Below, piece after piece: positions 1 through 64,000 of a stretch of 64,000 nt of DNA. A program made the position numbers and the translations under genes. The notes below the pieces were generated by a model. That model made no database searches, had not been told where the DNA came from, and saw only the letters and a program-made list of their open reading frames with translations. Position 1 is the first letter of the stretch. Every line of letters starts with the position of its first letter. Where the stretch lies: positions 62,001 to 126,000 of the forward strand of contig NZ_AAEW02000001.1 of assembly GCF_000167355.1 (NCBI RefSeq), given 5' to 3'. This DNA is from Desulfuromonas acetoxidans DSM 684. GTDB lineage: Bacteria > Desulfobacterota > Desulfuromonadia > Desulfuromonadales > Desulfuromonadaceae.

Positions 1-502
1 GTTGCACGGCGTCTTCGGTGGGCGTTGCCAGCAGCAGAATGATCACCATCTGCATCCCTTCGGCGACCAGGGTGGTCAACAAGGCAATACGCGGATTAAA
101 GCGTTGTTCCGCCTGCCCACGGCGCAGCAGCACCAGACACACCAGACCGCCGATCAGCCCTTCAACGGTCGTCGACACACCACAGGAGAAGGCGGTAAAT
201 CCGCCGAGAAAATAGCGATGAAGTCCACCGGTCAGGCCTGTGGCCAATCCGAGCACAGGCCCGCCAATAAGACCCGCCAGCACCGGGCCAATGGCACGGG
301 TGTTGGCAATGGCATCCTGCACCGGCAGACCAAAATAGGTGCCCATAATGGAAAAGGTGGAAAAAATGACATAGAGAAGCAGCTTATGACGATGGCTGAG
401 GCTTTCACCGGTCAGCGGGCGGAACGCCGGTGACTTCGTAAAAATATAGGCGATGACCAGAAACACGGACATCTGCTGCAACAGATCAATAATCAGCCCC
501 AT
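1..502 (-). CDS. LytS-type sensor protein, N-terminal part (cut by window edge)
   Basis: The reverse complement reads from an ATG at 502 with a GGAT-type ribosome site just upstream and stays open to the window edge, giving about 167 residues. It is almost wholly hydrophobic, with several membrane helices and the phrases LLYVIFSTFSIMGTYFG and LAGLIGGPVLGLATGLTGGL that I recognise from the 5TMR-LYT sensor domain of LytS/YehU-type histidine kinases. The C-terminal part (probably a GAF domain followed by His_kinase/HATPase) lies outside the window, so kinase activity is inferred from the family and not seen. Such proteins sense an envelope or small-molecule signal and phosphorylate a LytTR response regulator. 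Confident about the membrane domain, less so about the missing output domain. Confidence 0.8.
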   Translation of the reverse strand, partial: MGLIIDLLQQMSVFLVIAYIFTKSPAFRPLTGESLSHRHKLLLYVIFSTFSIMGTYFGLPVQDAIANTRAIGPVLAGLIGGPVLGLATGLTGGLHRYFLGGFTAFSCGVSTTVEGLIGGLVCLVLLRRGQAEQRFNPRIALLTTLVAEGMQMVIILLLATPTEDAVQ

Positions 503-584
503 ACCGATCCTTTCATTTCGGGGAGTTGTGTCTTCCAGCTATTTTAGCCATTAGCACCCCCGGTTGCAAATGCTCCAACCGGCA

Positions 585-623
585 ACAAAAATGCCCTGCA
601 ACACGACCATCGCGTTGCAGGGC
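585..623 (-). terminator. Intrinsic terminator after the 698-1099 gene
   Basis: A perfect 10-bp stem GCCCTGCAAC/GTTGCAGGGC (593-602 with 614-623) is followed on the minus strand by ATTTTTG. It lies 75 bases past the stop of the upstream minus-strand gene, and between that gene and the LytS-type gene. Confidence 0.7.
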
Positions 624-697
624 AAGGAGAAAACGAACTATTCCTTTTACTTAGCCGGACCTTTTACAAAAAGCCACGAACGACTTTTTGCAAAGAA

Positions 698-1099
698 TCA
701 GCCGAGATATTTGCGAACCAGGGCGCCATTTTCGTAACAGCGCGATCCATCGGAACGCTCAAGAATGGCACAGTCTGTCGGTGAATGAACACGCAAACCG
801 GCAACCTTATAGGTGAAATTACCCCGTTCAAACGATTTCCCCAACCAGTTGGCCTGCATACCGAAGCTCTCGGCGTAACAGACGAAATCCTCTTCCTCTT
901 TCTGGCTGGCCACGGTTTTTTCCCGCTCCGGCACCGAAAACTCACTGCGAGCAACCATTAACGTGCCATCAGGATAATGGCTGCTGTGCAGTAGCTCGAA
1001 TTGCAGGCCGTATTCCTCGGCAATGGGTTTCATTGCCGCAGCAACTTTTTTTTCGATTTCGGCGCAGACTTCTTCGGTAAGATTTTTGACAGCGGTCAT
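698..1099 (-). CDS. Hypothetical protein, 133 aa
   Basis: I do not recognise a family with confidence. The start was placed at the ATG at 1099 because AAAGGAG lies 7 bases upstream; the longer frame beginning at 1135 has no such site. The protein is soluble, without signal peptide or membrane segment. It begins with an acidic/amphipathic helix (about residues 5-30), has a charged middle with EKTVASQKEEEDF, and a C-terminal half with two cysteines. Its own terminator at 585-623 and the long upstream intergenic region suggest a monocistronic unit. Conserved hypothetical is the best available label. Confidence 0.6.
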   Translation of the reverse strand: MTAVKNLTEEVCAEIEKKVAAAMKPIAEEYGLQFELLHSSHYPDGTLMVARSEFSVPEREKTVASQKEEEDFVCYAESFGMQANWLGKSFERGNFTYKVAGLRVHSPTDCAILERSDGSRCYENGALVRKYLG

Positions 1100-1852
1100 G
1101 AGCGTTCTCCTTTCTGAGTGTAAGCAACAGCACACACAGAGAATTCAGTGGAGGACGTCATTGGCCGCCAGCAGGTTCCACACCGGAGTGGTTGACACCC
1201 GGGTCAAGGCTCCGGGTTGAGATCGGCTGCCATAGCCGAAAGTGGAACTGAGTTCTCAAAAACAATCTTTTCCAGTAAGCCCCCAAGAGGGCCATCTGTC
1301 AAGGGTAAACAGGGGCTTTTGTTGGTCATTCTCAATGGAATAGGACTCCTGCTGATGAGTAATTCCTCTTTGCATTTACGCCATGACTTTTTTTAATTTT
1401 TGAAATTCCCGAAAGAAGCGGCTCCAGTAACCTGCAACGGTCAAACGCCCCTCACTCCACTCGTCGTCTCAGCCACGTTCTTGATCCGTTTCAAAAAATG
1501 GCATCAGAAACCACTCAGATAGACCTCCGTGCTGATGAATAGGAAAGACTCTGTCTTGCGTGTGTAATTAAAAAATTACGGTATATTTATTTGTAAGTTG
1601 CACACGGCAACAATTTTGGTGCTTTTCGCCCGACACGCTCAAGGCGTCACGAACCACCGACGATCACTTCAGGAAAATTTTACGATCCTGAATTTGCAAC
1701 GCACGGGCTCTACTGCGACGCTTTTGAACTGAATTTTAAACATCCCGCTAAAAATGATCAGAGAAGCGTTCACAACCGAAAGTCTTACAAAAGTCATCAC
1801 TGAAAAACCGAGCAATTAAGGCGTCCCCCCCCCCCAAGGAAGGAAGGCGATC
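1100..1852. other. 753-base intergenic region without a supported gene
   Basis: No open frame with a ribosome site is seen on either strand. It must hold the divergent promoters of the minus-strand gene at 698-1099 and the chemoreceptor at 1853. The part from about 1140 to 1260 is GC-rich with several short inverted repeats (for example CCCGG/CCGGG pieces near 1198-1217) and would form the 5' UTR of the minus-strand gene. The part from 1550 to 1620 is AT-rich. I could not match it to a known riboswitch. Confidence 0.4.
1825..1850 (+). promoter_or_regulatory. Poly-C tract (11 C) abutting the chemoreceptor ribosome-binding site
   Basis: Eleven consecutive C residues (1825-1835) are followed immediately by a repeated AAGG (1836-1847) that forms the Shine-Dalgarno region for the ATG at 1853. 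A homopolymer of this length is prone to slipped-strand change, and its position would alter leader structure or spacing rather than reading frame. Confidence 0.6.
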
Positions 1853-3994
1853 ATGTTCAGAAATTTAAAACTACGCAATAAGATACTGATTCCGACAATG
1901 CTGGTGGTCATGTTCTCTCTGACTCTAGTCTCCGTATTGCTCGTCTATTGGGCCAGTATGTCTGCCATTAAAGAGGCGAAACAACTGGCACAAGAAACCG
2001 CTTCACATAATGCTGTCGTGGTCAAAGATTTTATTAACCCGATTATGGAGCAGGCAAGAAGTCTGGCCAGCATCTACGTTGCAACCATTGAGAACGGCCA
2101 CACCCTTGATCGTGCAGTTTTTGACGACTTCCAAACGGGCATGCTGAAACACGAACCTGAATTTCTCGGAATCTGGACTGTCTTTGAACCAAATGCTCTG
2201 GATGGAAAGGATAACGAATACAGCAACGCCAACGCTCACCATGATGCCACAGGGCGCTATGAACCCTATTTTTTCCGCACCAGTGATGGTCTCGGATCAC
2301 GCCCGTGCAGTGAGGCGGAAGACGGTCTATGGTACACCGTTCCCCGCGCCACCAAGAAGGATTACCTGACCGCGCCCTATTCTTATGACGTCGACGGACG
2401 GCTGGTTCTCGGCATTGACTCTGCCATTCCGATCATTGTCAACGGCAAGTTTGTAGGCTCGACAGGAATCGATTACGAAGTCACTGATTTTGTTAAACTT
2501 TCTCGTTCCATTACCCCTTTTGAAACAGGCCAAGCTTATATTGTTGCAGATGATGGTCAATTTGTCGGCCATCCCTCCGACGAATTGATCACCAAAAAGC
2601 TGGCGGACGGGCTGGGACAGGCCATGGCTTCCGAGATCTCAACCGCGATAAAAGCGGGAACGATTTTTCAAAAAGAAGTTGAAAACGAAGAGGGCGATAT
2701 CTACCGAATTTTTGTTCCCGTCCCGGTCACGGAAACTCAGAACTGGGCTCTGGGTATCGATATCCCCATGGACAAGGTCCTGGCAACAGCGCATAGCATG
2801 TTCTGGCGCAGTTTCTGGATCGGTCTTTGTGTCGTGGCAGGACTGGCCGTTATTCTTTTCTGGCTGGCACACTCCATTGCCGCCCCACTCGTCAGGGCGA
2901 CCGAACTGGCAAAAACGATCGGCAATGGTGATTTGTCTCAGCGTCTTTCGGTCGACACTAAAGATGAAACCGGAATGCTGGCAGGTGCTCTGAATGCTAT
3001 GGCCGACAACCTGGAGAAAAAAGCCGAACTGGCAAAAAATATTGCCGCCAACAACCTGACCGGAGACGCCGAGGTTGCTTCAGAAAAAGACACCCTCGGC
3101 ATCGCACTCAGGCAAATGACAGAAAACTTGAACAATGTGCTGAATTCCGTACGTGGAGCCGCCGAAGATGTGGACAGCGCTTCAGGACAGGTTTCATCAG
3201 CAAGTGACGCACTGGCTCAAGGAGCAACAGAACAAGCCGCAAGTCTGGAGGAGATTTCCAGCTCGCTCGCTGAAATCACCTCCCAAACCAAAGAGAATGC
3301 CACCAGCGCCGCCAAAGCCAATCGGATGGCCGGTGATGTACGTGGCGATGCTGAGAAAAGCAAACACGACATGGATGCCATGACCAACGCCATGGCGGAG
3401 GTCAGTGATGCTTCTTCAGCCATTGCAAAAATCATCAAAGTGATTGACGAAATTGCCTTTCAGACCAATTTGCTGGCCTTGAATGCCGCAGTCGAAGCCG
3501 CACGTGCCGGGCAGCACGGTAAAGGGTTTGCCGTTGTTGCTGAAGAGGTGCGCAGCCTTGCCAGTCGCAGCGCTAAAGCCGCGCAGGAAACCGCCGATCT
3601 GATTGAAGGCTCGGTAAACAAGGTGGACAACACCAACCGTCTGGTGGGACAGGCAGCTAACAGCCTTGAAGGCGTGGTAAAGAGTATCGACGATATGGCC
3701 ACTCTGGTTGACGCCATCGCCCACGCCTCCGACACGCAATCGACGGGTCTGATTGAGATCTCCCAAGCACTGCAACAGGTTGACACGGTCACACAGCAGA
3801 ATACCGCCAGCGCCGAACAAACCTCTGCTGCAGCACAAGAGCTTTCGGGGCAGGCATCGGCTCTAAACAGCCTGATCAGTACATTTGAACTTAAACAGAT
3901 GAACCGGGTCAAACCCTTAGCACTACCGAAGAGTGACAACCCCATCTCTGGAGAGTGGGGAATGTCCTCCGGCCTTATCGCCTCTGACGATTAG
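1853..3994 (+). CDS. Methyl-accepting chemotaxis protein, dCache-HAMP-MCP, 713 aa
   Basis: A transmembrane chemoreceptor that would pass a periplasmic ligand signal to a CheA/CheW complex. Order: short cytoplasmic start, membrane helix about 12-34, a large periplasmic sensor of about 280 residues with dCache-like features ([25 protein letters not shown]), second helix about 320-341, HAMP about 343-395, then the coiled-coil signalling domain with the conserved hairpin phrases [18 protein letters not shown] and [13 protein letters not shown]. There is no C-terminal CheR-binding pentapeptide. It is a single gene with a terminator at 4074-4112 and stands 40 kb from the chemosensory operon, so its partner array cannot be read from context. 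See the separate entry on the C11 tract before its start. Confidence 0.95.
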
Positions 3995-4073
3995 GCACTT
4001 TAACAGTGCGTCCTCAAGAGCAGACGCCGGAGTGACAACCCGACGTCAACGCGTTAAACCACTGTAAACAGAC

Positions 4074-4112
4074 ACGGCCCAAGGGTAACAAACTCTTCCT
4101 TTGGGCCTTGTC
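4074..4112 (+). terminator. Probable terminator of the chemoreceptor gene
   Basis: Stem GGCCCAAGG (4076-4084) with CCTTTGGGCC (4098-4107), one bulged T, followed by the T-rich TTGTCTTG. It lies 80 bases after the MCP stop and 50 bases before the ilv promoter. Confidence 0.6.
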
Positions 4113-4160
4113 TTGCACCAGCATATAACCACCCGCAAAACGTTTTCGAAAAAAACAATC

Positions 4161-4190
4161 TTGACAAGGTGCGCTTAAAACACGTAGTTT
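4161..4190 (+). promoter_or_regulatory. Candidate sigma-70 promoter of the ilvBN operon
   Basis: A perfect -35 TTGACA at 4161-4166 and a -10 candidate TAGTTT at 4185-4190, spacer 18. Transcription from it would start about 35 bases before the leader peptide at 4233, as expected for an attenuated operon. The -10 match is imperfect. Confidence 0.55.
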
Positions 4191-4232
4191 TTTCAGACAC
4201 TGTTTACACTTTTAATGCAAAGGCTTTCCCTG

Positions 4233-4325
4233 ATGCTCAACACTACCCTCAACAACATTGCTGCCGTTTCTCTGAGCGCAGTCGTGGTGTGTGTGGTGGT
4301 CGTGAGCGTGGTCGTGGTGATTTAG
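4233..4325 (+). CDS. ilvBN leader peptide, 30 aa, valine-rich
   Basis: A short frame ATG to TAG encoding 30 residues, of which 12 are Val (runs VVV, VVVV, VVVV near the C-terminus), 3 Leu and 2 Ile. It ends 35 bases before a strong terminator hairpin and 126 bases before the acetolactate synthase start. This is the layout of the E. coli ilvB leader: ribosome stalling at Val codons when charged tRNA-Val is scarce would favour an antiterminator. The peptide has no role of its own. The codon composition, stop position and hairpins are seen directly; the mechanism is by analogy with ilvBL of enterobacteria. Confidence 0.88.
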   Translation: MLNTTLNNIAAVSLSAVVVCVVVVSVVVVI

Positions 4326-4330
4326 CGCCA

Positions 4331-4393
4331 ACGGGGGAGAGTCAGACACAGTACTTTCAAAGCCCCGTCGGCGCATACCGGCGGGGCTTTTTT
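4331..4393 (+). terminator. ilvBN attenuator: terminator with competing antiterminator
   Basis: The terminator stem AGCCCCGTCGG (4361-4371) pairs with CCGGCGGGGCT (4378-4388), 11 bp with one G-U, and runs into six T. An earlier ACGGGG at 4331-4336, directly after the leader stop, is fully complementary to CCCCGT at 4363-4368, inside the left terminator arm, so the two structures are mutually exclusive. Together with the valine-rich leader this forms a classical transcription attenuator. Confidence 0.85.
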
Positions 4394-4451
4394 GCATTTG
4401 CATCAGTGCCTCCGCCGTTGTGCCCCTCGGGAACAACTCAAGGAGGAACCA

Positions 4452-6134
4452 ATGCACCACATGAACGGAGCCGAGCTCACCATCGCCCTGCTCGAACGCC
4501 AGGGGATCACCACCATCAGCGGTATTCCCGGCGGCACTAATCTGCCGCTCTATACCGCGCTGTCCCATTCCCAACACATTCGCCATGTCCTGGCCCGCCA
4601 TGAACAGGGGGCCGGATTTATCGCCCAGGGCATGGCACGCTCCACCGGTCAGGCCGCGGTCTGTTTTGCCACCTCCGGTCCGGGTGCCACTAACCTGCTC
4701 ACCGCCATTGCCGACGCCAAACTCGATTCGACACCCATCGTCTGCATTACCGGCCAGGTGCACAGTGACATGATCGGCACCGACGCCTTTCAGGAGGTGG
4801 ATATCTACGGCATGTCCATCCCCATCACCAAGCACAATTTCCAGGTGCGCAGTGCCGCCGAACTGCTTGAGGTGATTCCGCAGGCGTTTGAGTTGGCCCT
4901 GTCCGGTCGGCCCGGCCCGGTTCTCGTTGATATCCCCAAGGATGTTCAGACCGAAATTCTTGAGTTTGCCGACTGGCCGGTTCCGGGACAAGCCGCTGCC
5001 ATCGCGCCATGCAACGCACGGGCGCTTGAAAATGCGGCGCGCATGATCGCTGCGGCCCAGCGGCCGATTCTCTATCTGGGTGGTGGCGTGGTCAGTGCCG
5101 ATGCGGGTGCCACAGCCTGCACTCTGGCTGAGAATAATGACATCCCCATGGTCACCACCATGATGGCCCTTGGTGCCATCCGTTGCGATCATCCGCTTAA
5201 CCTGGGTATGTTCGGCATGCACGGCAGCAAGAAAACCAATTTGCTCATGCAGGAGGCCGATTTGCTCATTGTTGCCGGGGCCCGTTTTGACGACCGCGCC
5301 ACCGGTAAAATTGGCGAGTTCTGCCCCCAGGCCAATGTCATCCACATCGACATTGATGCCAGCGAAATCCATAAACTGCGCTCCGCCCATATCGGTGTCC
5401 ATGGCGATGTCGGAGAAGCCTTGACACAGCTCAATACCCTGCTGCCCCAGCACTCCCGCCCCGAGTGGATCGGTCAGGCCAAACAGGCACGCCGCGACAC
5501 CTCCACGGTGGTGGCACTGACCGGCAAAGACCAGATCCGGCCGTTTGAACTGATTCGCGACATTGCCGAACACGTTGGCGAACAGGCGTTTATCGCCACC
5601 GATGTCGGCCAGCACCAGATGTGGACGGCTCAGCATTACCCGTTTTGTCGTAACCGGCACTGGCTTACCTCCGGCGGACTCGGCACCATGGGCTTCGGCC
5701 TGCCCACCGCCATTGGCGCGGCATTGGCCAACCCGGAAAATCCGGTGGTCTGCTTCAGCGGCGACGGCAGTTTCCTGATGAACATTCAGGAACTGGCCAC
5801 CCTGGCCCAGGAACAACTCAACGTCAAAATCATCCTGCTCGACAATCAGGCTCTCGGCCTGGTGCGTCAACAGCAGAGCCTGTTTTACGACAACCGTCTG
5901 TTTGCCTCCGAGTTCGCCCAGGCCATTGATTTTGTCGCCATTGCCCAAGGGTTCGGCATCAAGGCCATGCGCCTGACGACCACCAATGCCGACACACTGG
6001 CGGAGACGTTGCAACAACCCGGCCCCTGTCTGATTCATGTCCCCATCGACCGGCGGGAAATGGTTTTCCCCATGGTCCCCCCCGGAGCCGCCAACACCAC
6101 CATGCTGGAAGGAGAGTGCCATGCCTGCGCCTGA
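4452..6134 (+). CDS. ilvB: Acetolactate synthase large (catalytic) subunit, 560 aa
   Basis: Thiamine-diphosphate enzyme that condenses two pyruvates to 2-acetolactate, or pyruvate with 2-oxobutyrate, in the first common step of valine, leucine and isoleucine synthesis in the cytosol. The start at 4452 follows AAGGAGGAACCA; an in-frame ATG 20 codons earlier lies in the attenuator. Seen: N-terminal PYR domain with GIPGGTNLPLYTAL and the catalytic Glu region RHEQGAGFIAQGMAR, a central FAD-fold domain (HGSKKTNLLMQEADLLIVAGARF truncated here to GSKKTNLLMQ), and the C-terminal ThDP motif GDGSFLMNIQELATLAQ. Length is usual for the family. It overlaps the regulatory-subunit gene by 14 bases. Expression is predicted to respond to valine supply through the leader peptide. 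A catabolic AlsS-type role is unlikely given the ilvN partner. Confidence 0.95.
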   Translation: MHHMNGAELTIALLERQGITTISGIPGGTNLPLYTALSHSQHIRHVLARHEQGAGFIAQGMARSTGQAAVCFATSGPGATNLLTAIADAKLDSTPIVCITGQVHSDMIGTDAFQEVDIYGMSIPITKHNFQVRSAAELLEVIPQAFELALSGRPGPVLVDIPKDVQTEILEFADWPVPGQAAAIAPCNARALENAARMIAAAQRPILYLGGGVVSADAGATACTLAENNDIPMVTTMMALGAIRCDHPLNLGMFGMHGSKKTNLLMQEADLLIVAGARFDDRATGKIGEFCPQANVIHIDIDASEIHKLRSAHIGVHGDVGEALTQLNTLLPQHSRPEWIGQAKQARRDTSTVVALTGKDQIRPFELIRDIAEHVGEQAFIATDVGQHQMWTAQHYPFCRNRHWLTSGGLGTMGFGLPTAIGAALANPENPVVCFSGDGSFLMNIQELATLAQEQLNVKIILLDNQALGLVRQQQSLFYDNRLFASEFAQAIDFVAIAQGFGIKAMRLTTTNADTLAETLQQPGPCLIHVPIDRREMVFPMVPPGAANTTMLEGECHACA

Positions 6135-6441
6135 TACCCGTCGTGAAACCGTTCTTGAATTGAGAGTGAATAACCACCCCGGCGTCATGTCGCACGTTGT
6201 CGGCCTGTTTGCCCGACGTCGCTATAATGTCGAGGCGATCCTCTGCCTGCCCGTGGATGATGGGGCGCAAAGTGATATCTGGTTGCTGGTCAATGAGAGT
6301 GATCGGCTGTCGCAGATTATCAGCCAGGTGGAGAAGCTTGCCGATGTGCGTACGGTTGTGCGCCATGCGGAGGATAGTTGCCTGTTTGCTGATTTGCGGC
6401 AGCAGATGTATGGAGGTGGGGAGCTTAAAGAGAGTGCTTAG
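6121..6441 (+). CDS. ilvN: Acetolactate synthase small (regulatory) subunit, 106 aa
   Basis: ACT-domain protein that binds the large subunit and confers activity and valine feedback. The ATG at 6121 follows GGAAGGAGAG and overlaps the end of ilvB by 14 bases, implying translational coupling. The ACT fold is visible in VLELRVNNHPGVMSHVVGLF and the following RRYNVEAILCLPVDD, the valine-site region of this family. The length matches the short E. coli IlvN type (single ACT, no long C-terminal domain) rather than the 160-residue IlvH type. Its stop is followed after 12 bases by a repeat copy whose first hairpin may double as the operon terminator. Confidence 0.93.
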   Translation: MPAPDTRRETVLELRVNNHPGVMSHVVGLFARRRYNVEAILCLPVDDGAQSDIWLLVNESDRLSQIISQVEKLADVRTVVRHAEDSCLFADLRQQMYGGGELKESA

Positions 6442-6452
6442 ATGATGAATCT

Positions 6453-7258
6453 GTCGGGGCTTGAATTGTTTGTTGAACACGATGCAATTCTAGTCCCGAC
6501 CTTATCTTTTATCATGGTCGCGTTGAGGGACTTCATCCGTTTTCGTGGATTGGTACGCACGTGACGTGGGCTTCCGCGCCCACACGTCGGGCTACTTTTG
6601 CGTCGACAAAAGTAGCGCAAAATCGACTCCCAAGGGCTGTCATCAATCAGACTTCACGGAGGCATTGCAGATCTTTTCCGCGCCAGCCGCGTTACCCCTC
6701 TTCGCCATAGAACCACTATGGCTCATCACTCTGCCTTGCTGACTCAAAAAATCTCTCGCAATATCTCTCGTTCACCTGATTAATAACAACCCCGGTGCGC
6801 CCTTCGGGTTCCCTCTCTGCGGTCACGAACACCGCGATGTCGGCAAAAACTCGGCCTGTGTGCCACAGTCCTCAAACAGTTTGCCGACGATCATCCCGAC
6901 GACGCACCTTGCGTTCGGTGCTGCTGAACGCAAGGGCTGGACGCTAAATAACACACGAACGTAGGGTGGGCACCGTCCCACCCGTTTGATCGGTGCCACG
7001 AAAAAGATAGAAAGCAGCGTCAAGCAGTTATCAACGTTTTACGCCAGAGATGATGGAAAGCATGATTTGCCGAGCTAAAGGGAGGCAAGCCGAATCCGTA
7101 ACGCATATCGGAAACAGACCCAGTGTAGGTTGATCTAGGGTCAGGAGAAGTTCAGCCGGTTTTTGCATACTTTTGAGCGGCCAGTCAAAAGTATGTCGCC
7201 TGCCGGGGCGATTCCCGGCGGTCTTGATTTTCAAAGGTACATCAAAGGCAGACCCCTT
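6453..7258 (+). repeat. Dispersed stem-loop repeat, copy 1 (near full length)
   Basis: About 800 bases built of hairpins that recur elsewhere in the window. In order: a GTCGGGGCTTGAATTG hairpin (6453-6507), module A with GACGTGGGC/GCCCACACGTC and GCTACTTTTG/CAAAAGTAGC (about 6560-6620), an insert shared only with the copy at 16345-16700, module B (CCGCGATGTCGGCAA, about 6800-6950), module C with GGGTGGG/CCCACCC (about 6963-6982), module D (TTATCAACGTTTTACGCC) and module E with CATACTTTTGA/TCAAAAGTATG plus GCCGGG/CCCGGC (about 7166-7225). No transposase or credible coding frame. The last 17 bases overlap the end of a small minus-strand gene. Confidence 0.85.
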
Positions 7259-7391
7259 TGACTTTCTCAATTGATAAAGAGATCAATTTAATTTTATGCA
7301 GAATCCCATTCGTTTTGTATCCGGCCAAGAAGCCCCCTGCCAAAATGAGACTTAAATGGAAAAGGATTGCAGGCATTAAAATGATGCCCAT
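7242..7391 (-). CDS. Small membrane protein, 49 aa (hypothetical)
   Basis: A short minus-strand frame beginning ATG at 7391 with a full AAGGAGG eight bases upstream, which is why it is reported. The product starts MGIILMPAILFHLSLILAGG, a single membrane helix of about 20 residues with a Gly-Gly kink, followed by a Lys-rich tail (about 7 basic residues), so an N-out/C-in single-pass topology is expected. No family recognised. Its last codons and stop lie inside the 3' edge of the repeat copy 6453-7258, so the C-terminus may have been replaced by repeat sequence. Coding status rests on the ribosome site and helix only. Confidence 0.5.
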   Translation of the reverse strand: MGIILMPAILFHLSLILAGGFLAGYKTNGILHKIKLISLSIEKVKGVCL

Positions 7392-7786
7392 ATTAAAATC
7401 CTCCTTGTCATAGATATTCTGGTAAATGAGATCTTTTATGAATCCATGAACCTCAAGCTACCTAGGCCGAAGCTAATGATCAAGGCCAAAATCTAGGACC
7501 CTCCATGGACAGTAAAGAAAGATCAGACCAACTCAGAAAAGGTGGATCGTCTCACGATCAAAAAATCAACGACATTTCATATTTTCAAACCTTTAAGACC
7601 CTACCAGATCGACACAGCTAAAAACAGAAATAATAAAAAGCTATTGACAGGAAACTTTCAGCGTGCGAGAAAATTAACTCTTTGCAATATATGTTGGGTT
7701 CCTGCACCAAATCATTAGAACCGTCTTCAGCAATACACCTATTAAATAAAAGCGACTCCCCACTCCAAGAGAGGACTTCTGGCACG
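7392..7786. other. 395-base AT-rich gap between divergent small genes
   Basis: This stretch separates the minus-strand small membrane gene from the plus-strand gene at 7787. I see no gene, no repeat module and no clear terminator. A TTGACA at 7644-7649 could be a -35 element for the plus-strand gene, but I find no matching -10 at the usual distance. Confidence 0.35.
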
Positions 7787-8356
7787 ATGAATAAAAAGGA
7801 AATAACCGCGAAAGTGCATGAACTATTGGCCAGCGGCATGCATAAATCAGATGTCTTTACTCAACTCTCCGGCCAAGGGGTTAAGGACAGTTATCTAGCT
7901 CATGCCATCGCCTCTTACCCCAACCCAATCCTTTGCTCGAGGCATGGGCTCAAAGTCAGTATTCTCGTCACGATTATGGTTATTGAGGCGGGGCTGGGGC
8001 TTTGGCTAGGATATAGCATCGGAGCCCTGATTGGCCCTAACGCCAAGTGGATTGCAGGCTTACTGACCGCAGCAATTCCTTTGCTTTTCGCCTGGGGGTT
8101 TTATAACCACTTTGCCAAGGCTTACAATATTTTCATCATCCTGACGATCGTACAATTTCACAATGTGCTTCGGGGTTTTACCGAAGAACCAATCTCCACC
8201 TCCATCGCCGTGGTCATTAATATTGGCGTGTTAAGTTACGTCTGGTATGTCCGGCAAAAACTATTTCCTGATTTTGCCTTTATCACGCCCAAAAAGGTTC
8301 AGGGTGAATATGTGTTTAAGGAAGAGCCCTTCAGCACGCAACCGGAGCACTCCTGA
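7787..8356 (+). CDS. Multi-pass membrane protein of unknown function, 189 aa
   Basis: Not assigned to a family. The ATG at 7787 (MNKKEITAKV) was preferred over 7682 because GAGAGG precedes it and the upstream extension is not protein-like. Residues 1-45 form a soluble helical segment resembling a short helix-turn N-terminal domain (ITAKVHELLASGMHKSDVF), followed by about four hydrophobic helices between residues 55 and 155 and a short cytoplasmic tail. It is followed after 48 bases by a zinc-ribbon membrane protein, also of unknown role. The pair lies between repeat copies in a region that looks acquired. Confidence 0.65.
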   Translation: MNKKEITAKVHELLASGMHKSDVFTQLSGQGVKDSYLAHAIASYPNPILCSRHGLKVSILVTIMVIEAGLGLWLGYSIGALIGPNAKWIAGLLTAAIPLLFAWGFYNHFAKAYNIFIILTIVQFHNVLRGFTEEPISTSIAVVINIGVLSYVWYVRQKLFPDFAFITPKKVQGEYVFKEEPFSTQPEHS

Positions 8357-8404
8357 TATTCGCCCCAAAATACGATAATCAGTTCCCAACATTTTGGAGA
8401 AATT

Positions 8405-8803
8405 ATGTTTGAGACAACAATGCTATGTCCCTACTGTGGGACGATGAATTCTATTTTTAGTGAAAACTTACCCTTCCACTCGACATCAATTTTATGCCAA
8501 TCCTGCAACAAGCAGCTCCACTTTACTGCTCCCCCTAAAGACGAGGAGGAACAATTTATCGCTGAATCTGTCCACGAAATTGAGGGGAGCTTCCCTGAAG
8601 AGTTCAAAAGAAAAAGCTGGTTCGGAAGTGTTTTCTTAATCGCATTTTCTCTTCCCCTACTCAAAACCGCCATTTCAAACGCTATGTTGGCATTGCAGCC
8701 AAATATCCACGGTGCCGGCAGCAAAGCTTTGTTTTTTGCTCTCTTAGGCGGTATCCCTTTTTATTTCGGCGTTAAAGGGTTGATAAAGAGAAATAAGCAG
8801 TGA
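8405..8803 (+). CDS. Zinc-ribbon membrane protein, 132 aa (hypothetical)
   Basis: The ATG at 8405 follows TTTTGGAGAAATT. The N-terminus carries two cysteine pairs, CPYCGT (residues 8-11) and CQSCNK (about 31-34), the spacing of a treble-clef/zinc-ribbon. A charged linker (about 45-75) leads to two membrane helices (about 77-95 and 105-125) and a basic tail. The arrangement, a cytoplasmic zinc ribbon tethered to two helices, occurs in many uncharacterised small proteins; no specific function can be given. It is probably co-transcribed with the gene at 7787. Confidence 0.7.
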   Translation: MFETTMLCPYCGTMNSIFSENLPFHSTSILCQSCNKQLHFTAPPKDEEEQFIAESVHEIEGSFPEEFKRKSWFGSVFLIAFSLPLLKTAISNAMLALQPNIHGAGSKALFFALLGGIPFYFGVKGLIKRNKQ

Positions 8804-8828
8804 CATTTTAAAAAAGCTCAATAAATCT

Positions 8829-8925
8829 TGGTGCTTTTGAGCGGCCAGTCAAAAGTAAGTTGGCTGCCGGGACGAAACCCGGCTACCTTGGTTTTAAAGG
8901 TACGTCAACGTAGATCTGACATCTT
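8829..8925 (+). repeat. Dispersed stem-loop repeat, short copy (module E only)
   Basis: About 100 bases matching only the last module of the long repeats: GCTTTTGA-gcggccag-TCAAAAG followed by GCCGGG-acgaaa-CCCGGC and the CTTGGTTTTAAAGGTACGTCAA tail. The upper part of the first stem has lost pairing (GGTG against TAAG). It sits 25 bases after the zinc-ribbon gene. Confidence 0.8.
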
Positions 8926-9007
8926 TAGCTGTCTCTCTACCTTACAAAGCTCTATCAACATCTGCTCCTAAAAGTTCAGACTCTTTTGAACTGCTCGAGG
9001 TTTCAAC

Positions 9008-9430
9008 ATGAAAGAATTAAACGATTGGAGATTTTTCTGGCCAAAAATCAACTCTGTCGAAACCGCCAGAAACGCAGCGGGACAAGGCGTGGCAGCAGCG
9101 ATTTTTGCCGCTTGTGCCGCTCCAATTCCTTGCCTACTTTATTTAATCCGCCAGGGGCAGCAACAACACTTTTATCTCATATTTGCCCCAACTCTCTTCT
9201 TTGGCCTGTTTGCTTTCTTCATTTATAAAATGTCTCGGACAGCTGCAGTCAGCGGATTGATTCTTTACCTGCCCATCGTTATTAGCATTCTCAATAGACC
9301 AGGCGGAGGCAGATATTCAGGTTCGTCCTTTTTTTATTTTCTTGCGCTTGCCTTCGTTCTTGCCTTCATCAATTCAATTCGAGGAACTTTTTTCTACCAC
9401 AAAATAATAAAGCAAGATGGGGTTCAGTAA
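9008..9430 (+). CDS. Membrane protein of unknown function, 140 aa
   Basis: Start ATG at 9008 follows CTCGAGGTTTCAAC. The protein has a short soluble start (residues 1-20, aromatic-rich) and then four hydrophobic helices (about 25-47, 53-73, 78-95, 108-128). A glycine-rich loop GGGRYSGSS stands before the last helix. I recognise no family. It is the third small membrane-protein gene between two repeat copies; context suggests a hitch-hiking accessory gene, but no functional partner is apparent. Confidence 0.62.
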   Translation: MKELNDWRFFWPKINSVETARNAAGQGVAAAIFAACAAPIPCLLYLIRQGQQQHFYLIFAPTLFFGLFAFFIYKMSRTAAVSGLILYLPIVISILNRPGGGRYSGSSFFYFLALAFVLAFINSIRGTFFYHKIIKQDGVQ

Positions 9431-9664
9431 AATTTGCCCTCTTTTGCTGGTAGATAAAAAAATTCTCTCAAATGACAAATCCGCCATCCCCAATATTCCC
9501 GTACGGGAAATAACCTTTTCATTTCAACCTTCTAAAAGGCATAAAACTCACGTACGTGAACAAAACGTGGAGAACATATTGTGGCGCAGGTGAAAAGCAC
9601 ACATTCAGAGGGATTGGGCAAACTATTGAGAAAATAAGCGCAAAATCCCAAAGTTAATCGTGTG

Positions 9665-10354
9665 CTAAAGCGGATTTTTCAAATAGCGATAGTAGCTGTC
9701 ATACTGGTAAATCGCGGCCAGCGGGTTATGTGCCAATAAGCGATCTTTACTCGCCAGAACCGTACTGTAGCCTTCGGCATATTTGAGAAACAGGGCATCG
9801 TGACCGACGCAAAGACCGAACAGGACGTTGAGGTCGGACTGATGGTGATTGGCGGTCAACGCCTGCAGGATCGGATTGCACATCGCTTCAAAATTCGTCA
9901 CATCGATCTGCTGCTCGCGTAACAAGCCGATCTCCTCTTTGGAAACCGCCCCCGCCTTGCACATCACTGAAATTGTCTCAAAACCGTTGTCTTTAAAAAT
10001 CCGGTGAATAATCTCGGCTTCCTTACGCATGCCGATGCAAAAAATCAGGCAGATGCGCTTGAACTTCATCTTCTGGGCAAACTCGATGGTTTCCTGAATA
10101 CGCGGTTTGATCGGGCGAATGTTGGCGTAGCCCTTGTCGCGGTCACCGTAGGCTTCCCCCTCCTGAATCGACGCCTGACGCACCATCTCCATCACGTCCG
10201 GGTCTTTCATAATTTCCAGAGTCTCGCGCAAAATTTCCGGGGAACGGGTTGTCGGGCAGTTGGCCGGTGCTTTGCCCTCTTCCTTGCGGCAGATGCGTTC
10301 AGGGACTTCCACGGGGCAGACCGCACAGGTCGGCAATGGGTTTTTCTCGGTCAT
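9665..10354 (-). CDS. DUF1847-family cysteine-rich protein, 229 aa
   Basis: The start follows GAGGAGAACAACC. The N-terminus is a cysteine cluster (CAVCPVEVPERIC, then a further Cys near residue 33), typical of DUF1847 proteins, which are annotated as metal-binding and occur mainly in anaerobes such as Geobacter and clostridia. The middle carries the family phrases ICLIFCIGMRKEAEIIHRIF and CKAGAVSKEE, and the C-terminal part NVLFGLCVGHDALFLKYAEG. The biochemical role is unknown to me; a metal or redox centre is inferred from the conserved cysteines. It is monocistronic, flanked by a gap of about 230 bases and a repeat copy. Confidence 0.85.
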   Translation of the reverse strand: MTEKNPLPTCAVCPVEVPERICRKEEGKAPANCPTTRSPEILRETLEIMKDPDVMEMVRQASIQEGEAYGDRDKGYANIRPIKPRIQETIEFAQKMKFKRICLIFCIGMRKEAEIIHRIFKDNGFETISVMCKAGAVSKEEIGLLREQQIDVTNFEAMCNPILQALTANHHQSDLNVLFGLCVGHDALFLKYAEGYSTVLASKDRLLAHNPLAAIYQYDSYYRYLKNPL

Positions 10355-10519
10355 GGTTGTTCTCCTCTCTCATTACATTCAAAGAGCATCTTCGCAGTTT
10401 CGGCGAGCTTGCTCCGATAGCAGAATCACGGCAAAACTCTATAAGAGTTGCCAGTAGATTGCCAACAGTTATGAGAAAATATTTTGCGCTGAAGAAGACC
10501 TCAAGACCAAGGGAGGCAG

Positions 10520-10875
10520 GATTCATCCGTTCTCGTAGCTTGTACGCACGTGATGTTTGACCCCGATGAACGGGAGGGCTGAGGTACAAAACAACAGACA
10601 ACCGAAGGGTGGGCACCGTCCCACCCGTTTGATCGGTGCCACGAAAAAGATAGAAAGCAGCGTCAAGCAGTTATCAACGTTTTACGCCAGAGATGATGGA
10701 AAGCATGATTTGCCGAGCTAAAGGGAGGCAAGCCGAATCCGTAACGCATATCGGAAACAGACCCAGTGTAGGTTGAGCTAGGTCCAGGAGAAGTTCAGCT
10801 GGTTTTTGCATACTTTTGAGCGGCTAGTCAAAAGTATGTCGGCTGCCGGGACGAAACCCGGCGACCTTGACTTTA
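10520..10875 (+). repeat. Dispersed stem-loop repeat, copy with internal deletion
   Basis: Begins with the first 30 bases of module A (TCATCCGTTCTCGTAGC, TACGCACGTGA) and jumps directly to the end of module B (GAACGGGAGGGCTGAGG), then runs through modules C, D and E almost identically to the copy at 6453-7258. This looks like a deletion derivative. Hairpins GGGTGGG/CCCACCC, CATACTTTTGA/TCAAAAGTATG and GCCGGG/CCCGGC are all intact. Confidence 0.85.
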
Positions 10876-10897
10876 CAAAAAACAAGTCTGAATTGAA

Positions 10898-11530
10898 TTA
10901 CATCCCTCCAGTAGCAACAGCGATGAAATCCCGCAGCTCTGTGATGATCGCTTGGTGCTCTCGCGTAAAAAGTTGTGTCCCGTGAGCATCGCCAGGGTAG
11001 AAAAGCAGCTCTTTTGGTTCTGCAAGCAACTGGAACATTTCGCGAGTATCGTCGGCACCATCATCTAGTTCCGAATTGATCAACAGCTTGGGCATTTTAA
11101 TTCGGCTCAACTCTTCCTTGCTGTAAAAAACGATCCCCTCATATTCAATGGGAGCAGAAAGCGCCACAACGCCGAGAATACAATGGTTATCTTTTGTATT
11201 TGCTGCAACTTTAATCGATGCAACACCACCCCGGCTGGCGCCAACCAGGATGACGCTCTTTACCCCGGCAGTGCAAACAAATGAAATGACATCTGCCAAA
11301 ATTGATGACTGGTCATCCTGCTGCTGCAGATAATCATAGGTAACAACCATCCTGTCATTTGCAACAAGCTCCTCAACAACCGCATCCCACTCCGCCTGGT
11401 CATTGGTGTCCATATTGGAAAGGATAACAGCCGTTTTACCCGAACCATACAGACAGCCATTTGTCGTGCTATTCCCAGAGGTAGACGGTTTAACAGGTAT
11501 GCTTACCGCTTGCGTGATCACGGATTTCAT
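10898..11530 (-). CDS. Alpha/beta hydrolase, 210 aa
   Basis: Cytosolic hydrolase of the alpha/beta fold, substrate unknown. The start follows AAAAGGAAGAGCGCTT. The nucleophile elbow is GASRGG (Ser near residue 98), a plausible acid is within LINSELDDGADDT (about 150-162) and the histidine in GDAHGTQ (about 179). It lacks a signal peptide and the lid domain of larger lipases, in keeping with small dienelactone-hydrolase-like or serine aminopeptidase-like members. It lies alone between two repeat copies and in the same orientation as the DUF1847 gene, but the repeat separates them, so co-transcription is doubtful. Confidence 0.82.
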   Translation of the reverse strand: MKSVITQAVSIPVKPSTSGNSTTNGCLYGSGKTAVILSNMDTNDQAEWDAVVEELVANDRMVVTYDYLQQQDDQSSILADVISFVCTAGVKSVILVGASRGGVASIKVAANTKDNHCILGVVALSAPIEYEGIVFYSKEELSRIKMPKLLINSELDDGADDTREMFQLLAEPKELLFYPGDAHGTQLFTREHQAIITELRDFIAVATGGM

Positions 11531-11639
11531 AAGCGCTCTTCCTTTTAATGTTTGTAAAAATAAGTCGTTTCAGAAGTAGTTAACGAACTGATTATTTCTC
11601 AATGATGAGCAATGGGCAACGTTCAATCGTTCACAAGCT

Positions 11640-11985
11640 TCGTAAGGGAGAGGCCGGGGCTAAATAACACACGACTGTAGGGCGGGCACCGCCCCGCCCG
11701 TTTAACTGGTGCCACACCAAAAATAGAATGCAGCGTCAAACAGTTATCAACGTTTTACACCAGAGATGACGAGTTGCATGATTTGCTGAGCTAAAGGGAA
11801 GCAATCCGAATCCGTAACACACATCGGAAACAGACTCATTGCATGTTGATCCAGGTTCAGGAGAAGTTCAGCCGACTTTTGCATACTTTTGAGCGGCCAA
11901 TCAAAAGTATGTCGGCTGCCGGGGCGATTCCCACGGTTTTGATTTTCAAAGGTTCCTCAAACGTAGACATGACCCCTTTGCCAGA
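11640..11985 (+). repeat. Dispersed stem-loop repeat, copy with modules C-E
   Basis: Starts at module C and runs through D and E. The module-C hairpin here is GGGCGGG/CCCGCCC in place of GGGTGGG/CCCACCC, a paired substitution that keeps the stem. The CATACTTTTGA/TCAAAAGTATG stem is intact; the last hairpin is degraded (CCCACG instead of CCCGGCG). It is separated from the next copy by only about 30 bases. Confidence 0.85.
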
Positions 11986-12014
11986 CACGGAATTCTTTTA
12001 GGCGATGAGTGAAT

Positions 12015-12655
12015 TAGTTGGGTCTTGAATTCCCTTTGTCGTAATTCAAGACCCAGCCTTTATTTCTTCATGGTAACGTTTGCAAGCCTCATCCGTTCTC
12101 GTAGTTTGGTACGCACGTGACGTGGGCTTCCGCGCCCACACGTCGGGCCACATTTTGCGTCGACAAAAGTGGCGCAAAATCGACTCCCGACCATTGCGCC
12201 CTTCGGGTTCCCTCTCTGCGTTCACTAACACCGCGATGTCGGCAAAACTCGCTAACGCTCAAACAGGTTGCCGACGACCATCGCGGTGACCGTTCTCTTC
12301 GTTCGGCGCTGCTGAACGGGAGGGCTGAAGTGCAAAATAACAGACTACTGTAGGGTGGGCACCGTCCCACCCGTTTAATCGGGGCCACACCAGAGATAAA
12401 GAAAGACAAAACTGTGTTATCAACGTTTTACGCCAGAGTTGATGAGTTGCAAGATTTGCCGAGCTAAAGGGAGGCAAGCCGAATCCCTGGGTTAGTGCGA
12501 AAACAGACTCATTGTAGGTTAACCTAGGTCCAGGAGAAGTTCCGCCGGTTTTTGCATACTTTTGAGCGGCTAGTCAAAAGTATGTCGCCTGCCGGGGCGA
12601 TTCCCGGCGGTTTTGATTTTCAAAGGTGCGTCAAACGTAGACCTGCCCCCTTTGG
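12015..12655 (+). repeat. Dispersed stem-loop repeat, full copy
   Basis: Opens with a perfect 13-bp hairpin TGGGTCTTGAATT/AATTCAAGACCCA (about 12026-12054), then module A (GCCAC-a-TTTTG/CAAAAGTGGC), B (CCGCGATGTCGGCAA against TTGCCGAC and ATCGCGG), C, D and E. It lies head-to-tail with the 11640-11985 copy and ends 17 bases from the stop of an AT-rich unknown gene. No coding potential beyond incidental open frames. Confidence 0.85.
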
Positions 12656-12671
12656 CGTCACTAGCTAGGAA

Positions 12672-13838
12672 TCACCCCCCCTTTAATTTTCGAATAATTC
12701 CAGGCAAATCGATTTCGAACCCATTTCCACTGTATTTTGTTATGGAAATAACCCCTCCCAGCAACTCCTCTTTGTCCTCCTTTTTTCCTTCAACAACAGA
12801 GTATTCTACAGCATCCAACAAAATTACTGATTTATCATTCTCTGGATTGGTTTTGTGTATATCGTTATTGGAGACACAATTGCTGAGTAACAATTGTGAT
12901 TTTAAATGTAATATTTGTGCCTGAAGCCTCTGTATATTTCTTTCAGAATAAACTGACCCAATTTGACTTGAATAGTCGTATGAAGGCAACTGTAAAAAAA
13001 TATTAAGTGCTAGCCTGACTTTTTCTATTGCTTCTTTCTTACAGTCCGGCACAACTGAAAACAACACGTTATTGCCTATTTCACTTATTTCTGAGTTCGC
13101 ATTTATCCCAATATCCTTTAGAAACTCTCCAAAATATATTAAATATTGCTCACAGCTATTCTTGATACTCTCTGGAAATTCGAACCAAGTAACAAGTGCA
13201 TGAGGCCTTGACTTAATAATAAGCTTCTCTCTTGCACTTTTTAATACATTGTTTATTTTTGCCATATCTTTATTTACAAATTCATTAAGCGACCCAGAAG
13301 GGATATTTGAACGGTAAAAATGTAAGCCGTTTGAAACAAATTCATCATCTTCTTGAACTATAGAAAAACCAATATTTTGATTATTTTCTATATATTCAAT
13401 TAATTCATTCGCATAGTCCTGAATACTCCAAGGAAAATTCCATGTCTCTGAATTAAAATAGATCGCATATCTAACGCCATTCTCCTTGTATCCCCCATCT
13501 AGTGTAAGCTCTACATAATAAACCTCACCGTTTATTTTATTAAAATAATGAAGCTGAATTTCACATATTTTAGATTCAATTCGATTCGTTGATAATTTTT
13601 CTAAAGGTATAATGCTTCCATATAAATTTACATATACTCTATTGTCTCTCAAGCTATAAGCATAGACTTTGCTATCGTTAATCACCTTATTATCCCAGAG
13701 GATTTTGTAGCGATCTGAGTATGATTCTGCTTTGTTTTTTATTAACGAACCAACAGTAAGCACGTTTGTTGCTCTCCACATCCATAAAGCCAGAAATAAA
13801 GAACTCCAGAGAAGCTGGCGTTCCAGCGCCGAAGGCAT
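12672..13838 (-). CDS. AT-rich unknown protein, 388 aa
   Basis: No family recognised. The base composition is visibly AT-richer than the flanking genes, with many AAA, ATA and TTA codons, suggesting recent transfer. No strong ribosome site marks the start; the ATG at 13838 has a weak AAGG, and an internal ATG at 13781 is an alternative. The protein looks soluble apart from a short hydrophobic start: a mixed alpha/beta N-terminal half rich in Asn and Tyr, then a segment with LALNIFLQLPSYDY, a coiled-coil-like IQRLQAQILHLKSQLLL near residue 310, and a C-terminal beta-rich part. It is preceded by a small membrane-protein gene in the same orientation, with which it may form a two-gene unit. Confidence 0.6.
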   Translation of the reverse strand: MPSALERQLLWSSLFLALWMWRATNVLTVGSLIKNKAESYSDRYKILWDNKVINDSKVYAYSLRDNRVYVNLYGSIIPLEKLSTNRIESKICEIQLHYFNKINGEVYYVELTLDGGYKENGVRYAIYFNSETWNFPWSIQDYANELIEYIENNQNIGFSIVQEDDEFVSNGLHFYRSNIPSGSLNEFVNKDMAKINNVLKSAREKLIIKSRPHALVTWFEFPESIKNSCEQYLIYFGEFLKDIGINANSEISEIGNNVLFSVVPDCKKEAIEKVRLALNIFLQLPSYDYSSQIGSVYSERNIQRLQAQILHLKSQLLLSNCVSNNDIHKTNPENDKSVILLDAVEYSVVEGKKEDKEELLGGVISITKYSGNGFEIDLPGIIRKLKGG

Positions 13839-13871
13839 TACTTGATTGCCTTGCCAAACATTACTTCACCA

Positions 13872-14279
13872 TCATATAAGCGATGATAGTTGCGCCCCAA
13901 AAACACACGAAGAAAAAAAGACAACACCATCATTTGGTAGCTGACGGAAGACTTTTTTCAAAACCTGCCTATCTAGCCATTTTGGGAAACCTTTGTGCTC
14001 GCTTCTAGCAAGATTTAACTCAACATCACGCTGAACTACCGATTTACTGGCAAAAAACAATTCGGACTCTGGGGCGACCTCTTTTTCATACTCAGATGCC
14101 CGATGCTCCCACCACGATTGCCAGTACTTACCACCTAAGTCAACAAAGAACCAGAGCAGGGACACTATAGCGCCGAGTGCGGCAAGGAGAAGCGCATACG
14201 GCTCGGCCTTTTGGGAGAAGAAACCTATAGCGACTGCGGTATTGAGAACCATGAAATAGTTCGAACGTTGCCAGAACAT
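13872..14279 (-). CDS. Small membrane protein, probably frameshifted near its C-terminus
   Basis: The open frame gives 135 residues: two hydrophobic helices near the start (about 7-22 and 26-46), then a soluble stretch with YWQSWWEHRASEYEKEVAPE. The frame ends as VVFFSSCVFGAQLSSLI, an unlikely terminus. Shifting by one base at the A7 run 13913-13919 (T7 on the coding strand) gives FFVCFWGATIIAYMMVK and a stop at 13861, a clean final membrane helix. I therefore think the intact gene is 13861-14279 with a one-base change in the homopolymer, or that slippage restores it. The layout resembles small membrane proteins common in mobile cassettes, from memory of the family only. Confidence 0.6.
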   Translation of the reverse strand: MFWQRSNYFMVLNTAVAIGFFSQKAEPYALLLAALGAIVSLLWFFVDLGGKYWQSWWEHRASEYEKEVAPESELFFASKSVVQRDVELNLARSEHKGFPKWLDRQVLKKVFRQLPNDGVVFFSSCVFGAQLSSLI

Positions 14280-14342
14280 TCCGATTTCTAAATTACGGGT
14301 TTAAATGGCGATTTTGCAAAGTTCTTCCTTGTCCATTTTTAT

Positions 14343-14505
14343 GCCTAACGGGGCCGGACTGTTGAGCCCCAAGGCTCGCAGGACCGGAAAATGGGTTCAT
14401 ATTTTACGGGCCGAGAACCGAAGACGGCCGAACGCCATTGATAGGTGAAGCGCGTAGCACGGGACCTCTCAATGGTGTGAGGTACGACAGCCCGGCCCCA
14501 ACAAG
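14343..14505 (-). repeat. attC-like large imperfect palindrome
   Basis: On the minus strand the element ends GGCCCCGTTAGGC, and GTTAGGC fits the integron attC core consensus GTTRRRY. An outer 13-bp stem (14350-14362 with 14487-14499, one G-T pair) encloses smaller hairpins including GAGCC/GGCTC and CCATTGA/TCAATGG. A minus-strand gene follows directly, as in gene cassettes. Against it: the opposite end is TTGTTGGGG, not the expected RYYYAAC partner, and no integrase gene is in the window. It may be a decayed or unusual cassette site, or an unrelated structured repeat. Confidence 0.4.
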
Positions 14506-14656
14506 TGAAGCGCGGAGCAATCCACTTACCAGAAGATTCATGGGAAAACATGGAAAGAGGTGTAGACCTCTCTTAGTTGCAACACAACAAACCGCAGCCT
14601 ACTTAAGCCACCATTAATAATCAAGGGATTAATTCGAAGATAAGAAAGCGAAGAAA

Positions 14657-14694
14657 CAAAAACGCCGGGCAACCCAATAAAGGGTTGCCCGGCG
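14657..14694 (-). terminator. Terminator of the fsa gene
   Basis: A perfect 13-bp stem CGCCGGGCAACCC/GGGTTGCCCGGCG (14663-14675 with 14682-14694), loop AATAAA, followed on the minus strand by TTTTTGTTTC. It lies 28 bases past the fsa stop. Confidence 0.9.
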
Positions 14695-14721
14695 CATGAC
14701 AACAAATTGAACGTCGAGAAA

Positions 14722-15363
14722 TTACTTGGTTTTCTCCCAATCCGCCAAAAACTTCTCAATCCCAATATCCGTCAAAGGATGCTTGGCCAACTGCTTAATC
14801 ACCGAAAACGGAATCGTACAAATATCAGCACCAATCAACGCAGCATTCAACACATGCATCGGGGTACGAATAGACGCGACGATAATCTTGGTGGTGTAAC
14901 CGAAGTTATCAAAGATGGTGCGAATCTGATCAACACCGTCCATCCCTTCCTGACTGATATCATCCAGACGCCCAACAAACGGCGACACATAAGTAGCCCC
15001 GGCTTTAGCAGCCAGCAGTGCCTGCAACGGCGAGAAGATCAACGTCACGTTGGTCTTGATCCCTTCGCCACTGAAAATACGCGTGGCCTTAAGACCTTCC
15101 TCCGTCATCGGCACTTTGATGACGATGTTGGGATGAATCTTGGCCAGCTCGCGCCCTTCAGACACCATGCCCTCGGCATCCAGCGCAATCACCTCGGCGG
15201 AGATCGGGCCATCAACAATGCCGGTGATCTCAGTGATCACCTCTTTAAAATCACGACCGCTTTTGGCGATCAGCGACGGGTTGGTGGTGACTCCATCGAC
15301 CAGACCCAGTTCACTGGCCTGTTTGATTTCGTCAGTAATCGCGGTATCGATAAAAAATTCCAT
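14722..15363 (-). CDS. fsa: Fructose-6-phosphate aldolase / short transaldolase, 213 aa
   Basis: Class I aldolase of the TalC/MipB/FSA type, about 215 residues as usual, acting in cytosolic sugar-phosphate metabolism (transaldolase step of the pentose phosphate pathway or reversible fructose-6-phosphate cleavage). The ATG at 15363 follows AGGAGGCAAC. Seen: the N-terminal FFIDTA and [14 protein letters not shown], the Schiff-base lysine in [17 protein letters not shown] (about residue 85), [16 protein letters not shown], and the terminal ADWEK. Sequence alone does not separate transaldolase from aldolase activity in this subfamily; lacking a separate long transaldolase nearby, a transaldolase role is plausible. 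It ends in a strong terminator. Confidence 0.92.
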
Positions 15364-15418
15364 GTTGCCTCCTTGTGGCGTCGATCCAGAATCGACCATT
15401 TAGGATTTCGGGGTTTAT

Positions 15419-15670
15419 TTATTTCTTTTTCTTATAGGCGTTAAGACACTCTTTGCTGCAAAAATGAAGCGTTTGTCCGCCCATACGTTTTTCAATCATG
15501 TCGGTTTCCGGCACATAGGTGTCACATTGCGAACAGGGCATCATACGATCCGGGTCAGCCTGTTTATTTGCAGGAGGCGACGCGCCGCCACCCAAACTGC
15601 GCAACAGGGCAGTGAAGATCGTGTAGCCGAGAAAAGCCAGAATACCTAATAAAACGAGCCGTACAATCAT
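15419..15670 (-). CDS. PP0621-like small membrane protein with zinc-binding tail, 83 aa
   Basis: One N-terminal membrane helix (about residues 3-20), a Gly/Ala/Pro linker, then CSQCDTYVPETDM and FCSKECLNAYKKKK, four cysteines spaced as a TRASH-like or MYM-like zinc site. Related proteins are annotated as PP0621 family, function unknown. The start at 15670 was chosen because GAGGAG lies eight bases upstream; the first ATG, six bases earlier, is too close to it. It overlaps the folK stop as TAATG, so the two are translationally coupled, a widely conserved small neighbour arrangement. A metal-sensing or membrane-anchored adaptor role is only a guess. Confidence 0.85.
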   Translation of the reverse strand: MIVRLVLLGILAFLGYTIFTALLRSLGGGASPPANKQADPDRMMPCSQCDTYVPETDMIEKRMGGQTLHFCSKECLNAYKKKK

Positions 15671-16179
15671 TACCATTGCTCCTCAATGCAGTCTACCCCT
15701 TGATCGTCGGGAAGCTGCTTTAACAGAAAAATCATGCTCTGGTGAAGACGGGGATGGATCAACTCAGGTGCCAGACGGCACAACGGTTCAAGAACAAAAC
15801 GGCGCAGATGCATGTGCGGATGGGGCACCTGCAAACGTGGCAGGTCAAGGCATTGATCGCCATAGAGCAGCACATCAAGATCAAGCGTACGCGGCCCCCA
15901 ATGGATATCACGAGTGCGCCCGGCCTGTTGCTCAACAGCTTGACAGCGATCCAGCAAGGCCAGCGGTGACAGCGTGGTCGAGATTTCAACCACGGCATTG
16001 TAATAACGCGGCTGATCAGCAGGGCCACCCACCGGATCGGTACAGTACAACGGCGAACTGGCCGTCACCGTAACACCATCTCCGTCAAGCTGCCGGCGCG
16101 CCTCAAGCAACGCCTGACGGCAATCGCCAAGGTTGGCCCCCAATCCAATGTAGGCGGTCACCGCCTGTGCGTGTGCCAC
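15670..16179 (-). CDS. folK: 2-amino-4-hydroxy-6-hydroxymethyldihydropteridine diphosphokinase, 169 aa
   Basis: HPPK transfers pyrophosphate from ATP to hydroxymethyl-dihydropterin in folate synthesis. The start is a GTG at 16179 preceded by AAGGAG at good spacing; no better ATG exists. Family motifs are clear: YIGLGANLGD at the N-terminus, PLYCTDPVGG, QPRYYNAVVEI, and the signature WGPRTLDLDVLLYG around residue 95, followed by the conserved PHPHMHLRRFVLEPL. The length is normal. The gene runs into a small zinc-site membrane protein (TAATG overlap), then fsa after 56 bases, so folK may be the promoter-proximal gene of a three-gene operon that ends at the terminator 14657-14694. Confidence 0.95.
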   Translation of the reverse strand: MAHAQAVTAYIGLGANLGDCRQALLEARRQLDGDGVTVTASSPLYCTDPVGGPADQPRYYNAVVEISTTLSPLALLDRCQAVEQQAGRTRDIHWGPRTLDLDVLLYGDQCLDLPRLQVPHPHMHLRRFVLEPLCRLAPELIHPRLHQSMIFLLKQLPDDQGVDCIEEQW

Positions 16180-16265
16180 GCGCTCTACTCCTTACTTCTT
16201 TTATTGTGGCATGTACTGCCGCCACAAGGCATAATCAGCCACGAAAAAGTCAGGCTTGCAAACAC

Positions 16266-16290
16266 GGTTCGCGGCTGAAGCCGCTCCTAC
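16266..16290 (+). repeat. REP-like palindrome
   Basis: A GCGGCT-GA-AGCCGC hairpin (16271-16284) with flanks GGTTC and TCCTAC, the form of repetitive extragenic palindromes that many proteobacteria carry (GCGGCTGAAGCCGCTCCTAC). Only one copy was found in the window and no RAYT transposase. Confidence 0.65.
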
Positions 16291-16344
16291 AGTAAACAAA
16301 TGACAAATTCGTGCGTATCGATGTACAAGTTTGCGTTTAGCAAC

Positions 16345-16700
16345 CAAGCCCTCCCGTACTGCAGCTTCATCAGAAGGGTTCAGTCCGGGAACCCGTAGGG
16401 CGCGTTGGGGTTGTTATGAATCAGATAAACGAGTGGTGTTGCTTGAGATTTTTTGCGTCAGCAAGGCTGAGGGAGAAGCCATAGTGGTTCTATGGCGACG
16501 ACCGATAACGCCGCTGACGTGAAAAAGATCTGCAACAACTCCGTGAATCGGATTGATGACAACCCCTTGGGAGACGTTTTTCCGTCTCTTTTGACGACGC
16601 AAAAGGGACCCGACGTGTGGGCACGGAAGCCCACGTCACGTGGGTTCCAAGCCACGCAAACGGAAGAAGCCTCGACCAGAAAACGACTGATTATTTTAAT
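16345..16700 (-). repeat. Dispersed stem-loop repeat, inverted copy (module A and part of B)
   Basis: Reading on the minus strand it contains the GCTTCTTCCGTTTGCGTGGC start, module A with GTCCCTTTTG/CAAAAGAGAC, the CCAAGGGGTTGTCATCAATC insert shared with the 6453-7258 copy, and TTCGGG/GCGCCC pieces of module B, the remainder being deleted. Modules C-E are missing. It is the only copy in this orientation in the window and lies directly before a VOC-family gene. Confidence 0.8.
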
Positions 16701-16727
16701 CTCTGCCCTTAATCGAAAGACCCAACA

Positions 16728-17129
16728 ATGAGCCTAATCCTCACTCTGGCCATCGACGACCTCGACCGCAGCGAATCCTTCTACCGCGATGTCCTCGATC
16801 TGCCGGTGCAACGCTTTCGCCCCGATGACGCCGCCCACGAACTGCTGATGTTACCGCAGGGCGATACCACTGTGCTGCTGCGTGAAGCCGAGGTCCTCGA
16901 AGCACGTCACCCGGCAGCGTTTCAGCATCTTGACCGCCAGAATCGCGGCGTCGGCCTGTCACTCGATTTTCAAGTGACGGATCTGAACCTCATCCACAAC
17001 AACCTGCGCCGCCGCGAACACACCTGTCTGTATGAATCAGAGGATCAGGAGCACGGCATCCATGAGCTGTGGCTGTACGACCCCGACCACTACCTGCTTA
17101 TTCTGACTCAGGTGACGCAGCCGGGGTAG
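16728..17129 (+). CDS. VOC (glyoxalase/dioxygenase superfamily) protein, 133 aa
   Basis: A single vicinal-oxygen-chelate module pair of babbab type: the N-terminal LILTLAIDDLDRSESFYRDVLDLPVQ is the standard first strand and helix, and ELWLYDPDHYLLILTQ is the last metal-side strand. The acidic C-terminal ligand expected as YDPDGNxIEL is YDPDHYLLIL here, so the canonical Glu is not evident and metal-dependent catalysis is uncertain. The substrate cannot be told. No clear Shine-Dalgarno precedes the ATG. Its 3' end overlaps the 3' end of convergent pcnB by 32 bases, and a repeat copy ends 27 bases upstream. Confidence 0.82.
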   Translation: MSLILTLAIDDLDRSESFYRDVLDLPVQRFRPDDAAHELLMLPQGDTTVLLREAEVLEARHPAAFQHLDRQNRGVGLSLDFQVTDLNLIHNNLRRREHTCLYESEDQEHGIHELWLYDPDHYLLILTQVTQPG

Positions 17130-18357
17130 ATCCGCTCGGCTTGCGCCTTCTGCGCCGAGGCCTGCGCTTACGCGGCTGTTTTTTCGGTTCCGGCTCTTCA
17201 CCGTCCAACGCCTGCTGCCAGAGTTTCAACAACTCGCGATCCCCTTCGCAGGCTTCCACCCACAAACGAAACAGTTCAAACGCTTCCGGCGTACTCGGAT
17301 GGCGCAAAAAGCGCTGTTCGCCACGACGCCCGCGGCCACGATAAAAGCGGTAAAAACCAATCAACAATTCGCGCGCCTGATGCTTGATGCCATTGGCAAT
17401 GCTGAAAAAGCGACAATGCGGTGCCAGCACCAGATTGGCCAGCTTGTGCACGTCACCAATGTTCATATCCGGATTACACTGACGGACAAACGGTCCGACA
17501 TACATGGCGGCCAGAGCAAAATATTCGCGGATACGTACGCCGCTGGCCGTGCGCATATCGAGTTCGCGCAGCAAGTCAAAATGGGCGCGCTCGGCGACAA
17601 AGTTAGGAACCAGATAGGACAACAGGCCGTAACGGTCGGCTTTCTGCAACACTTGTCCAGCCACTTTATGGCGGAACAGCTCCATGATCTCTTCGCGAAT
17701 ACGCGCCGGTGAAGCGGTCAGCAGCAGCTCGCCGCAGCGATCCATGGCCGGAATAATGCTTTGCTCCAACTCAAAATCAAGGCGGGCGGAAAATTCCAAA
17801 GCACGTAGCATACGCACCGGATCTTCGTGAAAACGTTCGTCGGGATCACCAATGACACGAATGATGCCATCGTGCAGATCCTGCAGACCGCCGACATAAT
17901 CGACGATGGAATAGTTTTCAATATCGTAAAACAGCGCGTTGATGGTGAAATCGCGCCGAAAGGCATCCTCTTCAGGGGTGCCGAAGACGTTCTCAGCAAA
18001 ATGATTGGGACCATCCTCTTCGGCGTCGGGAATTTCATCCGGGTCGGGCTTGCGGCGAAAGGTGGCCACCTCAATCAGACAATGGCGACCAAACATGATA
18101 TGGGCCAGGCGAAAGCGACGACCGATGAGACGACAGTTACGAAACAGTTTGCGCACCTGTTCGGGAGTGGCATCGGTGCCGACATCAAAATCTTTGGGCT
18201 TGCGCCCGAGCAACAGGTCGCGGACGCTGCCGCCAACCAGATAGGCCGTATAACCGTGCTGACGCAAACGGTAGAGAACTTTCAGGCTATTCTCGTCCAT
18301 CATCGAACGGGAAACACAGTGTTGATCACGAGAAATGATAACGGGTTCAACAGGCAT
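17098..18357 (-). CDS. pcnB: Poly(A) polymerase I, 419 aa
   Basis: Class II nucleotidyltransferase that adds 3' poly(A) tails to RNA and so promotes decay. Seen: AYLVGGSVRDLLLGRKPKDFDVGTDA with the catalytic GG...RD and DFDV aspartates (about residues 40-62), the following RRKPDPDEI and RRDFTINALFYDI (head-domain signatures of poly(A) polymerases), and the RNA-binding region with HEDPVRMLRALEFSARL. The C-terminus is an extended basic tail of Lys/Arg runs ending in a Ser/Pro-rich segment, typical of PcnB rather than of the CCA-adding enzyme. The gene is longer at its N-terminus than minimal family members; no ribosome site is obvious at the first ATG. Confidence 0.93.
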   Translation of the reverse strand: MPVEPVIISRDQHCVSRSMMDENSLKVLYRLRQHGYTAYLVGGSVRDLLLGRKPKDFDVGTDATPEQVRKLFRNCRLIGRRFRLAHIMFGRHCLIEVATFRRKPDPDEIPDAEEDGPNHFAENVFGTPEEDAFRRDFTINALFYDIENYSIVDYVGGLQDLHDGIIRVIGDPDERFHEDPVRMLRALEFSARLDFELEQSIIPAMDRCGELLLTASPARIREEIMELFRHKVAGQVLQKADRYGLLSYLVPNFVAERAHFDLLRELDMRTASGVRIREYFALAAMYVGPFVRQCNPDMNIGDVHKLANLVLAPHCRFFSIANGIKHQARELLIGFYRFYRGRGRRGEQRFLRHPSTPEAFELFRLWVEACEGDRELLKLWQQALDGEEPEPKKQPRKRRPRRRRRKPSGSTPAASPESE

Positions 18358-18559
18358 GGAGTCGGTAAACTTTCATTTAGCAGACTATCAGGATCAAAAT
18401 TCATGGCGGCAAAAAGGAAATGGCACGCTGCCAACCATCCCCCAACATACACCAAAAACACTCAAAGAGGGCAACTTATCAAATTCACACCGGGAAGAGA
18501 AGGTGCAAAGTAGTTGCCTTTGTTGTGTTTTTTTCGTTTTCAGACTATAGTGAGGGGCT

Positions 18560-18735
18560 ATTGTAAAAACCGTCCATAGCTTTTTGCAAACACACTTTGA
18601 AAAAATGTCATTTTCCAAAGCTCACAAAATCGCCGGATTGTAAACGGAGCCGACTGTTTTGGTCGCCCATCCATAGGCTCCATGAGCCTTTTTGCAAAAG
18701 ACTCGAAAGAAAAAAATTTCATTCTCTCGGATTCA
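18560..18735 (-). repeat. Second repeat family, copy 1
   Basis: On the minus strand: GCAAAAAGGCTCATGGAGCC, then TATGGATGGGCGACCAAAAC, CGTTTACAATCCGGCG and TTTTTTCAAAGTGTG. The same order recurs at 28365-28512 on the plus strand at roughly 70 percent identity by eye. It contains the palindromic ATGGATGGGC core and stretches across the upstream region of miaA. No coding capacity is supported. Confidence 0.7.
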
Positions 18736-18738
18736 TTT

Positions 18739-19668
18739 ATGACATCGTCAGCAACAAATCTGGTCGTTCTGCTCGGCGCAACGGCCACCGGCAAGACCCG
18801 ACTGGCTGTGGAGGCCGCCCGCCTGCTTCAGGCGGAGATCATCTCAGCGGACTCGCGTCAGGTCTATCGGGGCATGGATCTCGGGACCGGCAAAGATCTG
18901 GCGGAGTACGAGGAGATCCCGTACCATCTGATTGATATTGTTGATCCGGGATACGAGTTCAACGTGTTTGAGTTTCAACAGCGCTTCTGTCAAGCGTTTG
19001 AAACTATTGAACAACGCGGACACCTGCCGCTGTTGTGCGGCGGCACCGGCCTGTACCTCGATGCAGTGCTCGGCGATTACCGTCTGGCCCAAGTACCGCA
19101 TAATGACGCCCTGCGTCAGGAACTGGAACCGCTCGACGATGAGCAATTACGTGACCGGCTGGTGCAACTGGCCCCGAATCAACACAACGACACCGATCTG
19201 CAGGAGCGCGAGCGCACCATCCGTGCGATTGAGATTGCCAGCGCACCACCAGCCGAGCCGCATCCGGTGTTGGAGAAATTGCAGCCGCTGGTGTTTGGAT
19301 TACACTGGGAGCGCAGTGTGATTCGCAAACGGATCACCGCACGGCTCAAGCAGCGACTGGATGAAGGGATGATCGACGAAGTGGCCCGGCTTCACGAACA
19401 GGGAACCGCCTGGGAAACTCTGGAATTTTACGGTCTCGAGTACCGTTTTATTGCCCAACATCTGCAGGGCAAGCTGAATCGCAACGACATGGTGCAAAAG
19501 CTCAACAGCGCCATCCACAAGTTTGCCAAACGGCAGGAAACGTGGTTCCGCCGGATGGAAAAGCGTGGCTGCACCATTCACTGGCTACAAGGGGATCAAC
19601 AACCGTTGGCGCAGATGATGGAGATCATCAGCCGCGATAACGAGAGTCCTGAACGGGACAGCAGGTAA
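18739..19668 (+). CDS. miaA: tRNA dimethylallyltransferase, 309 aa
   Basis: Transfers a dimethylallyl group to N6 of A37 in tRNAs reading UNN codons. The P-loop is GATATGKT near the N-terminus; DSRQVYRGMDLGTGKD, the substrate-channel motif PYHLIDIVDP, and the catalytic GGTGLYLDAVLGDY follow, and the C-terminal core shows KFAKRQETWFRR. I start it at the ATG at 18739, which gives the usual N-terminus; the in-frame ATG at 18682 would add 19 residues translated from a dispersed repeat. It is followed after nine bases by a PilZ gene with its own ribosome site, so the two are likely co-transcribed. Hfq, often next to miaA, is not here. Confidence 0.94.
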   Translation: MTSSATNLVVLLGATATGKTRLAVEAARLLQAEIISADSRQVYRGMDLGTGKDLAEYEEIPYHLIDIVDPGYEFNVFEFQQRFCQAFETIEQRGHLPLLCGGTGLYLDAVLGDYRLAQVPHNDALRQELEPLDDEQLRDRLVQLAPNQHNDTDLQERERTIRAIEIASAPPAEPHPVLEKLQPLVFGLHWERSVIRKRITARLKQRLDEGMIDEVARLHEQGTAWETLEFYGLEYRFIAQHLQGKLNRNDMVQKLNSAIHKFAKRQETWFRRMEKRGCTIHWLQGDQQPLAQMMEIISRDNESPERDSR

Positions 19669-19677
19669 GGAGTCAAC

Positions 19678-20064
19678 ATGAAAGATCAGGAGCAACCGGA
19701 GCAGCCAACGGCAGACCAGCGAGCCAAGTTGCGTGCGCCGCTGATGATCAAACGTATTCGCCTTGATGATGGTGAAAAAGCCTTTTTTGGCTATTCGACC
19801 AACCTCAGTTGCAGCGGATTGTTTATCTCCACCGTAAATCCGGCGGATCCGGGTAGCCGCTTTCAGATCGAAATTCCGCTGCCGGAACCGATCAACCGCG
19901 ATGTACGCTGTCAGTGTGAAACGGTATGGAAACGCAGCTATTCTCCCAAGAGCCCCTATGAGCCGGGCATGGGACTGCGCTTTATTGATCTATCGGAAGA
20001 GGATAAGCAGGAGATTGACACCTGGGCCAAGGCCCAACAGGCGGATAACGATGAGAGGGATTAA
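19678..20064 (+). CDS. PilZ-domain protein, 128 aa
   Basis: A stand-alone c-di-GMP receptor. The two ligand motifs are present: RxxxR as RAKLR (residues 15-19) and [D/N]xSxxG as NLSCSG (42-47). The rest is a beta-barrel ending in GMGLRFIDLSEEDKQEI, usual for the family. The start follows AAGGAGTCAAC. It comes nine bases after miaA, which gives no functional hint; with four GGDEF proteins and a Wsp-like system in the window it is a candidate effector of c-di-GMP control over motility or polysaccharide. Confidence 0.9.
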   Translation: MKDQEQPEQPTADQRAKLRAPLMIKRIRLDDGEKAFFGYSTNLSCSGLFISTVNPADPGSRFQIEIPLPEPINRDVRCQCETVWKRSYSPKSPYEPGMGLRFIDLSEEDKQEIDTWAKAQQADNDERD

Positions 20065-20078
20065 ACCTTAGACGCGGC

Positions 20079-20393
20079 CTACAGACCAGCCATTAAAGAC
20101 TCCCAGAAACAATTGAGGGCGGCTTGTACGGCTTTATCGCACACGGCACGACCGGCTGAAGAATCCACCACAAGTGCTTCAACAAAGTGCTCACGCAACA
20201 CCTTTAAGCGCTCATCGAGCACCTTGTCGCTCATCTCCTGATGAAACCACTCCGTCGCCAACTCGCGTAACGCATCGCGCTGCGCCTCCATGACATTGGC
20301 AAAGGGCTGCTCGAGTGCGCCCCAGCGCTCATCAGCACTGGCCTGCGCCGCTTCGGTCATCTCTTTAAACGCCTGTCCACTGTTAAAAGCCAC
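20079..20393 (-). CDS. Hypothetical helical protein, 104 aa, GTG start
   Basis: The start is set at the GTG at 20393 because AAAGGAG lies seven bases upstream; the ATG 21 codons earlier has no ribosome site and would add a cysteine-rich, unlikely leader. The protein is soluble and predicted almost wholly helical, with many Ala, Glu and Trp (FKEMTEAAQASADERWGAL, WFHQEMSDKVLDERL). No family recognised. It faces the PilZ gene tail-to-tail with only 14 bases between stops. Confidence 0.6.
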   Translation of the reverse strand: MAFNSGQAFKEMTEAAQASADERWGALEQPFANVMEAQRDALRELATEWFHQEMSDKVLDERLKVLREHFVEALVVDSSAGRAVCDKAVQAALNCFWESLMAGL

Positions 20394-20674
20394 CGGCTCT
20401 CCTTTGCCAATCACCCTGCAACAACGCGGATGACGGGATTCATTTTCTGGACACACCCTGAATCAGTGCATCAGATCGAAAAACGACCACCGTTTTTACG
20501 GCAACAGTTTTCCATTATACATACCTTCCGGCGAATCCAAAAGGGGCGTTATTCGCCTCTGTTTGCGGCTTACCGGTTTCGTCCGACGTTAAAATCTGCT
20601 AGATTATCAACCGACAAAGCATCCGAAACCCCGGCCCCATGCGGGCCTGAAGCTGTTAACCTACGAGGATCCCA

Positions 20675-21982
20675 TTGAAAACACTCAAGTCTTTTTTCAT
20701 GCTCATCATTGTCGCTGCATTGATCGGTGGCGGCTATTATTATTTTCGTGATACAGCAGCACCGGAGCTAAGCCTCGACCCGCCGGCCGGTTCCATTCAG
20801 AAAAATTCGGTCCTCACCCTAACGTTAGATGATGCGACCAGTGGTCTGGCTCGCGTTGAAGTGAAGATTCTCCAGCAGGGCAAGGAGATTCCGGTTCTGA
20901 AAAAAGACTATCCTCTGGAAACCTTCCAGGTCCGGGAACAACTCCCCATGGGCAATCTCCTGCTGGAAGACGGACCACTCACCGTTGAGATCACCGCCGC
21001 TGACCGGGCCATCTACCACTTCGGTAAAGGCAACATCGCCACGGCCACCATCAGTCTGACTCGCGACAGCCGTCCGCCGATCATTTCGGTGCACAGTGTC
21101 GCGCACAACCTTAACCAAGGCGGCGCCGGACTGATCGCCTATTCGGTTTCCGAGCCGGTCACCCGTAGCGGCATTCAGATCGGCGAGGCGTTTTTCCCCG
21201 GCTATGAGCAACCATCAGGTGTCTATCTGTGTCTGTTCGCTTTTCCCTATAATGTCGACAGCGAAGAGGTTCCGCGTCTCATCGCTGAAGACCAGGCTGA
21301 GAACATCGGTATGGGTGGTTTTTATTACCACCTCAATCGCAAGAATTTCCGCTCGGATAAGATCGGCATAAGTGACGGATTTCTCAATCGCAAGATGCCG
21401 CAATTCCAGCACCTGTTTCCCGACGCCGCAACGCCTTTGGACGTGTTTCTAAAAGTCAACCGCGAGCTGCGTCCCAAGAACCGGGCGCGGCTGCGCGATA
21501 TCGGTCACGATACGGCAACACAATTTGTCTGGACAAAATCATTCCTGCGTCAGCCGAACGCAGCCAACCGGGCCATGTTCGGTGACCGTCGGGCTTACAT
21601 CTACAACGGCAACAAGATTGACAACCAGACCCACCTCGGCATCGACCTGGCCTCCATTGCCCGGGCCGACGTGCCGGCCAGCAACACCGGACGGGTGGTC
21701 TTTGCCGACTTCATGGGTATTTACGGCCAGTGCATCATCATCGACCACGGCCTCGGCCTGCAGAGTCTTTATGCCCACCTCAGCCGCATGGATGTTCAGG
21801 TGGGTGACCAGGTGGAACGCGGCCAGATCATCGCCAAGACCGGGGCAACCGGGTTGGCCGGTGGCGACCATCTCCATTTCGGCATTGTCATCTCCGGCAT
21901 TCCGGTCAATCCCATCGAATGGTGGGATCACAACTGGGTGACCAACAACATCACCAGCAAGCTGGATTTAACCAAACGCTAA
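20675..21982 (+). CDS. M23-family (LytM) metallopeptidase, membrane-anchored, 435 aa
   Basis: A periplasmic peptidoglycan endopeptidase or its regulator. The start is a TTG at 20675 with GAGGAT upstream. Residues 6-24 form an N-terminal membrane anchor. Residues about 30-270 are a beta-rich Ig-like periplasmic region. The C-terminal M23 domain has the zinc ligands in NQTHLGIDLA and GDHLHFGIVISG (the HxH), with the intervening GIYGQCIIIDHGLGLQSLYAHLS region, so catalysis is expected. It is followed after 34 bases by dcd, probably in the same transcript. This architecture is frequent in delta-proteobacteria. Confidence 0.92.
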   Translation: MKTLKSFFMLIIVAALIGGGYYYFRDTAAPELSLDPPAGSIQKNSVLTLTLDDATSGLARVEVKILQQGKEIPVLKKDYPLETFQVREQLPMGNLLLEDGPLTVEITAADRAIYHFGKGNIATATISLTRDSRPPIISVHSVAHNLNQGGAGLIAYSVSEPVTRSGIQIGEAFFPGYEQPSGVYLCLFAFPYNVDSEEVPRLIAEDQAENIGMGGFYYHLNRKNFRSDKIGISDGFLNRKMPQFQHLFPDAATPLDVFLKVNRELRPKNRARLRDIGHDTATQFVWTKSFLRQPNAANRAMFGDRRAYIYNGNKIDNQTHLGIDLASIARADVPASNTGRVVFADFMGIYGQCIIIDHGLGLQSLYAHLSRMDVQVGDQVERGQIIAKTGATGLAGGDHLHFGIVISGIPVNPIEWWDHNWVTNNITSKLDLTKR

Positions 21983-22016
21983 AGCCTCAACCATCAATGA
22001 AAAGGGGGAACGGCTC

Positions 22017-22535
22017 ATGATTTTATCGGGAAAAGAGATTGAACGACGTCTCGGCTGTGACATTCTGATTGATCCGTTCCGCCCGCAGCAGCTTAATCCC
22101 AACAGCTACAACCTGCGTCTGCATGACGAACTGATGATCTATAACGATCCGGTTCTCGACATGAAACAACCACCGCAGACGCAGTCTTTGATAATCCCTG
22201 AAGAGGGGCTGGTCCTTGAGGCCGGCCGCCTCTACCTGGGCCGTACGGTCGAGCACACCACCACCCACAATCTTGTCCCCATGCTTGAAGGTCGTTCCTC
22301 TATCGGCCGACTGGGCTTGTTTGTCCATGTCACCGCCGGATTTGGCGATGTCGGATTCAGCGGTTATTGGACGCTGGAAATTTTCTGCATCCACCCCATC
22401 CGTATTTATGCCGGTGTCGAAATCTGCCAAATTTTTTATCACACCATTGAAGGCGACCACACTGTCTACAACAGTGGTAAATACCAGAATAATACAGGAA
22501 TTCAACCTAGTCTGCTCCACCGCGATTTCTCCTGA
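22017..22535 (+). CDS. dcd: dCTP deaminase, 172 aa
   Basis: Converts dCTP to dUTP, supplying dUMP for thymidylate. The family core is plain: LNPNSYNLRLHDEL, the active-site phrase EGRSSIGRLGLFVHVTAGFG, then SGYWTLEIF. The length is slightly below the E. coli Dcd. The start ATG follows AAAAGGGGGAACGGCTC. Whether the enzyme also has dUTPase activity, as in the archaeal bifunctional form, cannot be judged from sequence. Its stop is followed by a weak terminator-like hairpin before a GGDEF gene. Confidence 0.92.
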   Translation: MILSGKEIERRLGCDILIDPFRPQQLNPNSYNLRLHDELMIYNDPVLDMKQPPQTQSLIIPEEGLVLEAGRLYLGRTVEHTTTHNLVPMLEGRSSIGRLGLFVHVTAGFGDVGFSGYWTLEIFCIHPIRIYAGVEICQIFYHTIEGDHTVYNSGKYQNNTGIQPSLLHRDFS

Positions 22536-22590
22536 CAGCGGCTGTAACTGCCTAAAAAATAGATTTTTCTCATGGACAGATCACACGACC

Positions 22591-22628
22591 AGGGATATTC
22601 TTGACGGATGTAACCGTCCCTCTTTTTT
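22591..22628 (+). terminator. Possible terminator after dcd
   Basis: A short stem GACGG (22603-22607) with CCGTC (22614-22618), extendable by outer AGGGA/TCCCT pairing, ends in seven T (22622-22628). The stem is short, so read-through into the following GGDEF gene is possible. Confidence 0.4.
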
Positions 22629-22635
22629 TGGTTTA

Positions 22636-24312
22636 ATGCAGATGAAATGTAGTGTGGAACGATTGAGACATGGTGAGGGGCACCTGATCTCGTCTTCAGG
22701 ATGGCCCGATTTTACTCAAAAGGCTTTTCGCGAACTGGAACAGCTCTGTCTGTCCTTTGGCCTTAAGTCTGTTCGTCTTGAGTTTCAAGACAATGCACCT
22801 CCACAAGACGCCCTGTGCGTCAACAGCCACCGGCAACAAGCCACGCTTCACCTGGCTTGGCCCAACAAAGGCAGCGTGATGCTCAGCGTCACTCCGGCCA
22901 CGCAACAAACATCCCTGACCCAGCAGACCCTGCACGGCATCCAACAAACCTTTCAGCACCTGATCAACCAACATGCCCAAACACAGCAAGAGGCTCGCCA
23001 GGCCCAACGCTGGCAGCAGGCGCTATACAACTCTTTTGCCGTATGGGACTGGGAGGGCTCCACCAGGAGACTGTTCTGCTCAGAGGAGTGGACCAACCTT
23101 CTCGGACTGCCTCACGACACCATTCGCTCGGTGCGCATGATGCTGAAACGGATCCATCCCGAGGATCGACCGGTGTTCAAAAACACCTTAAAAAAACTGT
23201 TCGATGGCAGTGTAAGTAAACTCGATTGCGAAATCCGCTTCAAACATGCCTGGGAAGACTACATCTGGTTACGCACCCGGGCACGGGTGACGGACTGCAC
23301 TGATGAAGGAACGGCGCAGCGCGTAATCGGTACCAGTGTTAATATTACCGCACGCAAAAAAGCCGAAGAGGAGATTTACGATCTCTGTCAGCAACTGCAC
23401 AACTCGGAAGTGCTGTATCGCGAGCTGATGAAAAATGCCAGTGATGCTATCCTGATCGTCGATAAACAGGACGACCGTATCATTGATGCCAACCTCCATG
23501 CCAGCGACCTCAGCGGTTACAGCATGAAGGAGCTGATGGGTATGGAGCGCTGTCAGTTACTGAAGAATCCTGATGGCGGATCGATCCCCTGCCAGGACAA
23601 GGGACTGATTCGTGACATGCTACTGATCAGCCGCCACGGCCAGCAACACATCGTTGACATTAGCCGCACCACAGTCCATGTGTCGGGCCGCCATTTGGCA
23701 CAATGTATTATTCACGATGTTTCAGAACACAAAGCGATCGAGAAACGCCTGCAACACCTGGCCCACCACGATCCGCTGACCGGATTACCCAATCGTATTC
23801 TGTTTCGCGACCGTCTGCAGCATGCTCTCCATAAAGCACAGCGGAACAATACCTTGCTGGCGCTATGTTTTTTTGATCTCGACCATTTTAAATCCATCAA
23901 CGACTCTTTCGGTCATGACGCCGGAGACCGGGTTCTGACCTGTATCGCCGAGCGGCTGGAGAAAACCATCCGTGCCAGTGATACGGCTGCGCGGCTGGCC
24001 GGAGATGAGTTTGTGGTTATACTTGAAGATCTGGAACATCAGGACTTGATTCAGCCCATCGCCTCAAAGATTCTCAGCCGGATCAATCAACCGATCACCG
24101 TAGCCCGGCAACAGGTGCGGGTCACCTCCAGCTTGGGGATCAGCCTCTATCCCCTCGACACACTCGACAGTGACACCCTGCTCAATCAGGCAGATACCGC
24201 CATGTATCGCGCCAAGAAAAACGGCAGCGGTCTTGAGTTTTACACGATTTCAGAGGATCTGGATCAGGAGAGTCTCGACCTGTGGCCGATCACCCAAAAA
24301 CGTTCGGAGTAA
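22636..24312 (+). CDS. PAS-PAS-GGDEF diguanylate cyclase, 558 aa
   Basis: Makes c-di-GMP from two GTP. The ATG at 22636 (MQMKCSVERL) is the first start after the dcd end that gives a sensible N-terminus, though no good ribosome site is seen. Order: an N-terminal region of about 130 residues with a Gln-rich helix, PAS 1 with a PAC tail (about 131-240), PAS 2 (about 256-370), GGDEF domain (376-545). The signature is AGDEF, a functional variant, and RASD five residues before it is a canonical inhibitory I-site. No membrane helix is visible, so it is cytosolic and probably senses a ligand or redox state through its PAS domains. A bidirectional terminator closes the gene. Confidence 0.92.
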   Translation: MQMKCSVERLRHGEGHLISSSGWPDFTQKAFRELEQLCLSFGLKSVRLEFQDNAPPQDALCVNSHRQQATLHLAWPNKGSVMLSVTPATQQTSLTQQTLHGIQQTFQHLINQHAQTQQEARQAQRWQQALYNSFAVWDWEGSTRRLFCSEEWTNLLGLPHDTIRSVRMMLKRIHPEDRPVFKNTLKKLFDGSVSKLDCEIRFKHAWEDYIWLRTRARVTDCTDEGTAQRVIGTSVNITARKKAEEEIYDLCQQLHNSEVLYRELMKNASDAILIVDKQDDRIIDANLHASDLSGYSMKELMGMERCQLLKNPDGGSIPCQDKGLIRDMLLISRHGQQHIVDISRTTVHVSGRHLAQCIIHDVSEHKAIEKRLQHLAHHDPLTGLPNRILFRDRLQHALHKAQRNNTLLALCFFDLDHFKSINDSFGHDAGDRVLTCIAERLEKTIRASDTAARLAGDEFVVILEDLEHQDLIQPIASKILSRINQPITVARQQVRVTSSLGISLYPLDTLDSDTLLNQADTAMYRAKKNGSGLEFYTISEDLDQESLDLWPITQKRSE

Positions 24313-24337
24313 GCAGTTTGAGTGGACAACAAGAGAA

Positions 24338-24368
24338 TAAAAAAAGGCGTCTGACGACGCCTTTTTTT
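24338..24368. terminator. Bidirectional terminator
   Basis: GGCGTC-tgac-GACGCC (24346-24361) flanked by A7 and T7, serving both the plus-strand GGDEF gene and the minus-strand Mla operon, which converge here. Confidence 0.92.
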
Positions 24369-24390
24369 ATGTCTCAAATTGATCGGCGTA

Positions 24391-24861
24391 TTAAAAAATC
24401 GACGCCAAACGTTCGTAGGATTGGCGCAAGCGCATCGACAGACAGAACAACATCCCCTTCATCAACTTACCGCCCAGTTCCGGGTAGTTCTGATTGATCT
24501 CATCAAACTTGGCCTTATGCAACAACAGCAGATGGCTTTCCTCCAACGCGGTTGCCGTCACCGGTCGCGGTTCATTGGACAGGATGCTGACAATACCGAT
24601 CAGCGATTCATGGCTGTAAACACCCACCACCACCTGCTTACCGCGAAATTCAGTCTCTTTTTTGGTTTCAATGCGACCATCGACAATAAAAGCAACAAAA
24701 CTGCTGCGATCACCCTCAAGCCACAGATTATCGCCCTGTTGCAGCTTACGGCATTCAAAATAGGGCGACAGCAGGGACACGTCCTGCTCATCGAGAAAGT
24801 GGAAGAAACGAAACTCCCGTTTCATCCGCAGGCATTGATCATCAGGGGTGGCGAGAATCAT
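24391..24861 (-). CDS. Cyclic-nucleotide-binding-domain protein, 156 aa
   Basis: A single CNB (Crp-like) domain without a DNA-binding helix-turn-helix. The region from FFHFLDEQDVSLLSPYF to LLLLHKAKF covers the beta-roll, with GDNLWLEGDRSSFVAFIVDG as the first half; the phosphate-binding cassette position reads ESLIGIVSILSNEPRPVTATA, carrying the Gly-(Ile)-(Val) and Arg-Pro-x-Thr-Ala features of the family. It starts in a four-base ATGA overlap with mlaC, so it is the last gene of the Mla operon. A regulatory subunit for lipid transport is an inference from position. Confidence 0.85.
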   Translation of the reverse strand: MILATPDDQCLRMKREFRFFHFLDEQDVSLLSPYFECRKLQQGDNLWLEGDRSSFVAFIVDGRIETKKETEFRGKQVVVGVYSHESLIGIVSILSNEPRPVTATALEESHLLLLHKAKFDEINQNYPELGGKLMKGMLFCLSMRLRQSYERLASIF

Positions 24862-25481
24862 GCGGCATCCTTCTGCGCGACATCGGCACGTTGATGCAGA
24901 CTGTCGAGTTTCTCCTTCATCTCCTCAAGCAGACCGTCCATCCCTTTGCGACGCAGAATGGTGGCATAGCTGCTGCGGTAGTTGCGGATCAGACTGACCT
25001 TTTCAATGATAACATCATACACCTGCCAGTCGTTGTTCTGCAAAAACAACTTGTAGGAGATGGGGATCTCCACCGACGCGGTATGGATCACCGTTTCAAC
25101 CACGGCCCGATTCTGGCGAATCTCCTCCTCACCATAACTGATTTTCTCGTTGGTATAGGACTGAATCCGGCCAAGATAGGTCTCTTCGAGCAGCCCGGTA
25201 AACAGTTCGATAAACTTCCGGCGCTGTTCGGTGTTAGCCGACTGCCAACTACGCCCCAGAGCTCCCTGGGACATCAGCTCAAAATCGAACTGTTCACGGA
25301 TCAGATCACTGATGGTTTGACGACGTTGCGTGCTGTCGGCAGGCAACGTACGCAACTGGTTCAGAATGGCATCCACCGTGGTCTGCACTTCAACCCGAGG
25401 ACTGACCGGGCCGGGTTGCGCCACAGCAACGCCACCGACAAGCACGCTACAAAGAATCAAACACGCGATATATTTTATCAT
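24858..25481 (-). CDS. mlaC: MlaC/Ttg2D-type phospholipid-binding protein, 207 aa
   Basis: Periplasmic carrier that shuttles phospholipid between the outer-membrane MlaA and the inner-membrane MlaFED complex. A signal peptide is present (IKYIACLILCSVLVGGVAVA), cleaved after AVA. The mature part shows the family features FELMSQGALGRSWQSAN and the later SYKLFLQNNDWQVYDVIIE. Several in-frame ATGs lie close together; I take the one at 25481 with GAGG before it. It follows mlaA by about 30 bases and overlaps the CNB gene by four bases. Confidence 0.9.
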   Translation of the reverse strand: MIKYIACLILCSVLVGGVAVAQPGPVSPRVEVQTTVDAILNQLRTLPADSTQRRQTISDLIREQFDFELMSQGALGRSWQSANTEQRRKFIELFTGLLEETYLGRIQSYTNEKISYGEEEIRQNRAVVETVIHTASVEIPISYKLFLQNNDWQVYDVIIEKVSLIRNYRSSYATILRRKGMDGLLEEMKEKLDSLHQRADVAQKDAA

Positions 25482-25508
25482 TTTCATCCTCATCAAACTG
25501 GGATCACC

Positions 25509-26246
25509 CTACTCCTCAACATCGGCGGCGCGGTTTTGCAGATAGGCGTCACGCACAAACAGGTAGGGATCAAGTTGCTCTTCGATAATACTCTCGTAGG
25601 TATCCTTATCCAGGGAGATGCGATTAACCACATCGGTTCCTTTGATCCCCCAGGCGGCTTCCTGGCGCACTGTCCAGAACACCGGATCGACATACATATC
25701 CGGGAACAGCGACAAGCCATCCCGCAGTGTCGATGATCCGAAAAAGGGCAAGACCAGATAGAAGCCCTCTTCCACCCCATAATAGCCCAGGGTCTGGCCA
25801 AAATCTTCATCTTTCTTCTTGATGGACCAGATGATATCCGCGGCATCGTAATAACCGAAAATACCCAACGTCGTATTGACCACCAGACGTCCCAGTTCTG
25901 TACCACAGTCCTTGAACTTCAACTGCAACAGCGCGTTAGCCGCCCGGATCGGTGATTTGATATTGTCAAGCATATTGCCCAGGCCGACACGAGCAGGCTC
26001 GGGAACAACGCGAAAACCGCGCGCAACCGGCTTAAGCAGATAAAAATACATCTTATCGTTAAACCAGAACACCCCCCGGTTAACCACTTCCAGCGGATCA
26101 CCGGTAGGCGGCTCAGCGAGGTCATCACCGTAGAGATCACCGTACAAATCCAACGGCGGTGGCGGTTGTTCTTCCGCCGCGACAACAACCGTTGCAGTAG
26201 CCAGCAACAACATCATGAGCAAAAAAATAGCCACCATTCGTTTCAT
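25509..26246 (-). CDS. mlaA: MlaA family protein (VacJ-like), 245 aa
   Basis: Outer-membrane component that removes phospholipid from the outer leaflet. The phrases DPLEVVNRGVFWFNDKMYFY, VRVGLGN-like ARVGLGNMLDNIKSPIRAAN and LGRLVVNTTLGIFGYYDAA match the family. The start at 26246 has AAGGTGA at good spacing. Unlike classical VacJ, the signal peptide (MVAIFLLMMLLLATATVVVA) has no lipobox cysteine, so the mature protein should be a soluble or directly membrane-embedded form. It lies between mlaD and mlaC in the same operon, which supports the assignment. Confidence 0.9.
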   Translation of the reverse strand: MKRMVAIFLLMMLLLATATVVVAAEEQPPPPLDLYGDLYGDDLAEPPTGDPLEVVNRGVFWFNDKMYFYLLKPVARGFRVVPEPARVGLGNMLDNIKSPIRAANALLQLKFKDCGTELGRLVVNTTLGIFGYYDAADIIWSIKKKDEDFGQTLGYYGVEEGFYLVLPFFGSSTLRDGLSLFPDMYVDPVFWTVRQEAAWGIKGTDVVNRISLDKDTYESIIEEQLDPYLFVRDAYLQNRAADVEE

Positions 26247-26288
26247 TCGATTCACCTTAAACATGCACACGGTCACGTGTGGTAACCG

Positions 26289-26735
26289 CTAATTATTTTC
26301 AAAAATATATTTGCTTAATAACTCTTCGAGGTTAATGGCCGATTCTGTTTCAAAAATTTCGCCACCCTCCTCAATCACCATCGGGGAACCACCCGGCAGA
26401 ATGCTGATATAGCGATCACCGATAATGCCTGACGTGCGCACCGAGGCGATACAGTCATCCTGCAATTCGATGCCGTTTTTGATATCCAGCGCGACCACGG
26501 CATCATAACTTTTCGGGTCCAGCGAGATGGTCGCCACTTTGCCGATATCAACACCACCGATCTGGACACTGGCTCCGAGTTTCAGCCCGGACACGGATCC
26601 AAAACGCGCCTTGACCCGGTAATGGTCGTTATCAAACAAGGAGACATCGCCCAGCTTGACCGACAGATAGACCACGCTGGCAAAGCCCAACAACATAAAA
26701 AGACCAACAACGATCTCCAGGTTAAAGCGTTTCAT
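26289..26735 (-). CDS. mlaD: MlaD-type MCE-domain protein, 148 aa
   Basis: Single-pass inner-membrane protein whose periplasmic MCE domain forms a hexameric lipid channel on MlaFE. The start at 26735 follows GGAGGAG at ten bases. Membrane helix at about residues 6-25 (IVVGLFMLLGFASVVYLSV). The MCE core is clear: YRVKARFGSVSGLKLGASVQ, IGGVDIGKV, VRTSGIIGDRYISILPGG. Its beginning overlaps the end of mlaF by 14 bases. The length equals E. coli MlaD without the longer C-terminal helix. Confidence 0.94.
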   Translation of the reverse strand: MKRFNLEIVVGLFMLLGFASVVYLSVKLGDVSLFDNDHYRVKARFGSVSGLKLGASVQIGGVDIGKVATISLDPKSYDAVVALDIKNGIELQDDCIASVRTSGIIGDRYISILPGGSPMVIEEGGEIFETESAINLEELLSKYIFENN

Positions 26736-27519
26736 AGAGCAGAGACTCCTCCGTTTCACTACTGTAAATGGGCCCCATGGTTTCGGTCACAAACGAGCGA
26801 ATCAGCGGGTTATCAGAAAGCTGAAAAGCTTCCGGGGACATACATCCCTGCAACTGCCCCTCGGCCATCAGAGCCACATAGTCGGATAATTTAAAAATCT
26901 TCGGCACATCATGACTGACAATAACAGCGGTGTAATTGAGTCGTGCCTGGGTTTCAAAGAACAACCGGTAAATTTCGTTACTTTTGCTGACATCTAGACC
27001 GGTGGTCGGTTCATCAAAAAACACCACCTTCGGATTGAGAACCAGAGCCCGAGCCAGACCGACACGTTTCTGCATACCGCCGCTGAGTTGTGCGGGAAAC
27101 TTATTGCCATGCCCCTCCAACCCCATCAAAGCGAGCTTTTCTTCAACGTTGTCACGAATCTCCGCTTCGTTATCATGGGTGCGTTCACGCAGCGGCAGGG
27201 CCACATTGTCATACACGGACATGGAATCAAACAGAGCGACATTTTGAAACAACACCCCAAAATAACTGCGAATCTGACGCAGCTTGTGTTTATTGGCCCT
27301 GCTGAGATCCTCACCGAATACCCTCACTTCGCCGGCATCAGGCTTCATCAGACCCAGCATGTGTTTGAGGATGACGCTTTTGCCCTGGCCGCTGGCGCCA
27401 ACAATAACGGTGGTGGTTCCGGCTTTCACCTGCAGGGTCACGCCATCGAGGACCTTCTGTTCGCCAAAAGACTTTTCAACCTGATTCAGTTCAATAACAA
27501 TTTCGCGCTCTGTCGTCAT
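26722..27519 (-). CDS. mlaF: MlaF-type ABC transporter ATP-binding protein, 265 aa
   Basis: Cytosolic ATPase of the MlaFEDB retrograde phospholipid transporter. Walker A is GASGQGKSV (about residue 41), the signature LSGGMQKRVGLARAL, Walker B VVFFDEPTTGLD and switch His in VIVSHDV. The start follows AAGGGAGTGATGCA. It stands between mlaE (12 bases upstream) and mlaD (overlapping). No mlaB gene (STAS domain) is found in the operon, as in many non-enteric members. Confidence 0.95.
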   Translation of the reverse strand: MTTEREIVIELNQVEKSFGEQKVLDGVTLQVKAGTTTVIVGASGQGKSVILKHMLGLMKPDAGEVRVFGEDLSRANKHKLRQIRSYFGVLFQNVALFDSMSVYDNVALPLRERTHDNEAEIRDNVEEKLALMGLEGHGNKFPAQLSGGMQKRVGLARALVLNPKVVFFDEPTTGLDVSKSNEIYRLFFETQARLNYTAVIVSHDVPKIFKLSDYVALMAEGQLQGCMSPEAFQLSDNPLIRSFVTETMGPIYSSETEESLLYETL

Positions 27520-27531
27520 TGCATCACTCCC

Positions 27532-28317
27532 TTACAACAAAATCGCACTGATCAGGTAATCCCACACCAGAACAGAGACCGAGGCGAGAACCACTGCACT
27601 GGTGGTGGTGCGACTGACCCCTTCGGCACCAAAACCACCCCCGCGTTCGAGGTGGAGATAAAAGCCTTTGGCGGCGCAAATCCAGACCAGCAGGAGACCG
27701 AACACCAGCGATTTAACCAGGCCCATTTCAATATCAAGCCACACCACGCTGGAATACATGCCCTGAAAATACGACCCGGCACTGACATCAAACAACTGCA
27801 CGCCGATCATAAAGCCACCGAAAATGCCAATGACATCGAAAATCGCCGTCAACAACGGCATGGCGATGAGACCGGCTACCAGTTTGGGAACAATCAGATA
27901 GCTGATCGGATCAATGGCCATACATTCCAACGCATCGATCTGTTCACTGTTGCGCATGATACCCACTTCAGCGCAAATGGCCGAACCGGCACGGCCGATC
28001 ACCATCAGAGCCGCTAATACCGGACCCAGTTCGCGAATCAGGCTCAGCGCCACCGCCCCACCGAGAAATCCCACCGAGCCGAATTTCGCCAGAGTGTAGT
28101 AGCCTTGCAGTCCCAGAACCATTCCCGTGAACAGGCCGGTGAACAGGATGACAAACAGCGAGTTAGCACCAATGAAATGGATCTGACGCACGATCGGCTT
28201 CACCTTGTAGGGAGGCTTGATCATGGAATAAACGGAAACGAGCAGGAACATGCCGAACCGCCCGGCAGTTTCCAAGAAGTGCAACGTGTGATGCCCGAGT
28301 AGTGCAACAAATCTCAT
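27532..28317 (-). CDS. mlaE: MlaE-type permease, 261 aa
   Basis: Inner-membrane permease subunit of the phospholipid transporter and first gene of the operon. About five membrane helices; family phrases include QIHFIGANSLFVILFTGLF, GYYTLAKFGSVGFLGGAVAL, SLIRELGPVLAALMVIGRAG, and EVGIMRNSEQIDALECMAIDP truncated here to EQIDALECMAIDP. GGGAGC lies 13 bases upstream of the ATG. The operon promoter must lie within or beyond the repeat at 28365-28512, which begins about 50 bases upstream. Confidence 0.95.
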   Translation of the reverse strand: MRFVALLGHHTLHFLETAGRFGMFLLVSVYSMIKPPYKVKPIVRQIHFIGANSLFVILFTGLFTGMVLGLQGYYTLAKFGSVGFLGGAVALSLIRELGPVLAALMVIGRAGSAICAEVGIMRNSEQIDALECMAIDPISYLIVPKLVAGLIAMPLLTAIFDVIGIFGGFMIGVQLFDVSAGSYFQGMYSSVVWLDIEMGLVKSLVFGLLLVWICAAKGFYLHLERGGGFGAEGVSRTTTSAVVLASVSVLVWDYLISAILL

Positions 28318-28364
28318 AGAAACTAAAAGCTCCCAGGGGACAACTTCCCCGATTTAATAAGAAA

Positions 28365-28512
28365 AGAGCCTCTTGCTAAAAGGCGCATAGAGCCCATGGA
28401 TGGGCGATCAAAAAATCGGATTCGTTTACACCCCGGCGGATTTATAAGCACTTTGAAAATCATTTTTTCAAAAGTATGTGCGCCGAGCCCCTGGAAGGGG
28501 TGTTGCAATAAA
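28365..28512 (+). repeat. Second repeat family, copy 2
   Basis: Plus-strand counterpart of the element at 18560-18735: AAAAGGCGCATAGAGCCC, ATGGATGGGCGATCAAAAAA, CGTTTACACCCCGGCGG, CACTTTGAAAATCATTTTTT, CAAAAGTATGTG. The GCCCATGGATGGGC palindrome is exact here. It sits immediately upstream of the mlaE start and could carry or displace the operon promoter. Confidence 0.7.
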
Positions 28513-28942
28513 CCCGAAAAATCAAACTTCTATAGTAATACCTGTACTCAAGCCTTGTCGAGGGCTATTTGCCCGTGTTTATCGAAGACAACAAACAGAA
28601 GTCAAAAAGTTTTTCCCACAACGTTGCGCCAACAATTTCGACAAAAAAAGTAAACTTTTCCCACCTCATGGTCGAAATGAAAAACAGACGCAAAACAAGG
28701 CATGTTGGCCAATTTGCGAAAAAAAAGTTCAGTCATAACACGTGACGTCCTGTTTTTGGACAACATAAAAACAAACTAATCGTACAGCAAAACAACCATC
28801 ACGGAAAGAGTTACATTATAATAACAGTAACTTAGAAATAAAAACATGCTTCACTGAACAAGTTGGCTCGGTTACTGCTTAACATAACCGTAATCGAATA
28901 ACAGTTTTTCAACAGTTATCGACAGAGTTATCAACAGCGAAT
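28513..28942. other. 430-base AT-rich region without gene; two DnaA-box-like repeats
   Basis: No supported gene. The region is AT-rich with runs of A and several inverted CGGTTA/TAACCG pieces (28870-28892). At its right end lie TTATCGACA (28916-28924) and TTATCAACA (28928-28936), each one base from the DnaA consensus TTATCCACA, 12 bases apart and in the same direction, immediately upstream of the -35 element of the next gene. They may be regulator or DnaA sites; two boxes alone do not make an origin. Confidence 0.4.
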
Positions 28943-28971
28943 TTGACAAGAATAACCTTTTCGGTTATATT
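28943..28971 (+). promoter_or_regulatory. Near-consensus promoter with palindromic spacer
   Basis: -35 TTGACA (28943-28948), spacer 17, -10 TATATT (28966-28971). An inverted repeat ATAACC-ttttc-GGTTAT (28952-28968) fills the spacer and enters the -10, an arrangement suited to a repressor operator. It is the best promoter match I saw in the window and drives the 46-residue gene at 29006. Confidence 0.72.
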
Positions 28972-29005
28972 TAGCAAAACAAATCTGAAGAAAGGAGGAC
29001 GCGCC

Positions 29006-29146
29006 ATGTCAATTACCATTCCCTTAAAAAAAATCATTGGCAAGAAACCCAACACGGTTGCAAAATTGCTCAAAGAGCTTGGAATTGACACCGGGAAGCC
29101 GTACAACTATCGCATGAATGCGATAGAAGTGATCATCGAACAATAA
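29006..29146 (+). CDS. Small protein of unknown function, 46 aa
   Basis: The ATG at 29006 follows AAAGGAGGACGCGCC, a full ribosome site; the longer in-frame start at 28943 lies in the promoter and is rejected. The product is basic in its first half (IPLKKIIGKKPNTVAKLLKE) and resembles the helix-strand order of small beta-grasp sulfur carriers (TVAKLLKELGI is MoaD/ThiS-like), but it lacks the C-terminal Gly-Gly and ends EVIIEQ, so that likeness may be chance. Strong promoter, short leader, strong ribosome site and a nearby terminator argue for an abundantly made, single-gene transcript of about 300 bases. Confidence 0.68.
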   Translation: MSITIPLKKIIGKKPNTVAKLLKELGIDTGKPYNYRMNAIEVIIEQ

Positions 29147-29241
29147 GGCACCTCCCGTATCCAACGCTGATACAGCACTGTTCGCCCGGCCTGCGTCCAC
29201 TGGACGATAACCACTTCACGCATTGGGCGATTAAAAATATA

Positions 29242-29279
29242 AGCAGCTACACCTGATTCAGGTGTGCTGCATTTTTTTT
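29242..29279 (+). terminator. Terminator of the 46-aa gene
   Basis: GCAGC-t-ACACCTG (29243-29255) pairs with CAGGTGT-GCTGC (29259-29270) with one bulge, followed by A and T8. Confidence 0.85.
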
Positions 29280-29419
29280 GCCTGCACCTATCCCTTCACC
29301 TCCCCCTCAGAGAAGAAAACGCCCCAAAGCGCATTTAAGGGATTCAAAACAGCCCCCCGCCAATGTTAGAGTAAGCGATTTGAAATGCTGATCGTATCTG
29401 TCCTCAAGGAGCCCTCACC

Positions 29420-30049
29420 ATGCCCGTATTAACGCTTTTCACGATTGCTGTCCTCAGCACGTTGTTCTACGCCGAAGTCCCCGTTCAATTCCAACCGTCG
29501 ATGCAGATGGCCGCACTGGCCCTGTTGCTGCTGCAACTGGTGCAGTCGTTGCTCAAACTGAGCAAGAACAATCGCCCTGAGCAGCAGCCCGAACCGGAAC
29601 CTGTCGAGGTACCCCAACCTGCTGCCGCGGTCCAATATGACAGCAGTGATGACTGCGATGCCGCTGTTGTCCAACTCATGGCGCGCCTCCAGGAGAAGGG
29701 ACGCCTGATCGACTTTGTCATGGACGACATCTCCGCCTATGACAACGAATCAGTGGGCGCGGCAGCCCGCATTGTCCACCAGGGATGCTGTGACGTTGTT
29801 GCCGACTACTTCACCATTGCACCGGTTTACGATGGCGAGGAGATGGAAGAGATCCGCCTGGAAGAGAATTACGACAGCAGCCAGTACCGTTTGACCGGCC
29901 AGGTTCCCGACCAACCACCCTACGAAGGTCAGGTGCTGCATCGTGGCTGGAAAACCGCCTTGATCAACCGTCCGCAAATGGCCGATGTCGCTGACGCCCC
30001 CAGCCTCAAGGAGATCATTGCTCCAGCCGAGGTGGAAGTCACCCACTAG
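29420..30049 (+). CDS. DUF2760-domain protein, 209 aa
   Basis: The N-terminus has two hydrophobic segments (about 3-20 and 28-46), then a Pro/Glu linker and a soluble DUF2760 domain (about 75-205) with CDAAVVQLMARLQEKGRLIDF, GAAARIVHQGC and the terminal VLHRGWKTALINRP and SLKEIIAPAEVEV. The function is unknown. DUF2760 genes commonly stand directly before an unusual Hsp70 gene, as here (92 bases), so the two probably act together, perhaps recruiting the chaperone to the membrane; that is inference. The start follows AAGGAGCCCTCACC. Confidence 0.88.
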   Translation: MPVLTLFTIAVLSTLFYAEVPVQFQPSMQMAALALLLLQLVQSLLKLSKNNRPEQQPEPEPVEVPQPAAAVQYDSSDDCDAAVVQLMARLQEKGRLIDFVMDDISAYDNESVGAAARIVHQGCCDVVADYFTIAPVYDGEEMEEIRLEENYDSSQYRLTGQVPDQPPYEGQVLHRGWKTALINRPQMADVADAPSLKEIIAPAEVEVTH

Positions 30050-30066
30050 CGCAAATACGTTAAAGC

Positions 30067-30097
30067 TGTGAACAGCGGCACCATGCCGCTATTCACA
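30067..30097 (+). other. Intercistronic hairpin between DUF2760 and Hsp70 genes
   Basis: TGTGAA-c-AGCGGC pairs with GCCGCT-a-TTCACA around a five-base loop, one mismatch. No T-run follows, so it is not a terminator; an RNA processing or stability element is possible. Confidence 0.4.
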
Positions 30098-30140
30098 ACC
30101 CATCCTATCCATACGGCAATCCAGGTAGAGGGATCGCGTC

Positions 30141-32942
30141 ATGACTCAACCTCGTTACTGCATTGGCATTGACCTTGGCACCACCAACTGTGTGTTGTCT
30201 TACGTCGATCGTCAGCAATCGCAACGCGGCTCACAAGTTCTCGCCATCAACCAGTGGGACAGTGCCACCACCCGCATCGAAAACCCGGCGCTGCCGTCGT
30301 TTGCTTACACTCCGACAACATCTGAGCGCCCCCAATTCAGCGCTACCGGCGATGCGGTGCCCGAACCGATTAGCGGTTGGATCGCCGGGATCTATGCACG
30401 TCAGCAGATGGCCTTCAGCCCCGGTCGTGTCATCCATTCGGCTAAATCATGGTTATGCCATGCCGATATCGATCGCACAGCAGCGATTCTACCCTGGCAA
30501 TCGGAAGAGATCGCCGAAACGGATAAATGCTCTCCGGTACAAGCCAGCGCCCTTTACCTGCGCTGGCTCAAAGAGATCTGGCAACGACGCATGGCCAATC
30601 AGCAGAACAGTGATTTCGACGGACAGGATATCGTCATCACGGTTCCGGCCTCCTTTGACGAAGTGGCCCAGGAGCTGACCCTCAAAGCGGCTAAGCACGC
30701 CGGCTACCCAAAAACACTGCGTCTGATCGAAGAGCCGCAGGCAGCCTTTTATTTCTGGTTGGGGCGCGACCAAAACCTCAGTCAGCTTCACGACCTTCTC
30801 GAACAAAGCCCACGCAGCAGTCTGCGCATTTTGGTATGTGACATCGGCGGCGGCACCACCGACCTGAGTCTGTTTGACGTGCGCACCGACAAGCAGGCCC
30901 GCACCGGTCTGGCCCTGGAACGACTCGCCGTCAGCGACCATCTGTTGCTGGGCGGTGACAACATCGACCTGAGTCTGGCACACACGCTGGAATCACGTCT
31001 GGTGAAGCCCGGGAAAAAGCTGACCGGGCGGCAATGGAATCAATTACTGGCTCAGGCTCGCGACCTCAAGGAGCGCATCCTCGGCGGTGAGGAACAGCAC
31101 AGCCAGGTCGCCGCAGATCAGACATTTACGATAACACTGACCGGTTCCGGTTCCGGGCTGTTCGCATCCACCCTGTCAACACGAGTAAAGGCCGAAGAGA
31201 TTCAGCGCACCATCCTCGACGGGTTCTTCCCTCAATGTTCAAGCAGCCAGCGCCCGGTCCGTTCACAACAGGACCACAAAGAGTGGGGCCTGCCGTATGC
31301 CGAAGATTCGGCCATCTCCCATCATCTGGCCGAATTTGTCGATGGACAACCCATCGATGCCGTGCTGTTCAACGGCGGAACCGTGACCCCCGTGCTGCTG
31401 CGTGAGCGTCTTCACGACCTGATCCGCTCCTGGCAACCCGAACAACCGCCGGTCGTGCTGCACAACGAATCGATCTCCATGGCCGTCGCCCGCGGCGCAG
31501 CGCGCTACGGCTGGATTCTGCGCCAGAATGAACAGGAAAGCCGCATTCGCGGTGGCCATGCCCATGCCCTATACCTTGAAGTGGTTCATGGGCGCAAGAA
31601 AAAGGAACGGTCATTAGTGTGCATCCTGCCCAAAGGGCTTGAAGCAGGCCAGACAGTGCGCATCGACGCAACCTCCTTTGACCTGCTGGTCAACCAACCG
31701 GCCCGTTTTCAATGCTGGTATGCCTCAAAACGCAACCAGGATCGGGCCGGCACGGTTCTCGACTGGAATAACCGGGAATTTCATGCCCTGCCGCCCCTGC
31801 AAACCGCCATCCATCTGCCGCCGGAGTATCCGACGCCGGCCAACAACCGGTTACGCGTCAGCCTGGAAGCCTCTCTCAATGAACTGGGCCTGCTGCAACT
31901 CTATTGTGTCGATCAGCAGGACAATGGCCGCTGGCGTCTCGACTTTAACCTGCGCAAAGGGGTGGACGAGCAGCAGGAATCCACGCCTCGCACCACGGAA
32001 TTTAACGCCGATCCACACTGTGAACAGGCCATGCCGTATATCACCGCAATCTACGGCAAGAAAAAGCGCACCGACCTGCCGGACATTCCGGCCAAACAAC
32101 TGATCAAGTCACTGGAAAAGCAACTTGGCGAGCGCGACCAGTGGAACAGCGTCACCCTGCGAACCCTGTGGCCGGAGCTTGGCGCTGGCATGACCCGAAA
32201 ATCACGCAGCCTTGACCACGAAGTGGCTTGGCTGTATCTGGCCGGATTCACACTGCGACCGGGATACGGCGTTCAACACGATGAGTCGCGCATGGAGGAA
32301 CTGTGGCGAGCCTGGACCCTCGGCATGGCGTTTCCCAAGGAAAAACGCAGCCAGAGCCACTGGTACCTGCTGTGGCGCCGTGTCGCCGGTGGCCTCAACG
32401 CAGCACGTCAACAACAGGTCCTCGATAAAATCCTGCCGGTGCTGCGATCCAGTGGTGACCCCATGCCGGAGATGGTTTATCTGGCCGCCGCCCTGGAACG
32501 GATCTCCCCGCAGATCAAGGTGGAGCTGATTCAGCGCTTTGCCACCTGCCTGCTCAAGGAGAAGATTCGCCACAAATCCCCCTATATTTGGGCGCTCAGT
32601 CGCCTGCTCAGCCGCACTCCTCTGTATGCGGGAGTGGATCGCATTGTCCACCCGCGTGAAGTGACAACCCTGTTCGACAAGGTGAAAGATAAGAACTGGC
32701 GTGAGGAGCCATGGAAAGGGCTGAGTGGCCTGTTTGCCATGGCGGCACGCTGTACAGATCAGCGTGACATTGACCTCGACAACAGCGAACGCCAGCTCAT
32801 TGTTGCCAAACTGCGCGAATCAAAAGCGGATAAGTTGGCCATTGATCAGGTTGCTCATTTTGTGCCGTTGAGCGATGATGATCGTGAGGTGCAGTTTGGG
32901 GAGGCGTTGCCTGCGGGGCTGATTTTGATTGGGGCACCTTAG
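30141..32942 (+). CDS. Hsp70-family protein with DUF3731 C-terminal region, 933 aa
   Basis: An actin-fold ATPase of the Hsp70 superfamily but not DnaK. Phosphate motif 1 is GIDLGTTNC at the N-terminus and phosphate motif 2 CDIGGGTTDLSLF (about residue 233); VITVPASFDEVAQELT and RLIEEPQAAFYFWL are further NBD signatures. The nucleotide-binding domain extends to about residue 470, then a short substrate-binding-like beta part, and about 400 C-terminal residues match the helical DUF3731 region of this subgroup. There is no EEVD tail and no DnaJ or GrpE gene nearby. Paired with DUF2760 upstream. Clients are unknown. Confidence 0.9.
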   Translation: MTQPRYCIGIDLGTTNCVLSYVDRQQSQRGSQVLAINQWDSATTRIENPALPSFAYTPTTSERPQFSATGDAVPEPISGWIAGIYARQQMAFSPGRVIHSAKSWLCHADIDRTAAILPWQSEEIAETDKCSPVQASALYLRWLKEIWQRRMANQQNSDFDGQDIVITVPASFDEVAQELTLKAAKHAGYPKTLRLIEEPQAAFYFWLGRDQNLSQLHDLLEQSPRSSLRILVCDIGGGTTDLSLFDVRTDKQARTGLALERLAVSDHLLLGGDNIDLSLAHTLESRLVKPGKKLTGRQWNQLLAQARDLKERILGGEEQHSQVAADQTFTITLTGSGSGLFASTLSTRVKAEEIQRTILDGFFPQCSSSQRPVRSQQDHKEWGLPYAEDSAISHHLAEFVDGQPIDAVLFNGGTVTPVLLRERLHDLIRSWQPEQPPVVLHNESISMAVARGAARYGWILRQNEQESRIRGGHAHALYLEVVHGRKKKERSLVCILPKGLEAGQTVRIDATSFDLLVNQPARFQCWYASKRNQDRAGTVLDWNNREFHALPPLQTAIHLPPEYPTPANNRLRVSLEASLNELGLLQLYCVDQQDNGRWRLDFNLRKGVDEQQESTPRTTEFNADPHCEQAMPYITAIYGKKKRTDLPDIPAKQLIKSLEKQLGERDQWNSVTLRTLWPELGAGMTRKSRSLDHEVAWLYLAGFTLRPGYGVQHDESRMEELWRAWTLGMAFPKEKRSQSHWYLLWRRVAGGLNAARQQQVLDKILPVLRSSGDPMPEMVYLAAALERISPQIKVELIQRFATCLLKEKIRHKSPYIWALSRLLSRTPLYAGVDRIVHPREVTTLFDKVKDKNWREEPWKGLSGLFAMAARCTDQRDIDLDNSERQLIVAKLRESKADKLAIDQVAHFVPLSDDDREVQFGEALPAGLILIGAP

Positions 32943-32974
32943 GCCAGAGCTCAAAGAGGCCCCTAAACAACGAC

Positions 32975-33545
32975 GAGACGTCACCCTATCGAGCTTCTTC
33001 CATTTACGCAGCTTGGTACGCACGTGACGTGGGCTTCCGCGCCCACACGTCGGGCCCCTTTTGCATCGACAAAAGGGGCGCAAAATCGACTCCCGACCAT
33101 TGCACCCTGCGGGTTCCCTCACTGCGTTCACTAACACCGCGATGTCGGTAAAACTCGCCCAGTCGGCATCAGTCCTCAAACAGGTTGCCGACAATCATCG
33201 CGATGACCGTTCTCTTCGTTCGGCGCTGCTGAACGGGAGGGCTTGAGTGCTAAACAACCCTCTGCCGCAGGGTGGGCACCGGCCACCCGTTTTATAAGTG
33301 CCACGGGGAAAATTGACTGAGGCGTAAGACAGTTATCAACTGTTTTACGCCATAATTGAAGAAATGCACAATTCGTCGACCTAAAGGGCGACGAACCGAA
33401 TCTGTGAAACAAAACGGAAACAAACTCATTGTCGGTTAACCTAGGTTCAGGAGAAGTTCAGCCGGTTTTTGCATCCTTTTGAGCGGCAAGTCAAAAGGAT
33501 GTCGCCTGCCGGGGCGAGTCCCGGCGACCTTGACCTTAAGACCTT
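32975..33545 (+). repeat. Dispersed stem-loop repeat, full copy far from the others
   Basis: Modules A-E in order, with paired changes in stems: GCCCCTTTTG/CAAAAGGGGC in module A and CATCCTTTTGA/TCAAAAGGATG in module E. The module-C stem is shortened on both arms (GGGTGG/CCACCC). It fills nearly all the space between the Hsp70 gene and the SDR gene, so any terminator for the former and promoter for the latter must lie in it. Confidence 0.85.
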
Positions 33546-33578
33546 GATCGTCGCCCCAAAACAAGAACGGAGGAAAGC

Positions 33579-34274
33579 ATGACACCACACGTACTGATCA
33601 CCGGAGGCAACAAAGGGATCGGTCTCGAATGCAGTCGCCTGTTTCTCGCCGCTGGCTACCGGGTCACAGTGATCGCTCGCTCAACTGAACTCGTGGAGGA
33701 TCATCCCAACCTGACCCTGCACCCGTTTGATTTATGCCAGATCGACCAGATCCCGGCGTTGATCAAACAACTGCCGACTATCGACGTGCTAATCAACAAT
33801 GCCGGAGTGATGTTTTCTCTGCCCTATGACAACTATCCGGCCGACAAAGCCGCCACACTGATGAAATTGAACATTGAGGCACCCGTGGCCTTGATCCGTG
33901 AAGTCAGCCGTGGCATGATCCAGCGCGGTGGCGGACGGATCGTCAACAATGCGTCAATCGCCGGCCAGATCGGCCATCCCGACATCTGGTACGGCATCAG
34001 CAAAGCCGGACTGATCAATGCCACCAAAAGTTTTGCCAAACAACTGGGCGGTCAGGGCATTATCATCAATGCTGTCGCTCCCGGCCCGGTGGAAACCGAC
34101 ATGCTCGAAGTGATTCCCGAGCCGCGTAAAAAAGCGATCAAGGCCGCCGTGTACAGCGGTCGTTTTGCAACAGCTTCGGAAGTGGCTCGTACCCTGTTCT
34201 GGCTGGGAACCGACAGCCCCGATTACATCAACGGCACCTGCATCGACATTAATAACGGTGCCTTCCCCCGCTGA
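33579..34274 (+). CDS. Short-chain dehydrogenase/reductase, 231 aa
   Basis: NAD(P)-dependent oxidoreductase of the classical SDR type. Cofactor motif TGGNKGIG (about residues 8-15), NNAG (about 74), catalytic Ser in NNASIAGQIG and YxxxK as YGISK (about 138-142), and the downstream NAVAPGPVETDM. The C-terminal INGTCIDINNG closes the usual Rossmann chain. FabG-like but shorter; substrate unknown. The start follows CGGAGGAAAGC. It opens a compact operon with three small genes (34303, 34611, 34901). Confidence 0.9.
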   Translation: MTPHVLITGGNKGIGLECSRLFLAAGYRVTVIARSTELVEDHPNLTLHPFDLCQIDQIPALIKQLPTIDVLINNAGVMFSLPYDNYPADKAATLMKLNIEAPVALIREVSRGMIQRGGGRIVNNASIAGQIGHPDIWYGISKAGLINATKSFAKQLGGQGIIINAVAPGPVETDMLEVIPEPRKKAIKAAVYSGRFATASEVARTLFWLGTDSPDYINGTCIDINNGAFPR

Positions 34275-34302
34275 GACCCAAGTGGACCAGCAAAGGAGCT
34301 TT

Positions 34303-34593
34303 ATGACTCGCGACACCATGACACAAACCGTCAACTGGCTCGGCACCTCCTATCAAGTTAAAATCAGTTGGGAAACCGAAGGAGACGAAGTGATCTTTAT
34401 CCGTGGCCAGATTAACGGCAAAGAGATTGTCCGTTACTTCCACGGCCGCTGGAAAGACGCCAAAGGCAAGAAACAAGATCCCTCGGAATACTACCGCCTG
34501 AAAAAATGCTGTCAGGAGAAATTCCGTTATCCGCGTTACACATTGCAGGCCATCACCCCGATGTTTACCCTGCTGCTCGGTGAGCAGATGTAG
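34303..34593 (+). CDS. Hypothetical protein, 96 aa
   Basis: The ATG at 34303 follows AAAGGAGCTTT. The product is small, soluble and basic, with a beta-rich start (VNWLGTSYQVKISWETEGDE) and a Lys/Arg-rich middle (GRWKDAKGKKQDPSEYYRL), ending in a short hydrophobic segment (FTLLLGEQM). No family recognised. It lies 28 bases after the SDR gene and 17 before a YciI-like gene, so it is probably in the same transcript. Confidence 0.6.
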   Translation: MTRDTMTQTVNWLGTSYQVKISWETEGDEVIFIRGQINGKEIVRYFHGRWKDAKGKKQDPSEYYRLKKCCQEKFRYPRYTLQAITPMFTLLLGEQM

Positions 34594-34610
34594 CCCAACA
34601 GGAGCCCCCC

Positions 34611-34910
34611 ATGTTTATTATTGAATTGACGTACATCCGCCCGCTCGATGAAATCGACTTTTTCATGAAGGCGCATCTCGATTTTCTCGACAGCCAGTAT
34701 AAGCAAAACCGTTTTATCGCCTCTGGACGCAAAGTGCCCCGCACCGGCGGCATCATCCTCGCACGTGCCGACAATCGTGAAACCATTGAGCAGGTTGTCG
34801 CTCTGGATCCGTTTGTCAAAAACCAAGTGGCACGTGCCAACATCATCGAATTCAATCCGACCATGACCCTGGCGGAGTTTGACAACCTCAAGGAGCCACC
34901 ATGTCATTAG
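34611..34910 (+). CDS. YciI-like protein, 99 aa
   Basis: Dimeric alpha+beta barrel protein of the YciI/YCII family. MFIIELTYIRPLDEIDFFMKAHLDFLD carries the conserved early His near residue 22, and the DxFxxxxxVA-type end reads LDPFVKNQVARANIIEFNPT. The catalytic function of the family is mostly unknown; some members are lactone-cleaving or chlorine-releasing enzymes. The start follows AACAGGAGCCCCCC. It overlaps the following S4 gene by ten bases. Confidence 0.88.
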   Translation: MFIIELTYIRPLDEIDFFMKAHLDFLDSQYKQNRFIASGRKVPRTGGIILARADNRETIEQVVALDPFVKNQVARANIIEFNPTMTLAEFDNLKEPPCH

Positions 34911-35113
34911 TCTTTGACCTTGAAGGCCATGACTACATCGAGCTGAACAATCTACTGAAAGTCACCGGCTTGTGTCATAGCGGCGGGCTGGCCAAACGCC
35001 TGATCGAAGACGGTGAAGTCCGTGTCGACGGCCAGGTCGAATCGCGCAAACGGTGTAAAATTCGCAGCGGACAAGTGGTGGAGTTTTCCGGCGAACAGAT
35101 TGATGTGAAATAG
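34901..35113 (+). CDS. S4-domain RNA-binding protein (YbcJ/YaaA type), 70 aa
   Basis: A single S4 domain: YIELNNLLKVTGLCHSGGLAK, LIEDGEVRVDGQVESRKRCKI and GQVVEF are the standard helices and loop. Minimal S4 proteins of about 70 residues bind structured RNA and occur in ribosome-related roles. It overlaps the YciI-like gene by ten bases, with GAG-rich sequence as the ribosome site, and is the last gene of the SDR operon. Confidence 0.9.
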   Translation: MSLVFDLEGHDYIELNNLLKVTGLCHSGGLAKRLIEDGEVRVDGQVESRKRCKIRSGQVVEFSGEQIDVK

Positions 35114-35210
35114 AATTGTCTTTCACTGCACTTCGTGTTTCAATAAATGAAATATTCATTGGTCGGGGCCAATTGTTGCTGCAATTGATTCATGAGATGT
35201 TGGAGTTGCC

Positions 35211-36905
35211 GTGAAACTTCAATTTAAATTCCTGGTTCCGGTTTTTCTCCTGTTCGGCGCTTTTTTCGTGCTGTTTTTTATCACGGACCATCGTCACAGC
35301 GAAAAAGCTATGGAACAGACCATCCTCAGCCAGGCCCGTTCCCTGGACCGCCTCATTCGCGCTAGCCGACTTGTCTATCACAGCGAATTTCTCGCCAGCG
35401 ATTTTTCGGTTAATCAGCAAACTCAGGTTTTTCTGCCATCGCACACCATGCGAAAAATCTCGGAGAAACTGGCAGAACTTTCACCGGATAATTCCATCCG
35501 TTTTCGCAGCATCACCACAGTCCCGGTCAACAAACTGGCCAAGGCAACCCGCCCGGAGAAACGGGCCCTAGATTTTTTCGCCACCCACCCGCAGGCCGAG
35601 GAACTGTTTGAGCCGACCGTCAAAGAGGATCAGCTCTATTACCAATATTTTTCTCCCACCTATTTCCACGCCTATTGCAACACCTGCCATCCCAACACCA
35701 CGGTGAAAGACGGTGACCTGAATGGGGTGTTAAGCATCACCCTGTCGGCCGAGCATCTACGCGTGCAAACGCTGCAGCGCCAAAACATGGCTCTGATTAT
35801 TCTGCTGGCCAGCCTGGCACTGTGTGGATTTACAACCATATGGCTGTTCCGTCGCCTGATTCATCGCAAGCTCAACACACTGCGTGCCATTTCACAAAAT
35901 ACCGGTTCAGGCAACTATGACGCGGCTGTCAGTGTCGGCGGCAATGATGAATTGGACGATGTGATCCTGTCCATGAATCAGATGTCGGCAGCAATTGCCG
36001 AGCGGGAAGCAGAAATCCTCAAGTCCCATGAATTCTCCTCAGCCATCCTCAGCAACATCAGCGATGCCGTGTCTGTCATTGACTGTGAGTCCTCGAAGAT
36101 TGTTGCTGCCAACCAAGCATTTCTTGACATGCACAATGTCACCTACAGTGAAGCCATCGGTCACCTGTGTCATGAGGTCACACGCTGTCAGAGTCTCGAC
36201 AATGACTCCGCAAAAAGCTGCCCCGGCATGATCGCTGCCAGTACCAAGCAACCCTGCCGCAAAGAGCGCTTTCGCACCACCGGTGACACCATCAGTTACT
36301 TTGACGTATCTGCGTCACCAATCAACAATGCCAACAACACACCGGTTCAGGTGGTCCGGGTTGCCCGCAATATCACCGAAAACAAACAACAGGAAGCGCA
36401 AATCCGCAAACTGGCGTACTATGATGCACTGACTGGCCTGCCAAACCGCACCCTGTTTCATGACCGATTGAGCCAGGCATTGCTCCAATGTGAACGGGAA
36501 AACAGCCACGGTGCCATCGCCTTTCTTGACCTGGATCTGTTTAAAAGCGTCAATGATTCCTATGGTCATGCGGCCGGCGACATGCTGCTCAAAGTCGTTG
36601 CCAAACGCTTAATGGGTTGCGTACGCGAATCCGATACGGTTGCCCGCATCGGTGGCGACGAATTTCTTCTCATCCTGCGCGACCTCAAAGATCGCGACAG
36701 TGCCGTCATCCTTCTTGAACAACTTATTGAATCAATTCGTAAGCCCATCACGTTGAACACTGAAATCATCAATACGTCAGCCAGTGTCGGCCTGTGTTTC
36801 TACCCACAACATGGCACCACGATCGACGACCTGCTCAAGTGCGCCGATGGTGCCATGTATGACGCCAAACGTTCCGGGCGCAACACGTACACGATCTGCG
36901 ATTAG
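35211..36905 (+). CDS. Heme-motif DUF3365-HAMP-PAS-GGDEF diguanylate cyclase, 564 aa
   Basis: Membrane-bound c-di-GMP synthase. The start is a GTG at 35211 with GGAG eight bases upstream. Order: membrane helix about 8-27, a periplasmic Tll0287-like (DUF3365) domain with a c-type heme motif CNTCH at residues 156-160, membrane helix about 193-215, HAMP (about 217-270), PAS (about 275-390) with several cysteines, then GGDEF domain (about 405-560). The active site is the canonical GGDEF and RESD five residues earlier is an I-site. Heme attachment would require periplasmic cytochrome c maturation, so redox or gas (NO, CO) sensing is a reasonable inference. Monocistronic. Confidence 0.93.
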   Translation: MKLQFKFLVPVFLLFGAFFVLFFITDHRHSEKAMEQTILSQARSLDRLIRASRLVYHSEFLASDFSVNQQTQVFLPSHTMRKISEKLAELSPDNSIRFRSITTVPVNKLAKATRPEKRALDFFATHPQAEELFEPTVKEDQLYYQYFSPTYFHAYCNTCHPNTTVKDGDLNGVLSITLSAEHLRVQTLQRQNMALIILLASLALCGFTTIWLFRRLIHRKLNTLRAISQNTGSGNYDAAVSVGGNDELDDVILSMNQMSAAIAEREAEILKSHEFSSAILSNISDAVSVIDCESSKIVAANQAFLDMHNVTYSEAIGHLCHEVTRCQSLDNDSAKSCPGMIAASTKQPCRKERFRTTGDTISYFDVSASPINNANNTPVQVVRVARNITENKQQEAQIRKLAYYDALTGLPNRTLFHDRLSQALLQCERENSHGAIAFLDLDLFKSVNDSYGHAAGDMLLKVVAKRLMGCVRESDTVARIGGDEFLLILRDLKDRDSAVILLEQLIESIRKPITLNTEIINTSASVGLCFYPQHGTTIDDLLKCADGAMYDAKRSGRNTYTICD

Positions 36906-36983
36906 CTGATCGGTAAAATATGGCGAGTGGAGCCCCTCCCAGGGGTTTTGGTGGCGAGTTAACGGAAAAGATTGATTGCATAA

Positions 36984-37020
36984 CAAAAAAACGCCATGAG
37001 TCTCTCCGACTCATGGCGTT
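36984..37020 (-). terminator. Terminator of the DHH gene
   Basis: A perfect 13-bp stem AACGCCATGAGTC/GACTCATGGCGTT (36990-37002 with 37008-37020), loop TCTCC, with T7 following on the minus strand. Confidence 0.9.
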
Positions 37021-37052
37021 CCATAGCGTTACGCTCCCTTTTATCCGTTTGG

Positions 37053-37964
37053 TCAGCCCTGCTCTTTTATCGCCTCCACCAACTCCTTAAGGACCCGATC
37101 CGCATCAGCATAGGCCACCTGGCAGGTGCCAACGGCTCGATGACCGCCGCCGCCGTATTTAAGCATCAGAGAACCGACATCGACCATGGACGTGCGATTG
37201 AGAATACTGTAGCCAACAGAGATCGCAACAAATTCCTTACCACGTCCGTCAATCAGCCGAATGGAAATATTTGTTTCGGGAAACATGGAATAAACAAGAA
37301 ACCGATTCCCCGGCGGCAGATCGCTCAAGCCACGAGCATCGGTGATCGCCACCGGACCATCAACCTGGGTATGCGTTTTGAGGAACTCCTTGCAGCGGGC
37401 ATCATTTTCGAAATAGAGCTTGACCCGCTCCTGAATATCGGAACCGGCCATGATCTCTTTGATGCTTTGGGTACGTAACGCTTCCATCAGGTTTTTCATC
37501 AACTGCAGATTACTGATGGTAAAGCTTTTATGATAGCCCAGACCGGTGCGCGGATCGCAAATGAACCCGAGCAGCACCCAACCTGTCGGGTTGAGGATCT
37601 CTTCTTCGGTCAGATCGGCGGAATCGACACGATCGACATATTCGAGCATCTCGTCAAATTTGTTTAACCGGGCATCCTGATAATAATCGTAAATCACCCG
37701 GGCAGCACTGGGGGCCTGCTCACTGCGCCCTTCGTATTGCCCCTCAAGGGCCAACCGTTCCCGCTCACTGGAATGGTGATCAAACCACAGCCCGCAACCG
37801 GGAACATAGGGCACATTGGCTAAAACATCATCCTTGGTCACTGCAATTTTGCCATCCTGCAGGTCTTTGGGGTGGGCGTACTCCATATGATCGATCACCC
37901 CAAGCTCTTTGAGCAGAGCGGCACAGGCGATCCCGTCAAAATCGGACCGAGTCAACAAACGCAT
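37053..37964 (-). CDS. DHH-family phosphoesterase, 303 aa
   Basis: A metal-dependent phosphoesterase of the DHH/DHHA1 type. The N-terminal RSDFDGIACAALL carries the first aspartates, WFDHHSSE the DHH motif (about residues 63-66), and GGGGHRAVGTCQV near the C-terminus the DHHA1 signature. It lacks a CBS or TM extension, so it is smaller than GdpP; related stand-alone proteins act on oligoribonucleotides, c-di-nucleotide products (pGpG/pApA) or are annotated exopolyphosphatase-like. In a genome rich in cyclases a role in c-di-nucleotide turnover is possible but not shown. The start at 37964 has GGAGG at six bases. Confidence 0.88.
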   Translation of the reverse strand: MRLLTRSDFDGIACAALLKELGVIDHMEYAHPKDLQDGKIAVTKDDVLANVPYVPGCGLWFDHHSSERERLALEGQYEGRSEQAPSAARVIYDYYQDARLNKFDEMLEYVDRVDSADLTEEEILNPTGWVLLGFICDPRTGLGYHKSFTISNLQLMKNLMEALRTQSIKEIMAGSDIQERVKLYFENDARCKEFLKTHTQVDGPVAITDARGLSDLPPGNRFLVYSMFPETNISIRLIDGRGKEFVAISVGYSILNRTSMVDVGSLMLKYGGGGHRAVGTCQVAYADADRVLKELVEAIKEQG

Positions 37965-38073
37965 CAACAACCTCCATGGTATGAGTTTATTCCAGTAATC
38001 AATCTTAAAATACCCGGCTCTTTTTGCAAGACGCAGCGGTCAATACCGCTCGATTAAATCACTTTTTATCCGA

Positions 38074-41000
38074 TCAGAACAACGGACATTCCGCACCGAG
38101 ACACTCCTGATTGCGCACATGTTGATCACAAGGCAGCCATTCTGCGGCAACGAGGGGTAAAGGCAGATACTGCTGAGACAATTCAGCGGCTTTTTGCAAC
38201 GACACCACGCAGTCACGGTTGCAGCAGCGCGCCGCTTTGAATTCCGCAAGATCCGCCAGCACCTGTTGCACCACGTTTTGCACCACCTGTCGTTGGTCGC
38301 CCTTGAGCGGATTGGCTTCGAGAATCAGACTAAAGGCGATCCCCACACCAACAGCGGCACCGCATGCACCGTTGTACGCGCAACTGCCGCCGATCACCTG
38401 CGCTCCACGACTCAAACCCGCCTCCAGCAGCGATTCTCCCATCTTGCCACCAATATTGCGGTAACAGGTCAGGATCACCGCCGGCACCAGAGCATGGTAT
38501 TCCGGACCATGGAGCGGAACCGCCGGGTGCTGACGCAACTGATGAAACAGTTTGAACATATCGGTTTCCCGGCTGTGACGGCACATGGTTTCGATGACGG
38601 CCAACGCATCTTCACTGTGACAGGCATCACACACATAATGACCCTGCTCGCAACACGCCGAGGCGTCAAAATGGCGTCCGCAATAACTGCATTGATAACG
38701 CGTGAACACCACTTCATAGTTGAGCGGCGCACCACAGACCATGCAGCCGCTTTGCTGACGTGACACCGGCACATCATCCACGGCATCGTCGGGAATTTCA
38801 GGAGTGATGGCGCAATTGCAGCTCATGGTAAAAGTTATGTTGGTCACATGACCATCATCATCAAGCTGATAAAGTTGAGCTCCGGCACTACGGGCCAGGG
38901 GAACAGGAATCTCATCGATCTGTCCCGGCACCAGAATCCGCCCATCGGGCAGCCGGATACTGGGGAACGGGCCGGGGTACATCACCCGCACCAACGCCTG
39001 ATCCTGTTCGGGCTTGCGGGCACTGAAAGTCAGCGAGAAGAACGAATGGTCCTGGACGCGGCGGTAGGGCACCCGTTTGTTACACATCACCCCTTCAAAG
39101 CCACTCTCATTGAGCAGGCCAACCAGATCTTTCTGGGTCAGGGCACCGGCAATGCATTCGCCGCGCAACACTTCATCGTTGCGAATAGCGGCATCGGGTT
39201 CTTTTTCACACACCACATCGGCCACCACCAGACGACCTCCCGGCTTTAACACACGGAAAATTTCGTTGAACAGCAGGCGTTTATCCGCTGAAAGGTTGAG
39301 AACGCAGTTGGATAGAATCAGGTCAATACTGTCTGATGCCACCGGCAGTTGTTCGAGGTACCCTTTGCGAAAGTCGAGATTGTTATAGCCGAGGTTTTCA
39401 GCTACACCCACCGCACCCTTGCGGGCCAGGTCGAGCATGGGATCAAGCATGTCAACGCCAATTACCCGCCCTTTGTGACCGGTAAGACGTGCGGCAAGAA
39501 AACACTCCACGCCACTGCCGCAGCCCAAGTCAAGGATGGTCTCCCCGCCCTGAATCTCGGCATCGAGCACCGGGCTACCGCAACCGTAACCGCGGAAGCG
39601 ATAGGCGGGCGGGATATGATCGATCATGGCCGGTTCGTAGCACACCGGATTGAGAATATCTTCGTTTTTATCGCCAACGGCTTCGCTGTAGAAATCTTTG
39701 ACCACACTGCGACTGTCTTCATGGGTGAGCGACAGCAGGCAGTTGGAATGGAGCAATGCCACCTTGCCATGGGCACCACAGCTCTCCAGCATATCGCCCA
39801 TTTTGAGACGCAGCCCCGGCTCGTCGCGCTCGGGGAGCCGACCTGTGGCCTCGACAATCAGGTCGAGGGCCATCTGCTCATAGAGCGGCAGATAGGGATC
39901 ATCGCCAACAAAGGTCTCAGCGTGAATGTAACTGTGGTCAATATCGCCGCCACCAAGCAGATAACGCCACGGCGAAGCCCAGTCACGACAGCTGCTGTGG
40001 CGAATCGCATCGAGCACACTGCTGTTCTTCCAAGCCTGTTGCAGAGAACCGCTCAGGGGGGTTTTGAGAGCGTCAACACCAACCAGGGCCGCAGAGGGAT
40101 AGAGCTGGCCGTCCGGCCCGATGGCCGCAGATTCCCAGCCACTGCCACTGCCGTCATGAATGGTTCCAGAGGGGGCAAAGATCTGGGTTTTCAGGGCATC
40201 AAGGTTGTCGATGCTTATACCGCGCTGGTGTGCCCGCGCTGCGGCCTGATTGAGATAATGATGAATGGTCTCAACGGACGGCACCTGCGCCGATGCAGCG
40301 CGACCACGCACGAAGTACCACATGAAGTGAACATTACCTGCGCCACAATCCGCCGCCAGATCGACCACGTCCGCCATATCGGCAACATTGTCCTGTTCTA
40401 CACACATCGACAACGTAAATGGGAACTGATTGTCACGCAACCACTCGAGTTGTTGTTGGAGACGGGAAAACATACCATCACCACGTAGATGATCGTGTCG
40501 CTCGGGCAACCCATCGACACTGATCTGCAAATGAAAACGACTGAGATCCCAGTCAATACCATTGAGCTGGTGGCTCAGGGTCATGCCGTTGGTGAGCACC
40601 GCCACATGGTGGCTGGGCGTGTTGAGGATGTGCCGGACAATGTCGGCAAAGTCGGGATGAACAAATGGTTCACCACCGGTCAGGGCAAACACCCGGCAGC
40701 CCAGCTCGGACGCCTCATCCACCCGGCGGATAATCTCGCCTGTTGCCAGTTCGTCCTGGCTGTTGGGTCCGGAAGTAAACAGACAATGGCGACAGCTCAA
40801 GTTACAACGGTTTGTGATATGCAACCACAATTCGCGAAGATGATCGGCTGCGAGCAAGGCGCCACGTCCCGGATAGGGGCTGACCACGGCATCCGGCAGG
40901 CGATTGAGAAAACGCTGGACGCGGGGCGTGTCGACATCAAGACTCCCCGTCCGTAACTGCTGAAGCAAGGCATCACCAGCCCGATTAGGAACAAACCAGG

Positions 41001-41076
41001 CCGGTTGATCGTCGCGAAGATAAATCGGGCAGGAGCGGTGCTCAAACCGCTGCCATAAAGAATGGTCAAAACTCAT
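38074..41076 (-). CDS. Radical SAM / methyltransferase / DUF5714-like three-module protein, about 1000 aa
   Basis: Three enzymes in one chain. N-terminal about 75 residues resemble a PqqD-like recognition fold (AWFVPNRAGDALLQQL). Then a radical SAM domain: TNRCNLSCRHCLF supplies the CxxxCxxC cluster ligands (residues 91, 95, 98), with ALTGGEPFVHPDF and LQISVDGLPERHD. A class I SAM methyltransferase follows (about 505-690): ILDLGCGSGVECFLAARL, GVDMLDP and the ArsM-like ILSNCVLNLSADK. The C-terminal about 230 residues are cysteine-rich: two zinc-ribbon-like CxxC pairs, then IGGSCAYNGACGAAVGVGIA and several CC and CxxxC motifs, which I associate with DUF5714. I place the start at the ATG 41076; a GTG at 41124 is an alternative. 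Substrate unknown. Monocistronic. Confidence 0.85.
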   Translation of the reverse strand: MSFDHSLWQRFEHRSCPIYLRDDQPAWFVPNRAGDALLQQLRTGSLDVDTPRVQRFLNRLPDAVVSPYPGRGALLAADHLRELWLHITNRCNLSCRHCLFTSGPNSQDELATGEIIRRVDEASELGCRVFALTGGEPFVHPDFADIVRHILNTPSHHVAVLTNGMTLSHQLNGIDWDLSRFHLQISVDGLPERHDHLRGDGMFSRLQQQLEWLRDNQFPFTLSMCVEQDNVADMADVVDLAADCGAGNVHFMWYFVRGRAASAQVPSVETIHHYLNQAAARAHQRGISIDNLDALKTQIFAPSGTIHDGSGSGWESAAIGPDGQLYPSAALVGVDALKTPLSGSLQQAWKNSSVLDAIRHSSCRDWASPWRYLLGGGDIDHSYIHAETFVGDDPYLPLYEQMALDLIVEATGRLPERDEPGLRLKMGDMLESCGAHGKVALLHSNCLLSLTHEDSRSVVKDFYSEAVGDKNEDILNPVCYEPAMIDHIPPAYRFRGYGCGSPVLDAEIQGGETILDLGCGSGVECFLAARLTGHKGRVIGVDMLDPMLDLARKGAVGVAENLGYNNLDFRKGYLEQLPVASDSIDLILSNCVLNLSADKRLLFNEIFRVLKPGGRLVVADVVCEKEPDAAIRNDEVLRGECIAGALTQKDLVGLLNESGFEGVMCNKRVPYRRVQDHSFFSLTFSARKPEQDQALVRVMYPGPFPSIRLPDGRILVPGQIDEIPVPLARSAGAQLYQLDDDGHVTNITFTMSCNCAITPEIPDDAVDDVPVSRQQSGCMVCGAPLNYEVVFTRYQCSYCGRHFDASACCEQGHYVCDACHSEDALAVIETMCRHSRETDMFKLFHQLRQHPAVPLHGPEYHALVPAVILTCYRNIGGKMGESLLEAGLSRGAQVIGGSCAYNGACGAAVGVGIAFSLILEANPLKGDQRQVVQNVVQQVLADLAEFKAARCCNRDCVVSLQKAAELSQQYLPLPLVAAEWLPCDQHVRNQECLGAECPLF

Positions 41077-41210
41077 AACGTAAAACACTGGTGTCGGCCG
41101 AGTGATCCTCGGTCGGCCCTCCACAAATCGGATAGTATTATGGGCATTATTGGATTCGCCGAGGACTGTATCACCAATGGGTCAAAAAACTCAAGTCCGG
41201 GATTGACGCG

Positions 41211-41573
41211 TTAAGGCGTTTGCCGGGCAAGAATTTCCTCATAAACAGCCAGCACCCCTTCAGGGCGATAACTACAGCTGCGCACGCGCTCGCGGCCATT
41301 CGCCTCGGTCACCTGCCAGTCCATCACTTCAACTTTTTTGCGCCAATGACGGCTGAGTTTATCGCCTTGCAATGATTGCAATCTCTGCCAGAGATCCTCA
41401 AGTGTCATCAGGGTGAAGGTCTCAATTTTATCAATCTTCTCAAGGCGATGGCAGAGAAAGTAGTCGAGCAGTTCCACCTGGTCTGAACTGTGACCAGGCT
41501 CTGTCCAGGCGATAAAATCATGTTCCGGTTGACGTTGTTGCTCAATTTTCTCGTGAAGCTGTTGTACAGTCAT
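41211..41573 (-). CDS. Hypothetical protein, 120 aa
   Basis: The ATG at 41573 follows GGAGGAGCGC; the frame is open further upstream but with no ribosome site. The protein is soluble, mixed alpha/beta and charged, with HDFIAWTEPGHSSDQVELLDY in the N-terminal half and KVEVMDWQVTEANGRERV in the C-terminal half. No family recognised. It is divergent from the FKBP gene with about 108 bases between starts, which must hold both promoters. Confidence 0.58.
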   Translation of the reverse strand: MTVQQLHEKIEQQRQPEHDFIAWTEPGHSSDQVELLDYFLCHRLEKIDKIETFTLMTLEDLWQRLQSLQGDKLSRHWRKKVEVMDWQVTEANGRERVRSCSYRPEGVLAVYEEILARQTP

Positions 41574-41681
41574 GCGCTCCTCCATCATTGAATTGTATAC
41601 AAAAAGACACTCCGGCCATTGACATGCCCGGCAAATCCTCATAGTCTCAGAAACACGTCATTTTACGAAAGGATTTAATTC

Positions 41682-42173
41682 ATGTTTGTGGCAAAAAAAG
41701 GCGATACCATCAAAGTTCATTATACCGGCACCCTGAGTGACGGAACCGTTTTTGACACCTCGACGGACAAGGATCCGTTGTCATTCATTATCGGCAAGCA
41801 GGAGGTCATTGAAGGCTTCGACGATGCGGTCGTCGGCATGGTGCGCGGCGAAACCAAAACCGTCATCATCCCGGCAGAAAAAGCTTATGGCCCGACCAAG
41901 AAATCTCTGATCGAAACACTCGATCGCAGCAGCCTGCCGGACAACATCCACTACAAAGTGGGAAGTCAGATCGAGGTGACCAATAAAGACGGTTCTCTGT
42001 TTTATGTGATGGTGGCCGCAGCCACGGAAGAGGAAATAACTCTGGACGCCAATCACCCGTTGGCTGGCAAAGAGTTGACCTTTGAGATTCACGTTGAGGA
42101 GATCACGCCGAAAAAAGTCGTCGAAAACAACCCCCTCGACGAGATCCTGGGCCGACCGGACGTACTGCAATAA
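41682..42173 (+). CDS. FKBP-type peptidyl-prolyl isomerase (SlyD-like), 163 aa
   Basis: Catalyses cis-trans isomerisation of prolyl bonds. KKGDTIKVHYTGTLSDGTVFD, the conserved GKQEVIEGFDDAVVGM and GETKTVIIPAEKAYG identify the FKBP domain with an inserted IF (chaperone) loop at about residues 70-125, the SlyD arrangement. The His/Cys-rich metal-binding tail of E. coli SlyD is absent. No signal peptide, so it is cytosolic. AAAGGATTTAATTC precedes the start. Confidence 0.92.
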   Translation: MFVAKKGDTIKVHYTGTLSDGTVFDTSTDKDPLSFIIGKQEVIEGFDDAVVGMVRGETKTVIIPAEKAYGPTKKSLIETLDRSSLPDNIHYKVGSQIEVTNKDGSLFYVMVAAATEEEITLDANHPLAGKELTFEIHVEEITPKKVVENNPLDEILGRPDVLQ

Positions 42174-42219
42174 CAGCGGATATGTTCAGTGGCATCGATT
42201 TGCCGCCAAGCGACTGTTG

Positions 42220-43332
42220 CTACTTGAGATTTTTTGAGCAGCAGCAGTTGCGCCCTTCTTTCTTGGCCTGATACAGACAACGATCTGCCGCGGCAATCAT
42301 GCCATTGCCCGTCAGCATACTGGCGTGTTCCGGATCACATCCGGCCACGCCAAAGCTGGCCGTCAATCGGATGCTCTGAGGATCACAGGCAATCTCCTGA
42401 TCGGCAATACTACGCCGCATCCGTTCAGCCACCACCAACGCCCCCTCCAGATTGGTTTCCGGAAGAACAATCACAAACTCTTCACCGCCATAGCGGGCCA
42501 GCCAGTCAACCCCCTGACGCAGGGATTGGGCCAACCCCTGTGCGACACTCTTGATCACCCGGTCGCCGGTTTGGTGACCGTAATGGTCGTTGATCAACTT
42601 GAAATGATCGATATCACACATGATCAACGACAAACTCTGCTGATAGCGTTGCGCGCGGCGTATCGCACCGGGGAACGTCTCGTTGAAGTAGCCACGGTTG
42701 AAACTGCCGGTCAAGGAATCGCGCACCGCCAGCTCGGCAATCTCGGCATTGCGTTTTTTGATGGTGTCGAGCGCTTCGTTAAGCTGCTCGTTCATCCGCT
42801 CCAGCTCACGCTTTTGCTGCAACGCCCCTTCGTAGGTGGACAGCAGCAAGTCGAGAATCTGTGATCGCTCCGAGTTGATCACATGTTTCTTGCCGGCAAA
42901 ATAGATCTCCACCCCGTCATCGTTACGTTGCTGGCTGCGAATCTTCTGATTCAACAGAATATTGTGCACCTGAGAAACCAGCAGGCTGCAGTCAAACGGC
43001 TTGGTGACAAAGTGATCGGCACCGCATTCCAACCCACGAACGATATCTTCAGGTTCGGAAAGTCGCGTCAACAACACCACCGGCACATGACGGGTTTCCA
43101 CATGCCCCTTGATCTGGCGGCACAGCTCAAAGCCATCCATATCAGGCATCACCACATCACTGATAATCAGCGCCGGACGATAGTTCTCCAGCCACAACAG
43201 AGCCCGCGAAGCGCCATCGGCACAGGCAACACTCAGGCCCTCTTCTTCAAACAGTTGCTCCAGTTTCAATGCCTGGGTATAACTGTCTTCAACGACCAGG
43301 ATATCGACATTTCTGGCCTGCAATAAACTCAT
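42220..43332 (-). CDS. REC-GGDEF response regulator (WspR-like), 370 aa
   Basis: Output cyclase of the chemosensory operon and its last gene. REC domain residues about 8-125: VEDSYTQALKL, phospho-acceptor Asp in ALIISDVVMPDMDGF (about 58), Lys in FVTKPFD. A coiled-coil linker (about 165-205, MNEQLNEALDTIKKRNAEI) leads to the GGDEF domain with YGGEEF (about 290). The position of the I-site reads RQGVD, so the RxxD motif is missing. It follows cheB by 40 bases and starts with AAGGTAGGGTT upstream. Phosphorylation by the CheA-REC protein is inferred from operon membership. Confidence 0.93.
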   Translation of the reverse strand: MSLLQARNVDILVVEDSYTQALKLEQLFEEEGLSVACADGASRALLWLENYRPALIISDVVMPDMDGFELCRQIKGHVETRHVPVVLLTRLSEPEDIVRGLECGADHFVTKPFDCSLLVSQVHNILLNQKIRSQQRNDDGVEIYFAGKKHVINSERSQILDLLLSTYEGALQQKRELERMNEQLNEALDTIKKRNAEIAELAVRDSLTGSFNRGYFNETFPGAIRRAQRYQQSLSLIMCDIDHFKLINDHYGHQTGDRVIKSVAQGLAQSLRQGVDWLARYGGEEFVIVLPETNLEGALVVAERMRRSIADQEIACDPQSIRLTASFGVAGCDPEHASMLTGNGMIAAADRCLYQAKKEGRNCCCSKNLK

Positions 43333-43372
43333 AACCCTACCTTTAACATCAAAAAGAATCTCGCGCTCGCGG

Positions 43373-44401
43373 CTAACGACAACACAGGTGAATCAACTGC
43401 TGGCCAATCCGCTCCGGACAAAGTTTATAGTTCCCGGCGCCGAGCTGTTCCGCTTCTCCAGGCATGCCGTATACCACACAACTCTCTTTATCCTGAAGCA
43501 GTGTTACAGCGCCCTGTTGCTGCAACGTCAACAATTCCGCCGCCCCATCACGCCCCATCCCGGTCATCAGAACCCCAACCACATCTCCACCGTAAGCACG
43601 GGCTGCAGACTGGAACAGATAGGAAACCGCCGGACGCACACTGTGCATCATCGGCCCCTCTTTAAGGACAATCCGTCCTGCAGATGTTACGCCCATATGC
43701 ACATCATCCGGGGCAAAATACACGACACCCGGTTTGATGCTCTGACCGTTCTCAGCCACACATAAAGAGAGGGCACAGCCGTTTTGCAGCCACTGTACCA
43801 TCCCCGGAACAAAACCGGGAGAAATATGCTGAACCACCAGGATCGGCAACGGGAAACTGGCCGGTATCTGACGCAGCATATTCTGCAGAGCCACCGGGCC
43901 ACCGGTGGAAGCACCGACCACCACCAGCTTGTAACGGCAGGTGGCTTTTTTGTCAGAGGACTCTACAGTTTGTGTTGCGGAAGGTTGCGGGGGAGCGCAA
44001 ACATCCAGACCGGCCACCTGACGCAGGGTACGCAACAGTTTATCGCGATCTTCTACCGCCGCTTTGCTTTTGGGGCCACTCGGTTTAGGCACCGCAGCCA
44101 CGGCACCAGCTTCGAGAATCCGAAAAGTCTCCTGAGACGCGCTGCCATTGACCAGACTGCTGACAATAACCACCGGCGTCGGACAACTGGCCATGATCTG
44201 GCGCGTGGCGCTGCAACCATCAAGAACCGGCATATGGATATCCATGGCCACGACATCGGGACGCAGACGGCTGGTCAGTTCCGCGGCCTGCTCACCGTTT
44301 TCAGCGACGGCCACCACTTCCATATCCTCAGCGGAATCGACAATAAACTTGAGATAAGCGCGAGAAGAGGCAGAGTCTTCGGCAATCAACACCCGGATCA
44401 T
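43373..44401 (-). CDS. cheB: CheB-type protein-glutamate methylesterase (WspF-like), 342 aa
   Basis: Removes methyl groups from receptor glutamates. REC domain (about 1-120) with AEDSASSRAYL, the Asp in VVAMDIHMPVLDGC and Lys in AAVPKPSG, a short linker, then the methylesterase domain with catalytic Ser in VGASTGGP (about 165), His in VVQHISPGF and Asp in MTGMGRDGA. The length is normal. Its ATG overlaps the stop of the upstream REC-GGDEF gene as ATGA, a sign of tight coupling, and a second REC-GGDEF gene follows. In Wsp systems this protein opposes the CheR homologue to set adaptation. Confidence 0.95.
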   Translation of the reverse strand: MIRVLIAEDSASSRAYLKFIVDSAEDMEVVAVAENGEQAAELTSRLRPDVVAMDIHMPVLDGCSATRQIMASCPTPVVIVSSLVNGSASQETFRILEAGAVAAVPKPSGPKSKAAVEDRDKLLRTLRQVAGLDVCAPPQPSATQTVESSDKKATCRYKLVVVGASTGGPVALQNMLRQIPASFPLPILVVQHISPGFVPGMVQWLQNGCALSLCVAENGQSIKPGVVYFAPDDVHMGVTSAGRIVLKEGPMMHSVRPAVSYLFQSAARAYGGDVVGVLMTGMGRDGAAELLTLQQQGAVTLLQDKESCVVYGMPGEAEQLGAGNYKLCPERIGQQLIHLCCR

Positions 44402-45330
44402 AACGTCACCCGCCGAACACAGTTGCGTCCAGCTTCCTTGGCCGCATAAAGCGCTTCATCCGCCGCCGCCATCAACTGTTCAACACTGAGCAGATGCTCC
44501 ATGGACTCAGGCAGATAGCTGACAACACCAAAACTGGCGGTGAGAGCGATGGTCTGATCCTCCCAAGGGATGGATAACTGTTCAATGGACTGGCGCATCC
44601 GCTCGGCAACGGCCAGAGCCTTGTCGCTGTCAGTATCGGATAAAATAACGACGAACTCTTCACCACCGTAACGCACCAGCAAATCGAAGCCCTGACGCAC
44701 CTGTTGCTTCAAACAGACGGCAAAATCCTGCAACACCCGATCACCGGCCAGATGGCCGAAGGTATCATTGACCTTTTTAAAATGATCGACATCGCAGATC
44801 ATACAGGAAACCGGCTGGCGTGAGCGCACGGCACGGGCGATAAACGACGGACACTGGGTATTGAAATAACTGCGATTGTGCACTTCTGTCAGAGCATCGG
44901 TCACCGACAGATGGAGCACCTCTTCATTGCGCTTTTTCAGGGAACGTTCAAGATCGATCACCCGCTTGGCCGTATTGAGGCGTGCCATCAATTCCAGCTC
45001 AGAGACCGGTTTGGTCAGGTAATCGTCGGCACCGGCCTGCAGACCGGCGACAATATCATCGGGATCGTCCTTGGAGGTGACGAGGAAGATAAACACATAG
45101 CCATCGAACTTTCGGCTGCGGATGGCCTGACACAGCTCCACACCATCCATCTCCGGCATCACCCAGTCGGTGATAATGATCGGAAAATATTCCTGTTTGA
45201 GGCGATCAAGGGCTTCACGGCCATTACTGACCACCACCGCATCAAAGCCGTGCGCTTCCAGCATAAACTGAAATCGTAACGCCTGAGTACGGCTGTCCTC
45301 AACCAATAACACTTTGAACTGCTGCTGCAT
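44398..45330 (-). CDS. REC-GGDEF response regulator (second WspR-like cyclase), 310 aa
   Basis: REC residues about 5-122 with LLVEDSRTQALRF, phospho-Asp in IIITDWVMPEMDGV and Lys in YLTKPVSE, then a helical linker and a GGDEF domain with YGGEEF (about 240). The I-site position reads RQGFD, again without RxxD. This protein is clearly a paralogue of the gene at 42220, sharing DALTEVHNRSYFN/DSLTGSFNRGYFN-type starts, and both lack inhibitory sites. It starts 29 bases after cheA with GGGGAACAC upstream and overlaps cheB by four bases. Two cyclases fed by one kinase is unusual for Wsp-like operons. Confidence 0.93.
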   Translation of the reverse strand: MQQQFKVLLVEDSRTQALRFQFMLEAHGFDAVVVSNGREALDRLKQEYFPIIITDWVMPEMDGVELCQAIRSRKFDGYVFIFLVTSKDDPDDIVAGLQAGADDYLTKPVSELELMARLNTAKRVIDLERSLKKRNEEVLHLSVTDALTEVHNRSYFNTQCPSFIARAVRSRQPVSCMICDVDHFKKVNDTFGHLAGDRVLQDFAVCLKQQVRQGFDLLVRYGGEEFVVILSDTDSDKALAVAERMRQSIEQLSIPWEDQTIALTASFGVVSYLPESMEHLLSVEQLMAAADEALYAAKEAGRNCVRRVTL

Positions 45331-45359
45331 GTGTTCCCCGTTGTCAGTTCGACATCCTG

Positions 45360-47699
45360 CTAAATCAACCGCTGTATTGTATCAAGCAGATTACTCTGAT
45401 CAAAGCTTCGTTTAACAATATAGGCATTGGCTCCGGCGACAATCCCTTTTTCTTTGTCTTCCGCCGACTCAAGGCTAGTGACCAGCACCACCGGAATCTC
45501 CTGCACACTCTCTGTCGCCCTGATCCGTGTGGTGAGGCCGAATCCGTCAAGCTGCGGCATCTCCACATCACTGACCACCAGATCAAACGCCCCAGCCGTC
45601 AGCTTGGTAAAGGCATCTTCACCGTCAATAGCAGTGGTCACCAGATAACCGGCAGCTTCGAGAATATTTTTGATCAACATGCGTGACGTAATGGAATCGT
45701 CAACCGCAAGAATCCGCCGTGGTGTCTGTTGATCGCTATTGTCATTGCGAATTCGCCCGGCACTCTCCATGGGCGCGGACAGCAAGTCGCGAGCATCAAG
45801 AACCGGCACCACCCGACCATCTCCCAACACGGATGCACCGGAGAAAAAACGGACATGGCGCAACTGTTCACCGAGTCCCTTGACCAGCAGTTCATATTCA
45901 CCATCAACCTCATCAACGACAAAACCGATCCGTTGCTCACTGTCATGCACCACAACCACATGGATCTGATCCGTCTGAGTGATGGGGCGATCAGTGATCG
46001 CCAACAGCCCTCCGAGATTGACCAGAGACACGTTTTCACCATCAACACAGACCACTTCACGGTTTTCCACTGTGCGGATGGACTGGCGGGAGACCTTAAG
46101 CACCCGCTCCACCATAACGGTCGGCACAATCAGTTCAACGCCGCGGGCCTGAATAAGGATGCCCTTGAACACTGCCAGACTCACCGGGATATGCAACTTA
46201 AAGCAGGTCCCCTGACCTTGGCTCGTCTCAACATGCAGGTGGCCACCAAGATCCTCGACCTTCTCCTTAACAATCGCCATCCCCAAACCGCGCCCGGAGA
46301 TCTCGGTGATCATGGAACTGGTCGACAGCCCGGAGTTGAATATCAGCCATGCCGCCTCCTCATCACTCAATTCGGCAGCAGCCTGCGCAGTGAGCAACTG
46401 CCTGTCAACGGCCTGAGCGCGCACCCGGTCAAGATCGATCCCAGCACCATCATCGCAGATTCGCACTTCGACGCGGCCACCCTGAGTCCGTGTCAGAGAG
46501 ATCTGCAACCGCGCCTTGGCCGGCTTACCGGCAGCCAAACGGGTCTGGGGCAGCTCAATACCGTGATCAATCGCGTTACGGATCAAATGTGTCAACGGCG
46601 ATGAGAGCATTTCGAGTATCCGCTTGTCAATTTCAGTATCATCGCCCTCCACCAGCAGATCAACCTCTTTGCCCTGAATCCTCGCCAGCTCACGCACAGT
46701 CCGGGGAAAGCTGGCCGACAAATTGGCAAACGGCACCATGATGATCTCCTTGACCTCTTCCAACAGTTCATCAATCAAGGTGGCGGTGGTGGCTTTATCC
46801 TGGAGCAAGCGTTGTTGCTGGCGGGCAACCTGGCTTTCGAGGTTCTGCAGAGCGTTGTGGGTCCGCTCAAGATAGCCGAGCAAGCCCTCCATGGCCCGTT
46901 GCGCATCTTCGCAGTGCAGATCCTCGGAACGGTTCTGCAAACGACGCAACTGGGGCGCCATCTGATTCCAATCTTTGTGCCAGAGCTCAAATACCTGGGC
47001 CATCCCCAAACTTTCATGATGGCGTTCGGACACGGTCAACTTCAGGGTAATCAGGCTTTCCGCCTTTTGCATCACACTGTCAAGGTGATGGGTGGCGACC
47101 CGTAACGTCCCCTCTTTGATTGTCGTGGATGGGGCCGTTCGATCGGTTGATTCGGCAGGGGCTGCAGGGAGAACTTCGGGCCCAGCAGCATTATCTGTCT
47201 CTGGCGGATCGGAAGTCTCAACAGCACTAGCTTCAACGCCAGACAGCGCCTGATCCTCGGGCTGAGAGACAACCGCTTTATCCGCTTTCCTGCAGGGTTC
47301 ACATAACTGCTGCAACTGGCTGATGAGCGGAGCCACCTGTTTTCGGTAATCAGCTTCCTGGGTGGTGGAAAAATGGTCGAGAAACGCCTCCATCACCCGC
47401 ACACAATTGTGCAACAGATCAAAATCATCCGTCTGCAGGGCACACTGACCTTTTTTAACCTGCGACAACACGCTTTCGAGGGTCTGGCACAACGACTCGA
47501 TATCGCTCAGCGACACAGACCGCGCCGCGCCCTTGAGACTGTGCGCTTCACGAAAAGCCACCTCAAGAGGTTCGCTGTCAGCCATCCCATCCTCCACCCG
47601 CTCCAGTTGCACCAGGCAGGACGACAGGCTGGTCAGCCGCTCAAGGGCCTCCTCCTTGAAGGCCTCGCGGAGCATTATCAGCAGTTGCTGCTCATCCAT
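45360..47699 (-). CDS. cheA: CheA-REC hybrid histidine kinase (WspE-like), 779 aa
   Basis: Kinase of the chemosensory array. Hpt domain at the N-terminus with the phosphorylated His in REAHSLKGAARS (about residue 52), a linker of about 130 residues rich in Ala, Pro and Glu, a dimerisation segment, ATP-binding domain with HLIRNAIDHGIELP, RICDDGAGID and GRGLGMAIVKEKVEDLGG, a CheW-like regulatory domain, and a C-terminal REC (about 660-779) with AVDDSITSRML, the Asp in LVVSDVEMPQLDGF and VTSLES. The fused REC is characteristic of WspE/FrzE-type kinases. It stands between the MCP and the first REC-GGDEF gene. Confidence 0.95.
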   Translation of the reverse strand: MDEQQLLIMLREAFKEEALERLTSLSSCLVQLERVEDGMADSEPLEVAFREAHSLKGAARSVSLSDIESLCQTLESVLSQVKKGQCALQTDDFDLLHNCVRVMEAFLDHFSTTQEADYRKQVAPLISQLQQLCEPCRKADKAVVSQPEDQALSGVEASAVETSDPPETDNAAGPEVLPAAPAESTDRTAPSTTIKEGTLRVATHHLDSVMQKAESLITLKLTVSERHHESLGMAQVFELWHKDWNQMAPQLRRLQNRSEDLHCEDAQRAMEGLLGYLERTHNALQNLESQVARQQQRLLQDKATTATLIDELLEEVKEIIMVPFANLSASFPRTVRELARIQGKEVDLLVEGDDTEIDKRILEMLSSPLTHLIRNAIDHGIELPQTRLAAGKPAKARLQISLTRTQGGRVEVRICDDGAGIDLDRVRAQAVDRQLLTAQAAAELSDEEAAWLIFNSGLSTSSMITEISGRGLGMAIVKEKVEDLGGHLHVETSQGQGTCFKLHIPVSLAVFKGILIQARGVELIVPTVMVERVLKVSRQSIRTVENREVVCVDGENVSLVNLGGLLAITDRPITQTDQIHVVVVHDSEQRIGFVVDEVDGEYELLVKGLGEQLRHVRFFSGASVLGDGRVVPVLDARDLLSAPMESAGRIRNDNSDQQTPRRILAVDDSITSRMLIKNILEAAGYLVTTAIDGEDAFTKLTAGAFDLVVSDVEMPQLDGFGLTTRIRATESVQEIPVVLVTSLESAEDKEKGIVAGANAYIVKRSFDQSNLLDTIQRLI

Positions 47700-47711
47700 C
47701 GTTCAATCCCA

Positions 47712-49976
47712 CTACAGGGTAAACCGCTCGGAAAGCTGCTTGAGGTTGTTGGCCAGGGTCTCCAGGCGCTGAGTGGCATCTTCGAGCTGTCGGGCACTGT
47801 CCATATTCTGTTGCCCGGCATCCTTAATGGTCAACATCGCCTGCGCCACCTGTTCCACACCGGCCAATTGCTGCTGGCTGGATGAGGCGATCTGCATGGC
47901 AAATTCAGCCGAGGTATTGATATTTCCGGTCATCACCTGGAAGGTTTCTTCCGTCTGCGCCATCAGATCAACTCCGGCCTGCACCGCTTTAGTGCCGCGT
48001 TCGGTGGCCATCACCGCTGAGCCGGTGGCTTTTTGGATATCACTGAGAATGCGCTTGATCTGTTCCGTCGACTGTTTGGACTGAGCCGCAAGAGACTTCA
48101 CCTCTTGAGCCACGACGGTAAAGCCTTTGCCGTGCTCGCCAGCCTTGGCCGCTTCAATGGACGCATTCACCGACAGCAAGTTCGACTGATCCGCCAGATC
48201 GGTCACGGTATCGACAATTTCACCGACATTCTGACTCTGTTCACTGAGTGAAACAATGCTCTCGGCGATATAATCCATCTCCTCCTTGATCACGCTCATG
48301 CCGGTGGCGGTCTTCTGTGTCGCTTCACTTCCCTGTTCCGAATGACGGCTGGCCTCTTCCGACGTAGTGGCCACATCCTGAGCACGATCACTGGACACCT
48401 GCGAGGTCTGACGCACTTCATCCACCGTGGCCGTGACTTCAGCCATGGAACTGGACGTTTCTGCCGCACTGGCAGCAAGCAGTGACGAGGTGGTGGAGAG
48501 CTGGCTGACAGATGCCGCCAACGTCGTGGTGCCGGAAACCAGCTCGCCGATGATGTCCCGCAGATTGGTAATCATCATCTTCAACGCCAGACCCAGCTCA
48601 TCGCGTTCACTGCGCTCAACGATCTCGACACTTAAATCACCTTCCGAGATATGCCGTGCCGACACGGTAATCGCTTTAAGGCTGTCAACCATCTCCTGCA
48701 TGGCCAGACCGGCCTTGTCACGCTCAGAGGCGATCTCCACTTCAACATCAAGGTCACCGGCGGCAATCCGGGTGATCTGTTCATTGCGCTGCCGGAAGCT
48801 GCGTAACATGCGAGCAAAGGCTTTCTGCATCCGCCCCAATTCATCGTGACAGGTGACATGGGCATCGGCCTGTTCCAGATCACCTTCGGCCAGATGCTCA
48901 AAATTGACCAGCATGCGGCGCACCGGCGCAACAATCTTGCCGGCAGCCCACCAACCGAACCAGCAGGCCAGCAGGGCAACCGGGAAACTCACCAACAAAA
49001 TATGCAACCGCAGCGCAGAGACCGGAGCCAGGGCTTCATCCTCTTCAATCTCGCTGACCACCACCCATTCAAAACCATAGCCGCGCTCGTTAAAGCCGAC
49101 ATCGTCATAGGCACCCAGCACTTTCTTGCCAGCATAATTAGTTTCAAACCCGAGGCTGGCCTGATCGTTAATGGCCTGCTTAATAGCAGGTGTTGCCACC
49201 TGCTGCTTCAGCACCTGACCGGGAGCAAAGCGCAGCTCAGAACGGAGCATGGTATCGCTGCCGACGACATAGCTCTCTCCGGTGTCGCCAAACTGGCCAT
49301 GGTTCTCAACAATCTCGTTGATGGCATCAATGCTTATCTTGACGGCAATCACGGCTCTGGGCTCGCCCTGCGCATCGAGAACTGGCACTGCGGCAAAAGC
49401 GATGGGCATGCCGCTCGGCTCGTAATCAACAAAATCGAGCACCACCTGTTTACGACCGTTCATCACCTGGTTCCAGACATCTGCCAAGGCACTGCTGCTT
49501 AACGAGCCGTTGCTGAGGTTGGCTCCAAAATCGCTCTCCTGTTCGACGCTGTACATCACATGGCCATGCGTGCCACAAATCAACAGCAGATCGTGATACT
49601 CATAATTGATCAGAAAATCACGCAGGAAAGGATCGATGCCCTTAGATATGTCCCGGTACGATGAGGAGGTCACGTCGAACGGGGCGTTGCCCTTCTGACC
49701 GGTACGTTGGTGATAACTTCCGAGCCGGTCCAGCGCCGTATCAACATCTTGCGACCGCGCCAGCACCTCCAGATCGGTAAACAGATCGTCAAAGTACTCC
49801 AGCAACCGCTCCCGGTTGACCTCATTGACCATCTGCACCTTCTCCAACGCGGCTTCATCAAGCGCATCGCGCGTTGCGGTAAAGCTGAGAAACTCCACAA
49901 TGCCGATGGGAATCAGTGCCACAAGAAGGAACTGAAGCACCAAACGTTTTTTCAGGCTCGTACGCAAAAAATTCAT
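47712..49976 (-). CDS. Methyl-accepting chemotaxis protein of the Wsp-like operon, 754 aa
   Basis: Array receptor. The ATG at 49976 follows TGGAGGGATTC. Membrane helix about 11-31, periplasmic dCache-like domain to about 315 (GSDTMLRSELRFAPG, GYGFEWVVVSEIEEDEAL), second helix about 325-346, HAMP plus an additional HAMP-like repeat (about 350-500), then the signalling tip with DQSNLLSVNASIEAAKAG and GFTVVAQEVKSLAAQS. The tip differs from the standard [15 protein letters not shown] of the receptor at 1853, suggesting its own CheA/CheW set. Its position before CheA corresponds to WspA. No terminal pentapeptide. Confidence 0.94.
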   Translation of the reverse strand: MNFLRTSLKKRLVLQFLLVALIPIGIVEFLSFTATRDALDEAALEKVQMVNEVNRERLLEYFDDLFTDLEVLARSQDVDTALDRLGSYHQRTGQKGNAPFDVTSSSYRDISKGIDPFLRDFLINYEYHDLLLICGTHGHVMYSVEQESDFGANLSNGSLSSSALADVWNQVMNGRKQVVLDFVDYEPSGMPIAFAAVPVLDAQGEPRAVIAVKISIDAINEIVENHGQFGDTGESYVVGSDTMLRSELRFAPGQVLKQQVATPAIKQAINDQASLGFETNYAGKKVLGAYDDVGFNERGYGFEWVVVSEIEEDEALAPVSALRLHILLVSFPVALLACWFGWWAAGKIVAPVRRMLVNFEHLAEGDLEQADAHVTCHDELGRMQKAFARMLRSFRQRNEQITRIAAGDLDVEVEIASERDKAGLAMQEMVDSLKAITVSARHISEGDLSVEIVERSERDELGLALKMMITNLRDIIGELVSGTTTLAASVSQLSTTSSLLAASAAETSSSMAEVTATVDEVRQTSQVSSDRAQDVATTSEEASRHSEQGSEATQKTATGMSVIKEEMDYIAESIVSLSEQSQNVGEIVDTVTDLADQSNLLSVNASIEAAKAGEHGKGFTVVAQEVKSLAAQSKQSTEQIKRILSDIQKATGSAVMATERGTKAVQAGVDLMAQTEETFQVMTGNINTSAEFAMQIASSSQQQLAGVEQVAQAMLTIKDAGQQNMDSARQLEDATQRLETLANNLKQLSERFTL

Positions 49977-50054
49977 GAATCCCTCCACCAGATTCAACAA
50001 GTCACACTCCGCCCAGATGCGTTGTCATCAGCGCGCCGGGCGGGTTTATTTATT

Positions 50055-50570
50055 TCAGGCCTGATCGACAATCAATCGCTCATCAGACAGGATCTTCGCC
50101 ACATCAAGAACAATGGTTTGATCCGGTGACACTCCCTTGAGGTAACGCTCGCGCACTCCGGTCAATGTCGGCAAATTTGTTTGCAGGCGCTGTTCCTCCA
50201 GTTCGCGGACACCGAGAACCTCTTCAGCCAAAACCGCCATCTTCATGTCACGGTTCCGCAAGATAATCAACTTCTGGCGACTGTCATTTTTTGGCATCGG
50301 TAGTTCAAAAAAACTGCGCAGATCAACCACAGACAGAATCTGACCGGAAAAATGGGTGATCCCGGCGATAAAGGACGGAGCACCGGGCAACGCAACCAGA
50401 GCCGACACCGGCACTACCTTTTTAACCTGCACCAGTTCAAAGGCATACACTTCCTGAGCAAGACGAAACTCGACCACCGGCAACAGACGTCCGACCTCAA
50501 TAGTATCGTCCGGGCGCGCCAATTGCTCGGCGCGTTGTTTTAAAATCCGTTGTTCTCGCGAATCAGCCAT
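50055..50570 (-). CDS. cheW: CheW-like coupling protein, 171 aa
   Basis: Scaffold that links receptor and kinase. LLPVVEFRLAQEVYAFELVQVKKVVPVS, the LPGAPSFIAGITHFSGQILSVVDLRSFF core and KLIILRNRDMKMAVLAEEVLG are standard CheW strands. The N-terminal about 30 residues are a charged extension. The ATG at 50570 is preferred over an in-frame GTG at 50582 on the basis of GGAAGA upstream. It lies between CheR-TPR and the MCP. With the gene at 52089-52565 it forms the pair equivalent to WspB/WspD. Confidence 0.93.
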   Translation of the reverse strand: MADSREQRILKQRAEQLARPDDTIEVGRLLPVVEFRLAQEVYAFELVQVKKVVPVSALVALPGAPSFIAGITHFSGQILSVVDLRSFFELPMPKNDSRQKLIILRNRDMKMAVLAEEVLGVRELEEQRLQTNLPTLTGVRERYLKGVSPDQTIVLDVAKILSDERLIVDQA

Positions 50571-50588
50571 TGCTTCTTCCACTCAGGG

Positions 50589-52076
50589 TCAATTCTTTAG
50601 CGACAAGCGCAGATGCGACACTGTCATACCACCGGAATCGGGAATCACCTCATCGTCGGCCAACCGGTCAAGAAGCAGGTGGATGCGGGCAAACGATTTT
50701 TTTTGCTGCACCACATCACCACACTGGCCCTGAAGCATCCCCATGGTCAATTGGGCCATAATATAGTCCTCATCGAGATAGAGCGCTCGTTCAAGACTGT
50801 GTCTGGCCTGGTCGACATCGTGCTCTTCGAGGGCAATCACACCGCTGAGATAATGTGCGACCGGATTCATCTGATCAAGGCGCAACGCCTGTTCAAGATT
50901 TTCCTGCGCCAGATCGGTATGACCGATATTGGCATGGCACTTGGCCAGCAGCAGATTGATTCGCGCCTGCTCACGCCGGTCCGGTTGGCATTGAGCTAAC
51001 AAGTTCTCTAACTGCGTCATCGCCTGAGCATACGCCCCTTGTTCAACCAGATCCGCGCAAAGCTCCACGCTCACCAACGGCTCATCAGGCGGCGCGGCAG
51101 TACGCGCTGGTTTCACCGCTGCCTTAGCGGCTTTGACTGGGGGCACAGATACCTTAGGCGGTGATTTTTCACGGGGTGTAACCCGCTTCGGCAGCACCGG
51201 ACGAGAAACAGGCCGCGTCACCTCTCCAATCCCTTTTCGGTGTAACACCATGCCATTGATATGCACCGAATGCAAACCATCGACCGCAACCAGCCCCGCC
51301 TCACTCGGACTCACCACCAGCCAGCCGCCGTCATCGAGCATACGGGTCAACTCGGCAAGAATCTGCTCGCGCAGTTCACGCGAAAAATACATCAAAACGT
51401 TGCGACACAGGATAATATCACAGCGGCACCGTGCATCGTCACTGATACGAAACGGGGGTGCCGCCAGATTCAGGTAGCTGAAATCCACCCGCTGACGGAT
51501 AACCTCCTTGAGCTGCCAGTGATGGTCATCAACAGCGTCAAAATAACGCTGCTGCATCGGTTCAGACAGCCCACGAAACGACCAGCGCGAATAGATGCCT
51601 TTACGAGCGTGGCGCAGTGACTTGACATTGACATCCGTGGCCAGCAGGTCAACTGACCAGTCACTGTTGATCAGCCCGTAATGGTCGAGCAACATGGCGA
51701 TGGAATAGGGTTCTTCACCGGTGCTGCATCCCGCACTCCACACCCGTAATGTCTTGGCTTCTCTGGCCTGACGAACCCGCTGGGGAACGACCACTTCGCG
51801 CAACGCCGCAAACAATCCCGGATCACGGAAAAAATAGGTTTCACCAATCGTCAGGCTGGTCACCAGCGGTTCCAGCTCTTTGTCACTGTGCAGTGCCGCT
51901 AACACCCAGTCAACATAGGCTTGCGGATCACTAAAACCCGATTCATCACAAGCACGACTCACAGCACGCAACAGGTCGTTATGGCGTTCCGGAGGAAAGA
52001 ACATGCCGAACCGTTTATGCACAAACGCACTGAGTTCATAACAGGTTTCCGGTGAAACCACTTGTGCACCATCCAT
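50589..52076 (-). CDS. cheR: CheR-type methyltransferase with TPR repeats (WspC-like), 495 aa
   Basis: SAM-dependent methyltransferase for receptor glutamates. The N-terminal helical domain has ERHNDLLRAVSRACDESGF, then SLTIGETYFFRDPGLF and the SAM-binding WSAGCSTGEEPYSIAMLL, DLLATDVN and DIILCRNVLMYFS. A Pro/Ala/Lys linker (about 285-340) joins a C-terminal TPR region (about 350-480), as in Pseudomonas WspC. The start could be TTG at 52088 or ATG at 52076; I use the ATG. It follows the first CheW-like gene directly and precedes the second. Confidence 0.93.
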   Translation of the reverse strand: MDGAQVVSPETCYELSAFVHKRFGMFFPPERHNDLLRAVSRACDESGFSDPQAYVDWVLAALHSDKELEPLVTSLTIGETYFFRDPGLFAALREVVVPQRVRQAREAKTLRVWSAGCSTGEEPYSIAMLLDHYGLINSDWSVDLLATDVNVKSLRHARKGIYSRWSFRGLSEPMQQRYFDAVDDHHWQLKEVIRQRVDFSYLNLAAPPFRISDDARCRCDIILCRNVLMYFSRELREQILAELTRMLDDGGWLVVSPSEAGLVAVDGLHSVHINGMVLHRKGIGEVTRPVSRPVLPKRVTPREKSPPKVSVPPVKAAKAAVKPARTAAPPDEPLVSVELCADLVEQGAYAQAMTQLENLLAQCQPDRREQARINLLLAKCHANIGHTDLAQENLEQALRLDQMNPVAHYLSGVIALEEHDVDQARHSLERALYLDEDYIMAQLTMGMLQGQCGDVVQQKKSFARIHLLLDRLADDEVIPDSGGMTVSHLRLSLKN

Positions 52077-52088
52077 CCATTTGTCCAA

Positions 52089-52565
52089 TTACTGGTCTGT
52101 TATCGGCTTCGACGAGACACTCTCGCCCTTATGTCGCTTAATCAATTCGTGGTCAAAGTACAAAAAGGTTTCGGCATCGCATAACTGTAGTTTTTTTTCA
52201 TCATGCCAGAGAATCGCCGTCACATAGCTGTCCATGTCCGGAAAAATTTCAGCGGACTGCTTCAGTTGGGCGTCGGATACCTCGATCACTGACTCCACTT
52301 CATCCGCTAAAAATGCCACAACCTGCTCATCACGATGGGCTAAAATAATTCTCTGATCCACACCAACAGGTTGGGATAGCCTGTGGAGGCGAAACCGCAC
52401 ATCTACAACCGGATAAGCGGTCCCTTTATAATCGATCAAACCCAGCAGACCGCTGGCGGCTTCAGGCAACGCAATCAACGCCACAGAACGCACCACCGTC
52501 TCCACCAGCTCAAGCGGCAGGGCATACCAGGTTTCGTCAATCCGGAAGGGGAAATATTTTCTCAT
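52089..52565 (-). CDS. cheW: CheW-like coupling protein, first gene of the Wsp-like operon, 158 aa
   Basis: CheW fold with FRIDETWYALPLELVETVVRSV, LPEAASGLLGLIDYKGTAYPVVDVRFRL and EQVVAFLADEVESVIEV. The C-terminal about 45 residues (DAETFLYFDHELIKRHKGE) extend beyond the core. The ATG at 52565 begins a proper CheW strand; earlier in-frame starts would add a hydrophobic leader unlike the family. No strong Shine-Dalgarno is seen. The operon promoter should lie between 52566 and the tRNA-Asn terminator at 52651. Confidence 0.9.
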   Translation of the reverse strand: MRKYFPFRIDETWYALPLELVETVVRSVALIALPEAASGLLGLIDYKGTAYPVVDVRFRLHRLSQPVGVDQRIILAHRDEQVVAFLADEVESVIEVSDAQLKQSAEIFPDMDSYVTAILWHDEKKLQLCDAETFLYFDHELIKRHKGESVSSKPITDQ

Positions 52566-52650
52566 AATACAGTTATCGTCAATTAAAACAGAAACTTCAA
52601 GCAAATAAACGCTAACTATAACCACATTTAGACGACTGTACAGCACAAAT

Positions 52651-52687
52651 AAAAAAAGAGGCTGTGAAAATGAATTCACAGCCTCTT
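52651..52687 (-). terminator. Terminator after tRNA-Asn
   Basis: A perfect 13-bp stem AAGAGGCTGTGAA/TTCACAGCCTCTT (52656-52668 with 52675-52687), followed on the minus strand by seven T. It separates the mglBA/tRNA unit from the Wsp-like operon. Confidence 0.92.
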
Positions 52688-52695
52688 GGATTTTT

Positions 52696-52771
52696 TGGCT
52701 CCCCGAGCAAGACTCGAACTTGCGACAGGGTGATTAACAGTCACCTGCTCTACCAACTGAGCTATCGGGGA
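52696..52771 (-). tRNA. tRNA-Asn (GTT)
   Basis: 76 bases with encoded CCA. Acceptor TCCCCGA/TCGGGGA, D-loop AGCTCAGTTGGTAGAGCA, anticodon stem-loop GTGACTGTTAATCAC with anticodon GTT, T-arm GCAAGTTCGAGTCTTGC. It lies 67 bases after mglA in the same orientation and could be cut from the mglBA transcript, then ends at a strong terminator. Confidence 0.97.
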
Positions 52772-52838
52772 TCAGTCTTTACGACGACGGGGAATATACT
52801 GTTTCCCCCCTCACCTTGTCAACAGTTTTTTAACGTTT

Positions 52839-53429
52839 TTATCGCCCACCTTTTTTCAGATCAAGAAGAACAAGTTTGGCAATGGCTTTAAGGGTTTCGA
52901 ACACCCCAACCCCACTCATGGCGCAGGCCTTGAATTCAGGAACTTTGGTCGGATTGACAAACCGCTGCAGTTCTTCAATCGGGCTTAAATTGGCGAGATC
53001 CTGCTTGTTGTATTGCACCACATACGGCAGTTTATCGAGATCATAGCCCTGCTCTTCAAGATTATCGCGCAAGTTCTCAAGACTCTCGATATTGGCGTCC
53101 ATCCGCTCTTCCTGCGAGTCGGCAACAAACACCACGCCATCGACCCCCTTGAGGATCAATTTACGCGAGGCATCATAAAACACCTGACCAGGAACAGTAT
53201 AAAGATGAAAGCGGGTTTTGAAGCCACGCACCTCGCCCAGAGCCAGGGGCAGGAAGTCAAAAAACAGCGTCCGCTCCGATTCCGTGGCCAGGGAGATCAT
53301 CTTGCCTTTGGAATCCGGCGCCGTTTTTTGGTAGACGTGCTGCAAATTGGTGGTTTTGCCACATAAACCGGGGCCGTAATAAACAATTTTGCAGTTAATC
53401 TCACGCGAGGCGTAGTTGATAAAAGACAT
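52839..53429 (-). CDS. mglA: MglA-type polarity GTPase, 196 aa
   Basis: Small Ras-like GTPase that sets cell polarity and drives type IV pilus or gliding motility reversal in Myxococcus. P-loop [10 protein letters not shown] (about residues 19-28), the MglA-specific PM3 region [20 protein letters not shown] and the G4 motif YNKQDL. The sequence is close to M. xanthus MglA from end to end, including [20 protein letters not shown]. It follows mglB by 11 bases; the two form the usual GTPase/GAP pair. The Wsp-like operon is 270 bases downstream but behind a terminator. Confidence 0.96.
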
Positions 53430-53440
53430 GATAAATATCC

Positions 53441-53938
53441 TTAGCTGAACAGATTGTCGATATCATCGTCGGTAATCTCTGCGAACGGATTGCTTCGCTC
53501 CCGACCACTCGCCTGGTCACTGCTTTTTGAGCTGATCTCATCAAACAATGCCTCAAGGGCCATGCTGGCCTTTTTAACCCGAAGCCGTACCAACCCCAGG
53601 GAACTGCGCTCATCAAAGATAATCACCAGGATGACACGCCCGCCAACGATGGAGATATGAATATTGTCCTTCTCCCCTTCGTGAAACTGTATGGCAAACT
53701 CTTTTTCTCCAACCAGTTTGGCCAAGCCTCCGGTGGCGGCGATATTGCCTGCAGTCAGCGAAGCCAGACTGGTAGTGTCCATGCCGCTAACATCTCCGGA
53801 CGTCGCTATCATCTGGCCGTTTTTATCCACCAGATAGATTGATTTTGCGTTGGACGCTTTTAGAAGATTATCGAGTATTTCTTTTACTTTGACGACTTCG
53901 TCATCGTAAAGAACAAAGGTAGCCTGAGAGCCAAACAT
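53441..53938 (-). CDS. mglB: MglB-type roadblock/LC7 protein, 165 aa
   Basis: GTPase-activating partner of MglA. The ATG at 53938 has GGGGAG upstream. The roadblock fold covers about residues 8-115, with [46 protein letters not shown] and [21 protein letters not shown] variable acidic C-terminal tail of about 45 residues ends in [12 protein letters not shown]. First gene of the mglB-mglA unit. The promoter should be in the 150 bases up to the nifJ terminator. Confidence 0.93.
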
Positions 53939-54090
53939 GCGCAGTCTCCCCAAAGGTCATGGTTTGTCGGCTTATGCCAGAGGTTTCAAAGCCCAGACAA
54001 TCGTTATAGCATTTCGCCTGTCATCCACGCAACATCATTAAGGCGGGCTGAACAAAACATTAACCGGATCGCGTAGCCCTTTTCGCCATA

Positions 54091-54127
54091 AAAAAAAGCT
54101 CCCGAAGAGTTCTCCGGGAGCTTTTTG
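54091..54127. terminator. Terminator after nifJ (bidirectional in form)
   Basis: GCTCCCG (54098-54104) pairs with CGGGAGC (54115-54121), flanked by A7 and T5, so a T-run follows on either strand. It lies 22 bases past the nifJ stop. Confidence 0.88.
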
Positions 54128-54148
54128 GTGTTACCGATCAGGACAGGA

Positions 54149-57100
54149 TTACTTACCGCAATCCGGATCCATATCCGCCAGTTTCTTGTACAGATCGAAA
54201 CGGGCAGACGTTTCCTTGGTGGCCTGAGTCATCAGACGCTCAGCCACTTCAGGCTGGGCTTTCTTGAGAACGCGGAAACGGTTCTCACCATAGGCGTAAT
54301 CCTCGAAACTGATGCTCGGATCCTTGCTGTCGAGCTGCAGCGGGTTCTTGCCTTGCTCGGACAGGCGGGGATCGTAGCGGAACAACGGCCAGTGACCGGA
54401 GTTAACCGCCTTTTTACACTCATCAACCGCAGTGGTCATATTGATACCATGGGCGATGCAGTGGCTGTAGGCCAGGATAATGGACGGACCATCATAGGCT
54501 TCGGCCTCAAGGAAGGCTTTAACACACTGAGCCGGATTGGACATGGACACTTTGGCCACATAAATGTTGCCGTAGGTCATGCTGATCATGCCGAGGTCCT
54601 TTTTGCCCATGCGCTTACCACCGGCGGCAAATTGAGCCACTGCGCCGAGCGGAGTTGCCTTGGACGCCTGACCACCGGTGTTGGAGTACACCTCGGTGTC
54701 GAGGACCAGGACATTGACGTTTTCGCCGGAAGCGAGAACATGATCCAGACCGCCGTAACCGATGTCATACGCCCAGCCGTCACCACCGACGATCCACACC
54801 GATTTCTCAACCAGGTAGTCAGCAACCGACAACAGTTGCTTGGAGTTGTTGTCCGGGCATTTTTCCAGACCGGCCTTCAAGGTGGCGATACGGGCACGCT
54901 GTGCTTCGATCCCTTCCTGCGTGCTTTGGTCGGCACCCTGGATCTCTTTGATCAGCTCGGCATATTCGCTGCCGGCCTTACACAGTTGCTCTGATGCGCT
55001 GGCCAACAATTCCTGAGCGTACTCTTTGAATTTGTCGACGGAGAGGCGCATGCCGTAACCAAACTCAGCATTGTCCTCAAACAGAGAGTTACTCCATGCC
55101 GGACCCAGACCGTCCTTACGGGTGGTCCAAGGGGTAGTCGGCAGGTTACCACCATAGATGGAGGAGCAACCGGTAGCATTGGCGATCAGAGCACGGTCAC
55201 CAAACAGCTGGGACAGCAGCTTGACGAACGGCGTCTCACCACAACCGGCGCAGGCACCGGAAAATTCAAAGGTCGGCGGCAGGAACTGGCTGCCCTTGAG
55301 GGTCTGACGCTTAAACAGCTTCTCGTCAGGATCGGGCAGGTTGAGGAAGAACTCCCAGTTAACCGCTTCTGCATCACGCAGCGGCGCCTGGAAGGTCATG
55401 TTGATGGCTTTCTTGCCTTCCTCTTCCTTGCTCTTGGCCGGGCAGTTGTGAACACAGGCGCCACAACCGGTGCAGTCCTCAGGAGCCACCTGCAGGGTGA
55501 ACTTCATGCCGGCCATCTCTTTACCTTTGGCATCAACCGACTTAAAGGTCTCAGGAGCACCATCAAGTTCAGCCGGATCGTACGCCTTCATGCGGATCGA
55601 CGCATGGGGGCAGACGAAGGAACAGATACCACATTGAATACACAGATCCTGTTCCCAAACCGGGATATTAACGGCGATGTTACGCTTCTCGTACTTAGCG
55701 GTACCCGTCGGGAAGGTGCCGTCAGCAGGCATGGCCGAGATGGGCAGATCCTGACCTTTGCCTTCAATGATGGCAGCGGTGGTGTTCTTAACGAACTCAG
55801 GAGCTTCCCCTTCGATGGCGCCGTGAATGTGCAGTTCGCTGCCAACCGGACCCGGAGTCACTTCATGGATCTCTTCCAGGGCGCGATCAACCGCTTCCTG
55901 ATTCATGGCAACCACTTTCTCACCCGCTTTGCCGTAGGACTTGACAATGGCGTTCTTGATCTCAGCAACAGCGGTCTCCAGCGGAATAATGCCGGAAATT
56001 TTGAAGAATGCGGTCTGCATGATGACGTTGATGCGGGGACCGAGGCCAATGGCCTCACCGAGGTGCACACCGTCAATGACGTAGAACTTCAGCTTCTTGT
56101 CAACAATCTGCTGCTGAACTTCCTTGGGAATGTTATTCCAGATCTCATCTTTGCCGTAGGGGCTGTTGAGCAGGAAGGTGCCGCCCTCGTTGATATTGCT
56201 GAGGATGTCGTACTTCTCAAGGAAAGAGAAGTTATGGCACGCAATAAAGTCGGCACTGTCGATCAGGTAAGGCGACTTGATGGCCTTCTTACCGAAACGC
56301 AGGTGACTGGTGGTCATGCTGCCCGCTTTTTTGGAGTCATAGACAAAGTAGGCCTGAACCTTGTTGTCCGTGGTCTCACCGATGATCTTGATGGAGTTCT
56401 TGTTGGCACCAACCGTACCGTCGGAACCGAGACCGTAGAACATCGCGGCGTAGCAGTCGGAAGGCACTTTGAAGTTGGGATCGAAATCGAGGCTGTTGCC
56501 GGTCACATCGTCTTTAATACCAACGACAAAATGGTTCTTGGACTTCGCCGCATCGAGGTTGTCAAACACGGACTTGGCCATACCCGGAGTAAACTCGTAG
56601 GAACCGAGGCCGAAACGGCCGCCGACAACTTTCGGGTAACCTTCGCCTTTGTAGATGCCCTCTTCCATGGCTTCGCCAATGGCAGTACGTACCGCCTGAT
56701 AGAGAGGCTCACCCAGGGAGCCGGGCTCCTTGGTACGATCAAGAACAGCAATCTTCTTAACGGAAGCCGGCATGGCTTCAGCAAAAGCCTTGGTCGGGAA
56801 CGGCAGGAACAGACGCACCTTAAGAACACCAACCTTCTCGCCTTGAGACGCCATATGCTCAACCAGTTCTTCAACCGTATCAGCACCGGAACCCATGACA
56901 ATGATCACCTTCTCGGCATCAGGGGCACCCACGTAATCAACCAGTTTGTACTGACGACCGACCAGCTTGGCCAACTTGTCCATCTCGCCTTGCAGCACGT
57001 CGGGAATCGACTCGTAGAACTTGGTGACCGTCTCACGACCCTGGAAGTACACGTCAGGGTTTTGAGCGGTACCACGCAGTACCGGATGGTCCGGAGAAAG

Positions 57101-57721
57101 GGAACGCGCTTTATGGGCTCGCACCAGCTCGTCATCAATCAAGGCACGCATATCATCCTGAGTCAGTTCTTCAACCTTTTGAACTTCGTGGGACGTGCGA
57201 AAGCCGTCAAAATAGTGCAGGAAGGGGATGCGCGTGCGCAGAGTGGTGGACTGAGCCAACAGAGCAAAGTCCATGACCTCCTGAACGGTGTTGGAGCACA
57301 GCATCCCCCAGCCGCAGGGGCGGCAGGACATGACATCGGAGTGATCGCCGAAGATGGACAGCGCCTGAGCCGAAATAGCACGGGCTGAAACATGAAAAAC
57401 CGTTGAGGTCAGCTCACCGGCAATCTTGTACATGTTGGGAATCATCAGCAGCAGACCTTGCGACGCGGTAAAGGTCGTGGTCAGCGCACCAGCCTGCAGA
57501 GCACCGTGGACAGCACCGGCGGCACCACCTTCGGACTGCATCTCAACAACTTTGGGGATGGTTCCCCAAATGTTCTTCTCGCCCGCCGCACTTTTGGCGT
57601 CGGAAATTTCGCCCATAACCGAAGACGGGGTGATGGGATAAATCGCAACGACCTCATTGGTCGCATGAGCGACATGAGCCGCGGCGGTATTGCCATCGAT
57701 GTTTACCATCTTACGCGACAT
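54149..57721 (-). CDS. nifJ: Pyruvate:ferredoxin (flavodoxin) oxidoreductase, 1190 aa
   Basis: Oxidises pyruvate with CoA to acetyl-CoA and CO2, reducing ferredoxin; a key enzyme of anaerobic acetate and pyruvate metabolism and, in reverse, of CO2 fixation. Single-chain form with all domains fused: N-terminal domain with TNEVVAIYPITPSS and EGGAAGAVHGAL, the CoA/II domain (to about 430), gamma domain, a 2[4Fe-4S] ferredoxin domain with CIQCGICSFVCPHA (about 690) and CTGCGACVHNCPAKS (about 750), then the C-terminal TPP domain with CAGCGETPFVKLL, NATGCSSIYGGN and GGDGWAYDIGYGGLDH (about 975). The length is normal. The start follows AAAGGAGGAACAC. Confidence 0.97.
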   Translation of the reverse strand: MSRKMVNIDGNTAAAHVAHATNEVVAIYPITPSSVMGEISDAKSAAGEKNIWGTIPKVVEMQSEGGAAGAVHGALQAGALTTTFTASQGLLLMIPNMYKIAGELTSTVFHVSARAISAQALSIFGDHSDVMSCRPCGWGMLCSNTVQEVMDFALLAQSTTLRTRIPFLHYFDGFRTSHEVQKVEELTQDDMRALIDDELVRAHKARSLSPDHPVLRGTAQNPDVYFQGRETVTKFYESIPDVLQGEMDKLAKLVGRQYKLVDYVGAPDAEKVIIVMGSGADTVEELVEHMASQGEKVGVLKVRLFLPFPTKAFAEAMPASVKKIAVLDRTKEPGSLGEPLYQAVRTAIGEAMEEGIYKGEGYPKVVGGRFGLGSYEFTPGMAKSVFDNLDAAKSKNHFVVGIKDDVTGNSLDFDPNFKVPSDCYAAMFYGLGSDGTVGANKNSIKIIGETTDNKVQAYFVYDSKKAGSMTTSHLRFGKKAIKSPYLIDSADFIACHNFSFLEKYDILSNINEGGTFLLNSPYGKDEIWNNIPKEVQQQIVDKKLKFYVIDGVHLGEAIGLGPRINVIMQTAFFKISGIIPLETAVAEIKNAIVKSYGKAGEKVVAMNQEAVDRALEEIHEVTPGPVGSELHIHGAIEGEAPEFVKNTTAAIIEGKGQDLPISAMPADGTFPTGTAKYEKRNIAVNIPVWEQDLCIQCGICSFVCPHASIRMKAYDPAELDGAPETFKSVDAKGKEMAGMKFTLQVAPEDCTGCGACVHNCPAKSKEEEGKKAINMTFQAPLRDAEAVNWEFFLNLPDPDEKLFKRQTLKGSQFLPPTFEFSGACAGCGETPFVKLLSQLFGDRALIANATGCSSIYGGNLPTTPWTTRKDGLGPAWSNSLFEDNAEFGYGMRLSVDKFKEYAQELLASASEQLCKAGSEYAELIKEIQGADQSTQEGIEAQRARIATLKAGLEKCPDNNSKQLLSVADYLVEKSVWIVGGDGWAYDIGYGGLDHVLASGENVNVLVLDTEVYSNTGGQASKATPLGAVAQFAAGGKRMGKKDLGMISMTYGNIYVAKVSMSNPAQCVKAFLEAEAYDGPSIILAYSHCIAHGINMTTAVDECKKAVNSGHWPLFRYDPRLSEQGKNPLQLDSKDPSISFEDYAYGENRFRVLKKAQPEVAERLMTQATKETSARFDLYKKLADMDPDCGK

Positions 57722-57817
57722 GTGTTCCTCCTTTTAATGGTGTCAAAAACTTCGACGATCAACGCTGATCCGTCAAACCAGATATGTCCTTCTTCACTTC
57801 ATAGTCAATCGACTGTC

Positions 57818-58417
57818 TTACAGATCACGACGACCTTCAATCGCGCGCCCTACAGTCGCATCATCAACATACTCAAGATCGCTGCCCATGGGAATACCAT
57901 GAGCCAGCCGTGTGATCCGCACCCCAAACGGCTGCAACAACCGGCTCAAATACAGAGCCGTTGCTTCCCCCTCAATGGAGAAATTGGTGGCGACGATCAC
58001 CTCGTTAAAGTTTCCCTGGCGCACTCGCTCGACCAGTTCGGCAATCTTCAAATCATCCGGGCCGACACCATCAAGCGGTGACAGCACACCATGCAGCACA
58101 TGGTAGCGCCCGCGGTAACTGTGGCCTCGTTCTATGGCCATCAGATCCTGCGGTTGCTCCACCACACACAGCAGGCTGTCGTCACGACTGGTGCTGGTGC
58201 ACAACACGCAGGGATCCTGCTCCGTCACATGAAAGCAGGTCGAACAAAACCGAACACGCTGTTTCAGATTCTGAATGGCTTCGACCAGAGCCTGCGACTG
58301 CTCCTCCGACTGCTGCATCACGTGAAAAGCAAGTCGGGTTGCTGTTTTACGTCCGATACCGGGGAACTTTCCCAGCTCCACGATCAATCGGTTCAATGAG
58401 GGAATTGAGTCTAGCAT
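57818..58417 (-). CDS. recR: Recombination mediator RecR, 199 aa
   Basis: DNA-binding ring protein that loads RecA with RecF/RecO at gaps. Helix-hairpin-helix FPGIGRKTATRLAFH at the N-terminus, the four-cysteine zinc finger CSTCFHVTEQDPCVLC (about 57-72), and a Toprim domain with VVEQPQDLMAIE and the conserved ATNFSIEGEATALYLSRLL. Length is standard. It follows ybaB in the usual order but a terminator at 58571-58613 and a 150-base AT-rich gap stand between them, so it may have its own promoter. Confidence 0.97.
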   Translation of the reverse strand: MLDSIPSLNRLIVELGKFPGIGRKTATRLAFHVMQQSEEQSQALVEAIQNLKQRVRFCSTCFHVTEQDPCVLCTSTSRDDSLLCVVEQPQDLMAIERGHSYRGRYHVLHGVLSPLDGVGPDDLKIAELVERVRQGNFNEVIVATNFSIEGEATALYLSRLLQPFGVRITRLAHGIPMGSDLEYVDDATVGRAIEGRRDL

Positions 58418-58570
58418 GAAGTCCTCAGAAAATCCAACTATTTAAAATAGCGTTCTATTTTTTAAGGAAAGTGTACTTTTTTCAGCAAAAATAAAATTTA
58501 AAACGTATTTTACCATATCGTGTGCCAAAGAAAATACCTTCGACAAACAAGGCGTTAACTCGCTGAAAAT

Positions 58571-58613
58571 ACAAAAACAAAAGCCACTATCGACGAAAGG
58601 CGCGACAGTGGCT
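58571..58613 (-). terminator. Terminator between ybaB and recR
   Basis: On the minus strand AGCCACTGTCG pairs with CGATAGTGGCT with one mismatch, followed by TTTGTTTTTG. It ends the dnaX-ybaB transcript. Confidence 0.78.
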
Positions 58614-58640
58614 GATGTTCTAAATACATATGGAACGACG

Positions 58641-58955
58641 TTAAAACAGACCGGGGATATTCATCCCACCAGTGAGCTTCGACATCTCCTGCTGCATGAT
58701 ATCCTGGCTTTTGCGAACCGCTTCATTGGTCGCCACCAGAATCAGATCCTGCAACATATCGACATCCTGAGGATCAACAACATTCGGATCGATCTTGATC
58801 GACAAAACCTCCTGCTTGCCGTTCACCACCACGGTGACCATACCGCCACCGGCACTAGCTTCGATCTCCTGCTTGGCCACCTCTTCCTGGATGCGCGCCA
58901 TTTTCTGCTGCATCTGCTGGGCCTGCTTCATCATGTTCCCTAACCCTTTTGCCAT
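58641..58955 (-). CDS. ybaB: YbaB/EbfC-family nucleoid-associated protein, 104 aa
   Basis: Small dimeric DNA-binding protein encoded with dnaX and recR in most bacteria. GNMMKQAQQMQQKMARIQEEVA forms the first helix, then VTVVVNGKQEVLSIKIDP and VDMLQDLILVATNEAVRKSQ. AAAAGGAGAAAAT precedes the start. The conserved gene order alone would support the call. Confidence 0.96.
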   Translation of the reverse strand: MAKGLGNMMKQAQQMQQKMARIQEEVAKQEIEASAGGGMVTVVVNGKQEVLSIKIDPNVVDPQDVDMLQDLILVATNEAVRKSQDIMQQEMSKLTGGMNIPGLF

Positions 58956-58974
58956 TATTTTCTCCTTTTATACG

Positions 58975-60768
58975 TTAAACAAAACCTTTATCAATCGGGG
59001 TCACCGACTCAATATCACCGGAAAATATTTCAATTGCCTTTTTCACCGTCGGGTGGGTCAGAGCGTCTTCACGCAAGCGTCGCTCGCGGTCACTCTCCTT
59101 TTTTTTTTTCGTTTCCACTAGAGACGGCGGCCCGGAAGCGTCATTGGTCAGCGCCTGAATCTTCAGATCCAGTTCCAGGCCGTACAACTCACGCACCAAC
59201 TGCGTCAATCGATCGCGGGATTCAGCGTCATTCATCTGCTGCAGATGAAAGGACGACGGCGGGTAGCCGATCACCAACTCCGGTAGCGCCATCTTCATCA
59301 GACTGCCGTACTCCAACAACGACGCCAGTGAAGGCGACTTGCCCCGAACCTGAGCCACCAATTGTGACCAGTCACTCGGCGCGGCTCCTCCCTGCGGTGC
59401 AGCAACAGATGGCGGGTCAGCCACCGGCGCAGGTGCCTCTGCAACGACAGGTGCAGCCGGTTGCGATTCCTCGGCAGCCGACACCGACGGTGCCGACACC
59501 GGCGAAGGCGCAGATTGCGGTGCCGTGGCAGAGGGCGGTGCAGGAGCAGGGGGAGACTCTTTCGGCATCATCGCGGAGACCGGCGGAGCCTGCTGTGGTT
59601 GCGGCCGGGGAACAGACCCCGAAGAATAGCCCCCTTCGAGAGCTTCCACCTTGCGAATCAGACCGGCAATATCTTTGGCCGGCGGCAGACTCGCGGCACG
59701 CACCAGCGTCATTTCAACAAGAAGGCGCGGAAACGAAGAGGCGGACAGTTCCGTCTCAACCTTGATCAGCATACTGAGCAAGCGTTGCCAGTCATCCTGA
59801 CCGGCCAGAGCGCTCAGCGATTTAAGCGCGTGAAGTTCGTCGCCGAAAACACCCAGATCTTCCTCGGGGTTTTCGACCAGAGAACAGAGAATCGCCTGGC
59901 GCACCGTTTCAACCAACTCCTGGCAGAACTGTCGGAAAGAGTGGCCGAGATCATCAACGCGACGCACCACATTCAGCACCATGGAACAATCCTGACGCAT
60001 GCACCCTTCCAAGGCATCAAACAACAGACGTCGATCGACCATGCCCAGCAATCCCTGGACATCTTCGTCGGCCACCTGTTCGGAACAGAATGCCACCACC
60101 TGATCCAGAGTGGACAGACTGTCACGCATACTGCCACCGCCACGCTGGGCAATCAAGGCCAGGGCACGATCGGAGATGGTAATGTTCTCGGCATCGACAA
60201 TCCGCCGCAACTGAGCCACAACCTTCGGTGCGGGAATTTTACGGAAATCAAAGCGCTGACAGCGCGACAGGATAGTAACGGGAATCTTATGCGGTTCTGT
60301 GGTCGCAAAGATAAATTTGACGTGTTCGGGAGGTTCTTCGAGGGTTTTGAGCAGTGCATTGAAGGCATTGATCGACAGCATGTGCACTTCGTCAATGATG
60401 AAAATCTTGTAGCGGCACTGTGAAGGCATATAGCGCAGCGTTTCACGCAGTTCACGCACATCATCAACACCAGTATTGGAGGCACCGTCGATCTCAAACA
60501 CATCGACGCTGTGACCGCTGGAGATCTCTTCACAATGCTGGCACTGATTACACGGCTCCGCCGACGGTCCGTTTTCGCAGTTCAGCGCTTTGGCGAGAAT
60601 CCGCGCCGCCGAGGTCTTGCCGACGCCACGTGCTCCGGTAAATAGAAAGGCATGATGGACACGACCACTGGCAATCGCATTGGCCAATGTACGACTGACA
60701 TGTTCCTGACCGACCAGATCAGCAAATGTTTGCGGGCGCCACTTTCGCGCCATAACCAGATAGGACAT
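58975..60768 (-). CDS. dnaX: DNA polymerase III subunits gamma/tau, 597 aa
   Basis: Clamp-loader ATPase. MSYLVMARKWRPQTFADLVGQ starts the protein at 60768 (a TTG three codons earlier is less likely). Walker A GARGVGKTSAARI, zinc module CENGPSAEPCNQCQHC, Walker B IFIIDEVHML, sensor/SRC motif LSRCQRFDFRK. A Pro/Ala-rich linker of about 100 residues (about 390-480) precedes a C-terminal domain. The coding strand has 11 consecutive A (59109-59099) in ACG-AAA-AAA-AAA-AAG near codon 554; a one-base insertion would end the chain within six codons. No E. coli-type frameshift signal was seen at the usual gamma position. Confidence 0.96.
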   Translation of the reverse strand: MSYLVMARKWRPQTFADLVGQEHVSRTLANAIASGRVHHAFLFTGARGVGKTSAARILAKALNCENGPSAEPCNQCQHCEEISSGHSVDVFEIDGASNTGVDDVRELRETLRYMPSQCRYKIFIIDEVHMLSINAFNALLKTLEEPPEHVKFIFATTEPHKIPVTILSRCQRFDFRKIPAPKVVAQLRRIVDAENITISDRALALIAQRGGGSMRDSLSTLDQVVAFCSEQVADEDVQGLLGMVDRRLLFDALEGCMRQDCSMVLNVVRRVDDLGHSFRQFCQELVETVRQAILCSLVENPEEDLGVFGDELHALKSLSALAGQDDWQRLLSMLIKVETELSASSFPRLLVEMTLVRAASLPPAKDIAGLIRKVEALEGGYSSGSVPRPQPQQAPPVSAMMPKESPPAPAPPSATAPQSAPSPVSAPSVSAAEESQPAAPVVAEAPAPVADPPSVAAPQGGAAPSDWSQLVAQVRGKSPSLASLLEYGSLMKMALPELVIGYPPSSFHLQQMNDAESRDRLTQLVRELYGLELDLKIQALTNDASGPPSLVETKKKKESDRERRLREDALTHPTVKKAIEIFSGDIESVTPIDKGFV

Positions 60769-60928
60769 GAAGAGCAACCTTGGGCTAAACCGGAACCACC
60801 ACTGATTCAGGTTAAAGAAAATGACCGTGCAGCACTGTCGGAGCGGACCGACTGCTGGGCCCTCAGTATGCGGGGAATCAACGGCAAAATCAACGGCTAT
60901 CCGTCATGGAATAAACGGAACGGGAACG

Positions 60929-60960
60929 CCAAAAACAAGATTGCCGCCACAAGTGGCAGC
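60929..60960 (-). terminator. Terminator at the 3' end of the SRP RNA
   Basis: Minus strand GCTGCCAC-tt-GTGGCGGC followed by AATCTTGTTTTTGG. It overlaps the last bases of the SRP RNA helix, so the RNA and the terminator share a strand. Confidence 0.65.
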
Positions 60961-61057
60961 CAGGCACCCCCGCGGCACACCGACTAAATCGTTACCGCTG
61001 CTCCCTTCCGGGCCTGACGGGGTTCACGACCGTCCGTTGCGCGGGACCTGACTGCCG
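60956..61057 (-). ncRNA. ffs: Signal recognition particle RNA (4.5S)
   Basis: Minus-strand sequence with the conserved SRP apical domain: GTCAGGCCCGGAAGGGAGCAGC followed by GGTAACG. Here GTCAGGCCCGGAAGGGAGCA is the tetraloop (GGAA) and asymmetric-loop region. The outer helix is closed by GCAGtCAGG with CCTGGCTGC. The length of about 100 bases is the short bacterial form. It sits between tRNA-Ser and dnaX, as in many bacteria. The exact ends are inferred from pairing. Confidence 0.95.
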
Positions 61058-61189
61058 CTTCTGACGGCAATGGATTCCACCCTACAAACAAAAACAGCGT
61101 ATTGGCCATTCGGCCGAACTACGCTTTGGCGACGGGCTGTCACAGCACCGACGTTGAAGCCCTGCGTGCAACTTCAGTTGTAAAAATCA

Positions 61190-61457
<268 letters not shown>

Positions 61458-61545
61458 ACTACATGAGGCGCAAATAGTACACAGCATTGCCGACGCTGTA
61501 AAGTCTTTTTCTTGCCCGCAGCACTGGCCGTTTAGCTCAACGCAG

Positions 61546-62343
61546 TCAACGATGATCATTGAGATTCCAGTCATACGGCAAAAACTCCAACAGTACCCGA
61601 CCTTGACCAATCTGTTTCTGCCCGACCAGATCACCACTGAGCCGCTGCGCATAAGGGCGAAAGAAATCTTTTAGCGTTTCCCCACCACGAAAACCGATAA
61701 AATCACGGCTGTACCAATCAAAAAGAGACGACACTTCCAGCCGCCCGGTGGTGACATTGAATCGGTTACGCTGCCGATCCGACAGAAAACGAGACACCGC
61801 CTCATCAAGTTGCCGATCAAGATCAATGGCAATATAGGCTTCATCCAGCAACGCCGGACACCCCACCGAAGCACAGACCAAAGCAAAATGGATGCGTGGC
61901 TCATCAAAGCCGTAGCGGCCGCGAATCATCCGGTGTTCAATGTCATCCAGGGAGCATTCCTCTCCAAACAGCATAAAGAAACGCCGCTTCCACGGTGAAC
62001 TGAACCAGGACCCGATCTCCTTGATCGAATCCACGGGATAATTCTGTAGCACCAGTTCCACGGTAAACGCATTGTAGGCATTGATAAGAAAAGCCAACTG
62101 TTCGTTACGTGACCAGCGCTGGTATTCCCGTTCAGGGACAGCGGAAACTTGCTGCAGATAGCGCGTTAAAGCACCACGGTCTTTCTGCCAGGCCATGTAG
62201 TCAACTTCAGAGGCCATCCCGTCACGTACCCAGACCACATATTTCTGCAACTGGTCGGTCCACTGCGTATGATGCTGATCAAACGCATGAGACGTTAACG
62301 GAAACACCACCAGAAACAACGCCACCACAAACCAACGGGTCAT
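61546..62343 (-). CDS. DUF547-domain secreted protein, 265 aa
   Basis: The ATG at 62343 follows GGAGAGTGTC and overlaps the end of the upstream oxidoreductase gene as ATGA. A signal peptide (FVVALFLVVFPLTSHA) is cleaved before FDQHH, so the mature protein is periplasmic. The DUF547 core shows LAFLINAYNAFTVELVLQ (about 95-112), FFMLFGEECSLDDIEHRMIRG and HFALVCASVGCPAL with its conserved Cys pair. Family function is unknown; bacterial members often stand beside disulfide oxidoreductases or TVP38 proteins, as here. Confidence 0.9.
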   Translation of the reverse strand: MTRWFVVALFLVVFPLTSHAFDQHHTQWTDQLQKYVVWVRDGMASEVDYMAWQKDRGALTRYLQQVSAVPEREYQRWSRNEQLAFLINAYNAFTVELVLQNYPVDSIKEIGSWFSSPWKRRFFMLFGEECSLDDIEHRMIRGRYGFDEPRIHFALVCASVGCPALLDEAYIAIDLDRQLDEAVSRFLSDRQRNRFNVTTGRLEVSSLFDWYSRDFIGFRGGETLKDFFRPYAQRLSGDLVGQKQIGQGRVLLEFLPYDWNLNDHR

Positions 62344-63818
62344 GACACTCTCCGCATCCAGTCGTGAAAGCGCTTCAGCCAAGGCTTGAGTGCCGCCGGA
62401 AAGTGGCGACGCTGCCATTCACCGGCCACCAGCTTGTTGCCTTCGGCCAGGGTGGGATAAACATGGATGGTGGCAAGGATCTTTTTCAGGCCAAGACCGT
62501 TTTTCATCGCCAGGACAAATTCGGCCAGACAATCTCCGGCATGAGCACCAACGATGGTCACGCCGAGAATGGTGTCCTTGCCGGGAACCGTCAACACCTG
62601 AATCCAGCCCGGTGTGGTAGTGTCGGTCACCGCCCGGTCCAACTCGCCGTAATCAAGGCGGGTAACTTCGTAAGCAATCTTTTGTCGCAGGGCATCCTGT
62701 TCGTTGAGCCCGACGCGAGCCACTTCCGGATCGACGAAGGTGGTCCACGGCACCAGACTGACATCAACACGGCGCCGCCAGATACGATCAAACAAGGCAT
62801 TAAGACTTGCCGTGGCCGCCTGATGGGCGGCCATGTGGGTAAATTGATATGGTCCCACCACGTCTCCGGCACAATAGATACTGGGAACGGAGGTGCGCAA
62901 CGTCCCATCGGCCTGCAACGCGCCACGGCGATCAACAGTCCCGCCCAAGACTTCAAAACCAAAGCCTTGCGTCATCGGCTGACGACCAACGGCAAACAAC
63001 AGCGCGTCACCATGAACAGTCCGCTCCTCATCACCGACATGGCAAGTTAAAACAATCTCGTCCTGCTGACGGGCCACGTGCTGCAAATCACAGTTCAAAC
63101 ACAGTTCAACGCCTTCATCGTGGAACACCTGCTGAACCAATTCGCAGACAGCCCGATCCTCGCGCTTTAACAGGCGCTCGCCATGCACCACCTGCACCAC
63201 CTGACTGCCAAGCCGATTGAACGCCTGACTCAGCTCACAACCGATGGGGCCACCTCCCACCACAATCAGACGACGTGGCTTCTGTCGCAATGACCAGATG
63301 GTGTCCGAGGTATAATAATCAACGCTGTCCAGCCCCGCTAACTCCGGAACCACCGGCGTGGCACCAGTGGCCAACACGATCCTCCGTGTCGTCAGCACCC
63401 GATCACCAACCGCCACCTCATGCCCGGAGAGCAGATGCGCCTGACCGTGAAAACATTCCACCCCCAACGACTGGTAACGTTCAACGGAATCATGCGGTTC
63501 AATGGTGCGAATGGTCTGCTGAACCCGTTCCATAACCTGAGCAAAATCAACGTCAACATCCTGGCCAGGCAAACCGTAATGATCGGCCTGCCGCATCTGC
63601 TGTGCCAGATGGGCTGAGCGAATCAGCGCCTTGCTTGGCACACAGCCTCGATTAAGACAATCGCCACCCATCTGTGCCTGTTCAACTAATGCCACCCGCG
63701 CCCCGGCTGCGGCAGACAGATAGGCACTGACCAACCCGGCAGCACCGGCACCAACAACCACAAGGTTGTAGTCATAGCGTTGTGGCAACCAGTGTTGCAT
63801 CAGCTCCGCCATTTTCAT
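62340..63818 (-). CDS. FAD-dependent pyridine nucleotide-disulfide oxidoreductase (MerA-like), 492 aa
   Basis: Flavoprotein of the glutathione reductase/mercuric reductase class. FAD motif VVVGAGAAGLVSAYLSA, redox disulfide GGDCLNRGCVPSKALI (about 52-67), NAD(P) motif VVGGGPIGCELSQ, second FAD motif IYCAGDVVGPYQFTHMA, and the dimerisation domain with HVYPTLAEG. The vicinal cysteines at the C-terminus of true mercuric reductase are absent and there is no heavy-metal-associated domain, so mercury reduction is unlikely. It overlaps both neighbours by four bases, hence an operon with the response regulator and DUF547 protein. Confidence 0.92.
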   Translation of the reverse strand: MKMAELMQHWLPQRYDYNLVVVGAGAAGLVSAYLSAAAGARVALVEQAQMGGDCLNRGCVPSKALIRSAHLAQQMRQADHYGLPGQDVDVDFAQVMERVQQTIRTIEPHDSVERYQSLGVECFHGQAHLLSGHEVAVGDRVLTTRRIVLATGATPVVPELAGLDSVDYYTSDTIWSLRQKPRRLIVVGGGPIGCELSQAFNRLGSQVVQVVHGERLLKREDRAVCELVQQVFHDEGVELCLNCDLQHVARQQDEIVLTCHVGDEERTVHGDALLFAVGRQPMTQGFGFEVLGGTVDRRGALQADGTLRTSVPSIYCAGDVVGPYQFTHMAAHQAATASLNALFDRIWRRRVDVSLVPWTTFVDPEVARVGLNEQDALRQKIAYEVTRLDYGELDRAVTDTTTPGWIQVLTVPGKDTILGVTIVGAHAGDCLAEFVLAMKNGLGLKKILATIHVYPTLAEGNKLVAGEWQRRHFPAALKPWLKRFHDWMRRVS

Positions 63819-64000
63819 GGGAGTTCCCCGTCATCTTGCGGATTAAGAAATTCAGCAATCACCTGACGCAACTGCTCAATCTTAACCGGCTTTGTCAAAC
63901 AGGCATTGAGGCCCACCTGTTGAAATTTTTCCCACTGACGGCCGTCGGAAAAGGCCGTCAGGCCGACGATAGGCACCGTCACTCCGGCATCGCGAATCTG
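63815..64000 (-). CDS. Response-regulator receiver domain, C-terminal part (cut by window edge)
   Basis: 61 residues in frame from the window edge to a TGA overlapping the next ATG. IRDAGVTVPIVGLTAFSDG and GLNACLTKPVKIEQLRQVI are the beta4-alpha4 and beta5-alpha5 parts of a REC domain, with the conserved Thr/Ala and the Lys-Pro. The phospho-acceptor Asp lies outside the window. The LTA and CLTKPV wording is typical of REC domains fused to hybrid histidine kinases, so a larger hybrid protein is likely. Confidence 0.82.
   Translation of the reverse strand, partial: QIRDAGVTVPIVGLTAFSDGRQWEKFQQVGLNACLTKPVKIEQLRQVIAEFLNPQDDGELP

Follow-up and report, generated by a model that had tools for sequence, protein, structure and literature searches.

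A three-module radical SAM, methyltransferase and DUF5714 protein of Desulfuromonas acetoxidans as a candidate single-chain organoarsenical synthase

What chemistry is performed by a protein of 1000 amino acids that carries a radical SAM core, an ArsM-type methyltransferase and a cysteine-rich tail on one chain? The question is raised by a gene in the window, the whole 64,000-nucleotide stretch of Desulfuromonas acetoxidans DSM 684 DNA that was analysed. The gene, its parts and its neighbours are as follows.

38074..41076, minus strand: three-module fusion gene, 1000 aa (ORF, Pfam and profile searches; alignment of 14 members)
40819..41076, minus strand: N-terminal unit, residues 1-86, predicted as three strands then two helices
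40354..40818, minus strand: radical SAM core, residues ~87-241 (Pfam PF04055, Radical_SAM, 87-240, 72.9 bits)
39787..40176, minus strand: region of residues ~301-430 that we take to be SPASM-like, without conserved cysteines (alignment of 14 members)
38857..39672, minus strand: ArsM-type methyltransferase, residues ~469-740 (NF008823, NF040538, Foldseek)
38077..38766, minus strand: C-terminal module rich in cysteine (residues 771-1000), with zinc-ribbon-like pairs ahead of DUF5714 at 828-1000
41211..41642, minus strand (same strand as the fusion): 143-aa gene upstream of the fusion, function not assigned
37053..37970, minus strand (same strand): DHH-like gene downstream of the fusion, with a sub-cut-off DHHA1 match

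The three-module gene is real and not a chance frame. Behind an N-terminal unit, Pfam and profile matches place the radical SAM core, ArsM-type methyltransferase and DUF5714 in that order on one chain, and the sequence-only reading, which had joined the last three in a single protein, was correct in this. The start at 41076 is favoured over an alternative GTG at 41124 because the frames of four relatives (L014, L015, L016 and L017) open a few codons ahead of the same Met-Ser-Phe-Asp. Residue conservation was counted over 73 aligned members of at least 960 aa.

All three cysteines of the CxxxCxxC motif (C91-x3-C95-x2-C98) are present in 73/73 members. The SPASM-like region carries the motifs GPDG..YPSA and GGGDxDHSY; across the 73 rows no column at window-protein positions 300-431 is mostly cysteine, and position 339 is the only one with cysteine in more than one-tenth of the rows (21 rows). 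The radical SAM part could be aligned with an ArsS, the known radical SAM enzyme of arsenosugar synthesis, over 68 aa only (35%), and the ArsS profile (TIGR04167) has no match at E<=1e-25 in the D. acetoxidans genome, where the fusion is present. On sequence, the fusion's radical SAM core is assigned to a subfamily other than ArsS.

The methyltransferase matches Pfam Methyltransf_31 (residues 509-657, 115.3 bits) and the ArsM profile NF008823 (471-692, E=1.7e-64, 217.9 bits, below the curated cut-off of 263, a level attained by any protein in just one of the 118 order genomes); the best stretch for NF040538 is 579-740. With the predicted model, the best 13 PDB matches in Foldseek are ArsM/AS3MT chains (4fr0, E=2.1e-19). 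C499 (YGCGSP) and C641 (GECIAGA) are cysteine in 73/73 members, and both align with cysteines of the ArsM-like proteins in loci L192 and L205. By their motifs we take these two to be Cys72 and Cys174 of CmArsM, and the position of its Cys224 presumably falls at H677, which is histidine in 53/73 members, and cysteine is not one of the five residues most often found there; L205 and L192 likewise lack a cysteine in the aligned stretch. The conserved cysteines of CmArsM are given as 72, 174 and 224 in PMC5552862.

The tail was assigned to DUF5714 over its last ~230 residues by the sequence-only reading, and PF18978 matches residues 828-1000 well above its cut-off (194.8 versus 26.2 bits, E=1.1e-57). 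The zinc-ribbon-like cysteine pairs also described there (C778/C781 and C796/C799) occur in 73/73 aligned members of at least 960 aa, and the fusion protein of the window has cysteines at 951/952. Residues 771-1000 match positions 34-266 of the profile for the selenoprotein MbdU (NF045648) with 111.2 bits; a true MbdU would be expected to have two selenocysteines and to score >600, whereas the frame here has no inner stop. The module is modelled with a pLDDT of 93.6. Foldseek with this confident model gave nothing with E below 1.7 in the PDB library searched, and a PDB sequence search gave 13 weak matches (E>=0.069), most of them to zinc-finger-like proteins or ATP-synthase c subunits. Kinship with the C-GCAxxG-C-C proteins (PF09719) was an idea formed by eye; hhalign of alignment A2 with one sequence of locus L177, which by eye resembles that family, did not confirm it (probability 5.4%).

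A match at E<=1e-60 was found in 22 of the 58 genomes searched, D. acetoxidans included; it is full length in 18, and in the other 4 a contig edge truncates it or it is split in two. The fusion is conserved across many deltaproteobacteria, and relatives include Malonomonas rubra DSM 5091 (L053) and Sulfurospirillum cavolei UCH003 (L085).

Neighbours were counted in 77 loci, the best 80 of 218 relatives minus L077, L100 and L110, in which the core gene was not found. Of nine recurrent partners, one or more lie within six genes of the fusion in 33/77 loci; the other 44 have none, and many contigs are short. The partners include VTT proteins (18 loci), a DUF3047/dicluster cluster (17) and a TIGR04282/TIGR04283 “arsenosugar”-type cluster (16); clustering was by single linkage, and the DUF3047/dicluster cluster also holds some VTT-bearing frames, while the TIGR cluster mixes both TIGR families. 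One BLAST rule found any partner in 1/40 arbitrary stretches (SsuC only), 19/40 ArsS neighbourhoods and 33/77 fusion loci, and TIGR0428x genes in 17/77 fusion loci versus 0/40 control stretches (p=5.6e-4). The controls came from the same kinds of genomes at round coordinates of our choosing, with a mean length of 17.5 kb versus 15 kb for the fusion loci. In six loci (L051, L055, L064, L068, L072 and L090) a TIGR0428x gene overlaps the end of the fusion, with starts chosen by script. TIGR04282 and TIGR04283 both exceed their cut-offs in L042, L068, L090 and L147; among the 16 cluster loci, cut-offs were checked in four (L042, L068, L087 and L090), and in L087 TIGR04282 falls just short (131.6 versus 134). 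The names of the two families may themselves derive from context. Physical adjacency was used since TIGR04283 matches occur in 106/118 genomes of the order, mostly as frames of ~350-400 aa, which makes genome-level co-occurrence useless as a test.

The window itself differs from such loci. The fusion had been described as standing alone, and this holds in the window, where no arsenic or arsenosugar-type genes lie alongside, but not in the relatives with recurrent partners. Among the best 80 of 218 relatives, L036 and L037 are the only others in which the 143-aa gene adjoins the fusion, and L036, L037 and L084 the only others with the DHH-like gene near it. The former has no family above cut-off in Pfam and profile searches; for the latter, the label of DHH phosphoesterase given earlier has a single basis here, the DHHA1 match (E=0.033). 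A terminator-like hairpin (37022-36988) follows the DHH-like gene, in a scan that returned 5 terminators overall versus 4.8 in shuffled sequence.

The fusion and ArsS almost exclude each other. In the order sample, where any hit with alignment A1 at E<=1e-100, even an edge fragment, counted as a fusion, both occur in 2/118 genomes (G045 and G109, the latter with such a fragment) when 16 are expected (p=4.4e-9, kinship ignored). At genus level the figures are 4/51 and 9.7 expected (p=1e-3, kinship again ignored). In the phylum sample ArsS is found in none of the 21 genomes with a DUF5714 frame of at least 900 aa (6.2 expected, p=7.5e-4, likewise regardless of kinship), and in 0/25 with four shorter or edge frames added; ArsS does occur in 3/37 DUF5714 genomes of that sample (G241, G266 and G408), all with short DUF5714 frames. 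ArsS also keeps similar company: it heads a same-strand run of TIGR04283, DUF3047-like, TIGR04282 and VTT-like genes in L177, in L205 an ArsM-ArsS fusion is flanked by TIGR04283/rhodanese-like genes on one side and dicluster/TIGR04282 genes on the other, and in L214 an ArsS-ArsM fusion adjoins a MerA-like gene and has a DUF3047-like gene in its vicinity. Of the 118 genomes, 15 have a free ArsM at E<=1e-40; 13 of these carry ArsS, 1 the fusion and 1 neither of them. Free ArsM is a weak test of replacement, and its rarity in fusion genomes says little, since 38/51 ArsS genomes also have none.

We consider it probable that the fusion is a single-chain organoarsenical synthase doing the work of ArsM and ArsS, which are separate enzymes in the known makers of arsenosugars. 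From the architecture, conservation, neighbourhood and ArsS exclusion, which were observed, we infer the substrate, the two reactions and the sequence in which they run, and what DUF5714 does. In the ArsM module, C499 and C641 would bind arsenite, which would be methylated from SAM, yielding mono- and dimethylarsenite. The radical SAM module would then cleave a second SAM and place the 5'-deoxyadenosyl radical onto trivalent arsenic, giving 5'-deoxyadenosyl-dimethylarsine or its arsine oxide. The DUF5714 module may handle arsenic or thiols, holding or re-reducing arsenic between the steps. In relatives, a methylthioribose-kinase-like protein, TIGR04282, TIGR04283, the VTT membrane protein and DUF3047 could carry the product on to an arsenosugar or arsenosugar lipid. 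The ACR3 of the D. acetoxidans genome (376.8 bits) speaks for this reading. Against it speak the window's copy, which has no arsenic or arsenosugar-type neighbours, its genome, in which the glycosyltransferase-like pair stays below cut-off, the 44 loci with none of the partners, the near absence of ACR3 and ArsR matches in the loci of relatives, the short ArsS alignment, the sub-cut-off NF008823 score and the third ArsM cysteine, which is not conserved. The sequential chemistry on one substrate that had been proposed is supported by inference, with a metalloid the likeliest substrate. No described pathway was known to the earlier reading for this combination; one now seems likely, since many relatives adjoin arsenosugar-type genes and a split version of the fusion lies beside such genes in L147. 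A fuller proposal is more tentative, at slightly under even chances. In it, one polypeptide would turn arsenite into adenosylated methylarsenic with a radical SAM lineage distinct from ArsS, arsenic adenosylation would have arisen independently in anaerobic bacteria, and a cysteine module whose fold matched no solved structure would carry arsenic between the two SAM chemistries.

The alternative that survives best, though unlikely, is an organoarsenical enzyme whose radical SAM part transfers another group (3-amino-3-carboxypropyl, as in arsinothricin, or a methyl in radical methylation), so that the product is not an arsenosugar. A radical SAM part outside the ArsS subfamily and a genome with no ArsS match would suit it, as would the absence from that genome of a glycosyltransferase-like pair above cut-off: its TIGR04283 score is 175.6 bits versus 182, and the two TIGR04282-like genes near its second copy, to which the scores for that family refer, reach 89.5 and 82.8 bits versus 134. 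Another radical SAM arsenic-carbon bond is reported in PMC12159101. Relatives, however, have the partner genes of ArsS and mostly exclude ArsS itself, and three Sulfurospirillum loci have a methylthioribose-kinase-like gene near the fusion, in keeping with a 5-substituted ribose.

Less likely still, the protein might bind, methylate or detoxify another toxic element (mercury, antimony, selenium or tellurium) and build no arsenic sugar. The tail is related to the “metal-binding” selenoprotein MbdU, MerA-like flavoenzymes lie within six genes in 4/77 fusion loci, and transporter genes by the second copy fit SaoA, SaoP and SsuA-type models best, all under cut-off. Among the best 80 of 218 relatives, a search of the named loci with ACR3 gave no match and one with ArsR only L077; the one locus where ACR3 was seen is L148, in which it adjoins a contig-edge fragment of DUF5714. 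The methyltransferase, however, is ArsM-like by profile and fold, and the partner genes are those also near ArsS.

An improbable third alternative is a one-chain form of a Trs-type triad (TrsS, DVU_1556 methyltransferase and DUF5714) with a non-arsenic function. In L149 and L150 the gene immediately before DUF5714 encodes a radical SAM enzyme; that of L150 is TrsS (548.8 bits versus a cut-off of 490), that of L149 is 86% identical, and a DVU_1556-like methyltransferase is close by in L150 (152.4 bits versus 155). Yet TrsS belongs to a radical SAM subfamily other than that of the fusion and matches tetraether-lipid synthase too (326 bits), and the fusion methyltransferase scores higher with ArsM than with DVU_1556 (217.9 versus 87.2 bits).

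The N-terminal unit had been read as a PqqD-like recognition fold. Its predicted elements (strands 8-13, 16-21 and 27-30, helices 32-43 and 51-57; mean pLDDT 75.5) run from strand to helix in an order compatible with a PqqD/RRE-like shape, which is possible. Sequence gave this no support: a Pfam scan of 19 fusion N-termini had no PqqD match, nor did a profile built from them find PqqD among PDB sequences, and a PqqD/RRE identity by sequence was rejected. A RiPP maturase, in which this unit would recognise a small peptide for modification by the radical SAM and methyltransferase modules, is very improbable: SPASM peptide maturase profiles do match the core, the fold matches include SkfB and SuiB, and the predicted N-terminal topology would allow it, but PqqD/RRE sequence matches and SPASM-type cysteines are absent, the annotated recurrent neighbour clusters are not RiPP-type, and neither these nor the N-terminal searches yielded anything in favour of the peptide substrate suggested earlier.

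If the organoarsenical synthase reading is true, sediment bacteria of the Desulfuromonas/Sulfurospirillum type make complex organoarsenicals by a route that an ArsS-only search misses, and the fusion is a single-protein example of how two SAM chemistries can be coupled on a toxic intermediate. DUF5714, with no solved fold relative in the PDB library searched, would gain a testable role, and the pathway would be testable in named strains, e.g., M. rubra DSM 5091 and S. cavolei UCH003. A search by title and abstract opening, with most subscription journals outside it, found no paper on the three-module fusion, and the literature search found none on DUF5714.

Among known systems, the Trs-type cluster of L150 brings the three module types together within a short distance but as separate genes, with another radical SAM subfamily and other neighbours. 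The ArsM-selenoprotein fusions (NF041536, NF041537 and NF047649) likewise join ArsM to another domain, and residues 771-1000 of the fusion match the MbdU profile; unlike these, the fusion has cysteine for selenocysteine and an additional radical SAM domain, and it scores far under their cut-offs. In arsinothricin biosynthesis, where the radical SAM enzyme is ArsL, another group is transferred. ArsM there also works with a radical SAM enzyme that forms a carbon-arsenic bond, according to PMC12159101. The same paper states, citing earlier work, that ArsS adenosylates arsenic. ArsM with ArsS (TIGR04167) resembles the fusion in pairing an arsenite methyltransferase with a radical SAM enzyme (with CxxxCxxC in the fusion), in sharing TIGR04282, TIGR04283, VTT and DUF3047 as partner genes, and in occurring as natural ArsM-ArsS fusions in both domain orders, whereas the three-module protein has another radical SAM subfamily with a cysteine-free SPASM-like region and adds the N-terminal unit and DUF5714 on one chain.

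The fusion, which the sequence-only reading had described as a radical SAM domain, an ArsM-like methyltransferase and a DUF5714-like C-terminal region on one chain, was recovered with all three modules in domain searches of the chain, the C-terminal match to DUF5714 included:

41076 to 38074, minus strand, fusion gene, 1000 aa, single open frame (alternative GTG start at 41124 possible)
Residues 87-240, minus strand, radical SAM core
Residues about 508-660, minus strand, class I methyltransferase
Residues 828-1000, minus strand, DUF5714

In profile searches the methyltransferase matched NF008823 (E = 1.7e-64), and the best stretch for NF040538 was residues 579-740, so the region behind the methyltransferase core domain is also ArsM-like. 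ArsM crystal structures were the top fold matches of the full-chain predicted model (mean pLDDT 75.5). An alignment of 73 members of ≥960 aa showed CxxxCxxC, C433, C446, C499, C591, C641, C755 and the zinc-ribbon-like C778/C781/C796/C799 to be invariant, and no mostly-Cys position in the SPASM-like region.

The DUF5714 module (window 38077-38766) was modeled confidently (pLDDT 93.6), with no structural relative at E < 1.7 in the PDB library searched. Module residues C129, the C181-C182 pair, C213, C222 and C227 (chain residues 899, 951, 952, 983, 992 and 997) are invariant in 47 DUF5714 sequences. Its relative MbdU is listed in a table of PMC13188914 with two selenocysteines and a CU motif; these features of MbdU support putative thiol/selenol chemistry or metal binding by DUF5714. 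Stand-alone DUF5714 genes lie directly behind a TrsS-type radical SAM gene (L149:7311-9417 and L150:6177-8295, the latter with a DVU_1556-like methyltransferase near) or have an AcsV-like corrinoid activation protein on one side and, by eye, a CobW-like gene on the other (L153:6567-11467), with an MtaA-like methyltransferase next. An ArsR-like gene (by eye) is near in L145, and in L148 ArsR comes after a contig-edge fragment of DUF5714, with ACR3 farther along. A DVU_1553-type CoA ligase is also close in L150.

The fusion was found in 22 of 58 searched genomes of relatives (E ≤ 1e-60, D. acetoxidans counted) and in 37 of 118 genomes of the order (E ≤ 1e-100, contig-edge fragments counted). A scan of named genomes gave 218 relatives; judging by their record titles, the best 80, which were kept, are chiefly from Desulfuromonadales and other deltaproteobacteria and in some cases from Sulfurospirillum. 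Two same-genus genomes carry the gene in two matching pieces (L032 and L034 in G009; L018 and L035 in G001), one piece in G009 with an internal TAA; these are either pseudogenes or assembly errors. D. acetoxidans itself has a second copy, 44% identical to the window copy:

L001:5622-13214, contig C3 of the same genome, second copy with surroundings, SsuA/SsuC/SsuB-like ABC transporter genes adjoining

A weak TIGR04282-like gene lies upstream of it, together with genes for a CobW-like GTPase and a MIP channel. Members in L072, L085 and L087 also lie beside a similar transporter.

Neighbors were counted within six genes in 77 of the best 80 loci. VTT was near the fusion in 18, DUF3047/dicluster in 17, a TIGR04282/TIGR04283 (TIGR0428x) cluster in 16, rhodanese in 7, a MerA-like enzyme in 4 and a methylthioribose-kinase-like gene in 3; 33 loci had any of nine recurrent partners and 44 had none. 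Because 12 of the 16 members with a TIGR0428x neighbor are ≥51% identical to the window protein (best segment), this link is not limited to the lineage of the second copy. With script-chosen starts, the next TIGR0428x gene begins inside the 3' end of the fusion in L051, L055, L064, L068, L072 and L090. The modules also occur split, as the sequence-only reading had proposed to look for: in L147, dicluster, DUF3047, TIGR04282, TIGR04283, an N-terminal unit-radical SAM-ArsM chain (761 aa) and a separate DUF5714 (334 aa) share one strand. Under a common BLAST rule, any of the nine partners occurred in 33/77 fusion loci (TIGR0428x, 17/77), 19/40 ArsS neighborhoods (TIGR0428x, 5/40) and 1/40 arbitrary stretches of 17.5 kb taken from genomes that carry ArsS or the fusion (a SsuC-like gene; TIGR0428x, 0/40). 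TIGR0428x is thus also not the rule beside ArsS.

The simplest account of the fusion is one chain that putatively methylates arsenic and then adenosylates it: arsenic would be methylated first, and the same chain would then adenosylate the product. PMC12159101 mentions arsenic adenosylation in oxo-arsenosugar biosynthesis in a sentence that does not name the enzyme, ArsS being named by its reference; the putative role of TIGR04282/TIGR04283 in arsenosugar synthesis comes only from the NCBI family names. In Sulfurospirillum a further gene adjoins a TIGR04282/TIGR04283-type gene:

L085:4309-5436, methylthioribose-kinase-like gene (212.1 bits, cut-off 275)
L087:7539-8579, methylthioribose-kinase-like gene (178.1 bits, cut-off 275)
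L088:5547-6653, methylthioribose-kinase-like gene

Such a gene would fit phosphorylation of a 5-arseno-ribose and is a candidate for a missing step of arsenosugar synthesis. The view that the fusion stands alone held for the window copy, which lies apart from arsenosugar-type partner genes, but not for the 33 loci of relatives with a partner. The two genes next to the window copy adjoin the fusion in only a few of the 80 loci, and the genome lacks a TIGR04282/TIGR04283 glycosyltransferase-like pair above cut-off (TIGR04283 genome search; TIGR04282-like genes near the second copy). Since the window copy is isolated and this pair is not above cut-off, what D. acetoxidans makes may be a simpler arsenical, either adenosylated or methylated. 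A query with ACR3 gave no match beside the best 80 of the 218 relatives; D. acetoxidans has ACR3 elsewhere in its genome. Upstream of the window copy (42220-47699) is a by-eye run of response regulators/GGDEF, CheB and CheA, an order also present near the fusion in L037.

Of the 118 genomes of the order, 51 have ArsS (TIGR04167), the known arsenosugar radical SAM enzyme, as do 88 of the 297 in a phylum sample. ArsS and the fusion occur together in 2 of the 118 genomes (G045 and G109, the fusion in G109 being a contig-edge fragment) versus 16 expected (Fisher P = 4.4e-9), in 4 of 51 genera versus 9.7 expected (P = 1e-3) and in 0 of 21 fusion genomes of the phylum sample (DUF5714 frame of ≥900 aa) versus 6.2 expected (P = 7.5e-4), all by a test that ignores relatedness. 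In L177 ArsS is the first gene of a run on one strand that continues with TIGR04283, DUF3047-like, TIGR04282 and VTT-like genes; ArsS is itself also found fused to ArsM:

L205:7201-9267, ArsM-ArsS fusion (TIGR04167, 302.1 bits, cut-off 300)
L214:7796-9802, ArsS-ArsM fusion, reverse domain order (TIGR04167, 370.2 bits)

The former is flanked by TIGR04283/rhodanese-like genes on one side and dicluster/TIGR04282 on the other; the latter adjoins a MerA-like gene. Four genes upstream of the latter is a DUF3047-like gene, and its stretch contains no TIGR0428x. Near ArsS in L191, L192, L198, L200 and L201 lie open frames of 713-725 aa that match VTT as well as MerA-like proteins, as would be expected of a fusion of the two. 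Fusions of ArsM with a radical SAM enzyme come in three layouts with related surroundings, and the window-type layout differs from the two with ArsS in having a radical SAM domain of another subfamily and in also carrying DUF5714.
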